A stretch of DNA of 64,000 nucleotides, taken from NCBI RefSeq assembly GCF_002778315.1, contig NZ_NESA01000001.1, forward strand, positions 62,001-126,000, read 5' to 3'. This document shows positions 1 to 64,000 of this stretch, piece after piece. The translations under genes and the position numbers were made by a program. The stretch's first letter is position 1. Each line of letters opens with the position of its first letter. This stretch comes from Limnohabitans sp. JirII-31 (GTDB lineage: Bacteria; Pseudomonadota; Gammaproteobacteria; Burkholderiales; Burkholderiaceae_C). The notes under the pieces are model-generated. The model ran no database searches. It worked only from the letters and a program-made list of their open reading frames with translations, and had not been told where the DNA came from.

Positions 1-1
1 G

Positions 2-895
2 AGTCAAGGCCATGGCACGCGTCCTGGGCGCAACGCCACGCCTGCCTTGTTGGGCTGTTGGTTGCAGCATGCCGAATTCCCGATCCTGCTGGCTGAAAAC
101 GCGGCCATGTCAGCCGGTGGTGGCTCCGAGCGCAACGCGGTGCCGCCGTACCAGTTTGATGCGTTGCAGGTGCTCAACCACCGCGTGATGCAGATGCCCA
201 TGCGCGTGTCAGCCTTGCGTGGTTTGGGTGCGCACACCAATGTGTTTGCAGCCGAGTCGTTCATGGACGAGCTGGCGCATGCCACAGGCCAAGATCCGTT
301 GGCGTTTCGTTTGCAGTATTTGCAGGACCCACGCGGGCGTGCCGTGCTTGAGCAAGCTGCGACACAAGCCCAATGGCCACACCGCGACGCGCGTCAACAA
401 GCCCATGCGGCCACAGGCGCTGACACTGCCTGGGGACAAGGGTTGGCCTACGCCCGATACAAAAACACCGGGGCATATTGCGCACTGGTGGCCGAGGTGG
501 AGGTGGCTGAACAAGTGCGTGTGAAGCGTCTCTACATCGTGGCTGACGTTGGGTATGTGGTGGATGCCGATGGCGCCTCCAACCAGTTGGAGGGCGGAGC
601 CATCCAAGCCACCAGTTGGACCTTGCTGGAGGCGGCCAAGTTTGACCGAAGCCAAGTACTCAGTGTGGATTGGGAAAACTACCCGATTTTGCGTTTCAAC
701 GATGTCCCAGAAGTCTCGGTCGAGTTGTTGTCAGACGCTCAGCACCCGTCCGTGGGCGCGGGCGAAGCCACCATCGGTCCTTGTGCCGCAGCGATTGGCA
801 ATGCGGTGTTCCACGCCTTGGGCGTGCGTGTGCGCGAGATGCCGATCACCCCTGAACAAATTGTCAAAGCCATGGATCAAGCGGACACCGTTTGA
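2..895 (+). CDS. Molybdenum hydroxylase (xanthine dehydrogenase family) large subunit, C-terminal part
   Basis: The reading frame is open from the left edge, so only the C-terminal ~297 residues are in the window. The sequence matches the molybdopterin-binding large subunit of xanthine/aldehyde/isoquinoline oxidoreductases. A G-A-G-E motif near position 760 corresponds to the conserved GxGE whose glutamate is the active-site base in this family, and it is followed by an Ala/Gly-rich helix and a short tail. These enzymes hydroxylate aldehydes or N-heterocycles with water-derived oxygen, using Moco plus a partner [2Fe-2S] subunit that is not visible here. The substrate cannot be told from this fragment. 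A ModA-like gene follows after 25 bp, probably in the same transcript. Confidence 0.85.
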   Translation, partial: SQGHGTRPGRNATPALLGCWLQHAEFPILLAENAAMSAGGGSERNAVPPYQFDALQVLNHRVMQMPMRVSALRGLGAHTNVFAAESFMDELAHATGQDPLAFRLQYLQDPRGRAVLEQAATQAQWPHRDARQQAHAATGADTAWGQGLAYARYKNTGAYCALVAEVEVAEQVRVKRLYIVADVGYVVDADGASNQLEGGAIQATSWTLLEAAKFDRSQVLSVDWENYPILRFNDVPEVSVELLSDAQHPSVGAGEATIGPCAAAIGNAVFHALGVRVREMPITPEQIVKAMDQADTV

Positions 896-920
896 TCCCA
901 AACACATTCAAGGAGTATTG

Positions 921-1619
921 ATGGAGTTGCATATCTTGAGCGGTGGTGCAGCCGCTGGTTTGGTCGAGCCTTTGCAGGCGGACTTCGAAGCCGCACACAG
1001 CTGTACCTTGCATGGAACATTCAGCGCCGTTGGCGCCATGAAAGAAAAGTTATTGGCGGGCGCACCGTGTGATCTGGTCATCTTGACCCAAGCCTTGGTT
1101 GATGGCCTGGTCGCTTCGGGTCATGTGCAACCGGGCAGCACACGTCGCCTAGGCGTTGTCAAAACCGGATTGGCGGTGAAAACGGGCACCCCACATCCTG
1201 CGATCAAAACACGGGCTGAGTTGCAAGCGGCCTTTCGTGCCGCTGAAGGTATTTATTTCCCTGATCCCAAGTTGGCCACTGCGGGCATTCATTTCTTGAA
1301 GGTGCTCACGACCTTGGGCTTGGATGTTGAGTTGGCTGACCGTTTTCGTACCTACCCCAATGGCGCCACGGCTATGCGCGAGATGGCCAAGGCCAGCGGG
1401 CATGTGTTGGGCGGTACACAGGTGACCGAAATCAACTACACCCAAGGTGTCGATTTGATTGGCTTGTTTCCTCAAGAATTCGAGTTGGCCACGGTCTATA
1501 CCTTGGGCATCGCCTCCCATGCCCAGCAGCCGCAACTCGCCCAGCAACTGGCGGATCAGCTGACGGGTGAGAGTACCCGCGCGTTGCGCATGGCTTTGGG
1601 GTTTGAGCTGCAAGACTAA
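921..1619 (+). CDS. ModA-like substrate-binding protein lacking a signal peptide
   Basis: This 232-residue protein resembles the molybdate-binding ModA/PBP-like fold: a start of the type LxxLSGGAA, the S-A-V-G-A-M-K-E-K segment, and later conserved stretches such as AEGIYFPDP and NGATAMREM. ModA proteins are normally exported, but here the ATG at 921 (preceded by AAGGAG at 910-915) goes straight into the first beta strand with no hydrophobic leader. It may therefore act in the cytoplasm. The position right behind a molybdenum hydroxylase gene suggests a role in cofactor supply or sensing, which is inference. The open frame extends further upstream, but that stretch overlaps the preceding gene. 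Confidence 0.8.
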   Translation: MELHILSGGAAAGLVEPLQADFEAAHSCTLHGTFSAVGAMKEKLLAGAPCDLVILTQALVDGLVASGHVQPGSTRRLGVVKTGLAVKTGTPHPAIKTRAELQAAFRAAEGIYFPDPKLATAGIHFLKVLTTLGLDVELADRFRTYPNGATAMREMAKASGHVLGGTQVTEINYTQGVDLIGLFPQEFELATVYTLGIASHAQQPQLAQQLADQLTGESTRALRMALGFELQD

Positions 1620-1629
1620 AATTGCGGGC

Positions 1630-2064
1630 ATGAAAACCCACCTTGCTTTTAGTTGTTTTACCTTCGGGTTGTTATTGCTTGGTGGCTGTGCGACACCTAT
1701 TGCCAAGCCTGCTTTCTATCCGAACGCTTACTACCAGCGTGTAGGCCCTGCGCAAGCAGAGGCAGACAGCCAAGCATGTGCTGATTTGGCACAACGCTCT
1801 GAGGTTGGGTCTGTCAACAAAGTAGACGCGGCCCGCGCAGGTGCTGCGGGTGCCGCAGGGGTGGCAACCGCTGGTGTCGTGGGTTCGGTGCTTCAAGGCC
1901 ACTCACCAGACCTCAGGAACATCGCTGCGGGTGCTGCTGCCATTGGCGCGGGTGGGGCTGCTGCCACGGCGGCTGGTCAATCGGTGGGGGGCAGCAGTTT
2001 GTATCGGCGTTTTGTCCAGCAATGCCTGGCTGAACGAGGCTACCAAGTCATTGGTTGGCATTGA
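1630..2064 (+). CDS. Glycine-zipper outer-membrane lipoprotein, function unknown
   Basis: A 144-residue secreted lipoprotein. The first 20 residues form a lipoprotein signal peptide (Lys2, hydrophobic core, lipobox L-G-G-C with the acceptor cysteine at residue 20). The middle of the mature protein (about residues 60-115) is rich in Gly and Ala with repeated small-residue spacing, the mark of glycine-zipper proteins that pack helices in the envelope. The ATG at 1630 is chosen because it yields a proper signal peptide; the longer frame overlaps the preceding gene. Ten bases separate the two genes. No enzymatic motif is seen. Confidence 0.8.
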   Translation: MKTHLAFSCFTFGLLLLGGCATPIAKPAFYPNAYYQRVGPAQAEADSQACADLAQRSEVGSVNKVDAARAGAAGAAGVATAGVVGSVLQGHSPDLRNIAAGAAAIGAGGAAATAAGQSVGGSSLYRRFVQQCLAERGYQVIGWH

Positions 2065-2076
2065 GCCCAGGTTTGC

Positions 2077-2640
2077 ATGAGCAAAGCATTCACCCGAGAA
2101 ACCGACTCGGACGATGACGAAGAGGTCGGTTTACCTCCCCTGCCTGCTGGTGGCAAAAATTACATCACCCCTCAAGGTTACGCGGTACTGCGTGCCGAGC
2201 TGTTTGACTTGATGGACAACGAACGCCCGCGCATGGTGGAGATCGTGCATTGGGCGGCGAGCAACGGCGACCGATCTGAAAATGGGGACTACCACTATGG
2301 CAAGAAACGCCTGCGTGAAATAGACCGGCGTATCCGCTTTCTGACCAAGCGCCTTGAAATTGCCGAAGTCACGGATCCGAGCGTGCACCAAGGCAGCGAC
2401 CAAGTATTTTTTGGTGCCACGGTCACGTACATCGATGAGGCTGATGTAGAGCGCACGGTCACCATTTTGGGCATTGATGAGGCGGACAGTCTCAAAGGTC
2501 AGGTGAGTTGGATTTCACCCATTGCCCGCGCCTTGCTGAAAGCGCGGGAAGGGGATGTGGTCAAACTCGTCACGCCCGTGGGCGTGCAAGAAGTTGAGGT
2601 GGTGGAGGTGCGTTATCCGGCACCTTCAACGCTGGGTTGA
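2077..2640 (+). CDS. greB: Transcription elongation factor GreB
   Basis: A 187-residue Gre factor. An acidic N-terminal extension is followed by the coiled coil that enters the secondary channel of RNA polymerase; the tip region has the D-R-S-E-N-G-D-Y pattern whose acidic residues help RNA cleavage in backtracked complexes. The K-K-R-L-R-E-I-D-R-R stretch is the basic patch typical of GreB rather than GreA. A C-terminal FKBP-like domain follows (about residues 105-180). It converges on spoT with only five bases between the stop codons. Confidence 0.93.
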   Translation: MSKAFTRETDSDDDEEVGLPPLPAGGKNYITPQGYAVLRAELFDLMDNERPRMVEIVHWAASNGDRSENGDYHYGKKRLREIDRRIRFLTKRLEIAEVTDPSVHQGSDQVFFGATVTYIDEADVERTVTILGIDEADSLKGQVSWISPIARALLKAREGDVVKLVTPVGVQEVEVVEVRYPAPSTLG

Positions 2641-2645
2641 CGGCT

Positions 2646-4913
2646 TCAGGCTTCGCGGTCCACGCCCGACACCACCCGTTGCGCCTGCATGACAGACGGC
2701 AAGCGTCGCAAGCTGCGCAGCACGGTGTCTAAGTGTTCGGTGTCGCGCACCGAAATCACAAAGCGCAAATCGGTGGCTTCTTGGCCACTCACCTCATCGG
2801 CCATGTTCACCAGCGTGATGTCGGCCTCCGCATTGGCAATGGCAGCTGCCACCCGTGCCAACACACCCTTGCCATTGCCGACGGTCACCACAATGGCGAC
2901 TTCAAAATTGCGCGTGGGCTCTTCAGCCCATTCCACGGCAATGAATCGCTCACTGTCTTTGTGTTTGAGCCGCTGCCCCACGCCACATTCGTGGGTGTGC
3001 ACCACCAGGCCTTCACCACGACCCAAATAACCCAAAATCGCATCGCCTGGAATGGGGCGACAGCAGGGTGCATATTGCACCGAAGCATTCTCACTGCCAT
3101 CCACCACCACGCCACCTTGCGACACATTTTCATGTGCGGTGAAACGCTCACGGCTCATGAGCAGGGCGTCAGGTTTTTGTCCGGCTTCGGACAGCAGCGT
3201 GGCCAAACGCTTGGCCACAATGCTGGCCACGCGTTTGCCCAGGCCGATATCGACCAACAACTCATCTTGAGTTTTGCTGCCCGTAAAGCGCAGTAACTTG
3301 TCCCACATCACTTGGTGTGAGGCATCCACCGCAGGCATTTGCTCAATGCCTTCAGCACGCAGCGCTTGCGCGAGCAATTTTTGCCCCAGTTGCTGTGACT
3401 CCACCTGTGCCATGGTTTTGAGGTGATGGCGAATTTTCGAGCGTGCTCTGCCTGTGCGAACAAAGCCTAACCAGGCTGGGTTAGGCGCAGCCACGGTAGA
3501 GGTGATGACTTCCACCACGTCGCCGTTGCGCAGTTCTGTACGAAGCGGGACTTGCGCACCGTTGACCTTGGCGGCCATGGTGCGATCGCCCACGTCGCTG
3601 TGCACCGCATAGGCAAAGTCCACCACCGTCGCACCACGCGGCATGGCCATGATGCGGCTCTTGGGCGTGAACACATACACCGCATCGGGGAACAGATCAA
3701 CCTTGACGTGGTCCCAAAATTCGGTGGCATCGCGCGTCTCATCTTGGATGTCGAGCAAGGACTGCAACCACTTGTTGCCCAAGTTGCTGCTACTGTCTTG
3801 TGCGGAACCATTGGCCTTGTAGAGCCAATGTGCGGCCACGCCAGACTCTGCCACCAAATGCATGCCCTCGGTGCGCATTTGAAATTCCACATTCAAACCA
3901 GAAGGCCCCACCAAGGTGGTGTGCAGTGATTGGTAGCCATTGAGCTTGGCAATCGCGATGTGGTCTTTGAATTTACCTGGAACCGGTTTGTACAACTGGT
4001 GCAACACGCCCAACGCGGTGTAGCAGTCGGTCACATCGGGCAGGATGAGTCGAAAGCCATAAATGTCGGTGACTTGAGCAAAACTCAGATTCTTCTCGCT
4101 CATCTTTTTGTAGATGGAGTAGAGCGTTTTCTCGCGTCCAGAAATGCGCACTTTCAAACCCGCTTTGGCAAACGCGGCTTCGACTTCTTGCTGCACACGC
4201 TGCATCAGGTCGCGGCGGCGATGGCGGGCTTTTTGCACCGCTTTGCTGAGCACTTTGTGGCGCCATGGCAGCAGATGTTTGAATGCCAGCTCTTGCAGTT
4301 CGCGGTAGGTTTGGTTCAAGCCTAAGCGGTGGGCAATGGGGGCGTAGATCTCCAGTGTTTCACTTGAAATACGACCCCACTTGCTGCGCGGCATATCGCC
4401 CATGGTGCGCATGTTGTGGCTGCGGTCGGCCAGTTTGACCAATATCACGCGGACATCGCGGGCCATCGCCAACAACATCTTGCGAAACGACTCCGCTTGG
4501 TTCTCTTCGCGTGTATTGAATTCGAGCTTTTCAAGCTTGGTCAATCCGTCCACCAAGTCGGCCACCTGGATGCCGAAGCGCTCGATCAAATCGGTCTTGG
4601 TGATGCCGCAGTCTTCCATCGCGTCATGCAACAACGCAGCGGACAAGGCTTGCGCATCCAGCTTCCACTCGGCGCATTGCGCCGCTACCGCGATGGGGTG
4701 GGTGATGTAGGGCTCGCCGCTGTTGCGCAATTGGCCGAGGTGGGCTTCGTCGGCATAGCGGTAAGCACGGCGGACTTGATCCAGACCTTCGGCGTTGAGA
4801 TAGCCCAGTTTTTCAGTCAGCGCAGCAAAGCTTGCAGCCGCTGCATTGGCGGCTGCTTTGTGGTTGCCCGCAGGGCTTGTCACCACAGGGGAGAAAGGGT
4901 TGGCCGAGCTCAT
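2646..4913 (-). CDS. spoT: Bifunctional (p)ppGpp synthetase/hydrolase
   Basis: A 755-residue long RSH enzyme that makes and degrades the alarmone (p)ppGpp. The HD hydrolase domain is intact, with H96-D97 and E100-D101 forming the HDxxED motif. The synthetase domain follows (DIYGFR and the NGYQSLHT segment at about 290-350), then TGS (about 400-460), a helical/Cys-rich region and a C-terminal ACT domain. Both activities should be present, as usual for betaproteobacterial SpoT. The ATG at 4913 is preferred; a GTG three codons upstream is possible. It lies downstream of rpoZ with a hairpin between them. Confidence 0.95.
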   Translation of the reverse strand: MSSANPFSPVVTSPAGNHKAAANAAAASFAALTEKLGYLNAEGLDQVRRAYRYADEAHLGQLRNSGEPYITHPIAVAAQCAEWKLDAQALSAALLHDAMEDCGITKTDLIERFGIQVADLVDGLTKLEKLEFNTREENQAESFRKMLLAMARDVRVILVKLADRSHNMRTMGDMPRSKWGRISSETLEIYAPIAHRLGLNQTYRELQELAFKHLLPWRHKVLSKAVQKARHRRRDLMQRVQQEVEAAFAKAGLKVRISGREKTLYSIYKKMSEKNLSFAQVTDIYGFRLILPDVTDCYTALGVLHQLYKPVPGKFKDHIAIAKLNGYQSLHTTLVGPSGLNVEFQMRTEGMHLVAESGVAAHWLYKANGSAQDSSSNLGNKWLQSLLDIQDETRDATEFWDHVKVDLFPDAVYVFTPKSRIMAMPRGATVVDFAYAVHSDVGDRTMAAKVNGAQVPLRTELRNGDVVEVITSTVAAPNPAWLGFVRTGRARSKIRHHLKTMAQVESQQLGQKLLAQALRAEGIEQMPAVDASHQVMWDKLLRFTGSKTQDELLVDIGLGKRVASIVAKRLATLLSEAGQKPDALLMSRERFTAHENVSQGGVVVDGSENASVQYAPCCRPIPGDAILGYLGRGEGLVVHTHECGVGQRLKHKDSERFIAVEWAEEPTRNFEVAIVVTVGNGKGVLARVAAAIANAEADITLVNMADEVSGQEATDLRFVISVRDTEHLDTVLRSLRRLPSVMQAQRVVSGVDREA

Positions 4914-4935
4914 AGGCAACACTGTACCCGCAATG

Positions 4936-4964
4936 AAAAAAGCACCGACTGAGCGGTGCTTTTG
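4936..4964 (-). terminator. Rho-independent terminator downstream of rpoZ
   Basis: Stem AGCACCG/CGGTGCT (4941-4947 with 4954-4960) around a six-base loop, flanked by an A-tract on one side and Ts on the other. Read on the minus strand the stem is followed by a run of six Ts, so it should stop transcription leaving rpoZ before spoT. Some read-through is likely because spoT starts only about 20 bp further on. Confidence 0.75.
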
Positions 4965-4983
4965 GGGGCAGATGAAACGCTGA

Positions 4984-5187
4984 TCAACCTGGAACTTTTT
5001 TCAGCATTTCCAAGCCAATCTGGCCTGCTGCAATTTCGCGCAAAGCGGTCACGCCTGGTTTGTTTTTGCTCTCAACTTTGGCCGTGTGGCCTTGGCTGAG
5101 CATGCGAGCGCGGTAAGTGGCGCACAGCACCAATTGAAAGCGGTTAGGAATCTGCTCAAGACAGTCTTCAACGGTGATGCGTGCCAT
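4984..5187 (-). CDS. rpoZ: RNA polymerase omega subunit
   Basis: A 67-residue omega subunit starting [17 protein letters not shown], an N-terminus nearly invariant in betaproteobacteria. Omega wraps the beta' C-terminal region, helps polymerase assembly and contributes to a ppGpp binding site, which fits its place next to spoT. The frame is open eight codons further upstream, but the ATG at 5187 matches the family. gmk lies 20 bp upstream in the same direction. Confidence 0.95.
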
Positions 5188-5207
5188 GTGGATGCTCCAG
5201 AAATCGG

Positions 5208-5834
5208 TCAAATGAGATTCAAGGCTTCAAAGATGTCAGCCCGTGCCCGGCGTTGGGCCGGGTATTTGAGTCGCTGTGCATGCACGATCGCTTTCAGGTC
5301 GAACAAGGCGCGCTCAAACAATTCATTGATTATAACGTAGTCAAATTCTTGCACCTTGGCCATTTCCTCGGCCGCATTACGCAGGCGCAAGGCAATCACT
5401 TCAGGGGCGTCCTCGCCACGGTTGTGCAAGCGCGATTTGAGTTCTTCCCAGCTGGGCGGCAAGATGAAGATCAACACCGCATTGGTAAAGATTTTCTTGA
5501 TCTGAATGGCTCCTTGAAAGTCAATTTCAAGCACCACATCCGCGCCTTGGGCAATGCGGTCTTCAATGGCTTTGCGTGACGTGCCGTAGCGCTGTCCGTG
5601 CACGTGGGCCCACTCTAGAAAAGAGTTGGAGGCGACCATTTGGTCAAATTCAGGGGCAGAGACAAAGAAGTACTCTCGGCCGTGTTTTTCTTGTCCGCGC
5701 GGTGCCCGCGTGGTGTGTGAGACCGAGGGGCGCACTTGCGCGTCAAGCTCCATCAAGGCTTTGACCAAGCTCGATTTGCCAGCGCCACTGGGTGCTGCGA
5801 CCACAAAAAGGTTGCCAGGAAAGTTGTCCATCAT
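5208..5834 (-). CDS. gmk: Guanylate kinase
   Basis: A 208-residue guanylate kinase that phosphorylates GMP to GDP with ATP. The P-loop A-P-S-G-A-G-K-S-S spans about residues 14-22 (Lys20), and the GMP-binding region has the S-H-T-T-R-A-P-R segment followed by E-Y-F-F-V. The gene starts with ATGATGG, which overlaps the stop of yicC by four bases, so the two are translationally coupled. The genomic string yicC-gmk-rpoZ-spoT is typical of proteobacteria. Confidence 0.95.
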
Positions 5835-6751
5835 TCGAGGTTCTGTACTTGTTCGCGGAGTTGTTCAATCAGCACCTTCATGTCCACCGAGATGCGGGTC
5901 ATCTCCATGGTGGCCGATTTGGAGCCCAGTGTATTGGCCTCGCGGTGCAACTCTTGAATTAAGAAATCGAGCCGTTTGCCGATGCCTTCTGATTTGCCAC
6001 CTTGGTCCAGCAGGGCATCCATTTCTTCAAAATGAGATACCAGACGTGTCAACTCTTCGGCCACGTCAATGCGAATGGCAAAGGCGGTGGCTTCGGTCAA
6101 CGCGCGGTCTTGTGCGGCCTCGGGCAGGGTTGCCCCATCGGCCAGGGCCATAGCTTCGCGCCAGCGTTCCAAAAATCGCAGCCGTTGTTGTTCCACCAAT
6201 TGAGGGACCAAGGGCGCGGCCTGTTGCGCCAGCACACGCAGCTGACTCAGGCGTTCACGCAGGGTTTCGCTCAGGCGTGCGCCCTCGCGTTCGCGTGCGT
6301 CGCTGAGCTGTTTGAGCGTTGTTTTGGCCAACTTCAGCAGGGTGGGGCCAATGTCGGCAGGGGCGGTGTTTTGTGAGGTGCTCAAGCGCAGCACATCGGC
6401 CACCGACAAGGGGTTGGCTTTGGGCAACCAAGAATGCACCGTGTCTTGTAAAGCGGACAAGCGCTGCAAAAGCTGTGGGGTGGGGGCTCCCAAAGTGTTG
6501 TCGCTGCTGGACTCGATGTTGGCGCGCACCTCCACCTTGCCGCGCTTGAGGTGCTTCATCACCAATTCACGCAAAGCGGCCTCGTGGGGTCGCAGCTCCT
6601 CGGGCACTTTGAAGCTCAGATCTAGAAATCGGCTGTTGACCGAACGGATCTCAAGCCCCAAACGCAGGGCAGGGCTGGCAGAGGTGTCGGCGGTGTCGGG
6701 GTGCAGCTCGGCTTGCGCGCTGGCATAACCCGTCATGCTGTAAATGGCCAT
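5831..6751 (-). CDS. yicC: YicC family protein (RNA-processing factor)
   Basis: A 306-residue YicC-family protein beginning [10 protein letters not shown], with an N-terminal YicC_N domain and a C-terminal DUF1732 domain holding the conserved [16 protein letters not shown] segment. Characterised family members are linked to RNA turnover in stationary phase. The gene heads the yicC-gmk unit and is divergent from rph across about 107 bp that must hold both promoters. Confidence 0.93.
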
Positions 6752-6858
6752 GGTGTGAGGAGTAAGAGCAAAGAACGATTATCTCAGTACCTCAGCCGGA
6801 TATCGGGATTGCCCGACAATTGACAGTTATTGATGACCCCCAACGATTGTTTTTGACC

Positions 6859-7593
6859 ATGACTTCTACGCTCCCTGCATCCCGTCACACCCGCGCTGCC
6901 GACCAACTGCGCCCCGTGCGCATCACCCGCCACTACACCATGCACGCCGAGGGCTCGGTGCTGATTGAGTTTGGTCACACCAAAGTGCTGTGCACGGCAT
7001 CGGTCGAAGAAAAAGTGCCTGGCCACAAAAAAGGCAGCGGCGAGGGCTGGGTGACAGCTGAATATGGCATGTTGCCGCGCGCCACCCACACGCGCAGTGA
7101 CCGCGAAGCTGCACGGGGCAAACAATCAGGCCGCACCCAAGAAATTCAACGCCTGATTGGTCGCTCCATGCGTGCGGTGTTTGATCTCAAAAAACTCGGT
7201 GAGCGCACCATTCACCTTGATTGCGACGTGTTGCAAGCCGACGGCGGCACACGCACGGCCAGCATCACCGGGGCTTTTGTGGCGGCGCAAGACGCGGTCA
7301 ACACCCTCATCGCCTCGGGCAAGCTCACCGAAAGCCCGATCACCCAGGGCGTCGCGGCCATCTCTGTCGGCATGTTGGGCGATTTGCCCTTGCTTGATTT
7401 GGAATACACCGAAGACTCCAGCTGTGACACCGACATGAACGTGGTGATGACCAGCGCCGGGCATTACGTGGAAGTGCAGGGCACGGCCGAAGGCCTGCCA
7501 TTCACCCGCGAGCAAATGAATGCCTTGCTGGCCTTGGCTGAAAAAGGCATTGGCGAGCTGATCGCTATGCAACAAGAAGCTCTGCACGCCTGA
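6859..7593 (+). CDS. rph: Ribonuclease PH
   Basis: A 244-residue RNase PH, a phosphorolytic 3'-to-5' exoribonuclease that trims tRNA precursors. Visible are the R-P-V-R-I-T N-terminal signature, the [14 protein letters not shown] phosphate-site region, and the [13 protein letters not shown] motif at about residues 117-129. The ATG at 6859 is chosen over an upstream in-frame start because it gives the normal family length. It is followed by rdgB after seven bases and faces yicC on the other side. Confidence 0.95.
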
Positions 7594-7600
7594 TCGCACC

Positions 7601-8221
7601 ATGGCAATCATGAAGCAAATCGTTTTGGCATCCAACAACCAAGGCAAGCTCGCCGAATTGCAAGCCATGTTCGCTCCTTTGGGTGTTGAGCTGGTGCGCC
7701 AAGCCGATCTGGGCGTGGGGGAGGCGGAGGAGCCGTTTCACACCTTTGTGGAGAACGCACTGGCCAAAGCACGCCATGCGTCGCGTGTCAGTGGCTTGCC
7801 CGCGCTGGCCGACGATGCGGGCTTGTGTGTTGACGCCTTTGGCGGCTTGCCAGGTGTGCAAACTGCCTACTACGCCACCCGGTTTGGTTACGACAAGGGC
7901 GATGACAACAATGTGCGCGCCTTGCTCGAGCAAATGGCGCAGGTCGACAACCGCCGTGCTGCCTTGGTCAGCACCTTGGTGGCGGTGCGTCACCCCGATG
8001 ACCCGGAACCTTTGATCGCTGTGGGCCGCGCTGTGGGCGAAATCACACGTGCGCCCATGGGCCGCAACGGCTTTGGGTTTGACCCCATCATGTATATCCC
8101 CCGCTTCGGCAAAACCTTTGCCGAACTGCCCGTGGATGTGAAAAATGCCAACAGCCATCGCGGCCAAGCGGCGCAGCAGATGCTGGCCTTGATGCGTGAA
8201 CGTTGGTTTTCACCTGCATGA
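7601..8221 (+). CDS. rdgB: dITP/XTP pyrophosphatase (RdgB/HAM1)
   Basis: A 206-residue house-cleaning nucleotide pyrophosphatase that hydrolyses dITP, ITP and XTP to monophosphates. The substrate motif S-N-N-Q-G-K is near the N-terminus, the catalytic L-A-D-D-A-G-L segment is at about residues 66-72, and G-F-G-F-D-P is at about 160. A second ATG three codons in is an equally plausible start. The stop overlaps the start of hemW (ATGA), so rph-rdgB-hemW form one transcription unit. Confidence 0.95.
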   Translation: MAIMKQIVLASNNQGKLAELQAMFAPLGVELVRQADLGVGEAEEPFHTFVENALAKARHASRVSGLPALADDAGLCVDAFGGLPGVQTAYYATRFGYDKGDDNNVRALLEQMAQVDNRRAALVSTLVAVRHPDDPEPLIAVGRAVGEITRAPMGRNGFGFDPIMYIPRFGKTFAELPVDVKNANSHRGQAAQQMLALMRERWFSPA

Positions 8222-9441
8222 GCACAGACATTCAGCACCTCATGCGTCCTGGCACGCTGTCATTGAGCAGCCTGCCGCCGTTGTCTGTGTACGTGCACTT
8301 GCCTTGGTGTTTGAAGAAGTGCCCCTACTGCGACTTCAACTCGCACGAATGGTCAAAGGGGGGGGTAGACAGCTTGCCCGAGCAGCGTTACTTGGACGCC
8401 TTGTGTGCCGACTTGGAGAGTGCCTTGCCCCTGATTTGGGGTCGCAGCGTGCACAGCATCTTCATTGGTGGCGGCACGCCCAGTTTGTTTTCGCCTGCGG
8501 CCATTGAGCGCTTGATCAGCGACTTACGGGCGCGTTTGCGTTTGGAAGCCGATTGCGAGATCACGCTGGAGGCCAACCCGGGCACCTTTGAGAAAGACCG
8601 TTTCAGGGCCTTTCGTGCCGCCGGTGTGACCCGCTTGTCGGTGGGGGTGCAAAGCTTCAACGACACGCATTTGCAAGCCTTGGGTCGGGTCCATAACCGT
8701 GCCCAGGCGATTGCAGCGCTGGAAGAGGCCGCCAGCGCTTTTGACACCTTCAACCTTGACCTGATGTATGCCTTGCCGGGTCAAACCTTGACGCAGTTGG
8801 ACGAAGATTTGGACACGGCGCTGTCGCTGTCGCCGCCGCATCTGTCGGTCTATCACCTGACCATTGAGCCCAACACGGTCTTTGCTAAGTTCCCGCCCCA
8901 AGTGCCTGAGGACGATGAGGCCTACGCCATGCTCGACCGCATCACCGAGCGCACCGCCGCTGCAGGCTTGCATCGCTACGAAGTGTCGGCCTATGCCCAA
9001 CCCAACCACCGCTGCTGGCACAACCTGAATTACTGGCAGTTTGGTGACTATCTCGGCGTGGGGGCAGGCGCTCACAGCAAACTCAGCTTTGCGCACCGTG
9101 TGCTGCGCCAAGTGCGCAACCGCGACCCGCGCTTGTACATGGACCACGCTTTGGATGCCACACGCGCTGAACGTGCCGTGGCACAGAGCACCGAGGTGGC
9201 ACGCAGCGAATTGCCGTTTGAGTTCATGCTCAATGCATTGCGCTTACGTCACGGGTTTTCCTTGGCCGATTTCACCGAGCGCACAGGCTTGCCCGTGACC
9301 GCGATTCAAGCCGCTCTGGCCGAGGCCGAGGCCAAAGGCTTGGTGACCCGCGACTTTCAGCGCGTGGTGCCCACCGAGCGGGGCTTTGACTTTTTGAGTG
9401 ATTTGCAGTCTTTGTTTTTACCGGCAGACAACGACTCTTGA
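8218..9441 (+). CDS. hemW: Radical SAM heme chaperone HemW
   Basis: A 407-residue radical-SAM protein. The cluster-binding cysteines appear as W-C-L-K-K-C-P-Y-C-D-F near residue 30, followed by the F-I-G-G-G-T-P-S SAM motif, E-A-N-P-G and the C-terminal HemN-type domain. HemW is a heme chaperone and is often misannotated as oxygen-independent coproporphyrinogen oxidase. The extra residues of true HemN are absent. The start at 8218 overlaps the rdgB stop by four bases. Confidence 0.93.
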   Translation: MSTDIQHLMRPGTLSLSSLPPLSVYVHLPWCLKKCPYCDFNSHEWSKGGVDSLPEQRYLDALCADLESALPLIWGRSVHSIFIGGGTPSLFSPAAIERLISDLRARLRLEADCEITLEANPGTFEKDRFRAFRAAGVTRLSVGVQSFNDTHLQALGRVHNRAQAIAALEEAASAFDTFNLDLMYALPGQTLTQLDEDLDTALSLSPPHLSVYHLTIEPNTVFAKFPPQVPEDDEAYAMLDRITERTAAAGLHRYEVSAYAQPNHRCWHNLNYWQFGDYLGVGAGAHSKLSFAHRVLRQVRNRDPRLYMDHALDATRAERAVAQSTEVARSELPFEFMLNALRLRHGFSLADFTERTGLPVTAIQAALAEAEAKGLVTRDFQRVVPTERGFDFLSDLQSLFLPADNDS

Positions 9442-9453
9442 ACGCGCCATCAA

Positions 9454-9474
9454 AAATGCCCTCAAAGGGCATTT
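9454..9474 (+). terminator. Hairpin downstream of hemW
   Basis: AAATGCCCT (9454-9462), a three-base loop, then AGGGCATTT (9466-9474). The stem is perfect but the following tract (ACAATAT) is poor in T. It is a plausible terminator for the rph-rdgB-hemW unit, just before the tRNA gene. Confidence 0.5.
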
Positions 9475-9498
9475 ACAATATGCGCTGAAATTCAACTC

Positions 9499-9588
9499 GG
9501 AAGCGTGGCAGAGCGGTTGAATGCACCGGTCTTGAAAACCGGCGAGGGTGTGAGCCCTCCGTGAGTTCGAATCTCACCGCTTCCGCCA
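9499..9588 (+). tRNA. tRNA-Ser (anticodon TGA)
   Basis: A 90-nt class II tRNA. The acceptor stem GGAAGCG (9499-9505) pairs with CGCTTCC (9578-9584). The D arm is standard, the anticodon loop reads CTTGAAA with anticodon TGA, a long variable arm (GGGTGTGAGCCC region) follows, and the T loop has TTCGAAT. G plus an encoded CCA closes it at 9585-9588. It decodes UCA and other UCN codons. No integrase or duplicated 3' end is present next to it, so it is not an occupied attachment site here. Confidence 0.95.
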
Positions 9589-9596
9589 CATACAGT

Positions 9597-9632
9597 CCCC
9601 AGTGCCGCCACGGCACTGGGGATTTTCTTTTT
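9597..9632 (+). terminator. Strong terminator after tRNA-Ser
   Basis: A 10-bp perfect stem CCCCAGTGCC/GGCACTGGGG (9597-9606 with 9612-9621), a five-base loop, then ATTTTCTTTTT. It ends the tRNA transcript 20 bp before rdgC. Confidence 0.85.
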
Positions 9633-9651
9633 GCGTAGACAAAGGCAAGAC

Positions 9652-10548
9652 GTGTTCAAAAATGTGATCGTGTATCGGGTGGGTGAGGGCTGGGCTCCCA
9701 CCTTGGCGCAAATCGAAGACAGCCTGGACGCCGAGCGTTTTGTGCCCTGCGGTGCCAGCCAAGAGAAATCAGTGGGTTGGGTGGAGCCACGTGGTGAAGC
9801 GCATGGCCCTTTGGTGGAGTCGGTGGCGGGTCAGCTGATTTTGAAACTCAAAATTGAAACCAAATCCGTGCCGGGTTCGGTGGTCACGCGCAAAGCCAAA
9901 GAGCGCAGTGCGCACATTGAAACCACCACGGGGCGTAAACCGGGCAAGAAAGAACTGCGTGAGATCAAGGACGACGTGCGCATGTCGCTCATGCCTCTGG
10001 CATTCACCAAAGAGTCGTCCGTGGTGGTGTGGATCGACCCTGCTGCTCGCTTGCTGATGATCGATGCCGGCAGTCAGGCCAAAGCCGACGAGGTGGTCAC
10101 GTTGCTGGTCACGTCCTTGGCGGGATTGAGTGTGACCTTGCTCAACACCCACATGTCCCCGCAAGCGGCCATGACGGCCTGGTTGATCTCGCAAGAGCCA
10201 CCGCCCGGCTTCAGTGTGGACCGTGAATGCGAACTCAAGGCTGCTGACGAGTCCAAGTCGGTGGTGCGTTATGTGCGCCATCCGCTTGATACGCAAGAGG
10301 TCAAGCAATACGTGGAAGGCGGCAAGTTGCCCACACGCTTGGCCCTGACGTGGGACAGCCGCGTGTCTTTTGTGTTGACCGAGGCCTTGCAGTTGAAGAA
10401 AGTGGCTTTTTTGGATGTGGTGTTTGAAGGCACCTCGGCTGAAAAAGACGAAGGCTTTGACGCCGATGTGGCGATCGCCACAGGGGAGTTGTGCAAACTC
10501 TTGCCGGACTTGTTCGAAGCTTTGGGCGGCGAGATGGTGGTGGCTTAA
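9652..10548 (+). CDS. rdgC: Recombination-associated protein RdgC
   Basis: A 298-residue RdgC, a ring-forming DNA-binding protein that restrains RecA-promoted strand exchange. The N-terminus VFKNVIVYRVG matches the usual MFKN start of the family, so the start is taken as the GTG at 9652 with AAGGCAAGA just upstream. Further family features include the basic K-P-G-K-K-E-L-R-E-I-K-D region and the M-S-P-Q-A-A-M-T-A-W-L segment. It sits between tRNA-Ser and a TRIC channel gene. Confidence 0.93.
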   Translation: MFKNVIVYRVGEGWAPTLAQIEDSLDAERFVPCGASQEKSVGWVEPRGEAHGPLVESVAGQLILKLKIETKSVPGSVVTRKAKERSAHIETTTGRKPGKKELREIKDDVRMSLMPLAFTKESSVVVWIDPAARLLMIDAGSQAKADEVVTLLVTSLAGLSVTLLNTHMSPQAAMTAWLISQEPPPGFSVDRECELKAADESKSVVRYVRHPLDTQEVKQYVEGGKLPTRLALTWDSRVSFVLTEALQLKKVAFLDVVFEGTSAEKDEGFDADVAIATGELCKLLPDLFEALGGEMVVA

Positions 10549-10575
10549 CGCCACCCGCGAGAAGGAGATGGGGTG

Positions 10576-11229
10576 ATGGACCGATTGATCACACAAACTT
10601 TTTCCAATGTGCAAACCGGCATCGAGGTGGCCGCCACCTTGGCTTTTGCGCTGTCGGGTGTGATGGAGGCCGCGCGCAAAAAGCTCGATGCCGTCGGGGT
10701 GACCGTGGTGGCCAGCGTGGCCGCGTTTGGTGGTGGCACTTTGCGCGATGTGTTGTTGGACCGTCGACCCCTGTTTTGGATGGAGCACTCGTGGTACGTC
10801 TGGTTGGTGCTGGGTTTGTGCATTGCCGCCATGTGGTTGATGCGGGCCAAGCACTTTCGCCCGACCTTGCAATCGATCCAGTGGCCCGACGCGCTGGGTT
10901 TGGGCCTGTTTGCGGCCAGTGGCACCCAGATTGCTTTGGGCCTGAACATGCCAGCATTGATTGCCGTTTTGATGGGTGTGATCACTGCCACCTTTGGTGG
11001 CGTGCTGCGTGACATCGTGTGCAATGAAATTCCTACCGCCTTCAGCGACCACCATCCGTATGCGGTGTGTGCTTTTGCTGGTGGTTGGTTGGTCGTGGGA
11101 TTGCAGGCGCTCGCGGTGGATGCGACTTTGAGCTTGGCTTGCGGGGCAGGCTTGGCCACCCTCACGCGTTTAGCCGCTTTGCATTGGGGCTGGCAGTTGC
11201 CCGAGTGGAAAGTAGACGACGAGAACTGA
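10576..11229 (+). CDS. TRIC/YadS family membrane protein (UPF0126)
   Basis: A 217-residue integral membrane protein with seven predicted hydrophobic segments and an internal duplication. The two halves carry the matching motifs G-G-G-T-L-R-D-V and F-G-G-V-L-R-D-I, the hallmark of the UPF0126/TRIC family (prokaryotic trimeric cation channels; some relatives are linked to glycine uptake). The ATG at 10576 has an AAGGAG eight bases upstream. The ion or substrate cannot be told from sequence. A weak TGCCCA/TGGGCA hairpin at 11252-11266 lies in the convergent gap to the next gene. Confidence 0.85.
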   Translation: MDRLITQTFSNVQTGIEVAATLAFALSGVMEAARKKLDAVGVTVVASVAAFGGGTLRDVLLDRRPLFWMEHSWYVWLVLGLCIAAMWLMRAKHFRPTLQSIQWPDALGLGLFAASGTQIALGLNMPALIAVLMGVITATFGGVLRDIVCNEIPTAFSDHHPYAVCAFAGGWLVVGLQALAVDATLSLACGAGLATLTRLAALHWGWQLPEWKVDDEN

Positions 11230-11270
11230 CCCTCAGGTCTCGTCGCCACAGTGCCCAGCTTGGGCAGAGC

Positions 11271-12224
11271 TTATTCGGCCACGATGCCCTTGAGTTGAAT
11301 CACGCGGCCCCAGCGTGGGTAGTCTTTGGCCACGATGGCGCCGAGCTCTTCAGGCGTGGAGTGGCTTGCATCCAAGCCAGCGCGGCTGAAGATGTCTTTC
11401 ACCGCTTGCTGTTGCAAGATGCTGGCGAAGTCACTGCTGAGTTTGTTGACGGTTGCAGCTGGTGTTTTGACCGGCACAAAGAAGGCGTACCAGAGGTCCA
11501 CATCAATTTCTTTGTAGCCCAGCTCCAAGAAGGTGGGCACGTCTGCTGCCACCGGGTGACGTTTGGGGCTGCCCACCGCCAGCGCGTTGAGCTTGCCGGA
11601 CTTCACAAAACCTTGGGCCACGTGGATGGGCAAAAAGCCCACCATCAACTCGCCAGCCAGCAAGTCTTGGGTGTAGCCCGCTGTGCCACGGTAAGGCACG
11701 TGCAACATGAACGCCTTGGTCTCCAGCTTGAACAGCTCCATGGCCATGTGGTGGGGTGTGCCCACGCCGGGTGAACCAAAGGTGATGAACCCCGGCTTGG
11801 CACGCGAGATGGCCACCAGGTCTTTGACCGTTTTGATACCTGTGCTTGGGTGTGCCACCAGCATCAAAGTGCCGTAGGCACCCATGGAGACGGGTGCAAA
11901 GTCTTTCACAGGGTTGTAGCTGGTGGTCTTGTAGAGTTGTGAGGCCATCAGCATGGTGTTGGCACCCATGAGAATGGTGTTGCCATCTGCCGCTGACTTG
12001 GCCACAAACTCGGCGCCAATGTTGCCACTGGCCCCCGGCATGTTTTGCACCACCACGGGTAGTCCCAGTTTTTCAGCCAGACGTGGTTGCACGGTGCGGG
12101 CAATGGTGTCCATGCCCGTGCCGGGCGTGAATGGCACGATGATTTTGACGGTGGTGTTGCTACCCTGAGCCCAGACCTGAACCGCAAAAAGGCAAGCCAC
12201 GCACGTAAGCAGAAAACGTTTCAT
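11271..12224 (-). CDS. Bug/TctC-family tripartite transporter solute-binding protein
   Basis: A 317-residue periplasmic binding protein with a Sec signal peptide (cleavage after V-W-A-Q at about residue 20). The V-P-F-T-P-G-T-G-M-D-T-I-A-R segment and the later G-S-P-G-V-G-T-P-H-H-M-A-M-E-L motif are typical of the Bug family, which is greatly expanded in Burkholderiales and binds carboxylates. It is the last gene of a four-gene minus-strand catabolic operon, so it likely captures the pathway's substrate; no TctAB membrane genes are nearby. Confidence 0.9.
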   Translation of the reverse strand: MKRFLLTCVACLFAVQVWAQGSNTTVKIIVPFTPGTGMDTIARTVQPRLAEKLGLPVVVQNMPGASGNIGAEFVAKSAADGNTILMGANTMLMASQLYKTTSYNPVKDFAPVSMGAYGTLMLVAHPSTGIKTVKDLVAISRAKPGFITFGSPGVGTPHHMAMELFKLETKAFMLHVPYRGTAGYTQDLLAGELMVGFLPIHVAQGFVKSGKLNALAVGSPKRHPVAADVPTFLELGYKEIDVDLWYAFFVPVKTPAATVNKLSSDFASILQQQAVKDIFSRAGLDASHSTPEELGAIVAKDYPRWGRVIQLKGIVAE

Positions 12225-12239
12225 GAAGTCTCCTCCGGA

Positions 12240-13316
12240 TCAAGCGCCTGCTTTGGGCGTTGGAATTTTGAACAAGGCTTGCGCGTTGGTTTGGAAGAAC
12301 TTCTTCTTGGTGGTGGGGTTCATGTCCATGCCATCCAGCGCGTTCACCTCGTCAATGGCGTATTGGTAAGGGTAGTCCATGGCGTACAGCACACGGTCTT
12401 CACTCAGCACGCTCTGTGTGAACTCAATCGCCTTAGGCCAAGCCATGCCGCTGTTGGTGATGTGGAAGTTCTCACGCAGGTAGTCGCTGGGTTTGCGTTT
12501 GAGCGGCTGAACCATGGGGTAACGGTTTGAGCGCACCGTGGCAGCGTGCATGTAGTCGAGTCGGTAAGCCCAAAACGGTAGGGCTTCACCCATGTGGCCC
12601 AAGATGATTTGCAGTTTGGGGAAACGATCAAACACGCCGGAGGTGATCAAACGCAACGCATGCAGGCCGGTCTCGACGCCAAAGCCATACACCGCGCCGT
12701 CGAGACCCGCTTCTAGAAAGGGGCCAATCATGTTGGCTGGGGGCGTGTTGGGATGCAGGTAAATCGGCGTGTCGTGTGCCTGGGCTGCTTCAAAGATTTC
12801 CCAGAACTTTTGGTCTGACAGATATTCACCGTGGGTGTGTGAGTTGATCACCACCGAGTTCATGCCCAGTTCGTTCACGCCACGCTGGATTTCTTTGGCA
12901 GCTTCGGCCGGGTCTTGGGGTGCTACCGCAATCATGCCGACAAAGCGGTCAGGATGGCGACGCACGCCCTCGGCCAATTCGTCGTTGGCGACTTTGGCAA
13001 ACGACACGGCCAAGTCACGGTCCATGGCTTGTACGCCAGGGGAGGTGAGCGCAATCACTTGCATGTCAATGCCGGCATCGTCCATGTGGCCGATACGCAC
13101 TTGGTCCAAGTCCACCAAGCAACGCATGATGTGTTGGGCCCGTTCGCTGGGGCTGCTCATGTAAAAGCCCATCAGGCTTTGGAAGCCTGGGTCGACATGC
13201 GGTTGCTTCAGGATGTTGCGGTAGATGTCGAGCATCTCAGAAGGGCAAAACGCTTCTTCAGTCGCGATGCGCAGGTAAGGGGCTTTGCCAGGTTTTTGCA
13301 GATTTTTGTGTGTCAT
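12240..13316 (-). CDS. Amidohydrolase-family metal enzyme, hydroxybenzoate decarboxylase-like
   Basis: A 358-residue Amidohydrolase_2 (PF04909) protein. Its layout follows the 2,3-dihydroxybenzoate/gamma-resorcylate/5-carboxyvanillate decarboxylase group: an N-terminal I-A-T-E-E-A-F strand, the Y-L-H-P-N-T-P histidine, I-I-L-G-H-M-G-E, and Y-A-M-D-Y-P-Y supplying the aspartate. The first metal motif is Glu-x-Ala rather than Glu-x-His, a variant I recall for fungal 2,3-dihydroxybenzoate decarboxylases. Expected chemistry is non-oxidative decarboxylation or hydrolysis of an aromatic or ring-cleavage acid. It sits three bases after the FAH gene in the same operon. Confidence 0.82.
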   Translation of the reverse strand: MTHKNLQKPGKAPYLRIATEEAFCPSEMLDIYRNILKQPHVDPGFQSLMGFYMSSPSERAQHIMRCLVDLDQVRIGHMDDAGIDMQVIALTSPGVQAMDRDLAVSFAKVANDELAEGVRRHPDRFVGMIAVAPQDPAEAAKEIQRGVNELGMNSVVINSHTHGEYLSDQKFWEIFEAAQAHDTPIYLHPNTPPANMIGPFLEAGLDGAVYGFGVETGLHALRLITSGVFDRFPKLQIILGHMGEALPFWAYRLDYMHAATVRSNRYPMVQPLKRKPSDYLRENFHITNSGMAWPKAIEFTQSVLSEDRVLYAMDYPYQYAIDEVNALDGMDMNPTTKKKFFQTNAQALFKIPTPKAGA

Positions 13317-13319
13317 GGT

Positions 13320-14105
13320 TTAAACAATGTTGACGCTGAGGTTGGGTAAGCCGTCGATGTGCATTTCAATCACATCGCCACGCACCACCGGTCCGACGTT
13401 TTCGGGGGTGCCTGAGTAAATGATGTCGCCCGGGAACAGCTCAAACGCTTCCGACAGTTGGGCGATTTGCTCTGCCACCGACCAAATCATTTGGTTCAGG
13501 TTGGCTTTTTGTTTGGTTTGACCGTTGACTTTGAGCCAAATCTCGCCTTGGGTGAAGTGCCCGGTCTGTGCCACTTTGTGCACCGCACCAATGGGGGCTG
13601 ATTTGTCAAAGCTCTTGCCGATTTCCCAGGGCTTTTTCTGGTCGCCCATGAAGCGTTGCAAGTCGCGTCGCGTCATGTCCAGACCCAGGGTGTAGCCATA
13701 CACTAGGTCTAAGGCCTTAGCCACTGGAATGTTGCGGCCACCTTTGCCCAACACGGCCACGAGCTCTGCTTCGTAGTGGTAGTTTTTGGTCAGGGGCGGG
13801 TAGGGGTGCTGACCCACTGTGCCGCTGGCTACGTATTGAATGGCATCGGTGGGTTTTTGAAAGAAGAAGGGGGGTTCACGCGTCGGGTCTGAGCCCATTT
13901 CACGGGCATGTGCGGCGTAGTTGCGGCCAATGCAGTAGATGCGACGCACTGGGAACATTTCGTCTGAACCGACGATGGGGATGTACACCGCAGGCACGGC
14001 AAACGGTGTTTTGGGTTGCTGTTGCGCGATGCCGGGTGTGGCACAGCCGACCAAGGCACCGGTGGTGACCAAGGCTGAGTTCTGGAAGAAGTGACGACGG
14101 TCCAT
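13320..14105 (-). CDS. Fumarylacetoacetate-hydrolase-family enzyme with Tat-like leader
   Basis: A 261-residue protein. The catalytic domain is a standard FAH fold (C-I-G-R-N-Y-A-A-H start, P-F-F-F-Q-K-P-T-D, E-A-E-L-V-A-V metal-binding acid, S-G-T-P-E-N-V-G-P near the end), a family that cleaves C-C bonds of acylpyruvates or isomerises and decarboxylates ring-fission products. It begins with MDRRHFFQNSALVTTGALVGC, which has a twin-arginine pair and a hydrophobic stretch ending in a lipobox-like L-V-G-C. Export of an FAH enzyme is unusual. It lies between the monooxygenase and the amidohydrolase in one operon. Confidence 0.85.
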   Translation of the reverse strand: MDRRHFFQNSALVTTGALVGCATPGIAQQQPKTPFAVPAVYIPIVGSDEMFPVRRIYCIGRNYAAHAREMGSDPTREPPFFFQKPTDAIQYVASGTVGQHPYPPLTKNYHYEAELVAVLGKGGRNIPVAKALDLVYGYTLGLDMTRRDLQRFMGDQKKPWEIGKSFDKSAPIGAVHKVAQTGHFTQGEIWLKVNGQTKQKANLNQMIWSVAEQIAQLSEAFELFPGDIIYSGTPENVGPVVRGDVIEMHIDGLPNLSVNIV

Positions 14106-14130
14106 GCGAGTCTCCTGGGTGTGAAAAGCT

Positions 14131-15348
14131 TCAAGACTTCAGGGCAAAGCCTGCAATCTCTTTGTAGTGGTCCGAGATTTTGCGCAGCTCGTCTTGGCTG
14201 ATCAAGTCATCAATGTTGTTGAAGGGTTTGTCCCCACTGAGTTCATCGGCTTTCATGATGATGAAGTCTGGCGGCTGCGAACGGTTGGTCTCCACCACTT
14301 TGGCCGTGGCTGGCAGGCGCAGGTCTTGGTAAGCCTTCAAGGTGGCGACGGGGTCGGTGCATTGAGCCAGCAGGTCGGCCAAGGTGCGGGCATCGATCAG
14401 CCCTTGTGCTGAGCCATTGGAGCCGCGTGGGTACATGGGGTGTGCAGCATCGCCCATCAGGGTGACACGGCCAAAGCTCCATTGCGGCAGCGCGTCTTTG
14501 TCGACCATGGGGTACTCGAACACGCGCTTGGACGACATGATCAGGTTGGGCACATCCAACCAAGGGAACTTCCAGTCTTTGAAATATTCCAGCGTATCGG
14601 CTGGGTTGCCTGGCTTGTTCCAGTCGTTCATGCGTGCGCCTTCGAGGCGAATTTCTGAGGTCCAGTTGATGAGCTGGTTGCCTTGACCGTCGACGTTGTC
14701 GACGATGGGGTAGATCACCATCTTGCCGGTGTCGATCGAGCCGATGCGGATGTAGCTCTTACCGGTCAAGATGGGCTTATGCACCGTCACACCACGCCAG
14801 GTATTGATGCCAGCGAAGCACACCTTGTCCTCGGGGAAAAGTTGTTTGCGCACCGCCGAGTTGACGCCATCGCACGCCACGGCAATGTCGGCTTGCACTT
14901 GGCGTGTGTCGCCGTTGGCCAATTGGAAGGTGGCGATGGCGTGTTGCTCGGTCTGGTCCACACGGATGCAGCGGTAGCCGGTGTGGATGCGGTCTGCGCC
15001 CAGGCGCGCCATGGCCGCATCGAACATGATGCGGTGCAACTTGCCGCGGTGAATGCCCAGCTCAGGGGTGGCATACCCTGCGTGGCGGCCACGCAGTTCT
15101 TTGTAGATGTATTGCCCAAAGCGGTTGTAGAACACGCTCTCGAGGTTTTCAATGCCTACCTCTTCCAGCTGGGGCAGCAGGCCCAAGGCAGCGAGCTCTT
15201 TGTTGGTGTGCGGCAGCAGGGTGATGCCCACGCCGATCTCTTTGATATCCGCCACAGCTTCAAACACTTCGCAGTCAATGCCGCGAGCGTGCAAGCCCAG
15301 TGCAAAGCCCAAGCCGACAATGCCTCCACCTAAGATCGCTACTTTCAT
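14131..15348 (-). CDS. FAD-dependent aromatic monooxygenase, PhzS-like
   Basis: A 405-residue group A flavoprotein monooxygenase. It shows the Rossmann G-G-G-I-V-G-L-G near residue 7, a D-G motif (A-C-D-G-V-N-S-A-V-R) at about 165, and the second FAD motif L-M-G-D-A-A-H-P-M-Y-P at about 296-306. Several segments (W-R-G-V-T, Y-P-M-V-D-K-D-A-L-P-Q-W) resemble PhzS, the phenazine carboxylate hydroxylase. It probably hydroxylates, possibly decarboxylatively, an aromatic acid with NADH and O2. It is first in the operon and divergent from marR. Confidence 0.88.
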   Translation of the reverse strand: MKVAILGGGIVGLGFALGLHARGIDCEVFEAVADIKEIGVGITLLPHTNKELAALGLLPQLEEVGIENLESVFYNRFGQYIYKELRGRHAGYATPELGIHRGKLHRIMFDAAMARLGADRIHTGYRCIRVDQTEQHAIATFQLANGDTRQVQADIAVACDGVNSAVRKQLFPEDKVCFAGINTWRGVTVHKPILTGKSYIRIGSIDTGKMVIYPIVDNVDGQGNQLINWTSEIRLEGARMNDWNKPGNPADTLEYFKDWKFPWLDVPNLIMSSKRVFEYPMVDKDALPQWSFGRVTLMGDAAHPMYPRGSNGSAQGLIDARTLADLLAQCTDPVATLKAYQDLRLPATAKVVETNRSQPPDFIIMKADELSGDKPFNNIDDLISQDELRKISDHYKEIAGFALKS

Positions 15349-15380
15349 CGTTTACCCCGATACCTGTGAGAATGAGTTTT

Positions 15381-15396
15381 CGTTAGCATGCAAACG
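15381..15396. promoter_or_regulatory. Palindromic operator between marR and the monooxygenase operon
   Basis: CGTTAGCATGCAAACG is a 16-bp near-perfect palindrome centred on GCATGC (14 of 16 positions symmetric). It lies in the 99-bp divergent gap, about 33 bp from the monooxygenase start and 51 bp from marR. The size and AT-flanked palindrome fit a MarR dimer site, so the MarR protein next door probably binds it and controls both directions. Confidence 0.6.
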
Positions 15397-15447
15397 ATTA
15401 TTGTGTCTTGTTCTCAATTGCCAGCTCCTAGATAGAAACCCGAATCT

Positions 15448-15927
15448 ATGCCCTTGATCGACATGTACGAACGCCCTGGTTTTATGTTGCGTCGTGCGCA
15501 CCAAATTTCGGCAGCTATTTTTGAAGGCAGTTGTGCCGAGTTGGGCCTGACGCAAGCGCAGTACGGGGCTTTGACCGTGTTGAGCCTAGAGCCAGGCATT
15601 GACCAAACCCGTCTGGCGCGTGCGTTGGCGTTTGACAAAGTCACGGTGCTGCGGGTGTTGCGCGGTTTGCAAGAACGTGGCTTGATTGCGCGGGAGGTGT
15701 CTGAAAGCAGCCGTCGCCAAATGGCCGTACGTTTAACCCCAGCAGGGGCTCGTCTTTTGAAAAAAGCAGAGCTGCCGGTGCACGAGGCCTACAACAAGCT
15801 CATGGCCCCATTGAATAGCAAGCAGCGCGAACAATTCATTGCGTTGTTGCAGCAGCTCACCGACGGTTTGGGTGAAGAGGCGCGTGCTGCGTTTGTGCCT
15901 TTGGCACGTCCAGCGTCAGGCCGCTGA
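15448..15927 (+). CDS. MarR-family transcriptional regulator
   Basis: A 159-residue MarR protein. The winged helix-turn-helix is clear: L-T-Q-A-Q-Y-G-A-L-T-V-L, then the recognition region F-D-K-V-T-V-L-R-V-L-R-G-L and the wing with S-S-R-R-Q-M-A-V-R-L-T-P-A-G. MarR regulators beside aromatic catabolic operons usually repress until a pathway acid or CoA ester binds. It is divergent from the monooxygenase operon across a palindrome. Its 3' end overlaps the convergent hydrolase gene by 12 bp. Confidence 0.93.
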   Translation: MPLIDMYERPGFMLRRAHQISAAIFEGSCAELGLTQAQYGALTVLSLEPGIDQTRLARALAFDKVTVLRVLRGLQERGLIAREVSESSRRQMAVRLTPAGARLLKKAELPVHEAYNKLMAPLNSKQREQFIALLQQLTDGLGEEARAAFVPLARPASGR

Positions 15928-16782
15928 CTGCAAAAAGTCGCTCACCAATGCCCACTGTTCAGGCACATTCAGCGCAGGGGCGTGACCGCAGCCTGCAATC
16001 TCATGCACTCGCAAGCGTCCTGAGGCACCCGGTCCGCGACTGCGCATGGCCTCTAGGGTAGGGGGCAGCACCAAGTCGGAGTTGGCACCGCGCAGCACCA
16101 TCACGGGCATGCTCAGTGCGTCGTACTGGGCCCACATGTCGTACTCAGGGACGGGGCGGAAAAACTGTTGCACGATGGCTGGGTCGTAATGGGGCGTCAC
16201 GCGGCCATCGGGCAAACGGCGGGTGGATGTTTCTGTCAAATGCCGCCATTGCGCATCGGTGTGAAAGCCAAAGGGCGCATACGCTTGGCGGAAAAAAGCT
16301 TCCAGTTCAGGCACCGTGTCAAACGCCTGTGGCGTGCCTGCGTAGGACTTGATGCGTTCGATGGCTGCCATGGCCAGCTCAGGGGCCATGTCGTTGAGTA
16401 GCAAACTTTGGATGCGCCCTTTGAACTCCGGCAGATCCAAGCCAGCAGCACACACCATGCCGATGGCACCGCCCATGGAGGTGCCAATCCAGTGGGCGCG
16501 TTCAATGTGCAAACCATCCATCAAGGCCAGTGCCAAACGTGCGTAGCGAGCCAGGCAGTAATCGTTGCTGGGGTCATGGCTCCACTGACTCAAACCACGG
16601 CCAATGGTGTCCGGGCAAATGACGCGGTAGTTCGGTGCCAGCTGTTGGGCCAGGCTGTCAAAGTCGCGCCCGGTGCGCGCCAGGCCATGCCAGGCGATCA
16701 CCACGGGCGCGTCATCTGGTCCCCAGGCGGTGTAGTGCAGGTTGAACGGGCCGCATGACAGGTAATGAGAGCTGGGAGACAT
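15916..16782 (-). CDS. Alpha/beta hydrolase
   Basis: A 288-residue alpha/beta hydrolase: oxyanion region A-W-H-G-L-A-R, nucleophile elbow G-T-S-M-G-G at about residues 99-104, a late acid, and the catalytic histidine in G-C-G-H-A-P-A-L. It could hydrolyse an ester, lactone or ring-fission product. It may extend the neighbouring MarR-controlled catabolic set, but it lies on the far side of marR, so this is only proximity. Its start is close to that of the divergent rsuA. Confidence 0.85.
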   Translation of the reverse strand: MSPSSHYLSCGPFNLHYTAWGPDDAPVVIAWHGLARTGRDFDSLAQQLAPNYRVICPDTIGRGLSQWSHDPSNDYCLARYARLALALMDGLHIERAHWIGTSMGGAIGMVCAAGLDLPEFKGRIQSLLLNDMAPELAMAAIERIKSYAGTPQAFDTVPELEAFFRQAYAPFGFHTDAQWRHLTETSTRRLPDGRVTPHYDPAIVQQFFRPVPEYDMWAQYDALSMPVMVLRGANSDLVLPPTLEAMRSRGPGASGRLRVHEIAGCGHAPALNVPEQWALVSDFLQSAA

Positions 16783-16864
16783 GGGGGACTTTCAAGGTCG
16801 TGGGTACGAGGGCCTGTGCAAGTTGTCTATTTTGCCCATCGGTGCAGCGTTTACGATGGCGCCC

Positions 16865-17605
16865 ATGCAACTGCAAGATATTTTGTATTCCCAAGGCTTT
16901 GGCACCCGCCGTATTTGTGCTGGTTTGATTCAGCAAGGCTATGTGCAAGTCGATCTGGGCAACGGCCTGGTGGACTGTGATGACCCACTGCAAGAGGTGG
17001 ACGTGCATGAAGGCCTCGCGTATTCGGTGCAAGGCGTGCTGTGGCCCTACCACGCCAAAGCCTATGTGCTGCTGCACAAGCCTGCGGGCTATGAGTGCTC
17101 ACACAAGCCCTCGGCATGGCCTAGCCTGTACACCCTGTTGCCACCGGCGCTGCGGCAGAGGCCGCAAAAAAGCGCGGTGCAAGGCGTGCAAGCTGTGGGA
17201 CGTCTCGACCAAGACACCACCGGCATGCTGGTGCTGACCGACGATGGCCCCTTGATTCACCGCATGAGCTCACCACGCCACCACGTGCCCAAGGTGTACG
17301 AGGTGACCACCGACGACCCGCTCGATGCGAAGCAGGTACAGCGACTGCTCGATGGCGTGGTGCTGGATGACTCACCCAAGCCTGTGCGTGCCGCCGCTTG
17401 CGAAGCGGTGGCTGAGCACCACCTGCGTTTGACGCTGACCGAGGGCAAATACCACCAAGTCAAACGCATGCTGGCGGCTGTGGGCAACAAGGTGGTGGGC
17501 TTGCACCGTTCACAAATCGGTGCCATGCCCTTACCCGAAGATTTGAAGCCAGGGCAATGGCGCTGGATCAGCGATGAAGAGATGGCGCTGCTGACGGGCA
17601 AGTGA
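16865..17605 (+). CDS. rsuA: 16S rRNA pseudouridine(516) synthase, RsuA family
   Basis: A 246-residue RsuA-type pseudouridine synthase. The N-terminal S4-like domain (Q-D-I-L-Y-S-Q-G-F-G-T-R-R) is followed by the catalytic motif G-R-L-D-Q-D-T-T-G, whose aspartate attacks the uridine, and the C-terminal K-Y-H-Q-V-K-R-M-L segment. The start is taken at the methionine preceding QLQDIL; an ATG three codons earlier (16856) is equally possible. The long upstream open frame overlaps the divergent hydrolase start and is unlikely to be coding. Confidence 0.9.
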   Translation: MQLQDILYSQGFGTRRICAGLIQQGYVQVDLGNGLVDCDDPLQEVDVHEGLAYSVQGVLWPYHAKAYVLLHKPAGYECSHKPSAWPSLYTLLPPALRQRPQKSAVQGVQAVGRLDQDTTGMLVLTDDGPLIHRMSSPRHHVPKVYEVTTDDPLDAKQVQRLLDGVVLDDSPKPVRAAACEAVAEHHLRLTLTEGKYHQVKRMLAAVGNKVVGLHRSQIGAMPLPEDLKPGQWRWISDEEMALLTGK

Positions 17606-17636
17606 AACGCGTCATGGTGCGCTCAGCGCATGGGGC

Positions 17637-18431
17637 TCAAGGCCTGTCGGCTAAAAATTCTGTAATGTGACGCAGTGACGCTTGTGGCTGGTCTTTGTAT
17701 GGCGAATGCCCGCAATCGGCCAAGGCGTGGCGTGTGATCTGTCCGTGCTCGGGGGCAATGTCTTCGATTTGGCGCAGCGTGCCGTAGACATCGTTTACGC
17801 CTTGCATGGCCAGCACAGGACAAAGAATGTCGTGGCACACGCTGCGAATGTCAAAGCTGCGAAAGCCGTCGGATAGCCACACATCGTTCCATTGCCAAAA
17901 CGCAGTGTCGACATCTTGGTGAAACTTGGACAAGCGTTCCCGCAAAGGGCCATGCACATAGGCCTCGCGTGCGGCTTCGATGGCACGCAAGGACACCTCT
18001 TCCACCATCACATGCGGTGCCATGACCACACAGGCACTCAAGGGGTGGCGTGCGGCGTGGAGCAGGGCAATCGTGCCGCCGTCCGAATGACCCAGCAGCA
18101 CGGGCTGTTCGATGTGGAGCGCACACAACAACTCAGGCAACACCGCCCAGGCTTCGCGGTGCATGTAGTCGGGCGGCAATCGGTTGAGGCCACGCACATC
18201 GGGCACGCTCTGCGATTGGCCGTAGCCTTGGCGCGAATACACCACGCCAGCGCGTCCGGTGGCTTGGCACACCTGTTCGGGCCAAAAGCCCTCGCGGCTG
18301 CGCCACAGGGCGACCGAGCCCAGACCTTCGTGCAAAAACACGATGGGAGCTTTGGCTGGCGCATTGGCCGTCGAGGCATGGCCGATCATTTCCACTTCAA
18401 GGCGCGTTTGTTTGAGCTGGATCATGGTCAT
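17637..18431 (-). CDS. Alpha/beta hydrolase
   Basis: A 264-residue alpha/beta hydrolase with the oxyanion motif F-L-H-E-G-L-G-S, the nucleophile elbow G-H-S-D-G-G at about residues 115-120, and the C-terminal D-C-G-H-S-P histidine. The H-E-G-L-G-S variant with G-H-S-D-G-G is common in a Burkholderiales subgroup of unknown substrate. It converges with rsuA and is divergent from the beta-propeller gene. An in-frame ATG two codons in is an alternative start. Confidence 0.85.
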   Translation of the reverse strand: MTMIQLKQTRLEVEMIGHASTANAPAKAPIVFLHEGLGSVALWRSREGFWPEQVCQATGRAGVVYSRQGYGQSQSVPDVRGLNRLPPDYMHREAWAVLPELLCALHIEQPVLLGHSDGGTIALLHAARHPLSACVVMAPHVMVEEVSLRAIEAAREAYVHGPLRERLSKFHQDVDTAFWQWNDVWLSDGFRSFDIRSVCHDILCPVLAMQGVNDVYGTLRQIEDIAPEHGQITRHALADCGHSPYKDQPQASLRHITEFLADRP

Positions 18432-18514
18432 GGCCGCATATTAAAGCCCGACGACACGCTGGGCGTAGAGCCGCTCGTTACACTGGGGGCTGATTTTTTG
18501 AAGGTGCATCCACC

Positions 18515-19495
18515 GTGTTTTTGTTTCAACGATTGACGCTGGCGTTCGCTGGCGTGCTGCTGTGTTCTGCCGCTGCTGTTCAGGCTGCCAACCCCATCTT
18601 TGTGCTCAACTCACAAGACGCCAATGTCAGCGTGATTGACCCGGTGACGTGGAAAGAAACCCGACGTATCCCGACGGGCAAAGAGCCGCACCACCTGTAC
18701 CTCACCCCTGACGAAAAGTCGGTCATCGTGGCCAATGCGGGCGGCGATTCCCTGACATTTTTTGACCCCCGCACGGCGGAGGTACAGCGCGTGGTGCGTG
18801 GCACGCTCGACCCTTACCAGTTGCGCTTTTCTCCCGATATGAAATGGTTTGTGACGGTGGCCAACCGCCTCAACCACATCGACATTTACCGTTGGGATGG
18901 CAAAGACCTCACCTTGGCCAAGCGCATTCCGTCGGGCAAAACACCCAGCCACATTTGGATCGATACCAAAAGCACCACGGCCTATGCCTCGATGCAAGAC
19001 AGTGACGAATTGGTGGCGGTCGACTTGGCCACACAAACTTTGAAATGGCGCGTCAAAACCGGCTCGCTGCCAGCCGATGTGTTTGGCACACCCGATGACA
19101 AATATTTGTTGGTTGGTTTGACAGGCGGAGACCGGGTCGAGGTGTACGACGTCACGGGCCCACAAGCCAAGTTGTTCAAAACCATTCCTACGGGCGAGGG
19201 CGCTCACGCTTTCCGAGCCTTGGGCGATGGTCGTCATGTGTTTGTCGGCAACCGTGTGGCCAACACCATCAACAAGATCGACTACACCACCCTCGAGTCG
19301 GTGGCGCAGTTCAAAGCACCCGGGGGCCCTGATTGCATGGAGGTGTCGGCCGACGGCAAGTTGCTGCTAGTGTCCTCGCGCTGGATCAAAAAAATGAGCG
19401 TGATCGATCTCAGCACAGGCCAGTTGGTGCGCCAGGTCAAGGTGGGCAAGTCTCCCCATGGCATTTGGACGCTGGACCACGCGAAGCGGTTTTGA
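18515..19495 (+). CDS. Secreted YVTN-type beta-propeller protein
   Basis: A 326-residue protein with a Sec signal peptide (cleavage after V-Q-A at about residue 24). The mature part consists of YVTN/cytochrome-D1-like repeats of about 40-45 residues, each with a pattern like V-I-D-P...P-T-G-K-E-P-H-H-L-Y-L-T-P-D...V-A-N. This should fold as a seven-bladed propeller in the periplasm. The start is a GTG; no ATG fits better. The stop is two bases from the ATG of a polysaccharide deacetylase, so the two are co-transcribed. The ligand is unknown. Confidence 0.87.
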   Translation: MFLFQRLTLAFAGVLLCSAAAVQAANPIFVLNSQDANVSVIDPVTWKETRRIPTGKEPHHLYLTPDEKSVIVANAGGDSLTFFDPRTAEVQRVVRGTLDPYQLRFSPDMKWFVTVANRLNHIDIYRWDGKDLTLAKRIPSGKTPSHIWIDTKSTTAYASMQDSDELVAVDLATQTLKWRVKTGSLPADVFGTPDDKYLLVGLTGGDRVEVYDVTGPQAKLFKTIPTGEGAHAFRALGDGRHVFVGNRVANTINKIDYTTLESVAQFKAPGGPDCMEVSADGKLLLVSSRWIKKMSVIDLSTGQLVRQVKVGKSPHGIWTLDHAKRF

Positions 19496-19497
19496 GC

Positions 19498-20268
19498 ATG
19501 CGTTTTTCGGTGCTCCTGGCCGGGTGCTTGGCCGCGATCAGTTGGGTGGCACAAGCGGCGGTTCCCTGCAACAAGCCGTTGTATCTGACCTTTGACACCG
19601 GCCACATGGGCGTGGCGCCCTTGGTGGCCGAGGTGCTCAACCGCCAGCAGGTCAAGGTCACATTTTTTGCGGCTCATGAACCCACACAAGAGGGTGACGG
19701 CACCTTGGGCGAGCACTGGGCTGCTTGGTGGCGTGCCCGTGGCGCCGAAGGTCATGCCTTTGCTTCGCACACTTACGACCATGTCTACTGGCGTGCCGAC
19801 CAGCCGCAGGGTCGCTGGTTGATGCGTGCCAGCGCGGGTCCGAAAAAGGGCTTGGTTGAGTCCTGGGACGCTGCCCAGTACTGCCAAGAACTGCAACGCG
19901 CCAACACCCGCTTGCAGCAACTCACGGGGCAAAAGCCTTTGCCCTTGTTTCGTGCGCCCGGTGGCAAGACCTCGCCCTCGTTGCTGGCAGCAGCCAAACA
20001 ATGTGGGTTTGCCCATGTGGGGTGGGCCGATGCGGGCTTCTTGGGGGACGAGTTGCCCAGTGACAAATACCCCAATGCCATGTTGCTCAAGCGGGCCTTG
20101 AAGAACATCCGCTCGGGTGACATCTTGATGGCCCATTTGGGCATCTGGTCGCGCCAAGATGCTTGGGCACCGGCTGTGTTGGAGCCCTTGGTTGAAGGCC
20201 TCAAGGCCAAAGGGTTTTGTTTTGCCACACTGCGAGACCACCCACAATACAACGCATGGACACACTGA
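19498..20268 (+). CDS. Exported polysaccharide deacetylase-like (NodB fold) protein
   Basis: A 256-residue protein with a signal peptide ending near A-Q-A-A-V-P. The NodB motifs are recognisable: motif 1 reads T-F-D-T-G-H, motif 2 S-H-T-Y-D-H (metal histidines), motif 3 F-R-A-P-G-G. In standard enzymes motif 1 is T-F-D-D-G, where the second aspartate binds the metal; here it is Thr. Activity may be altered or lost. It follows the beta-propeller gene by two bases and overlaps the next gene by 13 bp, so all three look like one envelope-related unit. Confidence 0.85.
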   Translation: MRFSVLLAGCLAAISWVAQAAVPCNKPLYLTFDTGHMGVAPLVAEVLNRQQVKVTFFAAHEPTQEGDGTLGEHWAAWWRARGAEGHAFASHTYDHVYWRADQPQGRWLMRASAGPKKGLVESWDAAQYCQELQRANTRLQQLTGQKPLPLFRAPGGKTSPSLLAAAKQCGFAHVGWADAGFLGDELPSDKYPNAMLLKRALKNIRSGDILMAHLGIWSRQDAWAPAVLEPLVEGLKAKGFCFATLRDHPQYNAWTH

Positions 20269-21260
20269 TCGATGGGTTTGCCAACGTGCAAGCCGCTTTG
20301 TATGAAAACTGGTTGCAGCCTTTGGCCTTTGCTTTGGGGCTGGGCAGCCGACTGGAAGATGTTTTCAATGGCACTGGTTGGTTGTTGGTGGGGCTGATAC
20401 AGCTGGCGGTCATGCTGTTGGTGATTGAGCCTTTGCAGCGCTGGCGCCCCGTTGAGCCGGTGGTCAACCCGCAGGCGGTGCGTACCGATGTGATTTACAC
20501 CCTGATTCACCGTTTGGGCTTGTTTCGCATTGCGCTGTTTTTCACCATTGACCCCTTCATGGACGACTTGATGGGGCATCTGCGCACGGCAGGCATGGGG
20601 ACTTTTCATCTTGAAGATATTTGGCCGGGTGTGACCGATGGGGCGTGGGCCAGCTTCTTGATGTATTTGGTGGTCTTTGACTTTGTGGGCTACTGGCTGC
20701 ATCGTGCACAACACCAATGGCATTGGTGGTGGGCGCTGCATGCAGTACACCATTCTCAGCGCCATATGACGCAATGGACGGACAACCGCAACCACCTGCT
20801 AGACGATGTGATGGGTGCCGTGATTTGGGTGGTGGTGGCGCAGTTGATTGGCATTGCACCCAGCCAGTTTGTGGCGGTGGTGGCCATCACGCAATTGAGC
20901 GAAAACTTTCAGCATGCCAATTTGGCGATCAGCTTTGGTCATTGGGGGGAGCGGCTGTGGGTCAGTCCGCGTTTTCATCGTTTGCACCACGGGGTGGGCA
21001 TTGGTCATGAAAGCCCTGCGCCGCGCACCGACGTATCGCGTGAGGTTCTGGGGGGACACAACTTTGGCGTGCTCCTGCCTTGGTGGGACATCTGCTTTGG
21101 TACAGCAGATTTTTCCCAGCGCTTTGAAGCGACCGGTATCCGCGACCAAGTGGAGCAGGGTCGCGATTACGGTGAAGGTTTTTTGGCCCAGCAAAAATTG
21201 GGTTTGAAACGTTTCATGGCGGCTTTACGTCCGGAATCCAAGGCGAACTCGGCCCGTTGA
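20256..21260 (+). CDS. Sterol desaturase/fatty acid hydroxylase family membrane enzyme
   Basis: A 334-residue integral membrane di-iron enzyme. The histidine clusters are H-R-A-Q-H, H-A-V-H-H and H-R-L-H-H, matching the HxxxH and two HxxHH boxes that bind the iron pair. Several hydrophobic segments precede and separate them. Bacterial members hydroxylate or desaturate lipids, carotenoids or hopanoid-type molecules; the substrate here is unknown. The ATG at 20256 is chosen because it removes an unlikely N-terminal extension; it overlaps the deacetylase gene by 13 bp. Confidence 0.88.
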   Translation: MDTLIDGFANVQAALYENWLQPLAFALGLGSRLEDVFNGTGWLLVGLIQLAVMLLVIEPLQRWRPVEPVVNPQAVRTDVIYTLIHRLGLFRIALFFTIDPFMDDLMGHLRTAGMGTFHLEDIWPGVTDGAWASFLMYLVVFDFVGYWLHRAQHQWHWWWALHAVHHSQRHMTQWTDNRNHLLDDVMGAVIWVVVAQLIGIAPSQFVAVVAITQLSENFQHANLAISFGHWGERLWVSPRFHRLHHGVGIGHESPAPRTDVSREVLGGHNFGVLLPWWDICFGTADFSQRFEATGIRDQVEQGRDYGEGFLAQQKLGLKRFMAALRPESKANSAR

Positions 21261-21280
21261 GGCTGGGTTATGCTTTTGTG

Positions 21281-22159
21281 ATGCGTTTGTTTTTTGATTC
21301 TTTTTGGCGTGCTTGGGCTTATTGCCTGATGCCACGCGTCATGCTGCTCTCCTTGTTGCCATTGGTCATGCTGCTGTTGGTAGCCCTGAGTTGGGGTTAC
21401 TTTTATTGGTTGCCCACCCAAGATTGGGTGCGTGACATGTTGGACAGTTGGCAGCTGTTGCAAAGCATGCTGGACTGGATGCAAGCGCACGGCGCCGCCA
21501 ACTTGCAGGGCGTGATGGTGCCTTTGGTGGTGATTTTTTCGGTCACCCCTTTGCTGGTGGTCATGACCTTGTTGGCGGTGTCCTTGATGATGGGGCCGGC
21601 CTTGGTGGACTTGGTGGTGCAACGCCGTTTTCAACACTTGGCGCTCAAACACGGTGGTTCTGCCATGACCAGCTTGGTCTGGACCGTGGGCTCCACCCTG
21701 GCGGCCATGTTGACCATGGTCATCACCTTGCCCCTGTGGTTGTTGCCGCCTCTGATGTTTGTTATTCCCCCTCTGATTTGGGGTTGGCTGAGTTACCGCG
21801 TGATGGTGTTCGATGCTTTGGCGGTGCATGCAAGCCGTGAAGAACGACTAGAGATTGGTCGCCGCCATCGCGGTTGGTTGCTGTTGATTGGTGTGCTCAC
21901 AGGGTATCTGGGGGCTTTGCCGAGCGTGGTCTGGGCGTCAGGCGCTTTGTTTGCCGCCGCCTTTGTGGTGCTGGTCCCGGTGGCTATTTGGATTTATGCC
22001 GTGGTGTTCGCATTCACCGCGTTGTGGTTCACCCACTACAGCTTGGCTGCTTTGGAAAGTCTGCGTGCGGAGTCGGACTCTGTGGTGGTCGGCGTCTCGG
22101 TTGCCTTGCCCGCGCTAGCATCTGAGGATGAGCAACACAACCCACCCCCCGCGCCCTGA
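21281..22159 (+). CDS. EI24-domain (CysZ-like) membrane protein
   Basis: A 292-residue membrane protein with about six strongly hydrophobic segments, including a Leu/Val/Met-rich first pair and a Pro-rich L-P-L-W-L-L-P-P segment in the middle. The pattern matches the EI24/CysZ family (PF07264). CysZ imports sulfate, but no sulfur genes are near, so transport of sulfate is not claimed. The ATG at 21281 is preferred to a TTG eight codons upstream. Its end overlaps the next gene by 32 bp. Confidence 0.8.
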   Translation: MRLFFDSFWRAWAYCLMPRVMLLSLLPLVMLLLVALSWGYFYWLPTQDWVRDMLDSWQLLQSMLDWMQAHGAANLQGVMVPLVVIFSVTPLLVVMTLLAVSLMMGPALVDLVVQRRFQHLALKHGGSAMTSLVWTVGSTLAAMLTMVITLPLWLLPPLMFVIPPLIWGWLSYRVMVFDALAVHASREERLEIGRRHRGWLLLIGVLTGYLGALPSVVWASGALFAAAFVVLVPVAIWIYAVVFAFTALWFTHYSLAALESLRAESDSVVVGVSVALPALASEDEQHNPPPAP

Positions 22160-22967
22160 GTTTGGGCTGATCATCGTCGGTGACGAGATCTTGTCTGGCA
22201 AACGTGCTGACAAGCACATGCCCAAAACCATTGAACTGCTGGCCGAACGTGGCCTGTCCCTTGATTGGGCCGACTACGTGGGCGACTCGCCTGAACGCAT
22301 CACCCATACCCTCAAGCGTGCATTTGAGAGCCACAGCATTGTGTTTTCATGCGGAGGCATTGGCGCCACGCCCGATGACCACACCCGTCAATGCGCAGGC
22401 CGCGCGTTGGGCGTTGACTTGGTGCTGCATCCCGAGGCTGAGGTGTTGATTCGCGCACGCATGCAAGATGTCGCCAAAGAACAAGGCGTGCCGTATGAGC
22501 CTGACCGTGATGACAACAAGCACCGCTTGAACATGGGCGTGTTTCCACAAGGCGCAAAGATCATTCCGAACCCCTACAACAAAATCCCGGGATTCAGCTG
22601 TTTCGGGTCTGAGGGCGGCGCTGTGCACTTTGTGCCAGGCTTTCCGGTGATGGCCTGGCCCATGATCGCTTGGGTTCTTGACACCTACTACCCCCACTTC
22701 TTTCAGACCAATGCCTGGGTTGAGAAGTCGGTGATCGTTTTTGGCGCGATGGAGGCGTCGCTCACACCTTTGATGGAAACCATCGAGCAAGACCACCCCG
22801 GCGTCAAAGTGTTCAGCTTGCCCAGCGTGGACCATCCCCAATACGGCCGCCATATTGAGCTGGGTGTCAAAGGCGATCCAACGCGAGTGGACCAGGCCTA
22901 CCCACAATTGCTGGAAGGTTTGAAGCCCTTTGGCGCCAAACTTGGCCCTGAATTGGTGCGACCTTAA
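22128..22967 (+). CDS. Molybdopterin-binding (CinA N-terminal-like) protein
   Basis: A 279-residue protein. The N-terminal ~180 residues form a MoCF/MogA-like domain with I-I-V-G-D-E-I-L-S-G-K and S-C-G-G-I-G-A-T-P-D-D-H-T, the motifs shared by MogA, MoeA and CinA. The C-terminal amidohydrolase (PncC) half of full-length CinA is missing. Related stand-alone proteins are annotated as competence/damage-inducible protein A, but the true function is unclear. NtrC sites for glnA begin two bases after its stop codon. Confidence 0.85.
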   Translation: MSNTTHPPRPEFGLIIVGDEILSGKRADKHMPKTIELLAERGLSLDWADYVGDSPERITHTLKRAFESHSIVFSCGGIGATPDDHTRQCAGRALGVDLVLHPEAEVLIRARMQDVAKEQGVPYEPDRDDNKHRLNMGVFPQGAKIIPNPYNKIPGFSCFGSEGGAVHFVPGFPVMAWPMIAWVLDTYYPHFFQTNAWVEKSVIVFGAMEASLTPLMETIEQDHPGVKVFSLPSVDHPQYGRHIELGVKGDPTRVDQAYPQLLEGLKPFGAKLGPELVRP

Positions 22968-22969
22968 CC

Positions 22970-23016
22970 TTGCTCTAATTTGGTGCAATTCGTGTATTTG
23001 CACCAAATTGGTTCTT
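22970..23016 (+). promoter_or_regulatory. Two NtrC enhancer sites upstream of glnA
   Basis: TTGCTCTAATTTGGTGCAA (22970-22988) and TTGCACCAAATTGGTTCTT (22998-23016) each resemble the TGCAC-N7-GTGCA dyad bound by phosphorylated NtrC. From memory they closely match the two strong sites of the enteric glnA promoter. Each has one perfect and one degenerate half-site, the perfect halves facing each other. They lie about 120-165 bp upstream of the sigma-54 promoter, normal for enhancers that act by looping. Confidence 0.8.
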
Positions 23017-23133
23017 TTGTTTGTTTGGGCTTTTTCATGCATAAATGCTGCTTTGAGGCGGATGAGGCATGAAGTCAAGGCAAAATACGCACCCTAGACG
23101 GTCGAACCGGTGACGGGTTTTGGTGCCAATGGC

Positions 23134-23150
23134 TTGGCACAGAACCTGCA
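23134..23150 (+). promoter_or_regulatory. Sigma-54 promoter of glnA
   Basis: TTGGCACAGAACCTGCA carries the invariant GG and GC dinucleotides separated by 10 bp, as in the -24/-12 consensus TGGCAC-N5-TTGCA. Transcription should start near 23162, leaving a leader of about 40 nt before the glnA ATG. With the NtrC sites upstream this makes glnA nitrogen-regulated. Confidence 0.8.
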
Positions 23151-23202
23151 TCCTAAAACCTCGAAACTTTTCTAAACCAACCTACCCTTGCAGGAGAACC
23201 TG

Positions 23203-24618
23203 ATGGCCAAGACCGTCGCAGACGTGATGAAGATGGTGAAAGACAACGAAGTGAAGTTCGTTGACTTCCGTTTCACCGATACCCGTGGCAAAGAGCAGCA
23301 CGTGAGCGTGCCAATTTCTCACTTCGATGAAGACAAATTCACCGAAGGCCACGCATTTGACGGCTCTTCGATCGCCGGTTGGAAAGGCATTGAAGCCTCA
23401 GACATGTTGCTCATGCCCGATGCCATGTCTGCTTTCATCGATCCTTTCTTCCAAGAATCCACCCTGGTGTTGTCTTGTGACGTGTTGGAGCCAGGTGACG
23501 GCAAGTCTTACGACCGTGACCCACGTTCGATCGCCAAGCGCGCAGAAGCCTATTTGAAGGCTTCTGGCTTGGGTGACACCGCCTACTTTGGACCCGAACC
23601 CGAATTCTTCTTGTTCGACGACGTGCGTTGGGGCAATGAAATGTCGGGTTCTTTCTTCAAGGTCGACGACTACGAAGCTCCTTGGAACACCGGCAAAGTC
23701 ATCGAAGGCGGCAACAAAGGCCACCGTCCCACCGTCAAAGGCGGCTACTTCCCTGTGCCTCCCGTTGACAGCACCCAAGACATGCGCGCCGAAATGTCCA
23801 TGATCTTGGAAGAAATGGGCATCCCCGTTGAAGTGTTCCACCACGAAGTGGCTGGCGCTGGTCAAAACGAACTCGGCACCAAGTTCTCCACCTTGGTCGA
23901 GCGCGCTGACTGGACTCAGAAGCTGAAGTATGTGGTGTGGAACGTGGCCAATGCCTATGGCAAGACCGCCACTTTCATGCCCAAGCCCATCGTTGGCGAC
24001 AACGGTTCTGGCATGCACGTGCACCAGTCGATCTGGAAAGATGGCAAAAACCTGTTCGCAGGTAATGGCTACGCAGGTTTGAGCGATACCGCCTTGTTCT
24101 ACATCGGTGGCATCATCAAGCACGCCCGTGCGTTGAACGCTATCACCAACCCTTCGACCAACAGCTACAAGCGCTTGGTGCCTGGTTTTGAAGCTCCTGT
24201 GAAGTTGGCTTACTCCAGCCGCAACCGTTCTGCGTCGATTCGTATCCCACACGTGGCGTCTGACAAAGGCCGTCGCATTGAGGCACGTTTCCCAGATCCA
24301 ATGGCCAACCCCTACCTGTGCTTCTCGGCCTTGTTGATGGCTGGTTTGGACGGTATTGAAAACAAGATCCACCCAGGCGAAGCTGCCACCAAAGACCTGT
24401 ACCACTTGCCTCCCGAAGAGGACGCATTGGTGCCCACCGTGTGCCACAGCTTGGACCAAGCGTTGGAATACTTGGACAAAGACCGTGCCTTCTTGACCAA
24501 AGGTGGCGTGTTCACCGACAGCATGATCGACGCATACATTGAGCTCAAAATGACTGAAGTCACACGCTTCCGTCAGGCTGTGCACCCTGTTGAGTACGAC
24601 ATGTACTACTCGCTGTAA
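23203..24618 (+). CDS. glnA: Glutamine synthetase type I (GlnA)
   Basis: A 471-residue class I-beta glutamine synthetase, converting glutamate, ammonia and ATP to glutamine. It has the beta-grasp N-terminal domain (F-D-G-S-S-I-A-G-W), the G-P-E-P-E-F-F metal-binding region, the N-G-S-G-M-H-V-H-Q segment and the catalytic R-I-P-H region. The adenylylation loop D-L-Y-H-L-P-P-E-E is present with Tyr400 as target, so activity should be controlled by GlnE. The ATG at 23203 follows AGGAGAACC. The NtrC/sigma-54 promoter is upstream and a terminator follows. Confidence 0.97.
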
Positions 24619-24642
24619 TTCTTTGCGGTGTTTCAAGAAAGA

Positions 24643-24668
24643 GGACGGCGAGAGCCGTCCTTTTTTGT
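24643..24668 (+). terminator. Terminator downstream of glnA
   Basis: Stem GGACGGC/GCCGTCC (24643-24649 with 24654-24660) with a GAGA tetraloop, followed by TTTTTT. It should separate abundant glnA mRNA from the lower-level downstream ntrB-ntrC transcript. Confidence 0.85.
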
Positions 24669-24700
24669 TGGTGCAGTTCCCTCTTTTTTAGAGTGTCGCG

Positions 24701-25213
24701 ATGAACCGTTTTTTCATGCTGTATGTGTTGTGTGCTGTAGGCGCAGGGACAGGCGTCAGCGTGTGGGCCGCAGATCCTTTGCAGGTGTATCGCTGTGGCA
24801 ACGCGTACACCAACCAACCCGACCCCAAGGGCAACTGCGTGCCCTTGCGCAGTGCAGCCATCACGGTGATTGAAGGCACCAAAGTTCAACCGTCACCAAC
24901 GGTAGCTACCTTACCCGGTGTTGTGGCCAGCGAGTCCAAGGTGGACATCGGCGAACAGCGCCAACGCGACGCGCAAGCGCGTGCGGTCTTGCAAACCGAA
25001 TGGCAGCGTGCCCAAACACGTCACCAGGCCTTGCTACAAGAGTGGAACCAAGGCGAGCCTGAACGACGCGCCGATGAGCAGCGTCAACCCGCCAAATACC
25101 AAGAACGGGTGGCGCAATTGCGCGCTGCCTTGCAGCGCAGTGAGGCTGATCTGGCGGGCTTGCAACGCGAGCTGTCGCGTTTGTCTGCCCCTGCGACCGG
25201 GGCTACCCCATGA
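24701..25213 (+). CDS. Exported coiled-coil protein, function unknown
   Basis: A 170-residue protein with a Sec signal peptide (cleavage after V-W-A at about residue 23). A short N-terminal segment Y-R-C-G-N-A-Y-T-N-Q-P resembles the start of DUF4124 proteins, with a second Cys a few residues on. Residues ~80-160 are rich in Gln, Arg, Glu and Ala in a heptad-like pattern, predicting a coiled coil. Its stop overlaps the ntrB start (ATGA), so it is translated in the same unit as the nitrogen sensor kinase. Its link to nitrogen control is untested. Confidence 0.8.
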   Translation: MNRFFMLYVLCAVGAGTGVSVWAADPLQVYRCGNAYTNQPDPKGNCVPLRSAAITVIEGTKVQPSPTVATLPGVVASESKVDIGEQRQRDAQARAVLQTEWQRAQTRHQALLQEWNQGEPERRADEQRQPAKYQERVAQLRAALQRSEADLAGLQRELSRLSAPATGATP

Positions 25214-26301
25214 ATGAAAGTGATGTGATGACTTCTCATCTCCCAACCCCACAAGATCGATTCCATGCCTTCGATTTGCTGGCCACCTTGGTCGCCGTGG
25301 TCCGCATCGATGGCTCGGTGGTGTTTGCCAATGCCTCCCTGGAAGATGTGATGGGCGTGTCACGTCGCAACATCCAAGGCACCACGTTGTCACAGTACTT
25401 CACCGAAGGGCAGGCCTTGGACAACGCCCTGCAAGGAGCGCAAAGCAATGCCTTTGCCGCCTTGCGCTATGACGCGCACTTGCACCGACCACAGCAAGAT
25501 TCGTTGCCAGTGCACGTGATCGTGGCACCCACCGATCGCACGGATGAAGTGTTGGTGGAGTTGTTACCGCTGGAGCAGCAAGCCCGCCAAGACCGTGAAG
25601 AGCGTTTGATTGACCAAGCCCAAGCCAACAAGGAGCTGATCCGTAACCTGGCCCATGAAATCAAAAACCCTCTGGGTGGTATTCGTGGTGCGGCGCAGTT
25701 GCTGCAAATGGAGGTCGAGAGCCGTGACTTGGTGGAGTACACCCAAGTCATCATCCATGAGGCTGATCGCCTGCAAGTGTTGGTGGACCGCTTGCTGGCG
25801 CCACATCGACGTCCACACATGGTGGGTGATGTGAACATTCACGAAGTCTGCGAGCGCGTGCGCAGTTTGGTGTTGGCCGAATTCCCCAGGGGCTTGCGCG
25901 TGGTGCGTGACTATGACACCTCCATCCCGGAGTTTCGCGGCGACCGTGAACAGCTGATCCAGGCGGTGCTCAACATCGTTCACAACGCCGCGCAAGCCTT
26001 GGTCGAACGCACGCAAGCAGGTGAGGCAGAAATTGTTTTGCGAACACGCATCAACCGACAAATCACCTTTGGCAAACAGCGTTATCGGTTGGCACTGGAA
26101 TTGCATGTCATTGACAACGGACCCGGTATTCCAGAAGAGATCAAGGACAGGTTGTTTTTCCCCTTGGTGTCGGGACGGGATGGCGGTTCGGGCCTGGGGT
26201 TGAATTTGGCGCAAACATTTGTCCAACAACACCATGGCTTGATTGAATGTGACAGTGTGCCGGGACGCACAGATTTCAAAATTCTGATCCCCTTGCCCTG
26301 A
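25210..26301 (+). CDS. ntrB: Nitrogen regulation sensor kinase NtrB
   Basis: A 363-residue cytoplasmic histidine kinase. A PAS domain (about residues 20-130) is followed by the H-box N-L-A-H-E-I-K-N-P with His149, then N-box (N-I-V-H-N-A-A-Q-A), D-N-G-P-G-I-P and G-S-G-L-G-L-N-L-A ATP-binding motifs. No membrane segment is present, as expected for NtrB, which senses nitrogen status through PII and phosphorylates NtrC. The start overlaps the preceding gene by four bases. Confidence 0.95.
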   Translation: MNESDVMTSHLPTPQDRFHAFDLLATLVAVVRIDGSVVFANASLEDVMGVSRRNIQGTTLSQYFTEGQALDNALQGAQSNAFAALRYDAHLHRPQQDSLPVHVIVAPTDRTDEVLVELLPLEQQARQDREERLIDQAQANKELIRNLAHEIKNPLGGIRGAAQLLQMEVESRDLVEYTQVIIHEADRLQVLVDRLLAPHRRPHMVGDVNIHEVCERVRSLVLAEFPRGLRVVRDYDTSIPEFRGDREQLIQAVLNIVHNAAQALVERTQAGEAEIVLRTRINRQITFGKQRYRLALELHVIDNGPGIPEEIKDRLFFPLVSGRDGGSGLGLNLAQTFVQQHHGLIECDSVPGRTDFKILIPLP

Positions 26302-26356
26302 AACTTTCTGCTTACTCGTATTGATGAAATGAAAGTGCTGCCATGAAAGTATCGAG

Positions 26357-27895
26357 ATGAAACCGATTTGGATTGTTGACGACGACCAGTCAATTCGCTT
26401 CGTGCTTGAAAAAGCGCTACAACGCGAAAACCTGCCCACCCGCAGTTTCACCAACCCACGCGAGGTGTTGCAAGCACTCGATGCCGCAGGTGAAGATGAC
26501 GGCCCCCAAATTCTGGTCAGCGACATCCGCATGCCAGGAGGTTCGGGCTTGGATTTGCTGGGCAAAGTCAAAGAACGTTTGCCCGCACTGCCCGTGATCA
26601 TCATGACGGCGTTTTCCGATTTGGACAGCGCGGTGTCAGCCTTTCAAGGCGGTGCATTTGAGTACCTGCCCAAGCCGTTTGATTTGCCCAAAGCCGTCGA
26701 GTTGATTCGTCGCGCTGTGGACGAGAGCCAGCGTGAGCAAGCCCAAAGCGAGTTGCAAGACGCCACGCCTGAAATGTTGGGCCAAGCACCTGCCATGCAA
26801 GATGTGTTTCGTGCCATTGGCCGGTTGAGCCAAAGCAATGTGACGGTGATGATCACTGGCGAGAGCGGCAGCGGCAAAGAACTGGTGGCGCGTGCGCTGC
26901 ACAAACACTCACCGCGTGGTGATGCGGGCAGCAAAGGCCCGTTTGTCGCCATCAACACCGCCGCCATTCCGAAAGATTTGTTGGAGAGTGAGTTGTTCGG
27001 GCACGAGCGTGGTGCATTCACGGGGGCTCAAACCACCCGCCGTGGCCGCTTCGAACAAGCCGAAGGTGGCACCTTGTTCTTGGACGAAATTGGCGACATG
27101 CCCTTCGATTTGCAAACCCGTTTGTTGCGGGTCCTGAGCGATGGCAACTACTACCGCGTCGGGGGCCACAGCGCCATCAAAGCCAATGTGCGTGTCATTG
27201 CGGCCACCCACCAAGACCTGGAAAAACGTGTCAAAGACGGGGTGTTTCGCGAAGACTTGTTTCACCGTCTCAACGTGATCCGTTTGCGCTTGCCCGCTTT
27301 GCGTGAACGGCGTGAAGACATTCCGGTGCTCACGCGCCACTTTTTGCAGCAGAGCGCACAACAGTTGGGCGTCGAGCCCAAACGCATCGCCGAATCGGCG
27401 CAAGCGGTGTTGAATCAGTTTGCGTTTCCTGGCAACGTGCGTCAGTTAGAGAACATTTGTCATTGGTTGACGGTGATGGCACCAGCGCAGGTGATTGAGC
27501 CCAAGGATTTGCCCCCTGAGGTCCAACTCGATGCCCCCGGGTCTGAACCGGCTCGCAGCCCCGAGTCATCGGATGTGTTGAGTGAGCGTGCGCATGAGGC
27601 CGGATCAGCCCCCATCTCGGCACCCACTGCGCCCCACGAGTCCGCTGCAAACCCTCCTGTGGTTTTGAACTTGCCAGGTGCTGATTGGGAGCAAGGCTTA
27701 GAAGCCGAAGCCATGAGCCTCTTGGTTGCGGGGCGCACCGATGTGTGGGATGTGCTGACACGACGCTTTGAGTCGCGCTTGATTCAAACCGCCTTGGTCA
27801 ATACACGGGGTCGCCGCATCGAGGCAGCTCAAAAACTGGGTATTGGACGCAACACCATCACCCGAAAAATCCAAGAGCTGGGGTTGGACGACTGA
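26357..27895 (+). CDS. ntrC: Nitrogen regulator NtrC (sigma-54 activator)
   Basis: A 512-residue response regulator. The receiver domain has the acidic pocket D8-D9-D10 and phospho-acceptor D56. The AAA+ domain carries Walker A (G-E-S-G-S-G-K-E, about 168-175), the sigma-54-contacting G-A-F-T-G-A loop at 219-224 and Walker B (L-F-L-D-E-I-G-D). A Pro/Ser/Ala-rich linker (about 390-430) precedes a Fis-type HTH at the end (G-I-G-R-N-T-I-T-R-K-I-Q). It should act on the glnA sites upstream in this window. Confidence 0.96.
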   Translation: MKPIWIVDDDQSIRFVLEKALQRENLPTRSFTNPREVLQALDAAGEDDGPQILVSDIRMPGGSGLDLLGKVKERLPALPVIIMTAFSDLDSAVSAFQGGAFEYLPKPFDLPKAVELIRRAVDESQREQAQSELQDATPEMLGQAPAMQDVFRAIGRLSQSNVTVMITGESGSGKELVARALHKHSPRGDAGSKGPFVAINTAAIPKDLLESELFGHERGAFTGAQTTRRGRFEQAEGGTLFLDEIGDMPFDLQTRLLRVLSDGNYYRVGGHSAIKANVRVIAATHQDLEKRVKDGVFREDLFHRLNVIRLRLPALRERREDIPVLTRHFLQQSAQQLGVEPKRIAESAQAVLNQFAFPGNVRQLENICHWLTVMAPAQVIEPKDLPPEVQLDAPGSEPARSPESSDVLSERAHEAGSAPISAPTAPHESAANPPVVLNLPGADWEQGLEAEAMSLLVAGRTDVWDVLTRRFESRLIQTALVNTRGRRIEAAQKLGIGRNTITRKIQELGLDD

Positions 27896-27901
27896 CGCGA
27901 C

Positions 27902-27933
27902 AAACCGCGCGCGTATGTTGCGCGCGGTGTTTA
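27902..27933. terminator. Shared terminator hairpin between ntrC and xthA
   Basis: A nine-base perfect stem ACCGCGCGC/GCGCGCGGT (27904-27912 with 27920-27928) with a seven-base loop and short A/T tracts on both sides. It fills the 35-bp convergent gap and probably works in both directions. Confidence 0.65.
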
Positions 27934-28695
27934 GCTCAGCGTCACCACCACGGGGGCGTGGTCGCTGGGGCGTTCATTTTTTCGTGGAGCCTTGTCAATC
28001 ACGCAGGCTTGCACGGATGCTTTGAGCGCATCGCTGACCAAAATATGGTCAATGCGCAAACCCCGATTGCGGCGGAAAGCCATCTCCCGATAGTCCCACC
28101 AGCTGTACAGCTTTCCAGCCTGTTCCAACAAGCGAAATGCATCGTGTGTGCCTAAGTCAATCAACGCTTGAAAGTGCGTGCGTTCTTCCACCGTGCAGTG
28201 GATGGTGTCCTTCAGTGCCACCGGGTCCCACACATCGCGGTCATCGACAGTGATGTTGAAGTCGCCCATCAGCACCAGCTTAGGGTGTTGTGCCAGTTCG
28301 CTGCGCAACCAATCTCGCAACGCGTCTAGCCATCGCATCTTGTAGGCGAACTTCTCGGAGCCAGGGGCTTCCCCGTTGGGAAAGTAGGCCCCAATCACGC
28401 GTACGTCATTGACGGTGCCCGTGATCACGCGCGCCATGGGGTCTTCAAAACCCGGAATGTTTTTGACCACATTTGCTGCGGGTGTGCGCGACAGCAAAGC
28501 CACGCCGTTGTAGGTTTTTTGGCCCAAAAAGCTCACGTGGTAACCGGTGGCCTCGATCGCTTCGCGGGGAAACTTTTCATCAATGGTTTTGGTCTCTTGC
28601 AAGACCAGCACATCGACGGAGTTGGCTTGTAGCCAGTCGAGCACTTGGGGAAGACGAACGGTCAGCGAATTGACGTTCCAGGTGGCGAGTTGCAT
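27931..28695 (-). CDS. xthA: Exodeoxyribonuclease III
   Basis: A 254-residue member of the ExoIII/AP endonuclease family, which repairs abasic sites. It begins L-A-T-W-N-V-N-S-L and has the metal-binding glutamate in L-Q-E-T-K, the M-G-D-F-N-I segment and the terminal S-D-H-A-P-V with catalytic Asp-His. An ATG two codons upstream (28701) is an alternative start. It lies seven bases or more after a DUF4337 gene transcribed the same way. Confidence 0.94.
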   Translation of the reverse strand: MQLATWNVNSLTVRLPQVLDWLQANSVDVLVLQETKTIDEKFPREAIEATGYHVSFLGQKTYNGVALLSRTPAANVVKNIPGFEDPMARVITGTVNDVRVIGAYFPNGEAPGSEKFAYKMRWLDALRDWLRSELAQHPKLVLMGDFNITVDDRDVWDPVALKDTIHCTVEERTHFQALIDLGTHDAFRLLEQAGKLYSWWDYREMAFRRNRGLRIDHILVSDALKASVQACVIDKAPRKNERPSDHAPVVVTLS

Positions 28696-28708
28696 GGTCA
28701 TGTCAATG

Positions 28709-29284
28709 TCAAACGTGAAGGGCCGCCAACACGCCCACGCCTAAGCCCAGGGCACCCGCGCCATACATGGCAAATTGCAACCATAGTTTGCGTGTGAGCA
28801 GGGCAATAGCAGCCAAAGCAATCGCCACTTGGAGCAAGGTCGTGGCTTGGGCCCAGCGGTGGTGTTGGTGCATCTGGGTGTCCGATTGTTCATCCCACTG
28901 CAGCGACTCAGCTTCAAGCTTTTCGGCCGCCTTTTTGATATCAGCCTTTTCGGCTTTGTAGCGTTCGATTTGCTCGTTGTAGTAGTCACGCTTGGCCGCC
29001 GGGGCCAGCTCCAGCGCCAGCTCGCTCAAGTTTTGTTTGCTGCTTTTGGCCTGGTAGTAATTCCACTGGTTCGAGGCTTCGGTTTTTTTGATCGCAGCGT
29101 TGTTTTTGTTCAAGCCCGCATTGGCCTGTGTCGCACCGCCCATGTAGCCAAAGATGGCACCTACGGTGGCGATGATGGCGGTGAACATGGCGATCTTGTT
29201 GGTGAATCCATCGCCGTGGCCTTGAGCGGCGTGTTCGAGTTCGTGGTCGTGCGGGCCGTGCACATGAAATCCGTGGTCAGACAT
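28709..29284 (-). CDS. DUF4337-family membrane protein
   Basis: A 191-residue protein. A His-rich N-terminus (about residues 1-25) precedes a membrane segment (I-A-M-F-T-A-I-I-A-T-V-G-A-I), then a long charged helical region with many Lys/Ala/Glu, and two C-terminal hydrophobic segments. This is the DUF4337 architecture, with no known function. The ATG at 29284 is used because the upstream extension overlaps folA and is unlike the family. The His-rich tail might bind metal, which is speculation. Confidence 0.8.
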   Translation of the reverse strand: MSDHGFHVHGPHDHELEHAAQGHGDGFTNKIAMFTAIIATVGAIFGYMGGATQANAGLNKNNAAIKKTEASNQWNYYQAKSSKQNLSELALELAPAAKRDYYNEQIERYKAEKADIKKAAEKLEAESLQWDEQSDTQMHQHHRWAQATTLLQVAIALAAIALLTRKLWLQFAMYGAGALGLGVGVLAALHV

Positions 29285-29292
29285 GGTTGCTC

Positions 29293-29781
29293 TCAGGGTT
29301 GGCGTTGGAGGGTCACAAAGTGATAAGGCAGGCCATTGGCGGCCACGCCCGACACACGGGCTGTCTCTTGCCAATTGCTGTCAAACGTGGGGGCGAAGGC
29401 ATCGCCTTCAAAGTCGGCATCAATCTCGGTGACCACCGCGGTGTTGGCCAAAGGCATGGCTTGCGCATACACCTCGGCACCACCTATCACCCAGGCTTGC
29501 GTGTCAGGTGGGCAAAGTTCAAGTGCTTGCAGCATGCTGTGGGCCACCAGCGCGCCATCTGCGTGCCAATCTTGCTGGCGTGTCACCACGATGTTGGTGC
29601 GCCCCGGCAGCGGACGAAACTTCTGCGGCAAAGACTCCCAAGTTTTACGCCCCATGATGACGGGTTGTCCTAGCGTGGTCTGTTTGAAATGGGCCAAGTC
29701 TTCGGGCAAGTGCCAAGGCAAGGTGTTGTGGTGGCCGATCACGCCGTTTCTGGCGCGCGCAAAAATCAGGTTCAATCCCAT
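29293..29781 (-). CDS. folA: Dihydrofolate reductase
   Basis: A 162-residue DHFR reducing dihydrofolate to tetrahydrofolate with NADPH. Visible are the N-G-V-I-G loop, L-P-W-H-L-P-E-D with the active-site acid (Asp/Glu following the helix), I-M-G-R-K-T-W-E-S-L-P and the W-V-I-G-G-A-E-V-Y nucleotide motif. The ATG at 29781 gives the standard length. It is 17 bp downstream of thyA, whose product regenerates dihydrofolate, forming the classic thyA-folA pair. Confidence 0.96.
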   Translation of the reverse strand: MGLNLIFARARNGVIGHHNTLPWHLPEDLAHFKQTTLGQPVIMGRKTWESLPQKFRPLPGRTNIVVTRQQDWHADGALVAHSMLQALELCPPDTQAWVIGGAEVYAQAMPLANTAVVTEIDADFEGDAFAPTFDSNWQETARVSGVAANGLPYHFVTLQRQP

Positions 29782-29798
29782 GTGCGCATACCCAAACT

Positions 29799-30626
29799 TT
29801 AAACCGCCACCGGCGCTTTGATGGCACCGTGGCATTGGTAGTCCTGCACCTCAAAGTCTTCAAACTGGTAATCAAAGATCGTTGCGGGGCGACGCAAGAT
29901 CTTGAGCGTGGGGTAGGCAAAAGGCGTTCGGCTGAGTTGCAGTTCCACCTGTTCGTGGTGGTTGCTGTAAATGTGGCAATCGCCGCCGGTCCAGATGAAG
30001 TCACCGACCTCCAAATCACATTGCTGCGCCACCATGTGGGTGAGTAGCGCGTAGCTGGCGATGTTGAACGGCACACCCAAAAAGATATCTGCGCTGCGTT
30101 GGTACAACTGGCAGCTCAAACGGCCTCGCTCCCCGGGCGCTTGGGGTGGTGCCACGTAGAACTGAAAAAATGCATGGCAGGGCATCAACGCCATTTTGTT
30201 GAGCTCGGCCACATTCCAGGCGCTCACAATGATGCGGCGCGAATCAGGGTTGCTTTTGAGGGTCTGGATCACCTCGGAGATCTGGTCGATGTGACCACCG
30301 TCTGGTGTAGGCCAACTGCGCCACTGCACGCCGTACACCGGGCCGAGGTCGCCATCTTCGCGCGCCCACTCATCCCAAATCGAGACACCGCGTTCCTTGA
30401 GCCAGTTGTTGTTGCTTGAACCGGTTAAAAACCACAACAGCTCTTGGATGATGGAGCGCAAATGCACTTTTTTTGTGGTGACGAGTGGAAAACCTTCATT
30501 CAAATCAAAGCGCATTTGGTACCCGAAGACGCTTTTGGTGCCAGTACCCGTGCGGTCGGTTTTAGGCACGCCATGGGTGTAGACGTGCTGCATGAAATCT
30601 TCGTATTGACGGCGGATAGGGCGCAT
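29799..30626 (-). CDS. thyA: Thymidylate synthase
   Basis: A 275-residue ThyA converting dUMP to dTMP with methylene-tetrahydrofolate. The T-D-R-T-G-T-G-T segment, the catalytic cysteine in [12 protein letters not shown] and the [16 protein letters not shown] dUMP site are all present. The start ATG at 30626 precedes R-P-I-R-R-Q-Y; another in-frame ATG four codons upstream is possible. The longer open frame upstream lacks family similarity. folA follows in the same operon. Confidence 0.96.
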
Positions 30627-30812
30627 GACAGGAAACATTCCGGTTGAGGGCAGACACCCAAGTTTAAAGGCTGAGGCCCACGCCTGAAGGTTGAGGCACG
30701 CGCAGGATTGAATACCTAAGTGTTTCAGCAAGTCCACGGATTGACGCCATGCGTGCGCCCTGACACCATGGACAGGCTTTGCTGCTGAACAATACCGAGA
30801 ACAGATGCCAAC

Positions 30813-31751
30813 ATGACCCATCCCCAAGAGCCCGAAGACATGCAGCGTGTCTTTCAGGACTGCGACCCTGTGTATTTGCGACAGCTTCGCCAAGCTGCAG
30901 GCGTAGAGGTCACCACCTTGGCGCGCACGGCCTGTTTGTCCGTGGCCCAGGTGCGACATTTGGAAGGCGAGGGGGAAGGTTTTTTTTATTCACCCAGCAT
31001 CAAGCGCCAATCCTATAAACGTTTGTTGATGATTTTGGGGGCAGCCCCACCTACCGCGAACCCGCAAGAGGCTTTGCAAGCCGCCACGCATGGCCTAGAA
31101 CATCGGATGGCTGTAGGTGAGCAGCGCCCACCTGTTCATCAGCCTATCTCCAGCAGCGCCAGCAGCTTGGCACTCTCTCAAAGCGGCATGCGTTTCGCTA
31201 TGTGGGCGGCTTTGTTGGCACTGGGAGGGTGGGGTGTGGTGTCTGTCGCCCCAGCGCCACTGCACGCATGGTTCGAGCGCATGCACCTGGTGGCCAACCC
31301 GCCGCAACCAGCGGCTTCTCCTTCCGTGGATGAGCTTGCAGCGTTGCCCACTGCGCCTGCTTCAGAGCCAGTGCCGATGGTCAGCACATCCGCGCCGATG
31401 TCGACAGGCGCCCCCCGTGCGCTCACTGCGTTGCCTGACAGTGTCGCAAACTGTGTGCACACGTCAGAGGCATTGCCAGAGCTCGTCTCTGAACAAGCCT
31501 ACAAAGTGGGCAACTATGTGTACCTGGTCAGCGACAAGTCCATGACAGTGTGTGTGGTCGATGGTGCCCAGCAGGCCACTTGGCTGGAACTCAAGCCTGG
31601 CGAAGGCCGCAGCGTCTATGGCAAGTCACCGTGGCAGGTCACCGGCGCGCAGCTCTATCAAGCTCAGATTTATTTTCAAGGTCGTCGTTTGAACTTGCCC
31701 GAAGGCAATCCACAACGGCTGAGCCTGGTTGAAAAACCCCTCACACGTTGA
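30813..31751 (+). CDS. RodZ-like membrane protein with N-terminal helix-turn-helix
   Basis: A 312-residue protein. Residues ~18-75 resemble a Cro/C1-type HTH ([10 protein letters not shown] start). A single membrane segment lies at about 127-147, followed by a Pro/Ala/Ser-rich linker (about 160-210) and a C-terminal beta-rich domain (about 215-305) like the DUF4115 domain of RodZ. The layout matches RodZ, which links MreB to the cell wall, but no mre or ispG genes are near and sequence identity looks low. It could be an independent paralogue. It is divergent from thyA. Confidence 0.7.
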
Positions 31752-31770
31752 CCCGTCATCCAGGCCCGTT

Positions 31771-33201
31771 TCAGTCCAGTCGCACCACACGCCCAGGGTT
31801 CAAGATGCCTTGTGGGTCGAGCGCCTGTTTGATCTGGCGCATCAGCCCCAATGCGGTGGCGTCTTTGTAGTCGGGCAGGGTGTCCACTTTCAAACCACCC
31901 ACACCGTGTTCGGCCGAGATGGAGCCACCAAAACGTTTGACCGTGTCGTACACCAGCGTGTTCACACGGTCTTCCTGGGTTCTCAAAAACTCGGCGTTGT
32001 CACTGCCTTCGGGCGCTTGCACGTTGTAGTGCAAGTTGCCGTCGCCCAGGTGGCCAAAGTTCACCAAACGCACGCCTGCAATTTCTTTCTCTAGCAAGGC
32101 ATCGGTCTGGGCCACAAACTCAGGAATGGCGGACACGGGCAGCGAAATGTCGTGTTTGATGTTCAGGCCCTCTTCGGCCTGCGCTAGCGTGATGCTATCG
32201 CGGATGTGCCACAGATTGCGGGCTTGTGACAGGCTCTCGGCCACCACCGCATCGCTCACGCAGCCGCGTTCAAAGGCCAGTTCCAGCACATGCTCAAAGC
32301 GTTCGCGTGCGTGGGCTTCAGACTCGGTGTCCGAGTTTTCCAGCAACACGCAATAGGGCGTGTCTTGCCACAGCGGCACCCGCAGTTGGGGGTAATGCTT
32401 GTCTACTAGGCTCAGGGCAAATTGGCCCATCATCTCGAACCCGGTCAAACCTGCACCCAAGTGAAGGTGAGCCAAGCCCAGCAGTTCCACCGCATGCGCC
32501 ACCGAAGGCACGGCCGCCCAAGCGGTGAGTTTGGCCGCAGGTAAGGGGTAGAGCTTCATGGTGGCGGCGGTGATGATGCCCAGCGTGCCCTCGCTGCCAA
32601 TCATCAGGTTGCGCAAGTCGTAGCCGGTGTTGTCTTTGCGCAGCCCGCTTAAGCCGTGCCAAATCTCGCCTTGCGCGCTGACCACTTCAAGCCCCAAGCA
32701 CAACTCGCGTGTGTTGCCGTAGCGCACCACCTGGGTCCCGCCCGCGTTGGTGCCCAAGTTACCACCAATGGTGCAGCTGCCTTCAGATCCCAGGCTCAAG
32801 GGGAACAAAAAGCCGGCTTGCTCCGCCGCTTGTTGCAGGTTTTGCAACACACAACCGGCTTCCACCGTGATGGCCAAATTGGCCGCATCGATGTGGCGCA
32901 CCGCGTTCATGCGCTGCAAGCTCAACAGCACCTGAGTACCGGAGTCGTCTGGGATCGATCCCACCACCAAGCCGGTGTTACCGCCTTGCGGCACGATGCT
33001 CACGCCTGCTTGGGCACAAGCCTTCACCACAGCGGCCACTTCTGCCGTGTTGCCCGGGCGCACCACGGCCAAGGCTTTGCCGCGTGTGCGTTTGCGCCAG
33101 TCTTGTTCAAAGGCAGACAAGTCGCCTTCGGTCAGCACATGGGTGTCGCCCACGGTGTGGCGCAGGGTGGTCAGCAATTCGGGCAAAGACAAAGCGGTCA
33201 T
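31771..33201 (-). CDS. FAD-linked 2-hydroxyacid dehydrogenase (GlcD/D-2-hydroxyglutarate type)
   Basis: A 476-residue flavoprotein of the vanillyl-alcohol-oxidase fold. The PCMH FAD-binding domain shows V-R-P-G-N-T-A-E-V and P-Q-G-G-N-T-G-L-V-V-G. The C-terminal FAD-oxidase domain has the metal-binding G-H-L-G-D-G-N-L-H and S-A-E-H-G-V-G-G, typical of D-lactate, glycolate (GlcD) and D-2-hydroxyglutarate dehydrogenases. Members pass electrons to quinones or ETF. GlcE/GlcF partners are absent, which favours a stand-alone D-2-hydroxyglutarate/D-lactate-type enzyme. Confidence 0.88.
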   Translation of the reverse strand: MTALSLPELLTTLRHTVGDTHVLTEGDLSAFEQDWRKRTRGKALAVVRPGNTAEVAAVVKACAQAGVSIVPQGGNTGLVVGSIPDDSGTQVLLSLQRMNAVRHIDAANLAITVEAGCVLQNLQQAAEQAGFLFPLSLGSEGSCTIGGNLGTNAGGTQVVRYGNTRELCLGLEVVSAQGEIWHGLSGLRKDNTGYDLRNLMIGSEGTLGIITAATMKLYPLPAAKLTAWAAVPSVAHAVELLGLAHLHLGAGLTGFEMMGQFALSLVDKHYPQLRVPLWQDTPYCVLLENSDTESEAHARERFEHVLELAFERGCVSDAVVAESLSQARNLWHIRDSITLAQAEEGLNIKHDISLPVSAIPEFVAQTDALLEKEIAGVRLVNFGHLGDGNLHYNVQAPEGSDNAEFLRTQEDRVNTLVYDTVKRFGGSISAEHGVGGLKVDTLPDYKDATALGLMRQIKQALDPQGILNPGRVVRLD

Positions 33202-33216
33202 GGTCAGGTCACAGAC

Positions 33217-33666
33217 TTATGGGTTGACAGGCGCAGCGGCTGGGTCGGTTAAGGCAGTTGCTTTGGCGTGTTGCAAGCGCAGGCGCACATGCAAGGCGCA
33301 GGCCACAAACAACACCACACACAGCAGCACTTCCAGCATGGCCAGGTAGTTGCTGGGGGCGCGGTCGCCACTGGCGCGCACCACGCCTTCGGTGAAGTAC
33401 AGCCACACCATCAGGCTGAGCCAGCGGTAGGTGTACATGCGGTTTTTCAACAGACCCGTGAGTGGGACGCACAAGGGCAGCACCTTCAGCGCCAGCAAGG
33501 TGCCACCTGGGCGCACCGGCGCCAGCCAGAGCTCCCAGGCCAGGCCCAGCACGATCAAGCCCAACAAACTGCCCACCGCCATCAGACGGGTGAGTTGCAC
33601 ATGGCGTGGGGTGCGCATGAGGGCCTCAGAGGAGGGCGCTTGGGAAGGTGTAGAAGAGGTGTGCAT
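33217..33666 (-). CDS. DUF2069 membrane protein
   Basis: A 149-residue protein with four predicted membrane helices (around the L-G-L-I-V-L-G-L, L-C-V-P-L-T-G-L, M-V-W-L-Y-F and L-C-V-V-L-F-V-A stretches), matching the DUF2069 family found in beta/gammaproteobacteria. No function is known. The ATG at 33666 is preferred because upstream methionines (33678, 33690) run into the divergent yihY start; with this choice 22 bp separate the genes. Confidence 0.82.
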   Translation of the reverse strand: MHTSSTPSQAPSSEALMRTPRHVQLTRLMAVGSLLGLIVLGLAWELWLAPVRPGGTLLALKVLPLCVPLTGLLKNRMYTYRWLSLMVWLYFTEGVVRASGDRAPSNYLAMLEVLLCVVLFVACALHVRLRLQHAKATALTDPAAAPVNP

Positions 33667-33688
33667 GGGCAGTGGCATGATTCGGGCC

Positions 33689-34909
33689 ATGATTGTCCCG
33701 CAACTGCATCACCTTTTTGACCGACTTCGCCGATTCCCCTGGCGCAACACTGCCCGCACACTGCGCCAGCGCTTTCGCGAAGACCGCTTGGGTCAGACCG
33801 CGGGCAGCTTGACCTTCACCACCACCATCGCCTTGGTGCCTTTGGTGACAGTGGCCTTGGCGGTGTTCACCGCTTTTCCGATCTTCAGCGACTTTCAGGT
33901 CGTGCTGCAGCGTCGTCTGGTGGAGAGTTTGGTGCCCGACAACATTTCACGTCAGGTGTTGGGTTACCTGACCCAGTTCGCCAGCAAAGCCAGCCGCTTG
34001 GGCGTGGTGGGTGTGACCGCTTTGGTCTTGTCGGCCATTGCCTTGGTGTTCACCATCGACCGCACGCTCAACGCCATTTGGCGCGTGCGCAAGCGCCGCC
34101 CACTGGCCCAGCGCATCTTGTTGTACTGGACGGCTTTGACCCTGGGGCCTTTGCTCATGGGCGCGAGCTTGGTGATGCTGACCCAACTGATTGCCGTCTC
34201 GCGTGGCCTAGCCCCTGATGTGACCAGCAGCATGCGCTGGTTCTTCAGCGGCCTGGAGTTCATGTTGCTGGCCTGGGGCGTGGGCGCGCTGTACCGCTAT
34301 GTGCCCTACACCCAGGTGCGTTGGAGCCATGCCTTGGTGGGCGGTGTTTGGGTGGCTGCGGCCACCGAGGTGGCGCGCAATGTCTTGGCCTATTACTTTG
34401 GCAAGATGCCCAGTTACTCCGTGGTCTATGGCGCTCTGGCCACCTTGCCCATCTTGTTGATCTGGATTTACTTGGCTTGGGTCATCGTGCTGGTAGGCGC
34501 GGTGTTGGTGGCCAATTTGCCCAGTTTGCTGGGCGGCATTTCACGCGATGGTCGCAGCGTGGGTTGGCGTTTTCAGCTCGCGCTGGAGGTGTTGCAGCGC
34601 TTGAATGTGGCGCGTCTCGATCCCAGCCATGGTGTGAGCCTGACCCGCTTATGCGAAGACCTGCACCTGGACCCCCTGCAACTGGAAGAGGTGTTGACCA
34701 CCCTGGTGGATCTTGATTGGATTGGCCGGCTCAGCGAGTCGGCCGACTCGGCCCACCACGCCGTCAGTGAGTCACGCTATGTGCTGCTGGCCGATCCACA
34801 TCAAACGCCGCTGACTCCGCTGATGGAGCGTTTGCTGCTGGTGCGCAGTGAAGCCGGTGAGGGCTTGTGGATGCGCTGGCAAGACCTGCGTCTCAGAGAC
34901 GTGCTGTGA
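33689..34909 (+). CDS. yihY: YihY/virulence factor BrkB family membrane protein
   Basis: A 406-residue membrane protein of the UPF0761 family. It has six hydrophobic segments between about residues 30 and 290, with the conserved D-R-T-L-N-A-I-W segment. A soluble C-terminal extension (about 290-406) includes a winged-helix-like region (L-T-R-L-C-E-D-L-H-L...). Longer relatives were once called RNase BN in error. Its 3' end overlaps the convergent hydrolase gene by 17 bp. Confidence 0.88.
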   Translation: MIVPQLHHLFDRLRRFPWRNTARTLRQRFREDRLGQTAGSLTFTTTIALVPLVTVALAVFTAFPIFSDFQVVLQRRLVESLVPDNISRQVLGYLTQFASKASRLGVVGVTALVLSAIALVFTIDRTLNAIWRVRKRRPLAQRILLYWTALTLGPLLMGASLVMLTQLIAVSRGLAPDVTSSMRWFFSGLEFMLLAWGVGALYRYVPYTQVRWSHALVGGVWVAAATEVARNVLAYYFGKMPSYSVVYGALATLPILLIWIYLAWVIVLVGAVLVANLPSLLGGISRDGRSVGWRFQLALEVLQRLNVARLDPSHGVSLTRLCEDLHLDPLQLEEVLTTLVDLDWIGRLSESADSAHHAVSESRYVLLADPHQTPLTPLMERLLLVRSEAGEGLWMRWQDLRLRDVL

Positions 34910-35732
34910 GAAAGCGCTGCAAAGCATGCAGCGTTTCTTCGGGTGACTCGGTCATTTGGTGATGGCCCATGGGCACCATCACCACCTCATGCGTCTTTCC
35001 AGCTTCGCGTGCTTGGTTCACCAAGCTTTGAGCGCCTTTGGGTGTGGTCATTTGGTCTTGGCTGCCCAACACAAACAGCACGGGGCAGGTAAGGTCGGCC
35101 ATGGCCTGCAAGCCGTTGGCATAGCTGTCGCACGCCACAAATCCGCGGTGGAACACATTGACCTTGGTGTTGCTCGCCAGCACGCGCCGGTTCAGCGCCG
35201 TGTTGGCGCCCAACACCCAAGTGCCTGGCCCTAGTGCCGAAGGCGGGGCGGCCAGCGTGGCACGCGAGAACACGTTGATCATCTCAATCGCTTTCATGGG
35301 CTCGTGAAGTGAGCTTTCCAGCAAAGCCGGCGACACCTTCATGGGAAACGCCGTGCCCACCAGGGCGATGTGGCTGATGCGGTCTTTCAAACGTCCTGCG
35401 GTCTCCAGCGCAATCAAAGACCCCCAGCTGTGGCCGACCAGGGCGGCGCGCTGCACGCCTGCGGCATCGAGCAAGGCCTCCACAAACTGCGAGGCCTCTT
35501 CCACGCTGCTGGGGGCTTCGCCGCCGCTGCGTCCATGGCCTGGCAAATCCACCGCCAGCACATTGAAGCCGTGGTGTGCCAGATAGCGGGTTTGCAAAAT
35601 CCACACGCTGTGGTCACCCAGCACCCCGTGGATGAACACCACCGTGGGTTGGCTGGCGTCAAAGGCTTTGCCGCCGGTGTAGGCGTAGGCCTCGTAGGGC
35701 TGACCGGTGGGGCCTTGGAGTGTGAATTTCAT
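34893..35732 (-). CDS. Alpha/beta hydrolase coupled to metY
   Basis: A 279-residue alpha/beta hydrolase with F-I-H-G-V-L-G-D-H oxyanion region, the nucleophile elbow G-H-S-W-G-S at about residues 107-112, a late Asp in G-S-Q-D-Q-M, and the histidine in M-G-H-H. The start ATG overlaps the metY stop (ATGA), so both are translated together. MetX is also an alpha/beta hydrolase, but the large MetX-specific features and length (about 370-400) are missing, so this is not proposed as an acetyltransferase. Confidence 0.85.
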   Translation of the reverse strand: MKFTLQGPTGQPYEAYAYTGGKAFDASQPTVVFIHGVLGDHSVWILQTRYLAHHGFNVLAVDLPGHGRSGGEAPSSVEEASQFVEALLDAAGVQRAALVGHSWGSLIALETAGRLKDRISHIALVGTAFPMKVSPALLESSLHEPMKAIEMINVFSRATLAAPPSALGPGTWVLGANTALNRRVLASNTKVNVFHRGFVACDSYANGLQAMADLTCPVLFVLGSQDQMTTPKGAQSLVNQAREAGKTHEVVMVPMGHHQMTESPEETLHALQRFLTARL

Positions 35733-37042
35733 GCTGCACCTGCTTTCTCGGCGGCCTTCAAGGCGCGCTTCAAGTCCTCGATCAAATCGCTGGGGTCTTC
35801 CAGTCCGATCGACAAGCGAATCGTCCCGGGGCCAATGCCCGCATCGCGCAGCGCCTCGTCGCTCATGCGAAAGTGGGTGGTGCTGGCCGGGTGAATCACC
35901 AAGCTGCGGCAATCGCCCACATTGGCCAGGTGGCTGAACAACTTCAAGGCTTCGATGAACACCCGTCCCTGAGCGCGGCTGCCTTTGAGGTCAAAGCTGA
36001 ACACCGAGCCTGCACCGCGTGGTCCAAAGCGCAACAGCTTGTGCGCCAGCGCGTGGCTGGGGTGGTCTTCCATCAACGGGTGGCCGACTCGGCTGACCAG
36101 CGGATGGCAGGCCAGGTAGGCCACCACTTTTTCGGTGTTGCTCATGTGGCGCTCCATGCGCAAGGGCAGGGTTTCGATGCCTTGCAAAATCAGCCATGCG
36201 CTGTGTGGGCTCAGGCAAGCGCCAAAGTCGCGCAAACCTTCGCGTCGTGCCCGCAGCAAGAAGGCGCCCACGGTGCTCTCTTCGCTGAACACCATGTTGT
36301 GAAAGCCTTCATACGGCTCGGTGAGTTCTGGGAACTTGCCGCTGCGCTCCCAGTCAAAACTGCCGCCGTCCACCACGATGCCGCCAATCACCGTGCCATG
36401 GCCGCTCAGGAACTTGGTGGCCGAGTGGTAGACCAAATCGGCGCCGTGCTCAAACGGTTTGACCAGGTAGGGCGAGGTCAGGGTGGAGTCCACCAGCAGC
36501 GGCACACGGGCTTCGTGGGCGATCTGCGCAATGGTCGGAATGTCGAGCACATCCAGTCCGGGGTTGCCGACCGTTTCGCCAAAAAACAATTTGGTGTTGG
36601 GCCGCACGGCAGCGCGCCAGCCGTCGATGTCGTCGGGTTTGACAAAGGTGGTCTCAATGCCAAAGCGACTCAATGTGTAGTGCAGCAGGTTGTGCGAGCC
36701 GCCATACAGCGCGGTGCTGGCCACGATGTGCGAGCCCGCGCCCATGAGTGTGGCAATCGACAAGTGCAGCGCTGCTTGTCCGCTGGCGGTGGCAATGGCG
36801 CCAATGCCGCCTTCAAGTGCGGCCACGCGTTGTTCGAGCACCGCATTGGTGGGGTTGCTGATGCGGCTGTACACATGGCCTGCACGTTCCAGGTTGAACA
36901 GCGACGCGGCATGGTCGCTCGACTCGAACACGAACGAGGTGGTCAGGTGAATGGGCACGGCACGTGCGCCGGTGCTGGGGTCGGGGGCCGCCCCGGCATG
37001 CAAAGCCAGGGTGTCAAAACTCGGGTCGTTGTAGCCAGGCAT
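35729..37042 (-). CDS. metY: O-acetylhomoserine sulfhydrylase (aminocarboxypropyltransferase)
   Basis: A 437-residue PLP enzyme of the Cys/Met metabolism family that forms homocysteine from O-acetylhomoserine and sulfide. It shows P-I-H-L-T-T-S-F, the Y-S-R-I-S-N-P-T cofactor loop and the PLP lysine in Y-H-S-A-T-K-F-L-S-G-H-G. The length and the extended insert after the PLP lysine favour MetY/O-acetylhomoserine enzymes over the shorter MetB/MetZ. An alpha/beta hydrolase follows with overlapping stop/start. Confidence 0.93.
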   Translation of the reverse strand: MPGYNDPSFDTLALHAGAAPDPSTGARAVPIHLTTSFVFESSDHAASLFNLERAGHVYSRISNPTNAVLEQRVAALEGGIGAIATASGQAALHLSIATLMGAGSHIVASTALYGGSHNLLHYTLSRFGIETTFVKPDDIDGWRAAVRPNTKLFFGETVGNPGLDVLDIPTIAQIAHEARVPLLVDSTLTSPYLVKPFEHGADLVYHSATKFLSGHGTVIGGIVVDGGSFDWERSGKFPELTEPYEGFHNMVFSEESTVGAFLLRARREGLRDFGACLSPHSAWLILQGIETLPLRMERHMSNTEKVVAYLACHPLVSRVGHPLMEDHPSHALAHKLLRFGPRGAGSVFSFDLKGSRAQGRVFIEALKLFSHLANVGDCRSLVIHPASTTHFRMSDEALRDAGIGPGTIRLSIGLEDPSDLIEDLKRALKAAEKAGAA

Positions 37043-37132
37043 GGTTTCCTCGGGGCTGTTGTGGGGTGTTTGTCAGAATTTTGAATGCCATTGTGGGCTA
37101 TATTTCAAGCCCTATCGGCAGAGGAGATCACC

Positions 37133-37603
37133 ATGAAAGTCAGCGACATCTTGCGCGTCAAAGGCGGCGGCACCTTGTACACCATCAATCCGTTTGATCC
37201 TCTGGCCGAGGCGGTGCAAACCATGTCTGAGCACGACATTGGCTCTTTGGTGGTGATGGAGCATGGTGACTTGGCGGGTATGTTGACTTTCCGTGAAGTC
37301 ATTCAAGCCATCTCCAGAAATGGTGGTGCCATTGGCGACTTCACCGTGCGCAGCGCCATGGACGACCACCCGCTCACCTGTTCGCCCGATACCGAACTCG
37401 ACGAAGTGCGCCGCATGATGCTTGAGAGCCACGCCCGCTACATGCCCGTCATTGGCAACCGTCAGCTCCAGGGCGTGATCAGTTTCTACGACGTGGCCAA
37501 AGCCGTGGTGGACAGCCAGAACTTTGAGAACAAGATGCTCAAAGCCTACATTCGCGACTGGCCCGATGGTACGGAGCCGGAGTCGGATACCGTCAAACTC
37601 TGA
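37133..37603 (+). CDS. CBS-domain pair protein
   Basis: A 156-residue protein made essentially of two CBS domains (about residues 8-65 and 75-135), which together bind adenine nucleotides or related ligands and usually act as sensors. No catalytic or membrane domain is attached. The ATG at 37133 is preceded by GAGGAGATCACC. It lies 36 bp upstream of aroC in the same direction and the partner it regulates is unknown. Confidence 0.88.
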   Translation: MKVSDILRVKGGGTLYTINPFDPLAEAVQTMSEHDIGSLVVMEHGDLAGMLTFREVIQAISRNGGAIGDFTVRSAMDDHPLTCSPDTELDEVRRMMLESHARYMPVIGNRQLQGVISFYDVAKAVVDSQNFENKMLKAYIRDWPDGTEPESDTVKL

Positions 37604-37639
37604 GCACGTGTCTTAGGCGGGATGGGATAATCCTCGCCC

Positions 37640-38737
37640 ATGAGCGGCAACACCTTCGGAACACTTTTCACAGTCACCAACTTTGGTGAATCCCACGGCC
37701 CAGCCATTGGCTGCGTGATTGATGGCTGCCCACCCGGCATGGCCCTCAGCGAGGCCGACATTCAGCACGACTTAGACCGTCGCCGTCCCGGCACCAGTCG
37801 CCATGTGACGCAGCGCAATGAGCCTGACCAAGTGCAAATCTTGTCGGGTGTGTTTGATGGCAAAACCACCGGTACCCCGATTGCGTTGTTGATTCAAAAC
37901 ACCGACCAGCGCAGCAAGGACTACAGCAACATCTTGCAAACCTTCCGCCCCGGTCACGCGGACTACACCTACTTTCAAAAATTTGGTATCCGTGACCCAC
38001 GCGGTGGTGGCCGCTCGTCAGCCCGTTTGACCGCGCCCACCGTGGCCGCTGGTGCGGTCGCCAAAAAATGGCTGAAAGAAAAATTTGGCACAAGCTTCTT
38101 TGGCTGCATGACGCAAATTGGCGAACTGCCCATTCCGTTCGAGAGCTGGAGCCACGTCGGCCACAACCCGTTTTATGCACCGTGTGCCGATGTGCAAGCC
38201 TTTGAAGACTACATGGACAGCCTGCGCAAAGCCGGTGACTCCTGCGGCGCACGCATCCGCGTGGTGGCCACGGGTATGCCGGTGGGCTTGGGGCAACCCC
38301 TGTACGACAAGCTCGATGCTGACATTGCCTACGCCATGATGGGCTTGAACGCCGTCAAAGGCGTCGAGATTGGTGCGGGCTTTGCCAGCGTGGCGCAGCG
38401 CGGCACCACCCATGGGGACTCGCTCAGCCCCGAAGGTTTCTTGAGCAACAACGCGGGCGGCGTGCTGGGCGGCATCAGCACCGGACAAGACTTAGAGGTG
38501 AGCATTGCCATCAAGCCCACCAGTTCGATCTTGAGCCCGCGTGCCTCCATCGATCAAAACAGCCAACCCACCGAAGTGGTGACCAAAGGCCGTCACGACC
38601 CGTGTGTGGGCATCCGTGCGACTCCAATTGCCGAGGCTTTGTTGGCCTTGGTGGTGATGGACCACGCCTTGCGCCACCGCGCCCAATGCGGCGATGTGCA
38701 GGTCGCCATGCCCGCCATCCCCGGCCACGTGGCTTGA
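37640..38737 (+). CDS. aroC: Chorismate synthase
   Basis: A 365-residue chorismate synthase, the last shared step of aromatic amino-acid synthesis, needing reduced FMN. The signature [14 protein letters not shown] is at the N-terminus, with [10 protein letters not shown] and [11 protein letters not shown] and later [10 protein letters not shown]. It follows a CBS protein, and its stop overlaps possible start codons of an MFS transporter gene. Confidence 0.97.
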
Positions 38738-38739
38738 GC

Positions 38740-39933
38740 GTGTCGGGCCCGGGCATCAGGGCACAGCGCCAACAGGCTTTGGCTCGGCGCAAGCTGTTTC
38801 CGTTCGCGGCCTTGTCGGCCAGCTACTTTGCCCATATTGGTTTTTTCAACCCTTACTTGCCGCTTTGGCTCAAAGATCTGGGACTGTCCATCACGCTCAT
38901 CGGTTTGTTGACGGCTGTGCAAGCGGCCACCCGCGTGTTGGCACCTTATGGTTGGGGTTGGTTGAGCGACCACACCGGTGAGCGCGTCAAGTTGCTGCGC
39001 TTTTGTGCCGGTGCCTCCTTGTTTTTCTCCTTGGGGCTGCTCTACCCAGGCGGGGTGGGGTGGTTGGCCTTGGTGCTGTTGCTAATGTTCGTCCACACCA
39101 GCGCCATGATGCCCATGAGCGAAGCGGCCCTGGCGCATGTGGTCAGCAACACGGGTGCGTTCGACGCCAAGCGCTATGGCCGCGTGCGTTTGTGGGGCTC
39201 GTTGGGATTTTTGGTCACAGTGTTTGTGGCAGGGGCCTGGTTTGAGCACCAAGGCATGCAGAGCTTCCCCGTTTGGGCGGTGTGCTCTTTGCTCGCCTTG
39301 AATGTGAGCGTGTGGTGGTTGCCCGACCAGCGCGAAGCCGTACATCACGACAGCCCCCACGCGCCCGTGTGGTCGGTGCTGCGCCAGCGCACCGTGCAGT
39401 GGTTTTTTGCCACGGTGTTTTTTCATGTGTTGTCGCACATCGGCATCTATGTGTTTTTCTCGCTCTACCTCGACACCTTGGGCTACAGCAAAACCATGAT
39501 CGGTGTGTTGTGGGCGGTGTCGGTGCTGGCCGAAATTGTGTGGTTCTTCACCCAGGGGCGCTGGTTGCCTAAGTTCAGTCTGGCCAATTGGTTGTTCATT
39601 TGCGCTGCGGCCATGGTGTTGCGCATGGCCTTGACCAGTTGGTTGGCCGACTCGTTGCTGGCCTTGCTGCTGGCGCAAGTCATGCACGCGCTCACCTTTG
39701 CCACCCAACACACGGTGTCCACGGCTGTGTTGTCGCACCACTTCCCGGGGCGCTTGCGCGGACGCGGCCAAGCCTTGTATGCCTCGATTGGCTATGGCGT
39801 GCCAGGTGTTTTGGGTGCCTTGGGTGGTGGAGCGCTCAGCGATGCTTGGGGCTTGTCGTCTGTCTACGTGTTGTCGGTGGGGACGGCCTGTGTGGCCTGC
39901 TGGTGCGCTTGGCAGTTCAAGCGCTCAAATTAA
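38740..39933 (+). CDS. MFS transporter (MFS_1-like/HcaT type)
   Basis: A 397-residue major facilitator with about 12 hydrophobic segments and the loop 2-3 motif G-W-L-S-D-H-T-G-E-R. The N-terminal A-L-S-A-S-Y-F-A-H-I-G-F-F-N-P-Y-L-P-L-W resembles the 3-phenylpropionate (HcaT) and LacY/NupG-like group. The start is ambiguous: GTG at 38740 or TTG at 38734, the latter overlapping the aroC stop. The substrate is not predictable, but a neighbouring aromatic-acid operon makes an aromatic acid a fair guess. Confidence 0.85.
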   Translation: MSGPGIRAQRQQALARRKLFPFAALSASYFAHIGFFNPYLPLWLKDLGLSITLIGLLTAVQAATRVLAPYGWGWLSDHTGERVKLLRFCAGASLFFSLGLLYPGGVGWLALVLLLMFVHTSAMMPMSEAALAHVVSNTGAFDAKRYGRVRLWGSLGFLVTVFVAGAWFEHQGMQSFPVWAVCSLLALNVSVWWLPDQREAVHHDSPHAPVWSVLRQRTVQWFFATVFFHVLSHIGIYVFFSLYLDTLGYSKTMIGVLWAVSVLAEIVWFFTQGRWLPKFSLANWLFICAAAMVLRMALTSWLADSLLALLLAQVMHALTFATQHTVSTAVLSHHFPGRLRGRGQALYASIGYGVPGVLGALGGGALSDAWGLSSVYVLSVGTACVACWCAWQFKRSN

Positions 39934-40716
39934 ATTCATCATCGCGGCGGCGGTTTCGCGCAGCAAGGGCAGCACGCGGTTGGCGGCTTCTTCGGCGCTT
40001 TCCTGGGTCATGGGCATGCTCACACTCAGGGCTGCAATCAAGGCCCCTTTGTGGTCACGCAGCGGCACGGCCACGCCACGGTAACTCATGTCGAGCTGTT
40101 GCTCGGAAATGGCCCAGCCTTGGGCGCGGATGCGCACCATCTCCAGGCGCATGCGGTCTTTGTTGGTGATGGTGTACGAGGTGAAGGTTTTCAGTTCTTG
40201 GCTGCTCAGCCATTGGTCCACGGCGGCTTCGCCTTGCATGGCCAGCAGCAGCATCCCGGCTGCGGTGACCTGGCCGGGCACCCGCGCGCCCAACACAAAG
40301 CCGGTGTTCATGGCGCGGTTGGTGCCGTTGCGGGCCACGTACACGATGTCGGTGCCATCGAGCACGCTCACGTACGAGATCTCTTGTGTGCCTGCGGTCA
40401 GGCGCTGCAAAAACGGTTGCACGATGCGTGGCAGGCGTGCCGACTCTAGATAGGACTGACCCAAGCGCATCACCCGAGGCGTGAGCCAAAACAGCTTGCC
40501 ATCGGTGGCCACATAGCCCAAGTGGGTGAGGGTGAGCAGATAGCGCCGTGCCGCGGTGCGCGTCAAGCCGCATCGTTGGCCGGCTTGGCTGGCACTCAGG
40601 CGTGGGTTGGCATCATCGAAGGTTTCAATGATGGACAGGCCTTTCTCCAAGCCTGCAATCCAGTCTTTTTTGTCCAGGGGGCCCAGCGGTGGCGAACTTG
40701 GTAGCTCAAAACTCAT
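39925..40716 (-). CDS. IclR-family transcriptional regulator, PcaR/PobR-like
   Basis: A 263-residue IclR regulator. The N-terminal winged helix (L-S-A-S-Q-A-G-Q-R-C-G-L-T-R-T-A-A-R-R-Y-L) precedes an effector domain with M-N-T-G-F-V-L-G-A-R-V-P and L-S-V-S-M-P. The G-L-E-K-G-L-S-I-I-E-T-F start is typical of the PcaR/PcaU/PobR branch that responds to protocatechuate-pathway acids. It is divergent from a transporter-enzyme operon, with two palindromes in the 217-bp gap. Its end overlaps the convergent MFS gene by nine bp. Confidence 0.92.
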   Translation of the reverse strand: MSFELPSSPPLGPLDKKDWIAGLEKGLSIIETFDDANPRLSASQAGQRCGLTRTAARRYLLTLTHLGYVATDGKLFWLTPRVMRLGQSYLESARLPRIVQPFLQRLTAGTQEISYVSVLDGTDIVYVARNGTNRAMNTGFVLGARVPGQVTAAGMLLLAMQGEAAVDQWLSSQELKTFTSYTITNKDRMRLEMVRIRAQGWAISEQQLDMSYRGVAVPLRDHKGALIAALSVSMPMTQESAEEAANRVLPLLRETAAAMMNLI

Positions 40717-40772
40717 GGTGTGAATGGTGGCTGAGCCAGCGTGTGCTTCAGTCTAGGAGTTACCCTTGATTC

Positions 40773-40787
40773 GTTCGATCATCGATC
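40773..40787. promoter_or_regulatory. Candidate IclR operator
   Basis: GTTCGATCATCGATC contains the perfect 11-bp palindrome TCGATCATCGA and matches most of GTTCGATAATCGCAC, which I recall as the PcaR site of Pseudomonas putida. It is about 57 bp upstream of the iclR start, well placed for autoregulation. Confidence 0.5.
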
Positions 40788-40865
40788 ATAAGTGAGCGTT
40801 TATCGCCCGAAATTAGAATAATTGCTTTTGTGACGCTAGAAAAGTCCTTAAAGTTCGCATCGGAA

Positions 40866-40889
40866 TTCGCTGATTGAGCGATTAGCGAA
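40866..40889. promoter_or_regulatory. Second palindrome upstream of the ABC transporter operon
   Basis: A 24-bp interrupted palindrome with outer arms TTCGCT and AGCGAA and partly symmetric interior (TTCGCT-N12-AGCGAA). It ends about 44 bp before the binding-protein ATG, a position suited to control of the operon promoter. It differs in sequence from the other palindrome, so either the regulator is tolerant or another factor binds here. Confidence 0.45.
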
Positions 40890-40933
40890 CAAATTACCCG
40901 TTCTGATCCGTCCAAACTCTAGGAGACATCGAG

Positions 40934-42076
40934 ATGCAAAAACGTTTCACCCTCAAGCTGGCTGCGGCCTGTGCGTTCGCCGCTTTGGCTGGCTTGGCCC
41001 AAGCCCAGCAGACCATCAAGATTGCCAACATCGTGGAGTTGTCGGGTCCGGGTACGACCGCAGGCACCTTGTTCAAAAACGGTGTTGAGTTGGCTGTCAA
41101 AGAAATCAACGATGCGGGCGGCATCATGGGCAAGAAGATCGAGAGCTCCACGGTCGATACCCAAACCAACCCAGGTGTGGCCAAGGGCTTGACGCAAAAA
41201 GCGGTGGACGATGGCGTGTTGGCCATCTTTGGCCCGGTGTACTCGGGCTCCATCATGGTGTCTATGGCCGAGAGCAAGCGCGGTGGCATTCCTAACTTCA
41301 CTGGCGGTGAAGCCGCAGCGATCACCCAGCAGGGCAACCCTTATGTGTTCCGCACCGCCTTCGGTCAAAGCTCGTCCTTTCCTAAGCTGGCCAAGTACAT
41401 CAACACCAAGGCCAAAACCCTGGCCGTGATTTATGTGAACAACGACTTTGGCAAAGGCGGTCGTGACACGCTGGCCAAGTTGCTCGACAACGGCCCCACC
41501 AAAATCGTGGCCGACATCTCGACCGACGCCGGTCAGGTGGACTTCTCTGCCGCTGTGCTCAAAGCCAAGCAAAGCAATGCGGACGCCATCTTTGCCTACA
41601 CCAACGAAGAAGAGTCGGCCCGTTTGTTGCGTGAGTTGAAGAAGCAAGGTTGGACCAAACCCGTCATTGGTGAGACCACCTTGACTGGCCAAAAAGTGAT
41701 CGAGCTGGCGGGTGACGCGGCCAACGGCGCGGTGGCCCACGTGGGCTTGACCGTGGACGCGCCCATTCCTGAAATGCTCAAGTTCAAAGCCAAGTACTAC
41801 CAAGCCTATGGCAGCATTTCTGACCACAACGGCATCAAGGGCTACACCAGCGTGTACGTGCTCAAAGCCGCCATCGAGAAGGCCGGCAAGCTCGACCCCA
41901 AGGCCGTGGCCCAAGCCCTGCATGGTTTGAGCATCAGCGCCAAGAAGAACCCCGGTGTGATCATGGACGTGAGCTTTGACGCCAATGGCGACCTGGACCG
42001 CGAAAGCTTCTTGGTCGAAGTGAAAAACGGCCGTCAAGTGGTGGTGGCCACCTTGCCCGCTTTGGGCAAGAAGTAA
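40934..42076 (+). CDS. ABC transporter periplasmic binding protein (branched-chain amino acid type)
   Basis: A 380-residue type I periplasmic binding protein (LivJ/LivK-like, Peripla_BP_6). The signal peptide ends after A-Q-A at about residue 24. The mature start I-K-I-A-N-I-V-E-L-S-G-P-G-T-T-A-G and the G-I-M-G-K-K-I-E-S-S-T-V-D-T segment are typical. In Burkholderiales many such proteins bind aromatic or dicarboxylic acids instead of amino acids. The gene heads an eight-gene operon with enzymes of protocatechuate-type metabolism, so an aromatic or shikimate-type ligand is likely. Confidence 0.92.
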   Translation: MQKRFTLKLAAACAFAALAGLAQAQQTIKIANIVELSGPGTTAGTLFKNGVELAVKEINDAGGIMGKKIESSTVDTQTNPGVAKGLTQKAVDDGVLAIFGPVYSGSIMVSMAESKRGGIPNFTGGEAAAITQQGNPYVFRTAFGQSSSFPKLAKYINTKAKTLAVIYVNNDFGKGGRDTLAKLLDNGPTKIVADISTDAGQVDFSAAVLKAKQSNADAIFAYTNEEESARLLRELKKQGWTKPVIGETTLTGQKVIELAGDAANGAVAHVGLTVDAPIPEMLKFKAKYYQAYGSISDHNGIKGYTSVYVLKAAIEKAGKLDPKAVAQALHGLSISAKKNPGVIMDVSFDANGDLDRESFLVEVKNGRQVVVATLPALGKK

Positions 42077-42087
42077 GCCCTTCACGC

Positions 42088-42150
42088 CGCGCACATGGGT
42101 GCGCGCGCATTCCAAGAACAGGCCTGCTGGTGCAGGCCGTTCTTTCATTT
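42088..42150 (+). terminator. Two hairpins between binding-protein and permease genes
   Basis: CGCGCAC/GTGCGCG (42088-42094 with 42099-42105) and GGCCTGC/GCAGGCC (42121-42127 with 42132-42138), the second followed by GTTCTTTCATTTT. Such hairpins after the binding-protein gene usually protect its mRNA end or attenuate transcription, so that binding protein exceeds membrane components. Confidence 0.6.
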
Positions 42151-42165
42151 TGAAGCGATCTCACC

Positions 42166-43041
42166 ATGACCGACTTTTTCCAACTCTTCTTCAGTGGCTT
42201 GGCCACCGGCAGCATTTATGCGCTGGCGGCGTTGGGCTTCACCTTGCTGTGGCAGGCCTCGGGCACCATCAACTTTGCCCAGGGCGAATTTGTCATGCTG
42301 CCCGCCTTCATGATGTTGGGCTTTTTGGCCGCAGGCTTTCCGCTGGTGCTGAGCTTTGTGGGCAGTTGTGTGTTGTCGGTCATCGTGCTGGGCTGGTTGT
42401 TCAAGCGTGGCGTGGTGGATCCGCTCTTCAAATACGGCATGATGCCCATCGTGGTCGCCACCATTGGCCTGTCCATCGCCATGCGCAATGCGGTGCGTGC
42501 GGGCTACAGCGCTGAGCCACAACCTTTCCCTAATTTGTTTCCCGATGAGGTGTACAACATCGCGGGCGTGACCATCTCCGCCACCGACATTGGCACCTTT
42601 GTGTTTGCCATCGCCTTGGTGTTGGTGACACAAGCCTTCTTGGCCAAAACCGTCACCGGTCGCGCCATGCAAGCGGTGGCACAAAACACCGAAAGTGCCT
42701 CGGTGTTGGGCATCAATGTGCCACGCATGATTTTTTACACCTTCGCCATCAACGCCTTGCTGGCAGCTGCTGCGGCTATTCTTGTGACCCCCACCTACCT
42801 GGCCAAGTTCGACATGGGCGCATCGCTGGGTAACAAGGCCTTCTTTGCCGCCATCATTGGCGGCTTCAACAACTCACGGGGTGCCTTGCTAGGCGGCGTG
42901 ATTGTGGGCGTGTGTGAAAACTTGGCTGCGGCCTACATCTCACCCGCTTACAAAGATGCGGTGGCTTTGATCATTTTCATGGTCGTGATTTTGTTCAAGC
43001 CACAGGGCTTGCTCGGTCAAAAAGTGGAGCGCAAAGTATGA
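42166..43041 (+). CDS. livH: Branched-chain-type ABC permease LivH
   Basis: A 291-residue inner-membrane permease with about eight hydrophobic segments. The start F-S-G-L-A-T-G-S-I-Y-A-L-A-A-L-G-F-T-L and the F-A-Q-G-E-F motif are standard for LivH. The EAA-like cytoplasmic loop around the A-V-A-Q-N segment contacts the ATPase. Its stop overlaps the livM start (ATGA). Confidence 0.94.
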   Translation: MTDFFQLFFSGLATGSIYALAALGFTLLWQASGTINFAQGEFVMLPAFMMLGFLAAGFPLVLSFVGSCVLSVIVLGWLFKRGVVDPLFKYGMMPIVVATIGLSIAMRNAVRAGYSAEPQPFPNLFPDEVYNIAGVTISATDIGTFVFAIALVLVTQAFLAKTVTGRAMQAVAQNTESASVLGINVPRMIFYTFAINALLAAAAAILVTPTYLAKFDMGASLGNKAFFAAIIGGFNNSRGALLGGVIVGVCENLAAAYISPAYKDAVALIIFMVVILFKPQGLLGQKVERKV

Positions 43042-44012
43042 AAAAGCTCGGACTCCTGGCTGGGCTGTTGGGCCTGGCGGCATGCATCTTTGTGCCCACG
43101 CTGCTCAAGAGCCACGGCATTTATCTGTTCACCTATTGGTTGATCTATGTGATCGCCACCATGGGCCTGAACCTCACCATCGGCTACGCCGGGCAAAAGT
43201 CGCTCGGCCACGCGGCGTTCTTTGGCATCGGGGCTTACACCGTGGCCATCCTGATGCAGGCAGGCTACAGCTTTTGGTTGGGCATGCCACTGGCAGCCTT
43301 GGGCTGCTTTGTGGTGGGCTTGGCACTGGGCTTTCCAGCGCTGCGTGTGCAAACCATTTACCTGGCGTTTGCCACGCTGGGCTTCAACACCGCCGTGTGG
43401 CTGGTGATGCGCAACGAAGAGTGGCTCACCGGGGGCACGTTTGGCATCAACAACATCCCGCGTCCCGAGGCCTTTGGCGTGAGCTTTGACGGCAACCTGG
43501 CCTACTACTACCTGGTGTTGGCGTTCACCGTGGTGCTGGGCCTGCTGCTGTGGGGCTTGTTGCGCTCGCCCTGGGGCAAGGCCTTCACAGCCTTGCGCGA
43601 CAACCCGATCCGTGCCGAGAGCTTGGGGGTGGACATTCGCGGTTACACCTTGCTGAGCTTTGCCATTGGTGCCGCGTACGCGGGCATCGCCGGTGGTTTG
43701 TTTGGTTCGATGGTGCAGTTCATCGACCCGGCACCGTTCACCGTGGAAGCCTCCATCATGATGTACCTCATGGTGGTGGTGGGTGGCCCTGGCTATTTCT
43801 TGGGCCCTTTGTTGGGTGCTGCGGTGGGTGTGATCCTGCCCGAATGGTTGCGCTTTGCCCAGGCCTGGTATTTGTTTGTCTTTGGCGCAGCGGTGGTGAT
43901 GCTGATGATTTGGCTGCCTGATGGCTTGCTCAGCATTCCAGACCGGCTGCGTGCCAAACGCCAATCGCGTGAGGCCTCGGCGGCCCGCGCTGCACAAGGA
44001 GCAAAAGCATGA
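43038..44012 (+). CDS. livM: Branched-chain-type ABC permease LivM
   Basis: A 324-residue permease with multiple membrane segments and the G-L-N-L-T-I-G-Y-A-G-Q-K-S-L-G-H-A-A-F motif near residue 50 that marks LivM. The coupling loop A-L-R-D-N-P-I-R-A-E-S-L-G-V is clear. A basic cytoplasmic tail ends the protein. Overlapping stop/start codons on both sides show tight translational coupling with livH and livG. Confidence 0.94.
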   Translation: MKKLGLLAGLLGLAACIFVPTLLKSHGIYLFTYWLIYVIATMGLNLTIGYAGQKSLGHAAFFGIGAYTVAILMQAGYSFWLGMPLAALGCFVVGLALGFPALRVQTIYLAFATLGFNTAVWLVMRNEEWLTGGTFGINNIPRPEAFGVSFDGNLAYYYLVLAFTVVLGLLLWGLLRSPWGKAFTALRDNPIRAESLGVDIRGYTLLSFAIGAAYAGIAGGLFGSMVQFIDPAPFTVEASIMMYLMVVVGGPGYFLGPLLGAAVGVILPEWLRFAQAWYLFVFGAAVVMLMIWLPDGLLSIPDRLRAKRQSREASAARAAQGAKA

Positions 44013-44755
44013 GCCAACCGGTACTCCAAGTCACCGATCTGAAAAAAGCCTACGGTGCCATCCAGGCGGTGGGGGGCGTGTCGTTCGAGGTCATGCCTGG
44101 AGAAATCTTTGGCGTGATTGGCCCCAACGGCTCGGGCAAAACTACCTTGTTCAACAGCATGCTGGGCCAGATCACACCCGACCAAGGCAAGATCGAACTC
44201 AAAGGCCAAGACGTGACCCGTCTCGGCCCGCTGGAGCTCAACCGCATGGGCGTGGGACGCACCTTTCAGACGCTGCAAGTGTTTGGCAAGATGACCGTGC
44301 GCGACAACCTGATCGTTGCCGCCCAGGAGCACCAAGGCACGATGTTCAGCCGCATGTTCGCGCCGGGTGACTCCAACCTGGGCGACAAAGCCGACGCCTT
44401 GATTGACCAGTTCCACATTCGCCACGTGGCCGACAAAAAAGCCGGTGAACTCAGCTATGGCCAGCAAAAGTTGGTGGACATCGCCATGGCCTTCATGAGC
44501 GAACCCGACTTGGTGTTGCTCGACGAGCCGTGTGCGGGCGTCAACCCGTCGCTGGTGGGTGGCATCAGCAGCTTGCTCAAAGAACTCAACAAAACCCGCA
44601 AGGGAAGTTTTGTGGTGATTGAGCACAACATGGACTTTGTGATGGACCTGTGCCACCGCATCATGGTGATGGTCGAAGGCCAGGTGATGGCGATTGGCAC
44701 ACCGGCCGAGATCCGTGCCAACAAACAGGTGCTCGACGCCTATCTGGGGAGCTGA
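44009..44755 (+). CDS. livG: ABC transporter ATP-binding protein LivG
   Basis: A 248-residue ATPase: Walker A G-P-N-G-S-G-K-T-T, signature L-S-Y-G-Q-Q-K, Walker B L-V-L-L-D-E-P and the switch histidine in V-I-E-H-N-M. The C-terminal P-A-E-I-R-A-N extension is the LivG/BCA tail. It powers import with LivF. Confidence 0.94.
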   Translation: MSQPVLQVTDLKKAYGAIQAVGGVSFEVMPGEIFGVIGPNGSGKTTLFNSMLGQITPDQGKIELKGQDVTRLGPLELNRMGVGRTFQTLQVFGKMTVRDNLIVAAQEHQGTMFSRMFAPGDSNLGDKADALIDQFHIRHVADKKAGELSYGQQKLVDIAMAFMSEPDLVLLDEPCAGVNPSLVGGISSLLKELNKTRKGSFVVIEHNMDFVMDLCHRIMVMVEGQVMAIGTPAEIRANKQVLDAYLGS

Positions 44756-44758
44756 ACC

Positions 44759-45505
44759 ATGACACACGCATGCATTGAATTTGACGACGTGGTGGCGGGC
44801 TACAAGGACTTCATGATCCTCAACAACCTGTCGTTCACCGTGCCCAAGGGGTCCATCACCTTGCTGATTGGCCCCAACGGCGCGGGCAAATCCACGGTGC
44901 TGAAAACCTTGTTTGGTTTGCTCACACCGCGCCAAGGCAAGATCCGTTTGAACGGGGACGACATCACCGGTGCCACGCAAAAAGACCTGTTGGCACGCGG
45001 CATCGCCTTTGTGCCGCAAGGCCGCAACTTGTTTGGCCAACTCTCGGTGTACGAGAACTTGGAGTTGGGCGGCATCACCTTGGGCATGAAAACCACCCAC
45101 GAACGCATTCCTGAGGTGCTGGAGTTTTTTCCGCGCGTCAAAGAGCGCATCAACTCCTTGGCCTCGTCGCTGTCGGGTGGCGAACAAAAGCAGTTGGAAA
45201 TTGGCCGCGCGTTGTTGCTGCGCCCCAAGGTGCTGTTGATTGATGAGCCCTCGATTGGCTTGTCGCCCATGGTGGTGCAAGACGTGTTCAAGCTGTTGCG
45301 CAAACTGGCCGACCAAGGCACCACCGTGTTGATGGTGGAGCAAAACGTCAAGAGCGCGTTGAAGTACTCGGACAACGCCATTGCGCTCGAATCAGGCCGC
45401 TTGGTGTTGTACAAATCGGCGGCGGAAATTTTGGCCGACCCGCAGATGGAGCGCTTATTCTTGGGTGGCGCGCACACCACCACAGCGGTTGCGATTCCTG
45501 TTTGA
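44759..45505 (+). CDS. livF: ABC transporter ATP-binding protein LivF
   Basis: A 248-residue ATPase: Walker A G-P-N-G-A-G-K-S-T, Q-loop region F-V-P-Q-G-R-N-L-F, signature L-S-G-G-E-Q-K-Q, Walker B V-L-L-I-D-E-P and switch region V-E-Q-N-V. It lacks the LivG tail and starts three bases after livG. The next gene, encoding a VOC enzyme, follows after 15 bp, so transporter and enzymes belong to one transcript. Confidence 0.93.
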   Translation: MTHACIEFDDVVAGYKDFMILNNLSFTVPKGSITLLIGPNGAGKSTVLKTLFGLLTPRQGKIRLNGDDITGATQKDLLARGIAFVPQGRNLFGQLSVYENLELGGITLGMKTTHERIPEVLEFFPRVKERINSLASSLSGGEQKQLEIGRALLLRPKVLLIDEPSIGLSPMVVQDVFKLLRKLADQGTTVLMVEQNVKSALKYSDNAIALESGRLVLYKSAAEILADPQMERLFLGGAHTTTAVAIPV

Positions 45506-45520
45506 TTTTGAGAGAACCCC

Positions 45521-46408
45521 ATGACACTGACTGCTGCCAAAGACCGTGAATCCATTGCCGATGCCCCCAACCCCCTGGGGATGGAAGGCATTGAGTTCAT
45601 CGAATACGCCACCTCCAAACCCCAAGCGCTGGGTCAAGTGCTGGAGATGATGGGCTTTCGCCCCGTGGCGCGGCACCGCTCGCGTGAGGTCATGCTGTAC
45701 CGCCAAGGCGGTGTCAATGTGATCGTCAACGCCCATGAGGCCGGCATGGCCCACAGCGTGGCACCGAGTGAGAAGCCGGTGATTGCCGCCATCGCCTTGC
45801 GTGTGCGCGACGCCGCAGCGGCTTACAAGCGTGCCATCGACCGCGGTGCCTGGGCGGTGCCCACCAAGGTGGAAGTGATGGAGCTCAACATTCCTGCGGT
45901 GCACGGGGTCGGCTCGAGTCGCATTTACTTTGTGGACCGCTGCAAAGAGTTCTCGATTTACGACGTCGACTTCACCCCCATTCCTGGTGTGGACCAACAC
46001 CCACCGGCCACGGCCGGTTTGCATGTGTTTGGTTTGGTGCAGTACATCGGCACCGACCGCGCCGAAGACTGGACCGAGTTCTACCGTGAGTTGTTTGGCT
46101 TTGAGGCCTTGCCCACTGGCGAGCACTTTGGCATCTTGCCCAAAGGCCGCATCTTGCGCAGCCCCTGCCACAGCTTTTATTTGCAACTGATCGAGCCCGA
46201 GCCCAGTGTGCTGGCCGTGGACGAAGAAGAGCATTTCCACCGCGTGGGCTTGGGTACCGACGACGTGTTGGCAGCGGTGAGTGCTTTGCGCGCGCGTGGC
46301 GTGGAGTTTGTGGAGTCCAAAGGCGTGCATGTGGAGGACAAGGGCGCACTCACACGCACTTGGTTGGGCTCGCTGAGCTTTGAGCTGGTTCACACCGCGA
46401 AGGCCTGA
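45521..46408 (+). CDS. HPPD-like VOC protein, probable partner half of a split 3-dehydroshikimate dehydratase
   Basis: A 295-residue vicinal-oxygen-chelate protein with two paired domains, like 4-hydroxyphenylpyruvate dioxygenase. The N-terminal half starts M-E-G-I-E-F-I-E-Y-A. The C-terminal half keeps the HPPD metal triad as H168 (G-L-H-V-F), H240 (H-F-H-R-V-G-L) and E288 (S-F-E-L-V). It is shorter than true HPPD (about 350-380). In Pseudomonas QuiC1 an HPPD-like region is fused behind a dehydratase TIM barrel; here that barrel is encoded by the next gene. A stand-alone dioxygenase function remains possible. Confidence 0.78.
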   Translation: MTLTAAKDRESIADAPNPLGMEGIEFIEYATSKPQALGQVLEMMGFRPVARHRSREVMLYRQGGVNVIVNAHEAGMAHSVAPSEKPVIAAIALRVRDAAAAYKRAIDRGAWAVPTKVEVMELNIPAVHGVGSSRIYFVDRCKEFSIYDVDFTPIPGVDQHPPATAGLHVFGLVQYIGTDRAEDWTEFYRELFGFEALPTGEHFGILPKGRILRSPCHSFYLQLIEPEPSVLAVDEEEHFHRVGLGTDDVLAAVSALRARGVEFVESKGVHVEDKGALTRTWLGSLSFELVHTAKA

Positions 46409-46409
46409 C

Positions 46410-47318
46410 ATGAGCCAATTCCAAGGAACCATGGACGACTTCGGGATGGACACCATCTCGTTGGCGGGGCCACTCGAAGCCAAACTCAAGGCCATTCGCG
46501 ATGCGGGTTTTGGCCAAGTCATGCTCTCGGCACGCGATGTGGTGGGGCACCCCGATGGCCTGGAGGCGGCGGTGCAGGCGGTCAAACAAAGCGGCCTGCG
46601 TGTCACCGGCTTTCAGGTGTTGCGCGACTTCGAAGGCTTGAGCGGCCATTTGCACGACTACAAAATCGACATCGCCAAAAGCATGTTGGAGATGTGCGCG
46701 GCCTTGGGCTCCAAGGTGTTGCTGGTGTGCTCGTCCACCTCGACCCATGCCACGCAAGACCTCGACCACATCGCCGCTGACTTGCGCAAACTCGCCATGC
46801 TGGCCGTGCCCTTAGGCATCAAGGTGGCGTTTGAAGGTTTGTCTTGGGGCCGCACCATCAACGAATTCACCACGGCCTGGGACGTGGTGTTCCGCGCCGA
46901 TGTGCCCAACCTGGGCATTGGTTTGGACTCGTTCCACATGCTGGCCGCCAAAACACCGCTCGATGAGTTGGAGATCTTGGACCCTGAGAAAATTTTTCTG
47001 GTCCAGCTGGCCGACTTCATGTGGCAAGAAATCCATTCCTTCGAAGAGCGCATGACCACCGCGCGTCACTTCCGTGTGTTTCCTGGCGAGGGCGTGCACA
47101 GCGAAGCCACCGCCGACTTGGTGACCCGTCTGTACAAGCTGGGCTACCGGGGTGACTACAGCTTTGAAGTGTTCAACGACGACTACCAGCAACTGCCGCT
47201 GCCCACGGTGGCGCAGCGTGCCTGGAAGTCGGCCCAGTGGTTGGGTGAAGACGTGTTGCGCCGCTCGGTGCCCATGCCCAACCAAATTCGCTTGAGGCGC
47301 GCACGTTGGGACACATGA
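46410..47318 (+). CDS. TIM-barrel protein, probable 3-dehydroshikimate dehydratase catalytic half
   Basis: A 302-residue AP-endonuclease-2/xylose-isomerase-like TIM barrel. It resembles the N-terminal domain of bacterial 3-dehydroshikimate dehydratase (QuiC1/AsbF group), including the F-Q-V-L-R-D-F-E-G segment. A full metal tetrad is readable: E142 (A-F-E-G-L), D173 (G-L-D-S-F-H), Q199 (V-Q-L-A-D) and E253 (F-E-V-F-N-D). The reaction would be dehydration of 3-dehydroshikimate to protocatechuate. It starts two bases after the HPPD-like gene and overlaps the next gene by four. Confidence 0.78.
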   Translation: MSQFQGTMDDFGMDTISLAGPLEAKLKAIRDAGFGQVMLSARDVVGHPDGLEAAVQAVKQSGLRVTGFQVLRDFEGLSGHLHDYKIDIAKSMLEMCAALGSKVLLVCSSTSTHATQDLDHIAADLRKLAMLAVPLGIKVAFEGLSWGRTINEFTTAWDVVFRADVPNLGIGLDSFHMLAAKTPLDELEILDPEKIFLVQLADFMWQEIHSFEERMTTARHFRVFPGEGVHSEATADLVTRLYKLGYRGDYSFEVFNDDYQQLPLPTVAQRAWKSAQWLGEDVLRRSVPMPNQIRLRRARWDT

Positions 47319-48124
47319 GCGACGGTTTGCGCCAGGACTTGCCGTCTTTGATGGACGAGCGGGCCTTGGTGGCCGCCATGTTGCGCCAAGAGGCCGCGCT
47401 GGCCCAGGCGCAAGCCGAGCTGCGACTGATGGCGTCCAGCGATGCGCAATCCATCATCAACACCTGCAAGGTCGACCTGTTCGATGTGCCGCATATCCTG
47501 CGTGAGAGCTTGCTGGCCGCCAGCGCTGCTTCTGAGCCTCCTGTGATCAAGAGCTTGCGTGAAAGCGTGCGCCTGTTCAACCCAGTGGCGGCCAAGGCCG
47601 TCTACCGCGTGGGTCAAAGTGCTGACTTGCTCAGCAATGCCTTGGCGTTGGTGACGCACGATGTATTGACGCAGATGGCGTCAGACATTCAAGCCTTGCG
47701 TGAGCTGCCCGCTGCGGCCGATGTGTGTCTGGCTTGGGAGCGGGTGCACTACGTGGCTGAGCGTGCTTTGCGTTTGCAATTCAAACCCACCCCAGACCAT
47801 GCGGCCTGGCCCATGGCAGACGTGCAGCAGCACGCGGCACGCGCGCTCGGTTTGGCCCCCGCATTCAGCGAAGGTTCGGAGGACTGGATGTCGTTGGGCT
47901 GCGAATTAGGCGTATTCACCCTATGCGTGCAGCGCATGTCTGCTCAGGCACAGGTGCTGCGTGCGCCGTTGTGGGTGGCGCAGTGGTTGACCGAGTTGTC
48001 GACACACACCATTCGCCCGCTGGATGCGCGTGATTTTTGGCGCGCCCAGTGGCCTTTGTGGTCCACCTTGGCCTTGACCGCAGCACGCAGCCTGCGTGAG
48101 CTGGCGACAGGGTTTAAAGCTTAG
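47315..48124 (+). CDS. Degenerate PcaB-like (aspartase/fumarase superfamily) protein
   Basis: A 269-residue protein whose first ~130 residues align with 3-carboxy-cis,cis-muconate cycloisomerase (PcaB): D-E-R-A-L-V-A-A-M-L-R-Q-E-A-A-L-A-Q-A-Q near the start and a V-G-Q-S-A-D-L-L segment at about 99-106 where PcaB has H-x-G-A-T-S-Q-D. The histidine is replaced by Tyr97, and the superfamily loop G-S-S-x-M-P-x-K-x-N-P is absent. PcaB is about 400-450 residues. It is probably not a lyase; it may be a remnant or an adaptor. It overlaps the TIM-barrel gene (ATGA). Confidence 0.7.
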   Translation: MSDGLRQDLPSLMDERALVAAMLRQEAALAQAQAELRLMASSDAQSIINTCKVDLFDVPHILRESLLAASAASEPPVIKSLRESVRLFNPVAAKAVYRVGQSADLLSNALALVTHDVLTQMASDIQALRELPAAADVCLAWERVHYVAERALRLQFKPTPDHAAWPMADVQQHAARALGLAPAFSEGSEDWMSLGCELGVFTLCVQRMSAQAQVLRAPLWVAQWLTELSTHTIRPLDARDFWRAQWPLWSTLALTAARSLRELATGFKA

Positions 48125-49238
48125 CGACCGATGAACGGCTTGGCCACAACGCGGCCATGCGGCTCAACACGTGGCGCAACGTCGCGCTGAAGGTGCTTCG
48201 TATTTGCTGCACATCCAGCGCAGCACGTGGTTGGTTGACCCAGGCGGTGAGGGGTTTTTCGCCCCACACATGAAATGCCACACCGACTGCGATGCTGGCC
48301 ATCCAGGCCAAGCCACTCATCCACAAAGCCGCGCTGGGCGATGACAGCTGCCAGTGCTCCCAGGAGGCACTGAAGACCACGATCATGCCAAAGTGCGTCA
48401 AGAACATGGCGTAGGCGCTGTCCACCAACAAGGTGCTGATACGACCCAGCTGGATCCGGTTGAACTTGAGGTTGTTCACGCTCACATAGGCCAATACCAA
48501 GCAGGTCAACAGCGCCAAAGCCAAGCGAATGCGTGGCTCAAACCACAGCGACTCTTCACCCAACAGCAGCACGGCACCCAACACCAGTTGGTCAAAGCTT
48601 GAGCGGCGTGCCCAAGCGGCCAGCACACCCAGCCCATAGGCAGCGAAGAAGTAAATGGCCCAGTTGTCCAGGCTTTCAAAGCGGTTGAAGCCCCACATCG
48701 AGGCCACGCACAATGCCGCCACACCGAGTGACAAGGCCCGGTCTGACTTGAGCCAATAAGCCAACAGCACCAGCAGGGCATAGAGCTGAAAGTCTGCCGC
48801 CACGTACCACACGCCTACCGACAGGGCTGGAACGTCTAGCACCGATTGCAGCAAGGTCAGATGCGCCAGCACGCTGTGCAAGCTGGGCGCGTCCACCAGC
48901 CAGTCGCCAGAAATGAAAGGACGCAGCAACCACACCAAACTGGTGACCCAGCATAGGGCCAGCACGAAGCTAGGCATCAAGCGCAGGTAACGGCGTTGAA
49001 TGAGCGTGACGGGGTGGTGCTGACCGCGACGGCCCATGATGGACTGGGCGGCCAAATACCCACCGATCACCAAGAACACCTGCACTGCCAGGCGTGCATC
49101 CATGTAGAGGTGTTCGATCAACGATGGCCACGCGCTGCGAATGGCTTCGGCCATCGGGCCATAGCCCGACAAATGGTGCAGCACGATCAGCTGGGCAGCC
49201 AGCAGCTTGAGAACATCAATGGCAAAAGAACGGTTCAT
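48114..49238 (-). CDS. Acyltransferase 3 family membrane protein
   Basis: A 374-residue integral membrane acyltransferase (PF01757) with about ten hydrophobic segments. The family histidine is in L-I-V-L-H-H-L-S-G-Y-G near residue 20, followed by F-L-V-I-G-G-Y-L-A and R-R-Y-L-R-L-M-P. Such enzymes O-acylate surface sugars. It begins four bases after the tolA stop, the place where tolB normally sits, and ends overlapping the convergent PcaB-like gene by 11 bp. Confidence 0.88.
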   Translation of the reverse strand: MNRSFAIDVLKLLAAQLIVLHHLSGYGPMAEAIRSAWPSLIEHLYMDARLAVQVFLVIGGYLAAQSIMGRRGQHHPVTLIQRRYLRLMPSFVLALCWVTSLVWLLRPFISGDWLVDAPSLHSVLAHLTLLQSVLDVPALSVGVWYVAADFQLYALLVLLAYWLKSDRALSLGVAALCVASMWGFNRFESLDNWAIYFFAAYGLGVLAAWARRSSFDQLVLGAVLLLGEESLWFEPRIRLALALLTCLVLAYVSVNNLKFNRIQLGRISTLLVDSAYAMFLTHFGMIVVFSASWEHWQLSSPSAALWMSGLAWMASIAVGVAFHVWGEKPLTAWVNQPRAALDVQQIRSTFSATLRHVLSRMAALWPSRSSVAKL

Positions 49239-49242
49239 TCAG

Positions 49243-50163
49243 TCAGTCTTTGGGACGGAAACTAATCAACAGCGGAGAGTGCACCCGACCGTCTACATCG
49301 CGCGGCAGCACCTCTGTCTTGTCGATAGCTTTGAGCACAGCGTTGTCCCAGGCAAGGTTGCCACTGGACTTGACGAGCTTCTTGCCTACGATGGTGCCGT
49401 CGGGTGCGCAGCGCACCTCGACCTCGGCCGGGGTGTTGCCCACAACCTCTTCGGTGAACACGATGTTGGGTTTGATGCGGGCACGGATGCGACCGCCGTA
49501 ACTGTCAGAGGGCCCTGCTGAGCGCAGCGCCGATCCGGTGGCATTATCGCCGCCTGTGGCCCCGGCCAGGCCTGCGATGCGCTTCATGTTTTCGTTACGT
49601 ATCGCTTCCAATTTCTTGGCATCCTCTGCCGCTTGCTTGGCTTCTTTTTGAGCCTGGAGTTTTTTGGCTTCTTTGTCTTTGCGCTCCTTGTCCTTACGTT
49701 CTTCTTCACGCTTGGCGTCGAGCTGGCGCTTGTCTTCCTCGGCCTTGAGCTTGGCTTTCTTCTCGTCGGCTTTCTTTTGTTCAGCCTTTTTCAGCTCGGC
49801 CTGACGGCGCTCGGCGTCTTTGGCCTGTTGCAGCTTTTTCTCGTCGTCGAGTTGTTTGCGTTTCTTGGCCAAGGCAATGTCGGCCTCACGGTCTGGCGCA
49901 GGCGGTGGCGGCTTGACCACTTCTTTGGGGGCAGGAGGCGGTGGTGGAGGGGGCTCCACCTCGACCAGCTTGGGTGCAGCGGCCTGAGGTACGGCAGACC
50001 ACAATTCGGCTTCCGCTGACAAGGGGTTGTCTTGGTTCCACTGAATGCCTGCGGTCAGTGCCACCAGCAACAAGGCGTGCACAAACAAAGCGAGCGTCAA
50101 CGAACGCCCCGTGCCCGGTGGGGGTGGGGGCGCGAATTCGAGGTGCTGGGCGTGGGCGCTCAT
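49243..50163 (-). CDS. tolA: Cell envelope integrity protein TolA
   Basis: A 306-residue TolA. A short cytoplasmic N-terminus with F-A-P-P-P-P-P-G precedes one membrane helix (about residues 22-42). A proline-rich stretch (about 68-95) follows, then a long Lys/Glu/Ala-rich helical domain (about 95-205) and a C-terminal TonB-like globular domain with a conserved Cys in V-R-C-A-P-D-G. TolA links the inner membrane TolQR motor to Pal-TolB. The ATG at 50163 is preferred to a TTG six codons upstream. Confidence 0.92.
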   Translation of the reverse strand: MSAHAQHLEFAPPPPPGTGRSLTLALFVHALLLVALTAGIQWNQDNPLSAEAELWSAVPQAAAPKLVEVEPPPPPPPAPKEVVKPPPPAPDREADIALAKKRKQLDDEKKLQQAKDAERRQAELKKAEQKKADEKKAKLKAEEDKRQLDAKREEERKDKERKDKEAKKLQAQKEAKQAAEDAKKLEAIRNENMKRIAGLAGATGGDNATGSALRSAGPSDSYGGRIRARIKPNIVFTEEVVGNTPAEVEVRCAPDGTIVGKKLVKSSGNLAWDNAVLKAIDKTEVLPRDVDGRVHSPLLISFRPKD

Positions 50164-50181
50164 GGGGACGCGAGGTGTCAA

Positions 50182-50613
50182 TCAGTCCACCAGCTGCACA
50201 GCCAGTCCCACACGCTGCACGCCAGCGCGTTGCAGCACATCCATGGCTTTGACCACGGTTTCGTATTTGATGGTGCGGTCCGCCGTGATGACCACCGGGC
50301 CTTGCGCCACCTCACCCTGCAGCTGGCGCACATCGCGCGCCAGCATGTCCAGCGTGCTGCTTTGCGTGGCAACTGTGGTGCCAGTGCTCTTGAGGGTGAT
50401 CTTCTCGTCTTTGCTGATTTCGACGTGGATCACCTGGTCGGGCACCGTGGCTGCTTTGCCCACGGTGGGCAGGTCGATCACGCTGGGCGAGATCAGCGGG
50501 GCAGTGACCATGAAGATGATCAGCAGCACCAACATCACGTCGATGAAGGGCACCATGTTGATCTCGTTCATGGTGCGACGACCACGGCCGGAGCGGGGAG
50601 CGATAGACGCCAT
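50182..50613 (-). CDS. tolR: Tol system proton-channel subunit TolR
   Basis: A 143-residue ExbD/TolR protein: a short basic N-terminus, one membrane helix containing the functional aspartate in M-V-P-F-I-D-V-M-L-V-L-L-I, and a periplasmic domain ending in the conserved G-V-Q-R-V-G-L. It forms the proton-driven motor with TolQ. The ATG at 50613 gives M-A-S-I-A-P; the frame open upstream overlaps tolQ. Confidence 0.94.
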   Translation of the reverse strand: MASIAPRSGRGRRTMNEINMVPFIDVMLVLLIIFMVTAPLISPSVIDLPTVGKAATVPDQVIHVEISKDEKITLKSTGTTVATQSSTLDMLARDVRQLQGEVAQGPVVITADRTIKYETVVKAMDVLQRAGVQRVGLAVQLVD

Positions 50614-50629
50614 GGGGGAGCCTTTGAAC

Positions 50630-51319
50630 TCAGTGAGCCAGCGTGGTGGCGCTGACGTTGCGCTGCAAGATGTTGGAGAACTCTTCGATGAAAGTCTCCA
50701 GCTTGATCGACACGCGGTCGATGTCGCGCGCAAAACGGTTGTAGGCCAGCACGGCGGGAATGGCCGCAAACAAACCAATGGCGGTGGCCACCAAGGCTTC
50801 GGCAATGCCGGGGGCCACTTTGGCCAGCGTCACTTGCTGCATACCGGCCAAGCCGGTGAAGGCGTGCATGATGCCCCACACCGTGCCAAACAAACCCACA
50901 TAGGGCGACACCGAACCGACCGAGGCCAGCAAAGACAGGTTGGATTCGATGGCATCCATCTCACGTTGGTAGCTCGCGCGCATGGCACGGCGTGCACCGT
51001 CCATCAAGGCACTGCTGTCGTTGATGCGGCGCTCACGCAGTTTTTGGTACTCGCGCATGCCACTGGCAAAAATGCGTTCCATCGGGCCTGACTGCTTGGC
51101 GTTTTTGGCGGCAGAGGCAAACAGCTCGTTCAAGCTGGTGCCCGACCAGAACTCACGTTCGAACTCTTCGTTCAGGGTCTTGACGCGTTTGAGTGAAATG
51201 ATTTTGCGAAAGATCGCGGTCCAGCTGGTGATGGACACGCCCATCAGCATCAGCACCACCACCTGCACCACCCAACTGGCGTTGAGCAACAAATGGACGA
51301 TGGAAAAGTCTTGTGTCAT
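50630..51319 (-). CDS. tolQ: Tol system motor subunit TolQ
   Basis: A 229-residue MotA/TolQ/ExbB protein with three membrane helices (about residues 15-35, 130-152 and 165-190). The S-P-Y-V-G-L-F-G-T-V-W-G-I-M region and the A-L-V-A-T-A-I-G-L-F-A-A-I-P-A-V segment hold the conserved pore residues. It starts ATGA over the ybgC stop and is followed by tolR after 16 bp. Confidence 0.95.
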   Translation of the reverse strand: MTQDFSIVHLLLNASWVVQVVVLMLMGVSITSWTAIFRKIISLKRVKTLNEEFEREFWSGTSLNELFASAAKNAKQSGPMERIFASGMREYQKLRERRINDSSALMDGARRAMRASYQREMDAIESNLSLLASVGSVSPYVGLFGTVWGIMHAFTGLAGMQQVTLAKVAPGIAEALVATAIGLFAAIPAVLAYNRFARDIDRVSIKLETFIEEFSNILQRNVSATTLAH

Positions 51320-51726
51320 GTCAGGCGTTCCAATACAGAAGAGGGAATTCTCGCAGGCTTGAGGGTGGCGGCATCGACCCAGCCAATGCGGATCGTGCCC
51401 TCGCACAGCAGCGTGTCACCGCACCATGCTTGTTGGGCTATCACCAGGCTGGCGCGGCCATCTTCGGCCAAGCGCGCGGTCACACGCAGCAAGTCATCAA
51501 GCTGCGCCGGGCGGTGGTATTTGATGCTGGTTTCACTCACCACAAACATGCCGCCAGTGGCTTGACGCAAGGCATGTTGTTCCACACCCAGGGCACGCAA
51601 CCACTCGGTGCGTGCGCGCTCAAAAAACTTGAGGTAGTTGGCGTAAAACACAATGCCACCGGCATCGGTGTCTTCCCAGTACACCCGCACAGGGTGTTCA
51701 AAGGCTGTGGGTGTGGTGTGCGTCAT
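51316..51726 (-). CDS. ybgC: Tol-Pal-associated acyl-CoA thioesterase YbgC
   Basis: A 136-residue hot-dog thioesterase. The motif Y-W-E-D-T-D-A-G-G-I-V-F-Y-A-N-Y holds the catalytic aspartate of the 4-hydroxybenzoyl-CoA thioesterase-like family. YbgC proteins hydrolyse short-chain or acyl-ACP-type thioesters and are co-encoded with tolQRA. Its stop overlaps tolQ and it lies six bases after an aminotransferase gene, apparently in one long transcript with the riboflavin genes. Confidence 0.94.
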   Translation of the reverse strand: MTHTTPTAFEHPVRVYWEDTDAGGIVFYANYLKFFERARTEWLRALGVEQHALRQATGGMFVVSETSIKYHRPAQLDDLLRVTARLAEDGRASLVIAQQAWCGDTLLCEGTIRIGWVDAATLKPARIPSSVLERLT

Positions 51727-51732
51727 CGGTGT

Positions 51733-52917
51733 TCAGCCCAGCAAGGTGTGCAAACGGGCCACGGCTTCGCGCAACTCGGGCAGCGAGCGGGCGGTTGAAA
51801 AGCGCACAAAGCGCGCGGTGTCGGCCTGGCCAAAGTCACGCCCCGGCGCACAGGCGATGTTGGCGCGTTGCAGCACTTCAAACGCAAAATCCCAACTGCC
51901 TTGAACGCCCAGTTTTTCGCAAGCGGCGCTGCAATCGGCCCAAGCGTAAAACGCGCCGTCGGGCATCACCGGCACGGTCAGGCCCAGCTGATTCAGGGCT
52001 GGCACAAAGAAATCGCGCCGGGCTTTGAACTCGGCGCGGCGGCGTTCGTACTCGGCCAGGCTGTCGGCTTCAAAGCAGGCCAGCGCGGCATGCTGCGCCA
52101 CCGTGCTGGGGCAGATGAACAGGTTTTGCGCCAAGCGCTCGACCACCGGCACCAAGGTCTCTGGCACCACCATCCAGCCCAAGCGCCAGCCGGTCATGCT
52201 GAAGTACTTGGAGAAGCTGTTGATGCTGATGATCTGATCGTCCAGCGCCAAGGCGGTGTGGCCAAACTCGTCGTCGTAGCTCAGGCCCAAATAAATTTCG
52301 TCAATCAGCGTCACGCCCCCGCGCTGCGACACCTCGGCATGGATGTCACGCAAAGCGTGGGGGTGGATCGAGGTGCCCGTAGGGTTGGACGGTGAGGCCA
52401 AGAGCACACCACGGGTGTGCGCGTTCCAGTGCTCGCGCACCTGCGCCGCATTGAGCTGAAAGCGGTCTGCGGCGGTGGTGGGCACCAACACGGCCCGACC
52501 TTCGGCTGCGCTCACAAACTGGCGGTTGCAGGGGTAGCTGGGGTCGGGCATCAGCACTTCGTCCCCGGCCTCAATGAGGGCCAGACACGCCAGCTGCAAA
52601 GCCGCCGAGGCACCCGCGGTGATGACGATGCGGCTGGCCGGCACCTGCACACCAAACCGCTGGCTGTACCAGCCGCTGATGCGTTCGCGCAAAGCGCCAA
52701 GTCCCAAGGCTGCGGTGTACTGCGTCTGTCCGTCGCGCAGGGCACGCACGGCGGCTTCTTGCACCAGCGGCGGGGCGGTGAAGTCGGGCTCGCCAATGCT
52801 CAGGTAGACCATGGCCGGGTCGGTGGGCCCCAAAGTGGCGGCGCGTGCAGCCGCCGCCTTGGCGACTTCCATCACATAAAAAGGCTCAATGCGCTGTGCG
52901 CGCTGGGCGATCTTCAT
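51733..52917 (-). CDS. Class I/II PLP-dependent aminotransferase
   Basis: A 394-residue fold-type I aminotransferase. Visible are the S-I-G-E-P-D-F substrate loop, [18 protein letters not shown] and the PLP lysine in [16 protein letters not shown]. The last motif is typical of the aspartate/alanine-type group Ib enzymes. The amino donor is not predictable. The ATG overlaps the nusB stop by four bases. Confidence 0.9.
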
Positions 52918-53444
52918 CTGGCCTTGCCGTTGTTCCGATCGGCCTGCACTTCCAGGGGGCGCAGTTGAGGTGCCAAGCCATTGAGCACGGCGTTGACGTA
53001 CTTGTGGCCATCGGTGCCGCCAAACGATTTAGCCAGTTCGATGTATTCGTTCAACACCACGCGCCAAGGCACGTCGATGCAGTGCTGAAACTCATACACA
53101 CCCATCCACATCACCGCATGTTCAATGGGGGAGATTTCTTCCAGCTTGCGGTCGAGCAGCGGCACGATCAAGGCATCTAGCACTTCGCGCTGTTCGACGC
53201 AGCCGTACAGCAGCGCGTCGTAGTGGGCTGAGTCGGATTTGTGAAAACCGCTCAGGTCACGGGTGAACACATCGATGTCTGCCGCCTCGTTGCGGCCCAC
53301 CAAAAATTGGTACAGGCCTTGCAACGCAAATTCACGCGAGCGGCTGCGGCCCGATTTGGCTGAGCTCTTGCGCGGTGCTTTGGCTTCAGGCGTGGCGGGC
53401 TCTGGCGTCGGGGCAGATTCGGGTGTGACGGTGTCAGTCATCAT
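52914..53444 (-). CDS. nusB: Transcription antitermination factor NusB
   Basis: A 176-residue NusB. An acidic, Pro/Ala-rich N-terminal extension of about 35 residues precedes the standard helical domain ([11 protein letters not shown], later [25 protein letters not shown]). It binds boxA RNA with NusE in rRNA antitermination. The ATG-ATG start overlaps the ribH stop, the usual ribH-nusB arrangement. Confidence 0.95.
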
Positions 53445-53914
53445 GCGAGTTGCTCCAGCAGCAAGGCCATTTCCACGGCCACGCGGGCGGCGTCGCGGCC
53501 TTTGTCGGTTTGGCGAGCCACGGCTTGCTCTAAGTTTTCGGTGGTCAAAATCGCATTCGCAATCGGCACGTGGTAGTCCATGCCCACGCGGGTCACGCCG
53601 GCGCCCGACTCGTTGGCCACCAGCTCGAAGTGGTAGGTCTCGCCACGGATGATGCAACCCAAGGCGATCAGCGCGCTGAAGGGCTCGGGGTCTTCAATTT
53701 GGGCCAGCGCTGCCAGCGTGAGGGGCACTTCCAGTGCGCCGGGGACTTGCACCACGGTGATGCGCTCGTCGGCCACGCCCATGGCCTTGAGTTCGGCCAC
53801 GCAGGCTTCACGCAAGGTGTTGGTGATGTCTTCGTTGAAGCGGGCTTGGACAATGCCGATTTTCAGGCTGCTGCCGTCCAAGGTGGTGGTGCTGGCGAGG
53901 TTGGAGACAAACAT
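53441..53914 (-). CDS. ribH: 6,7-dimethyl-8-ribityllumazine synthase
   Basis: A 157-residue lumazine synthase, condensing the ribityl-pyrimidine with dihydroxybutanone phosphate. The V-P-G-A-L-E-V-P-L segment, [12 protein letters not shown] (active-site histidine) and the C-terminal D-K-G-R-D-A-A are conserved. It lies 19 bp after ribBA and overlaps nusB. Confidence 0.96.
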
Positions 53915-53933
53915 GTCAGAGGTTCCTTGAGAC

Positions 53934-55055
53934 TTATTCTTTGGCCAGATAGCCGACGATTTCGAGGCCGTAGCCGGTCATGCTGGGCATGCGACGCGGG
54001 TTGCCCAACAGGCGCATCTTGTGCACGCCGCAGTCACGCAAAATTTGCGCGCCCACACCATAGCTGCGCAAGTCCATGCGGCCACGCGATGGCCCATGGG
54101 CCGAGCGGGCGGTGCCGTCAAACTGGGCCAGCAACTGCTCGCCGCTTTCGCCACAGTTGAGCAACACCACCACGCCGGCGCCTTCTTGGGCAATGCGTTG
54201 CAGGCTCGAATCCAAGCCCCAGGAGTGCATGACACGGTTGGGCTCCAGCGCATCGAGTACCGAGAGGGGTTCGTGCACCCGGGCCAACACGTCTTGTTCT
54301 GCGCGCCAGCTGCCCTTGACCAAGGCCATGTGTACGGCACCGTTGGTCATGTCTTTGTAGGCATTGGCGGTGAACTCGCCGTGCGCTGTGTTCAGTGGGC
54401 GGCTGCCCACTTTTTGCACCAGCGACTCGGTGCGGCTGCGGTGGGCAATCAGGTCGGCGATGGTGCCAATCTTCAAACCGTGCTCGGCCGCAAACAGCTG
54501 CAAGTCGGGCAGACGGGCCATGGTGCCGTCGTCTTTCATGATTTCGCAAATCACCGAGGTGGGCGAGCAACCGGCCATGGCAGCCAAGTCGCAACCCGCT
54601 TCAGTGTGGCCTGCGCGCATCAACACGCCGCCGTCCACCGCTTGCAGCGGGAACACGTGGCCGGGTTGCACCAGATCACTGGGCTGTGTGCCTTTGGCCA
54701 CGGCTACTTCGATGGTGCGGGCGCGGTCAGCAGCGGAAATGCCGGTGGTCACGCCCTCGGCGGCTTCGATCGACACGGTGAACGCGGTGCTGTAGACCGT
54801 GCCGTTGCGTGCGGCCATGGGCGGCAGCTTTAAAAATTCGCAACGTTCACGGGTGAGCGTGAGGCAAATCAAGCCACGGCCAAAACGGGCCATGAAGTTG
54901 ATGGCTTCTGGCGTGACATGGTCGGCGGCAAGCACCAAGTCGCCTTCGTTTTCGCGGTCTTCTTCGTCCACCAAGATGACCATGCGGCCAGCTTTCATCT
55001 CGGCCACGATCTCTTCCACAGGCGAGATGGCCACGGGTGTCAAGGCAGTTGTCAT
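53934..55055 (-). CDS. ribBA: RibBA-type protein: DHBP synthase with a degenerate GTP cyclohydrolase II domain
   Basis: A 373-residue fusion. The N-terminal RibB domain (about 1-205) is intact, with [11 protein letters not shown] near residue 30 and the R-A-G-H-T-E-A substrate motif, so it should make 3,4-dihydroxybutanone 4-phosphate from ribulose 5-phosphate. The C-terminal half has the RibA fold remnant, but where GTP cyclohydrolase II carries the zinc cysteines after R-V-H-S-E it reads R-V-H-E-P-L-S-V-L and has none. GCHII activity is unlikely. A separate RibA must be elsewhere. Confidence 0.9.
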
Positions 55056-55714
55056 TGGGGTGCTTTCAAAGAGGTGTCTACGCGCAGCATGCGTTCAACG
55101 TAACGCGCCACGGTGTCAATTTCAAGGTTCACCGTGCTGCCTGCTTGCAGGCTGCCGAGGGCGGTGTTCTCAACGGTGTGAGGAATGAGGTTGATGCTGA
55201 TCTCTGAACCGCGCAAACCCAGGGGTCCCGCGGCATCGAAAAAGTCTTGCACCTGGTTGACCGTCAGGCTCACGCCGTTGACGGTGATCGAGCCTTTGTA
55301 CGCCAGGTACTTGGCGAGCTCGGGCGGCGCCATGATGCGCAGCTCCCAGCTTTCGCCCACGCGCTCAAAGTGGCTGACTTGGCCGATGCCATCGACATGG
55401 CCGGACACGATGTGCCCGCCCAAGCGGTCGTGGGCCCGCAAAGCTTTTTCGAGGTTGACGCGCCCAAGCTGCGCTAAGCCGCTGGTGCGGGCCAGCGATT
55501 CGGCAGAGATGTCAATCGTGAACTGGTGGTGGAGGGGGTCAAACGTGGTGACGGTCATGCATGCGCCGTTCAAAGCGATGCTGTCACCCAAGCCCACGTC
55601 GTCGAGGTACCCGGCAGGGGCCTCGATGGTGAGGCGCTTGCCGTGGTTTAAAGAGCTTCCCAGGTCGTGAACTGCGGTGATGCGCCCCACGCCGGTGATG
55701 ATTCCGGTGAACAT
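55052..55714 (-). CDS. ribE: Riboflavin synthase (alpha chain)
   Basis: A 220-residue protein with two tandem lumazine-binding barrels, starting [10 protein letters not shown] and repeating in the second half. It dismutates two lumazines to riboflavin. The second repeat shows [13 protein letters not shown]. The gene overlaps ribBA by four bases. No FMN riboswitch is seen in the 28-bp gap to ribD. Confidence 0.95.
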
Positions 55715-55742
55715 CCTGCTATTTTCGCAGGTTTATCGCGCC

Positions 55743-56843
55743 TCACCGCTGGATTCGGGCCAATATCCTTAGATCGGGACCAATTTGTGTGAACTCATGG
55801 AAATCTAGGGCCAGAGCTTCTTGCAGGTTTGACAAGGGTCCCAGGTTGCTCATGCCGCGTCCTTGGCCAATCAAGAGGGGCGCCATGTAGACCAGCAACT
55901 CGTCCACCAAGCCCGCGCGCAACAGCGAGCCATTGAGTTTATGGCCTGCTTCTACATGCAACTCGTTGACGCCGCGTTGCGCCAGGTCGTGCAGCATGTG
56001 GGCCAAATCGACTTTGCCGGTGGCGTCGCTCAGGCAGCTCACGCTGGCGGCTTGGGCCTCTAAGGCGCGGCGTTTCTCGGCATCGTCTTGTGCAGCGTAG
56101 AACCACACCGGGCGTTGCGGGCCAAACAGCTTGGCATTGAGCGGCGTTTCCAAGCGGCTGTCGACCACCACCAAGCTGGGTTGGCGCGGTGTGGCAACGG
56201 CACGCACGTCCAACTGCGGGTCGTCTTCCAGCACGGTGCCAATGCCGGTCAGCACGGCGCAGGCACGGGCCCGCCAGGCGTGGCCGTCTTGGCGCGCGGC
56301 GTCGTGGGTGATCCACTGGCTCTGGCCATTGGTCAATGCGGTTTGGCCGTCGAGCGAGGCGGCGATTTTCATGCGCACCCAGGGCATGCCGTGCTGCATG
56401 CGCTTGAAAAAACCAATGTTGAGTTCGCGTGCTGCATCGGCCATCAAACCCACGTCCACCTGCACGCCCGCAGCGCGCAAGCGCGCCACGCCTTGGCCCG
56501 CCACCTGGGGGTTGGGGTCTTGCACGCTGGCCACCACGCGTTGGATGCCCGCTTGAACCAGCGCATCGCAACACGGGCCGGTGCGGCCTTGGTGGCTGCA
56601 AGGCTCCAGCGTGACATACGCCGTGGCACCTTGCACCGAGTGGCCCCTCGCCTGGGCATCGCGCAAGGCCATGACCTCGGCATGGGCCTGGCCCGCCGCT
56701 TGGGTGTGGCCGCTGCCCAGCACCACGCCTTCGGCGCTGGTGATGACGCAACCAACCCGTGGGTTGGGTGAGGTGAGGTACAGCGCCTGCTCAGCCAAGG
56801 CCAAGGCCTGGGCCATGTGGGCGGTGTCAGTGGGGGAGATCAT
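55743..56843 (-). CDS. ribD: Bifunctional riboflavin biosynthesis deaminase/reductase RibD
   Basis: A 366-residue RibD. The N-terminal deaminase domain has the zinc motif H-A-E-V and P-C-S-H-Q-G-R-T-G-P-C-C at about residues 55-95. The C-terminal reductase domain (about 150-366) shows R-M-K-I-A-A-S-L-D-G-Q and the NADPH-binding E-A-G-H-K-L-N-G-S-L-L. It is first of the ribD-ribE-ribBA-ribH-nusB series and lies 30 bp downstream of hipA. Confidence 0.95.
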   Translation of the reverse strand: MISPTDTAHMAQALALAEQALYLTSPNPRVGCVITSAEGVVLGSGHTQAAGQAHAEVMALRDAQARGHSVQGATAYVTLEPCSHQGRTGPCCDALVQAGIQRVVASVQDPNPQVAGQGVARLRAAGVQVDVGLMADAARELNIGFFKRMQHGMPWVRMKIAASLDGQTALTNGQSQWITHDAARQDGHAWRARACAVLTGIGTVLEDDPQLDVRAVATPRQPSLVVVDSRLETPLNAKLFGPQRPVWFYAAQDDAEKRRALEAQAASVSCLSDATGKVDLAHMLHDLAQRGVNELHVEAGHKLNGSLLRAGLVDELLVYMAPLLIGQGRGMSNLGPLSNLQEALALDFHEFTQIGPDLRILARIQR

Positions 56844-56873
56844 GTGGCAATTATCTGTGCAGGGGTGTCTGGC

Positions 56874-58130
56874 TCAGCCGATCATGGAGAGTGCCAACCC
56901 ACAGTTGCGCTCGATCACGCCGGTGATGGTCTGCACCAGCTCATGCTCGGTGGCTGTGAAGGGGTGGATGGCCATGGCTTGTTGTGTGACCTTTGCCCAT
57001 GCGGTGGGTACATCGGTGGCCATTTTTTTGAACAGGCGCAAGCTGGGCTTGACGCCAAACCCGCAGTCGTCACACAACGCTTCCCATGAGTGAGCGCCAA
57101 TGCGGGGGTAGGTGTCATCGTCACCGATGTAGAGCGCCAAGCGGTCGTCGCCATAGGCCTGCACGCACAACAGGTCATAAAAAGGGGCCAGGGCGTAACC
57201 CGTCTCGTCGATCAACACCGAGATGTTCTTGGCGTGGGCGTCGCTGTTGCCAATCAAATAATTCAGCATGACCCAGCGCTGAAAACTCAACAGGTCTTTG
57301 GCTGGCAGCTGCAACGCGCGCAAGGCGTGTGCTATTTTTTTCAGACTGACCAAGCCCCCTTGCCGTTCGTACTTCCAGTCAGAGCCCACGCCCAAGAGCT
57401 GGCAAGCGTCGATCTGATGCATGCAGACGATGTGACCGTCGACCACTTGGCGGTCGTAGCGTTGCACGATGTAAAGCGTCTCGGGCAAGTGCAGCAGATG
57501 GACCTCTGGCACTGGCAACTGGATTGCCCGGGCCAACTTCATGCACAGGTATTCGTTGACGGCGCTGGGTGTGAAATGGGGCAGACGGGAGTCTGGTTTG
57601 GCAATGTGCGTGGTGGGCGAGCTGCCCACGCTGTCGTAGAGCTGGGCCCGTTGTGCGTCGTAGCGCAAGCCCATTTTGTCTTGCGCGCCAGGCAGCGACA
57701 TGCTGCTTTGCGGGTTGGCCAAAAGCAGCGGTTTGCTGTGGTGACGTTGTTGAAGGCGTTGGCGCAAGGTGTCTGGGCTCAACACGCTGTATTGCTGCAA
57801 AGTCTGAGGTGCTTGGCCCTCGGGCAACACCGACAACACACCCGGCAACTCGGCACCGAGCTGGCCGACGACTTCAAAGGCACTGGCGTTGCGCAGTTGG
57901 ATGGCGTTGAGAATTTCTTCCAAGGGCGCACCCTCGGGCAACAGGTTGGCAAAAAAGGTTTTGACGGCTTCGCCTCGATAGGGCGTTGCGCTCAACGCAA
58001 ATTGCGGGGCCAGCACATAGGCGCACGAGGAGGCCAGCCACTGGGGGTCGTATTGAAAAATGTATTGCCCGGCCTCATGCCCAAACCACCCCATGGCTTG
58101 CGCATTGGCCCAAACGCGCAGCCGAATCAT
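56874..58130 (-). CDS. hipA: HipA-type serine/threonine kinase toxin
   Basis: A 418-residue HipA. The couple_hipA N-terminal domain (about 1-110) is followed by the kinase: P-loop-like L-P-G-A-Q-D-K-M-G (147-155), ATP lysine in H-I-A-K-P-D, the catalytic loop G-N-S-D-A-H-A-K-N (294-302) and the metal motif F-Y-D-L-L (317-321). HipA of E. coli phosphorylates GltX and induces persistence. Active residues look intact. Its start overlaps the hipB stop by four bases, as in other hip modules. It sits upstream of the riboflavin genes in the same direction. Confidence 0.92.
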   Translation of the reverse strand: MIRLRVWANAQAMGWFGHEAGQYIFQYDPQWLASSCAYVLAPQFALSATPYRGEAVKTFFANLLPEGAPLEEILNAIQLRNASAFEVVGQLGAELPGVLSVLPEGQAPQTLQQYSVLSPDTLRQRLQQRHHSKPLLLANPQSSMSLPGAQDKMGLRYDAQRAQLYDSVGSSPTTHIAKPDSRLPHFTPSAVNEYLCMKLARAIQLPVPEVHLLHLPETLYIVQRYDRQVVDGHIVCMHQIDACQLLGVGSDWKYERQGGLVSLKKIAHALRALQLPAKDLLSFQRWVMLNYLIGNSDAHAKNISVLIDETGYALAPFYDLLCVQAYGDDRLALYIGDDDTYPRIGAHSWEALCDDCGFGVKPSLRLFKKMATDVPTAWAKVTQQAMAIHPFTATEHELVQTITGVIERNCGLALSMIG

Positions 58131-58474
58131 GGCTGATGCGCCTCGGTGGGTGAGTCTGCGGCAGATTCAGTGCTCAGGACGATTTGTGCCTCCGACACGC
58201 CGTAGTCCGCTCTGAGGGGGGCTTGTTTGGAACGCCGGGTGTTTGCTTGTGCGGTGACCTGAAAACCCTGGGCTTGCAGACTCAGGCCGAGGCCATTGAT
58301 GAGCTGGACCAGCTTACCCAAGCTGCAATTCTGAGGGCTGGACTCTGCATCACGGATGAAAGACACGCTCACACCGCAAGCGGCGGCGGCAGCCTCACGC
58401 GACAACTGTTGACGTTTGCGCTCAGCGGCCAAGGCAGCGGCCAAGGAGGGCAGTGTGCTGTTTTCAATTTTCAT
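58127..58474 (-). CDS. hipB: HipB-type antitoxin, HTH repressor
   Basis: A 115-residue XRE-family protein: a Cro/C1 helix-turn-helix between about residues 12 and 68 (A-A-E-R-K-R-Q-Q-L-S-R-E-A-A start, V-S-V-S-F-I-R-D-A-E recognition region) and a disordered, charged C-terminal tail. HipB neutralises HipA and represses the operon. The leader carries a consensus-like promoter with several palindromes. Confidence 0.9.
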   Translation of the reverse strand: MKIENSTLPSLAAALAAERKRQQLSREAAAAACGVSVSFIRDAESSPQNCSLGKLVQLINGLGLSLQAQGFQVTAQANTRRSKQAPLRADYGVSEAQIVLSTESAADSPTEAHQP

Positions 58475-58481
58475 ATTTGCT

Positions 58482-58545
58482 CCTGATAGGACAAATTATT
58501 TGTTTTCTTAAGCAGTATTATGATTTTTTGACCTCAAAAGGTCAA
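58482..58545 (-). promoter_or_regulatory. hipBA promoter with palindromic operators
   Basis: On the minus strand a -35 box TTGACC (58545-58540) and -10 box CATAAT (58522-58517) are separated by 17 bp. The -35 lies within the inverted repeat TTGACCT-N4-AGGTCAA (58528-58545). Downstream are a perfect 13-bp palindrome ACAAATTATTTGT (58491-58503) and CCTGATAGG (58482-58490), the latter at the ribosome-binding site. These are good candidates for HipB binding and strong autorepression. Confidence 0.65.
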
Positions 58546-58617
58546 TTTAATGATGTTGATTGATGGCGTCGGCAAAATTGTTCTTTCAGGGGCAATGGTT
58601 GGCGTCTGGCCGTGCCT

Positions 58618-59055
58618 TCAACGCCCCCAACACTGCGCCACGCTGAGCGACGCGTTGACCACCCCGCGCACGCCCGTGTGTGTGAGCGTGAAGCTGCCAC
58701 AGGCGTCGCCCACTTGCGCTCCGGTGGGTGTGGCGGTGAGGGTGAAGCCTTGCGCGCTGCTGGCAAGGCTGAGTTGGTAGCGCAGGCCTTCGGCTTGCAG
58801 CACGCTGGTGGGCACGTCTGCTGCTGCGGGGTAGCTGCCGTTGGCGCTGGCGGCGCGCTCTAGCCAATGGGCGGCTTGCAGCAAGGCGGTGCGGGCTTGG
58901 GCGCGTTGGCTGCGTTGCAGCAACTGTTGGTAGTTGGGCCAGGCCCAGCCCACCAAGACAGCGATGCAGGCCAAGGCGATCAACAGCTCGATCAAGCTAA
59001 AGCCGTGTTGAGCCACCGCAGTGTGAGGGCGCAGGTGATGTGCAGGTGTTGTCAT
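58618..59055 (-). CDS. pilE: Type IV pilin PilE-like
   Basis: A 145-residue type IV pilin. The prepilin leader ends in Q-H-G before the N-methylated Phe (F-S-L-I-E-L-L-I-A-L, with Glu5), followed by a hydrophobic helix to about residue 40 and a globular domain. Two cysteines near the C-terminus (G-D-A-C-G and A-Q-C-W) can form the D-loop disulfide. The ATG at 59055 is used; the open frame upstream overlaps pilX. It is the last of five pilin-like genes. Confidence 0.88.
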   Translation of the reverse strand: MTTPAHHLRPHTAVAQHGFSLIELLIALACIAVLVGWAWPNYQQLLQRSQRAQARTALLQAAHWLERAASANGSYPAAADVPTSVLQAEGLRYQLSLASSAQGFTLTATPTGAQVGDACGSFTLTHTGVRGVVNASLSVAQCWGR

Positions 59056-59072
59056 GTTCAGTCGTTCCCAGC

Positions 59073-59738
59073 TTAGTCGGCCAGCACCTGCCAGCTGTGC
59101 CAAGTGCCGCCGCCCGTGCTGCCCGGCACCGGGCTGGCGGGGGCCGACCACAGGGCTTGCAACACCACCGCTGTGCCGGGCAGAACCCCGCGTGCCAGCA
59201 CGGTGATGCGGTAGACAAACGGCGCGCTGGCGTTGAGGGGCGTGGCATCGACCAGCACCTCCACCCAGTACCAGGTGGTGTTGGCGCCGTAAGGGGTGTC
59301 GGCGCCGCTCAGAGGCCAGGCGGCGTTGGTCATGGCTTGCCATTCGCTGGCGCTACGGGTGGGCGCACCGCTGGGTGCGCAGATGCCGCTCACACAGGCT
59401 TGTGCGCCCAGGCGTTGGCGCAAGGTGTCGCGCTCGCTCAGGCTGGTGGGGAAGAACGCATGCGTTTGCGCGTTGTTGCCCGGTGTATGGCGCGGGTTGA
59501 TATTGCCCTGCGCGTCGGTGGCTGCGCCCAAGATGTCTTGCAGCGCCAAGGGCAGGGCGGCTTCGGCGCTGTGTTGGGTGCGCAGCAGGTCGGCCTCGGC
59601 GTTGAGCAGCCACTCGGTGCCGCGCAGGTTGCGCCAGCCTGTCAACGCGGCCAGGCCCACCAAGGCCAACACGGCCATCACGGTGGGCAAGGCCAGCCCC
59701 AAGCTGCGTTTCGGGTAGGAGCGCATGCGGTAGCTCAC
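59073..59738 (-). CDS. pilX: Type IV pilus assembly protein PilX-like
   Basis: A 221-residue PilX-type minor pilin component. It has a short basic N-terminus, then a hydrophobic helix (L-G-L-A-L-P-T-V-M-A-V-L-A-L-V-G-L) beginning near residue 15. The class lacks a strict Glu5 and is recognised by context. A GTG start at 59738 overlaps the pilW stop in GTGA form; an ATG at 59726 is the alternative. pilY1, which normally follows pilX, is missing. Confidence 0.75.
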   Translation of the reverse strand: MSYRMRSYPKRSLGLALPTVMAVLALVGLAALTGWRNLRGTEWLLNAEADLLRTQHSAEAALPLALQDILGAATDAQGNINPRHTPGNNAQTHAFFPTSLSERDTLRQRLGAQACVSGICAPSGAPTRSASEWQAMTNAAWPLSGADTPYGANTTWYWVEVLVDATPLNASAPFVYRITVLARGVLPGTAVVLQALWSAPASPVPGSTGGGTWHSWQVLAD

Positions 59739-60469
59739 GGCAGCACGCCCACATGGTTGCGCAGGGTGAAGGTGCGGCGCAGCACGCGTCGGCTCAAACC
59801 GTCTGCAGCCACGGTTTCGCCCTGGCAGCCCAGGCTGGCGGTGTTGCGTGTGGCGTTGGGCTGGCTGCTGACCCAGCGCATGCACACTTCGATGGCCAGC
59901 ACTTGGCGCATGTCGCTGACTTGGGCCGCCGTTTTCCATTGAATGGTTTGGTTGGCACCGGCTTGGGCGTAGCGCACTTGCAGGTCTTCCACGCCTTCGG
60001 CCAAGGCTTGGTAGGTGCTGCCGCTCAGGCGCAGGTCTTTGCAGGTGAGTTCTTTTTTGGTGTTGAGCTGGTAGTTGTTGAGCACCAGTGCGTCGCTGCC
60101 TGCATGGTTGCCTTGGCAGTCGTAAGGGTTCAGGCTGTGCCAGTGACCCAGGCTCACGCTGTCGGTGCGGGTGCCCTCAGTGCCTTGCAGATCGGGTTGG
60201 CTGTTGTCGTGCGGCGCTGTGCGTTGCACCTGTTGACCATCGGCTGTGGTGCTGACTTGCGCGGCACCCGCCATCTGAGCTTGGATGCGCAGGTTGCGCA
60301 GTGCGACACGGGCGTTGTGGTGCAGCGCATCGACCGCTTCAAAGGCGGCCCACGATTGGCGGCTAACGTTGTAGCTGGCCACGGCGCTCAGCATCACAGC
60401 CAAGCCCACGGCCAAGCCCACCAGAAGTTCGGGCAGGGTGTGGCCGCGAGTCAGCATGGTGCTCACCAT
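59735..60469 (-). CDS. pilW: Type IV pilus assembly protein PilW
   Basis: A 244-residue minor pilin with the prepilin motif T-R-G-H-T-L-P-E-L-L-V-G-L and a hydrophobic helix to about residue 38. The globular part ends in a region (L-A-I-E-V-C-M-R-W) shared by PilW proteins. The ATG at 60469 overlaps pilV; GTG at 60466 would give a GTGA overlap. Confidence 0.83.
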   Translation of the reverse strand: MVSTMLTRGHTLPELLVGLAVGLAVMLSAVASYNVSRQSWAAFEAVDALHHNARVALRNLRIQAQMAGAAQVSTTADGQQVQRTAPHDNSQPDLQGTEGTRTDSVSLGHWHSLNPYDCQGNHAGSDALVLNNYQLNTKKELTCKDLRLSGSTYQALAEGVEDLQVRYAQAGANQTIQWKTAAQVSDMRQVLAIEVCMRWVSSQPNATRNTASLGCQGETVAADGLSRRVLRRTFTLRNHVGVLP

Positions 60470-60951
60470 GCGGGCCGAAAGAACAAACGCCAACAGCTCA
60501 TGGCGCTCGGGCAAGCGGGGCTGCCCCACGCGGTGTCGGTGCGGTAGCTCTCGCCGCTGTCGTGCCAGGCCACCATCACACCCCACCAACCGCTTTGGCC
60601 GCTGAGGGCAAACACGGTGGCATCGCCTTGTGGCAGCTGTGTGCTCAGGGTCTGTTGCAGTTGCGCCATGTCCCATTGGGCCAAGTCGCTGCGGGTGCAG
60701 GCCAGGGCGGTGCAGTCGGTCGTGGCGCTACGGGCGGTAGTGCTCCACGTGCGTGTGTACAGCGCGGCTTGGCTGGCGTTGAGGCGCATGCGCTCGGCCA
60801 GGTCGTCTGCCAGCCCCATGGCGATGCTGCGGTTGACCTGCTGGCGTTGGGTTTGCAAGCCGATTTGTTGCAACCACAGCGCGGCCAGCACGCCAGAGGC
60901 CAACAGCAGCAAGGCCATGAGCGCTTCCAGCAGCGCCACACCGTGGTGCAT
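60463..60951 (-). CDS. pilV: Type IV pilus modification protein PilV
   Basis: A 162-residue minor pilin starting M-H-H-G-V-A-L-L-E-A-L-M-A-L, i.e. a very short leader with cleavage after Gly4 and Glu5 of the mature form. The hydrophobic helix and Q-Q-I-G-L-Q-T-Q-R-Q continuation are PilV-like. The upstream open frame overlaps fimT and lacks pilin character, so the ATG at 60951 is used. Confidence 0.83.
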   Translation of the reverse strand: MHHGVALLEALMALLLLASGVLAALWLQQIGLQTQRQQVNRSIAMGLADDLAERMRLNASQAALYTRTWSTTARSATTDCTALACTRSDLAQWDMAQLQQTLSTQLPQGDATVFALSGQSGWWGVMVAWHDSGESYRTDTAWGSPACPSAMSCWRLFFRPAW

Positions 60952-60956
60952 GTGCT

Positions 60957-61478
60957 TCAACTGCACGAGGTCCCCAAGACCGTGCGAATGCGCCCGGTGT
61001 TGTTGAGGCACAGCGAATAGGCCACGCTGAGGCTGGGGTTGCGCGAGCCCACCGTCCAGCGGTCGCCCACGCCACCCAACTCGCCTTGGCGGCTGATGGT
61101 CAGCGCACTGGTCTTGGTGTAGCTCACCAACAAGGGGGTGTGCAGCGGGGTGACTTGCAAGGTTTGGCTGCCGTCGGCGAGTTGCAACTGCCAGCCGCAA
61201 CTCCAGTCGGAGCCCACTGCGGTGGCCCAAGTGCAATCGCTCAATCGTGCCAAGCGCAGTGCTTGGCCCAGTTGCAGTGCCCGCACACGTGCGCTTTGCA
61301 AGTCGTTGTGCAGTTGGTCACGGGCCAGTTCGGCCCGCGTTCGCTCCAGCACGCGTTGCATGCTGGGCACCGCCAGCAGGCCGACCCAGCCGAGCACTGC
61401 CAACACCAGCAGCAACTCCACCAAGGTGAAGCCCTGGTGCGCGTGCCTGTGAGAATGAAAAATGCCCAGCGTTTGCAT
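60957..61478 (-). CDS. fimT: GspH/FimT-family minor pseudopilin
   Basis: A 173-residue GspH/FimT protein. The His-rich leader (H-S-H-R-H-A-H-Q-G) precedes the cleavage site and F-T-L-V-E-L-L-L-V-L helix with Glu5. Cysteines at D-C-T-W, W-S-C-G-W and the C-terminal L-C-L/T-S-C-S are typical. It is first in the minor pilin set; a methionine six codons upstream (61496) is another possible start. Confidence 0.83.
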   Translation of the reverse strand: MQTLGIFHSHRHAHQGFTLVELLLVLAVLGWVGLLAVPSMQRVLERTRAELARDQLHNDLQSARVRALQLGQALRLARLSDCTWATAVGSDWSCGWQLQLADGSQTLQVTPLHTPLLVSYTKTSALTISRQGELGGVGDRWTVGSRNPSLSVAYSLCLNNTGRIRTVLGTSCS

Positions 61479-61531
61479 GCAGCAAATGCTAGGCATCTGG
61501 GGGAGTGCGGCGCGTTGCCGCCACTCGAAAA

Positions 61532-61981
61532 TTATTTGCGAACTTCGTCGACCAAGCTCTTGAAATCGTCGATGTCTTCAAAGCTGCGGTAGACGCTGGC
61601 AAAGCGGATGTAAGCCACTTTGTCGAGTTTTTTCAGCTCGCGCATGACCAGTTCACCAATGCGGGTGGAGGGCACTTCGCGCGCGCCGAGGCTGAGCAGT
61701 TTTTCTTCGATGCGTTCAATCGCGTTGTCGACTTGTTCCGTGCTGACCGGGCGTTTGCGCAGGGCCAGACTCATGGAGTCGAGCAGTTTGTGGCGTTGGT
61801 AGTCGATGCGTCGCCCGTCTTTTTTGACGATGTTGGGAAAGCTCACATCGATGCGCTCGTAGGTGGTGTAGCGCTTGTCGCAGGCACCGCATTGGCGGCG
61901 ACGGCGGATGGAGTCGCCGTCTTCAGACATGCGGGTCTCCACCACTTGGGTTTCAAGGTGACCGCAGAAGGGGCATTTCAT
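61532..61981 (-). CDS. nrdR: Transcriptional repressor NrdR
   Basis: A 149-residue NrdR that represses ribonucleotide reductase genes when (d)ATP binds. The zinc ribbon has four cysteines (M-K-C-P-F-C and Q-C-G-A-C), followed by R-R-R-Q-C and the ATP-cone domain (D-G-R-R-I-D-Y and on). It usually follows glyA in betaproteobacteria, and here too glyA is the upstream neighbour, but 558 bp of repeats separate them. Confidence 0.95.
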
Positions 61982-62040
61982 GGGGTGTTGTCTCGCTTTG
62001 GTTTGTTGGCGATTGTGCTTGTGGTTTTGTCTTTGCCCTT

Positions 62041-62106
62041 GCCTTTGCCTTTGCCTTTGCCTTTGCCTTTGCCTTTGCCTTTGCCTTTGCCTTTGCCTTT
62101 GCCTTT
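62041..62106. repeat. Hexanucleotide microsatellite (GCCTTT)11
   Basis: Eleven perfect tandem GCCTTT units, with two imperfect units before them (62029-62040). On the nrdR-sense strand it reads (AAAGGC)n, purine-rich with Shine-Dalgarno-like AAGG cores. The nearest edge is 60 bp upstream of the nrdR start codon. All frames through it are open (Lys-Gly, Lys-Ala or Arg-Gln on one strand), which explains several spurious open frames. Slipped-strand changes in copy number are expected. Confidence 0.95.
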
Positions 62107-62116
62107 GCTGTGCTCG

Positions 62117-62191
62117 CTGGGGGTATGGGTGGGGGCCGCTTCTTCATACTGTGTACAGAAAATCATCAGCGGCCCCCACCCATACCCCCAG
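62117..62191 (+). repeat. Hairpin element, copy 1 (24-nt arms, 27-nt loop)
   Basis: Arms at 62117-62140 and 62168-62191 are perfectly complementary over 24 nt and G-rich on the left side (start CTGGGGGTATGGG). The 27-nt loop is 62141-62167 with core CATACTGTGTACAGAAAA. The same loop, reversed and complemented and without any mismatch, forms the loop of copy 2, although the stems differ in sequence. There is no T-tract, so it is not a standard terminator. Confidence 0.9.
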
Positions 62192-62361
62192 TCTGCGGCT
62201 GGCTTGGCTGGCGCTCGCCGTGTTCATGCGCTGCAATGCACGATCTGAGCTGGCTTTTTTGTTGGCACGCAAATCACTTGTAACTTTCGTGGCTTCTGGA
62301 TTCTGGCGTCATGCTTGTGATTCAGCATGGGTTCCCGAAAGAACTTGCTCTCAACCCAACC

Positions 62362-62436
62362 GCAGGGGTGATGGGTGCGGCGGGCGATGATTTTCTGTAC
62401 ACAGTATGAAGAGCCCGCCGTACCCATCGCCCCTGC
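62362..62436 (-). repeat. Hairpin element, copy 2, inverted
   Basis: Arms at 62362-62385 and 62413-62436 pair over 24 nt with 22 Watson-Crick and two G-T pairs. The loop at 62386-62412 is the exact reverse complement of the copy 1 loop. Arm length, loop length and total length (75 nt) equal those of copy 1. The stems share only a loose GGGG...ATGGGT pattern with copy 1. The two copies are separated by 170 bp. Confidence 0.9.
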
Positions 62437-62539
62437 CGTTTCCGGCGCGAACGCTTCACAAGAACCATCACGCCAACAGAACCAGCAAACCCCAAAAGCA
62501 GTGACCGGCGCGAAATCTTCACGCCAGAAACACCCCAAC

Positions 62540-63784
62540 TCAGCGGTAGACCGGAAAGCGGCTGGTCAAAGCATGCACCTTGGCGCGCACGGCTGCGATG
62601 TTGGCTTCGTCGTGCGGGTTGTCCAACACGTCGGCAATCAAATTGGCGGTCATGCGCGCTTCTTCGTCCTTGAAACCACGCGTCGTCATCGCTGGGGTGC
62701 CAATGCGCACGCCGCTGGTGACGAAAGGTTTTTCGGGGTCGTTGGGGATGGCGTTCTTGTTGATCGTCATGTGGGCGGCGCCCAAGGCGGCTTCGGCTTC
62801 TTTGCCAGTGATCTTTTTCGAGCGCAGGTCCACCAACATCACGTGGCTTTGTGTGCCGCCGCTGACGATGCGCAGGCCGCGTTGGGTCAGCGTTTCGGCC
62901 ACGATGCGGGCGTTGGTAATGACTTGTTGTTGGTAAGCCTTGAACTCAGGCGCCAGGGCTTCTTTGAACGCCACGGCTTTGGCCGCGATGACGTGCATCA
63001 GCGGGCCGCCTTGCAGGCCAGGGAAGATGGCGCTGTTGATGGCTTTTTCGTGCTCGGCTTTCATCAAGATGATGCCGCCACGGGGGCCGCGCAGGCTCTT
63101 GTGGGTGGTGGAGGTCACCACATCGGCGTGAGGCACGGGGTTGGGGTAGACGCCTGCGGCGATCAAGCCGGCGTAGTGGGCCATGTCGACCAAGAAGATG
63201 GCACCCACGTCTTTGGCCACTTTGGCAAACCGTGCAAAGTCAATGTGCAGGCTGTAGGCCGAGGCACCGGCGATGATGAGTTTGGGCTTGCTCTCGTGGG
63301 CCTTTTTCTCCATCGCGTCGTAGTCGATTTCTTCTTTCTCGTTCAGACCGTAGGACACCACGTTGAACCACTTGCCACTCATGTTGAGCGCCATGCCGTG
63401 GGTCAGGTGACCGCCTTCGGCCAGGCTCATGCCCATGATGGTGTCGCCGGGCTTCAAGAAAGCCAAGAACACGGCTTCGTTGGCCGATGCGCCGCAATGC
63501 GGCTGCACGTTGGCCGCGTCGGCGCCAAAGATTTGTTTGATGCGGTCGATCGCCAGTTGCTCAGCCACGTCCACGTGTTCGCAACCGCCGTAATAGCGCT
63601 TGCCGGGGTAGCCTTCGGCGTATTTGTTGGTGAGCTGCGAGCCTTGGGCTTGCATGACGGCGGGGGAGGCGTAGTTTTCGCTGGCGATCAGCTCGATGTG
63701 GTGCTCTTGGCGCGCGTTTTCAGCCTGGATGGCGGCCCACAGTTCGGGGTCGGTCTGTTCGATCAAGATGTTGCGGTGGTACAT
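62540..63784 (-). CDS. glyA: Serine hydroxymethyltransferase
   Basis: A 414-residue SHMT interconverting serine and glycine with tetrahydrofolate. The N-terminal E-L-I-A-S-E-N-Y motif, [23 protein letters not shown] and the PLP lysine in [14 protein letters not shown] are all present. The ATG at 63784 gives the standard start; the frame open upstream is leader sequence. A ZTP-riboswitch-like leader precedes it, consistent with one-carbon control. Confidence 0.97.
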
Positions 63785-63833
63785 GCTGGCAGTCCTAGTA
63801 GAGGTGGTCCCGGCGTGCCGATACATCGGCACA

Positions 63834-63915
63834 GGGCTGCCCAGGCGAACGGCAAAACACCTCAAGGGTTGAGGCTGCGCGCTTCCCAGTGGTCAAAACT
63901 CCACGTCAGCGGTGC
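63834..63915 (-). promoter_or_regulatory. Probable ZMP/ZTP (pfl) riboswitch upstream of glyA
   Basis: Read on the minus strand, the leader shows CTGAC, a GTGG-N8-CCAC hairpin, then TGGGAAGCG, and after a variable loop the conserved 3' segment CGCCTGGGCA (63847-63838). This order matches the pfl/ZTP aptamer, known upstream of glyA, purH and folD. A GTGCCGAT/ATCGGCAC hairpin (63815-63832) between aptamer and start codon could be the expression platform. Recognised from memory of the consensus, not by a covariance model. Confidence 0.62.
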
Positions 63916-63963
63916 GGGGCAGGGGCCCAGCACGCCTATCGCCAGTTGCGCGCGGGTCAGAGT

Positions 63964-64000
63964 TTAGCGTGATTCCTCGTCGTCTTTGGCGGCATCACGG
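63964..64000 (-). CDS. C-terminal end of an unidentified gene running off the window
   Basis: On the minus strand the frame is open from the right edge to a TAA at 63966-63964, reading a charged tail R-D-A-A-K-D-D-E-E-S-R. Such an acidic/basic tail is plausible for a real protein C-terminus, but 11 residues are too few for identification. The glyA leader starts about 50 bp downstream. Confidence 0.35.
   Translation of the reverse strand, partial: RDAAKDDEESR

Follow-up and report, generated by a model that had tools for sequence, protein, structure and literature searches.

Two hairpins that lie in inverted orientation between nrdR and a putative glyA in Limnohabitans sp. JirII-31 share a loop and differ in the sequence of their self-complementary stems. 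The question that this locus raises is what keeps a loop fixed and its stem paired while the stem itself is rewritten, and whether RNA or DNA is the molecule concerned. We approached it computationally, comparing the 64,000-nucleotide stretch that contains the locus (hereafter the window) with related genomes, after a sequence-only reading had drawn attention to the two hairpins.

Two inverted hairpins in the nrdR-glyA spacer

The spacer is bounded on one side by nrdR (61532-61981, minus strand), assigned from its ORF and a protein search, and on the other by putative glyA (62540-63783, minus strand), which owes its name to the sequence-only reading and has a start codon placed by eye within an ORF at 62540-63865. 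Copy 1 (62117-62191) consists of two 24-nt arms, to which no strand is assigned (left, 62117-62140; right, 62168-62191), pairing at 24/24 positions around a conserved 27-nt loop (62141-62167) whose GA form (GATGATTTT...TATGAAGA) reads on the minus strand. The arms of copy 2 (62362-62436), likewise of 24 nt and without assigned strand, lie at 62362-62385 and 62413-62436 and are joined by 22 pairs and two G·T on the plus strand; the GA form of the conserved 27-nt loop between them (62386-62412) is on the plus strand. Loops 1 and 2 are exact reverse complements of each other, as a search confirmed for the inner 25 nt. The architecture first reported, two 75-nt inverted hairpins with 24-bp stems and a common 27-nt loop, was thus confirmed. 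Pairing in copy 2 is slightly longer than first described, reaching out to 62358 on the left and 62440 on the right, and counted with this longer hairpin the spacer between the copies measures 166 nt (62192-62357). The 27-nt loop is itself structured: it contains an apical mini-stem, CTG-TGTA-CAG at 62149-62158 in hairpin 1; one relative has CGG-GGTA-CCG at this place, and others have CTGG-NGTA-CCAG. Immediately outside hairpin 1, the flank (62107-62116, GCTGTGCTCG) is, by eye, a variant of the flank seen at other loci (GCTGGGCTCG).

When up to three mismatches were allowed, the 25-nt core occurred twice in the window, compared with none in 100 shuffles, and twice in the whole source genome, both times at the window locus. 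The 89-nt stretches around the hairpins had folding energies 7.9 to 11.4 standard deviations below those of dinucleotide shuffles, whichever strand was folded. Chance therefore does not explain the window hairpins. In one genome of the same genus both hairpins are present in the same glyA-nrdR spacer, with different stems and a different mini-stem. We compared 61 nrdR-upstream spacers, that of the window and those of 60 other regions, two of which end early at contig ends; at the threshold used, 16 have at least one hairpin and 13 have both.

Other repeats are present in the same spacer. A microsatellite of TTTGCC and TTTGCC-like hexamers (62030-62108) adjoins hairpin 1, and other short repeats occur there in relatives. 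A 25-nt direct repeat with 80% likeness between its copies (62435-62459 and 62498-62522) is formed by the outer flank of hairpin 2. At one locus (L024) a deletion of the spacer runs from around the microsatellite into hairpin 2 and leaves one arm.

Anatomy of the unit

We define the GA strand as the strand carrying GAYGATTT ... YATGARGA, and call its complement the TC form. On the GA strand the unit runs from a 5' arm through GAYGATTT, an apical stem-loop and YATGARGA to a 3' arm, with loops of 22-34 nt and arms that pair nearly perfectly. The conserved part is the internal loop GAYGATTT/YATGARGA, which lies between a variable apical hairpin (CTGG-TACN-CCAG, CTG-CTCG-CAG, GTG-CTCG-CAC, CAG-CTCG-CTG and others) and a variable stem of 17-37 bp. 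The first four internal positions, in a tally of 188 unique candidates, were G·A in 152, A·G in 166, C-G in 168 or T-A in 17, and G·A in 183, respectively; pairs 5 and 6 and part of pair 7 are forced by the filter, so that pairs 1-4 are the informative ones. Where the fourth position was not G·A it was A·C, in 5/5 cases, which amounts to a paired change of a non-standard pair. The internal loop can form G·A/A·G, Y-R and G·A/A·G pairs. On the GA strand, the 5' arm is G/T-rich and the 3' arm C/A-rich (G-C 997 vs C-G 404 and T-A 403 vs A-T 201 in 86 hairpins, those failing the loop test being left out), a composition that would hinder misfolding within an arm.

A dispersed, lineage-restricted family

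We built two covariance models, R1 from 21 copies and the broader R2 from 42 copies of the same genus. R1 matched 37/84 same-genus genomes at E<=1 and 35/84 at E<=0.001, with up to 25 copies per genome; the 37/84 count takes in some unconfirmed matches, since some weak matches show no long hairpin. Six genomes that were inspected closely had 25, 21, 19, 12, 7 and 3 R1 matches. At 7 of 30 inspected loci the long hairpin was missing; these include both matches in G461, the sole match in G473 and L152. The last of these is a third match in the window's own genome, in which, by eye, the core is intact and the right arm truncated. In one genome of the set (G080), all six long hairpins with loops of 10-40 nt in 400 kb belonged to the family, and allowing 4-nt loops added two others that were terminator-like.

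Searches with R2, whose counts are lower bounds because stricter filters apply in large searches, gave matches in at least 60 of 399 genomes and at least 35 of 141 genera of the bacterial family. Samples of the order (399 genomes) and the class (369), which double as a negative control for the model, yielded at least three and at least two matching genomes, respectively, all from the same family. The design of a fixed loop with variable, self-complementary stems, proposed from two copies, accordingly holds far beyond the window: both models recover it across genomes of the genus and the family, and the conditions under which the sequence-only reading would have failed do not hold, since the motif has other sites and the arms there are complementary although their sequences vary from copy to copy. 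No match was obtained in viral contigs, searched with one exact pattern at a time, or in plasmids and phages, searched with a 34-nt loop; such queries are narrow, since the stems vary. The hairpins constitute a real, dispersed, multi-copy and lineage-restricted family that is old at many sites and partly located inside genes. In genome G476 (C3, 282-1101), six model matches cluster within about 0.8 kb, a possible tandem amplification.

Inverted pairs, host genes and empty sites

Copies are found singly or as inverted pairs, mostly in intergenic DNA. In a first set, all 26 pairs had the order TC form then GA form; in a wider set this held for 56/59, the remaining 3/59 being GA then GA, with spacers of 29-174 nt. 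Partner loops were identical in 14/59 pairs. It had been suggested that the two loops of one transcript could pair and so link the glyA and nrdR mRNAs; such pairing is not supported, since with so few identical loops it could not be general. Two stem types and similar outer flanks are common to many pairs at different loci, an indication that each pair spread as one unit. These shared features also disfavour the proposal that an insertion mechanism copies flanking DNA into an inverted repeat around the core, and favour dispersal of whole pairs followed by paired divergence. By a naive and rough classing of neighbouring ORFs, which was wrong for the window itself, where antisense ORFs were chosen, 54 of 60 loci could be assigned: 25 convergent, 25 tandem and 4 divergent.

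Ten loci in the same genus have a hairpin in frame inside a gene, and the TC strand is the coding strand in 10/10. The host genes encode UvrA, an HrpA-like protein and a formate-dehydrogenase-alpha-like protein; HrpA and formate dehydrogenase scored below whole-protein cut-offs because partial genes were supplied. In another genus, hairpins occur inside the leucyl-tRNA synthetase gene (leuS) and inside giant UvrA ORFs with several pairs. The empty sites that had been suggested as a check are present in relatives. Among alleles that matched the alignment anchors, uvrA was filled in 3, empty in 10 and partial in 2 of 15, and the formate-dehydrogenase-like gene was filled in 4, empty in 5 and intermediate in 2 of 11; flank divergence and partial deletions blur the exact boundaries in these alignments. 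In other genera, pairs of hairpins separated by about 1.9 kb were considered as possible arrays around a mobile gene; this idea was rejected, as they proved to be pairs in the linkers of giant UvrA-like ORFs. The giant UvrA ORFs are about 1900-2340 aa long (L318, 1845-8864, and ORFs in genomes of the genus), and that in L318 has three hairpin pairs in its linkers.

Diverging stems keep their pairing on one strand

In the R2 alignment 99.5% of 546 cells were paired, and the covariation score was 0.887, compared with 0.214 for shuffled alignments and at most 0.168 for slid structures. Since this alignment was chosen for paired arms, the score describes rather than proves covariation. We therefore relied on orthologous sites in four related genomes, using 68 pairwise comparisons that are not independent and in which the selection of hits matters little. 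The 16-nt motif differed at 15/1088 positions (1.4%), the stems at 344/2992 (11.5%) and the flanks, coding sequence included, at 2408/13464 (17.9%). Both members of a pair had changed between Watson-Crick pairs at 91 positions. One-sided changes from a Watson-Crick pair, read on the GA strand, led to G·T in 99 cases, to A·C in 1 and to other combinations in 27.

A transition in a stem that gives G·T on one strand gives A·C on the other, so the two outcomes distinguish the strands. At the 84 varying stem positions of orthologous sites, G·T was seen on the GA strand in 48 and A·C in 1, an excess of 48:1 (binomial p = 2e-13, linkage ignored). The G·T pairs were linked to G-C in 29 cases and to A-T in 23; as they neighbour both, cytosine deamination alone is not the cause. 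Although older G·T pairs could in part predate insertion by inheritance, the varying positions indicate that the bias went on after insertion. The stems thus diverge and yet stay paired, the protection of pairing being confined to the GA strand.

Tolerance of G·U and covariation are typical of RNA, and the GA strand might act as a transcribed hairpin with a role in 3'-end formation, stability or processing. In keeping with such a role, many copies lie within some tens of nucleotides of predicted ORF ends, and 25/54 loci are between convergent ORFs by the naive calls. Selection on RNA would make the favoured strand follow transcription, and copies inside genes allow this to be examined. We kept 196 hairpins with 16/18 positions Watson-Crick, G·T or A·C, a filter that treats G·T and A·C alike and was applied because the unfiltered set (210 unique; 272 G·T, 53 A·C and 112 other) held chance matches. 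With the GA strand serving as the template of a gene, 21 hairpins had 31 G·T and 1 A·C; with it as the coding strand, 10 had 17 and 0; and the 165 intergenic hairpins had 188 and 7. Varying positions within genes, in sets some of which mix related sites, gave 14 G·T and 1 A·C of 35 for the template strand, and 8 and 0 of 15 for the coding strand. The same bias is thus seen where the GA strand is the template of hrpA, uvrA, leuS or the formate-dehydrogenase-like gene and the mRNA in consequence has the TC form. Folding of the mRNA therefore does not account for the bias, although antisense RNA may still be involved. The order TC to GA in 56/59 pairs moreover places one GA form on each strand.

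The region of the window copy has one terminator-like site, against 1.0 expected, and none with a T-run beyond chance; no promoter-like site was found at the copy; and Rfam (window 61500-63000) returned no family at gathering score, the models below it being of microRNA type or other kinds with E up to 1. No T-run follows the GA form in the 26 inverted pairs examined, so that the GC-rich hairpin with a following T-run of intrinsic terminators is not what these copies present. We consider an RNA element unlikely. Of the earlier suggestion that selection acts on a structured RNA or single-stranded DNA, selection for a folded strand is supported, with the strand evidence favouring single-stranded DNA over mRNA.

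A process without function might also keep arms alike: template switching between the arms during replication would homogenise them, in which case the covariation would be mutational in origin. Template switching is reported to homogenise arms and to invert spacers (PMC8604942). At L149, the arms are the same as at L160 and L186 and the loop is inverted, at what is apparently an orthologous site, as arm-mediated inversion would give. Such a mechanism may contribute to keeping the arms alike. However, it predicts neither the 48:1 excess on one strand nor the conservation of the internal loop relative to the stems, and as a full account it is very unlikely.

Comparison with known repeat families

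The family is REP-like in the wide sense, consisting of dispersed palindromes that are mainly extragenic and form inverted dimers. REP, BIME and REPIN elements are similarly described, in the parts of the literature that deal with their organization, as dispersed palindromes near gene ends that form inverted dimers and are presumed to be non-autonomous (PMC3733652, PMC3116915). Those accounts also mention compensatory stem changes and GT pairs (PMC3733652, PMC3116915), and copies inside tRNA synthetase genes and inside genes for repair proteins, uvrA among them (PMC3733652). In contrast, most REP stems are given there as spanning 6-13 bp and are marked by a GTAG or CGTC end tag (PMC3733652), whereas here they are 17-37 bp and conservation lies in an internal loop. 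By eye, the flanks of 26 pairs have no common GTAG foot, and a CGTC end tag is likewise missing from them. CGTC REPs are characterized by the CGTC end tag, an 8-9 bp stem starting with AT and a loop of 4-5 nt (as summarized in PMC3733652); in the present family CGTC on the TC strand sits inside the 22-34 nt loop, beside the long stem. On these features the family belongs to neither the GTAG nor the CGTC group of REPs. REPINs, in the portion of PMC3116915 that describes them, have conserved ends and a compensated variable middle, the reverse of a conserved middle with a variable outer stem.

The sequence-only reading knew of no named family with this design, and our literature search, which covered openly licensed papers, found no description of a hairpin with a fixed loop and variable stems. 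That opinion has to be qualified in that REP and REPIN elements share the ecology of the family and the betaproteobacterial repeat element BRE overlaps with it in size and hosts. Rickettsia palindromic elements are palindromes inserted in frame in coding genes, and integron attC sites are variable in sequence. Some of the former have been classed as CGTC REPs; they belong to another lineage, and the relevant passages of PMC3733652 describe them without a fixed loop and variable stems. The latter resemble the present family in that a folded single strand is recognized on one strand through unpaired bases (PMC8266576, in its account of attC).

Identity with BRE deserves separate consideration. 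BRE is 75-91 bp long in Bordetella, GC-rich, present in up to 29 copies in Comamonadaceae genomes and sometimes located inside genes, and it agrees with our family in size (about 75-91 bp), GC-richness, hosts and occasional intragenic sites, a comparison made by description only (PMC3110155). However, the portions of that report defining the element contain no hairpin, fixed loop or variable stems, and base BRE on more than 70% sequence similarity, a level hardly to be expected from variable stems (PMC3110155). The order-wide sample, in which Bordetella membership is not established, had no match outside the family. We regard the identity as decidedly unlikely.

Several other hairpins of comparable layout were seen. 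Beside uvrA, a second family with a fixed 25-nt loop, GACATTCTGAGCGCAGCGAAGAGGA, occurs at nine placements (L151 at 253, L162, L187, L200, L204, L205 and L218); it shares GAC...GGA at the loop edges with the main family, and in L151 it has one copy per orientation, in TC-GA order. A third design near uvrA (L202, 310-400 and 461-539; L216, 459-537) consists of two hairpins in inverted orientation that have the 19-nt loop AATAAACGAGCGAAGCGAG in common but differ in their stems of 30-36 bp. The plan of a fixed loop with variable stems may thus recur with unrelated loops. In G428, a genome with no R1 match, L201 has hairpins of 32-35 bp with CTCAT...AAAATCG loops (2727-2831 and 2903-3006), perhaps a distant branch of the family.

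Discussion

With moderate confidence, we place the window hairpins, as one inverted pair, in a dispersed family that is REP-like and non-autonomous and whose GA strand would be recognized by a protein as folded single-stranded DNA. Such a protein would bind at times when replication, repair or strand transfer leaves the GA strand single-stranded and folded; it would read the internal loop and need the stem but not the stem sequence. As with REP elements, recognition of this kind would once have driven the spread of the units, and it would still restrain the copies. Folded single-stranded hairpins recognized strand-specifically through loop or mismatch bases are known from REP and TnpA-REP, IS200/IS605 and integron attC sites (PMC8266576, in the parts on these systems). 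A selfish element alone leaves unexplained why each old copy keeps its loop and pairing. More tentatively, the hairpins may represent a class of structure-specific single-stranded DNA site not previously recognized. The conserved internal loop, with its two tandem G·A pairs, would be presented by a long stem whose sequence is free, and a lineage-specific protein would read it on one DNA strand. On that proposal every copy, even in essential genes, would be selected for folding of the GA strand, and single-stranded DNA rather than RNA would be what is preserved.

No mobilizing or recognizing enzyme was found, the Y1 (RAYT) genes of the 84 same-genus genomes being the candidates surveyed. A Y1_Tnp gene of RAYT type was present in 65/84, comprising 33/37 genomes with hairpins and 32/47 without (p = 0.034, kinship ignored), and no RAYT was detected in one genome with 17 hairpin copies. 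The gene is single-copy (L248-L267) and, in many of 20 regions, flanked by its own AATTAATTGGG palindrome. The hairpin copies do not flank it in the manner of GTAG REPs: a family copy occurred in 3/20 RAYT regions of 4-9 kb (G080, G399 and G423), about 4 kb from the gene. With a weak association and a different flanking palindrome, RAYT was set aside as the mobilizing enzyme and kept as a weak candidate.

The family is REP-like in the wide sense, and its strand rule is unusual and well supported. Most repeats are recognized by conserved sequence; here the stems are rewritten pair by pair through G·T intermediates, on one strand, while the motif stays fixed. By comparing the same site in related species, one can ask directly of evolution whether single-stranded folding of DNA takes place in living cells, and copies inside genes separate selection on DNA from selection on RNA. 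Discovery of an enzyme would reveal a new structure-specific binder of single-stranded DNA; if none exists, the strand rule would point to a strand-specific mutational process, which would be equally unexpected.
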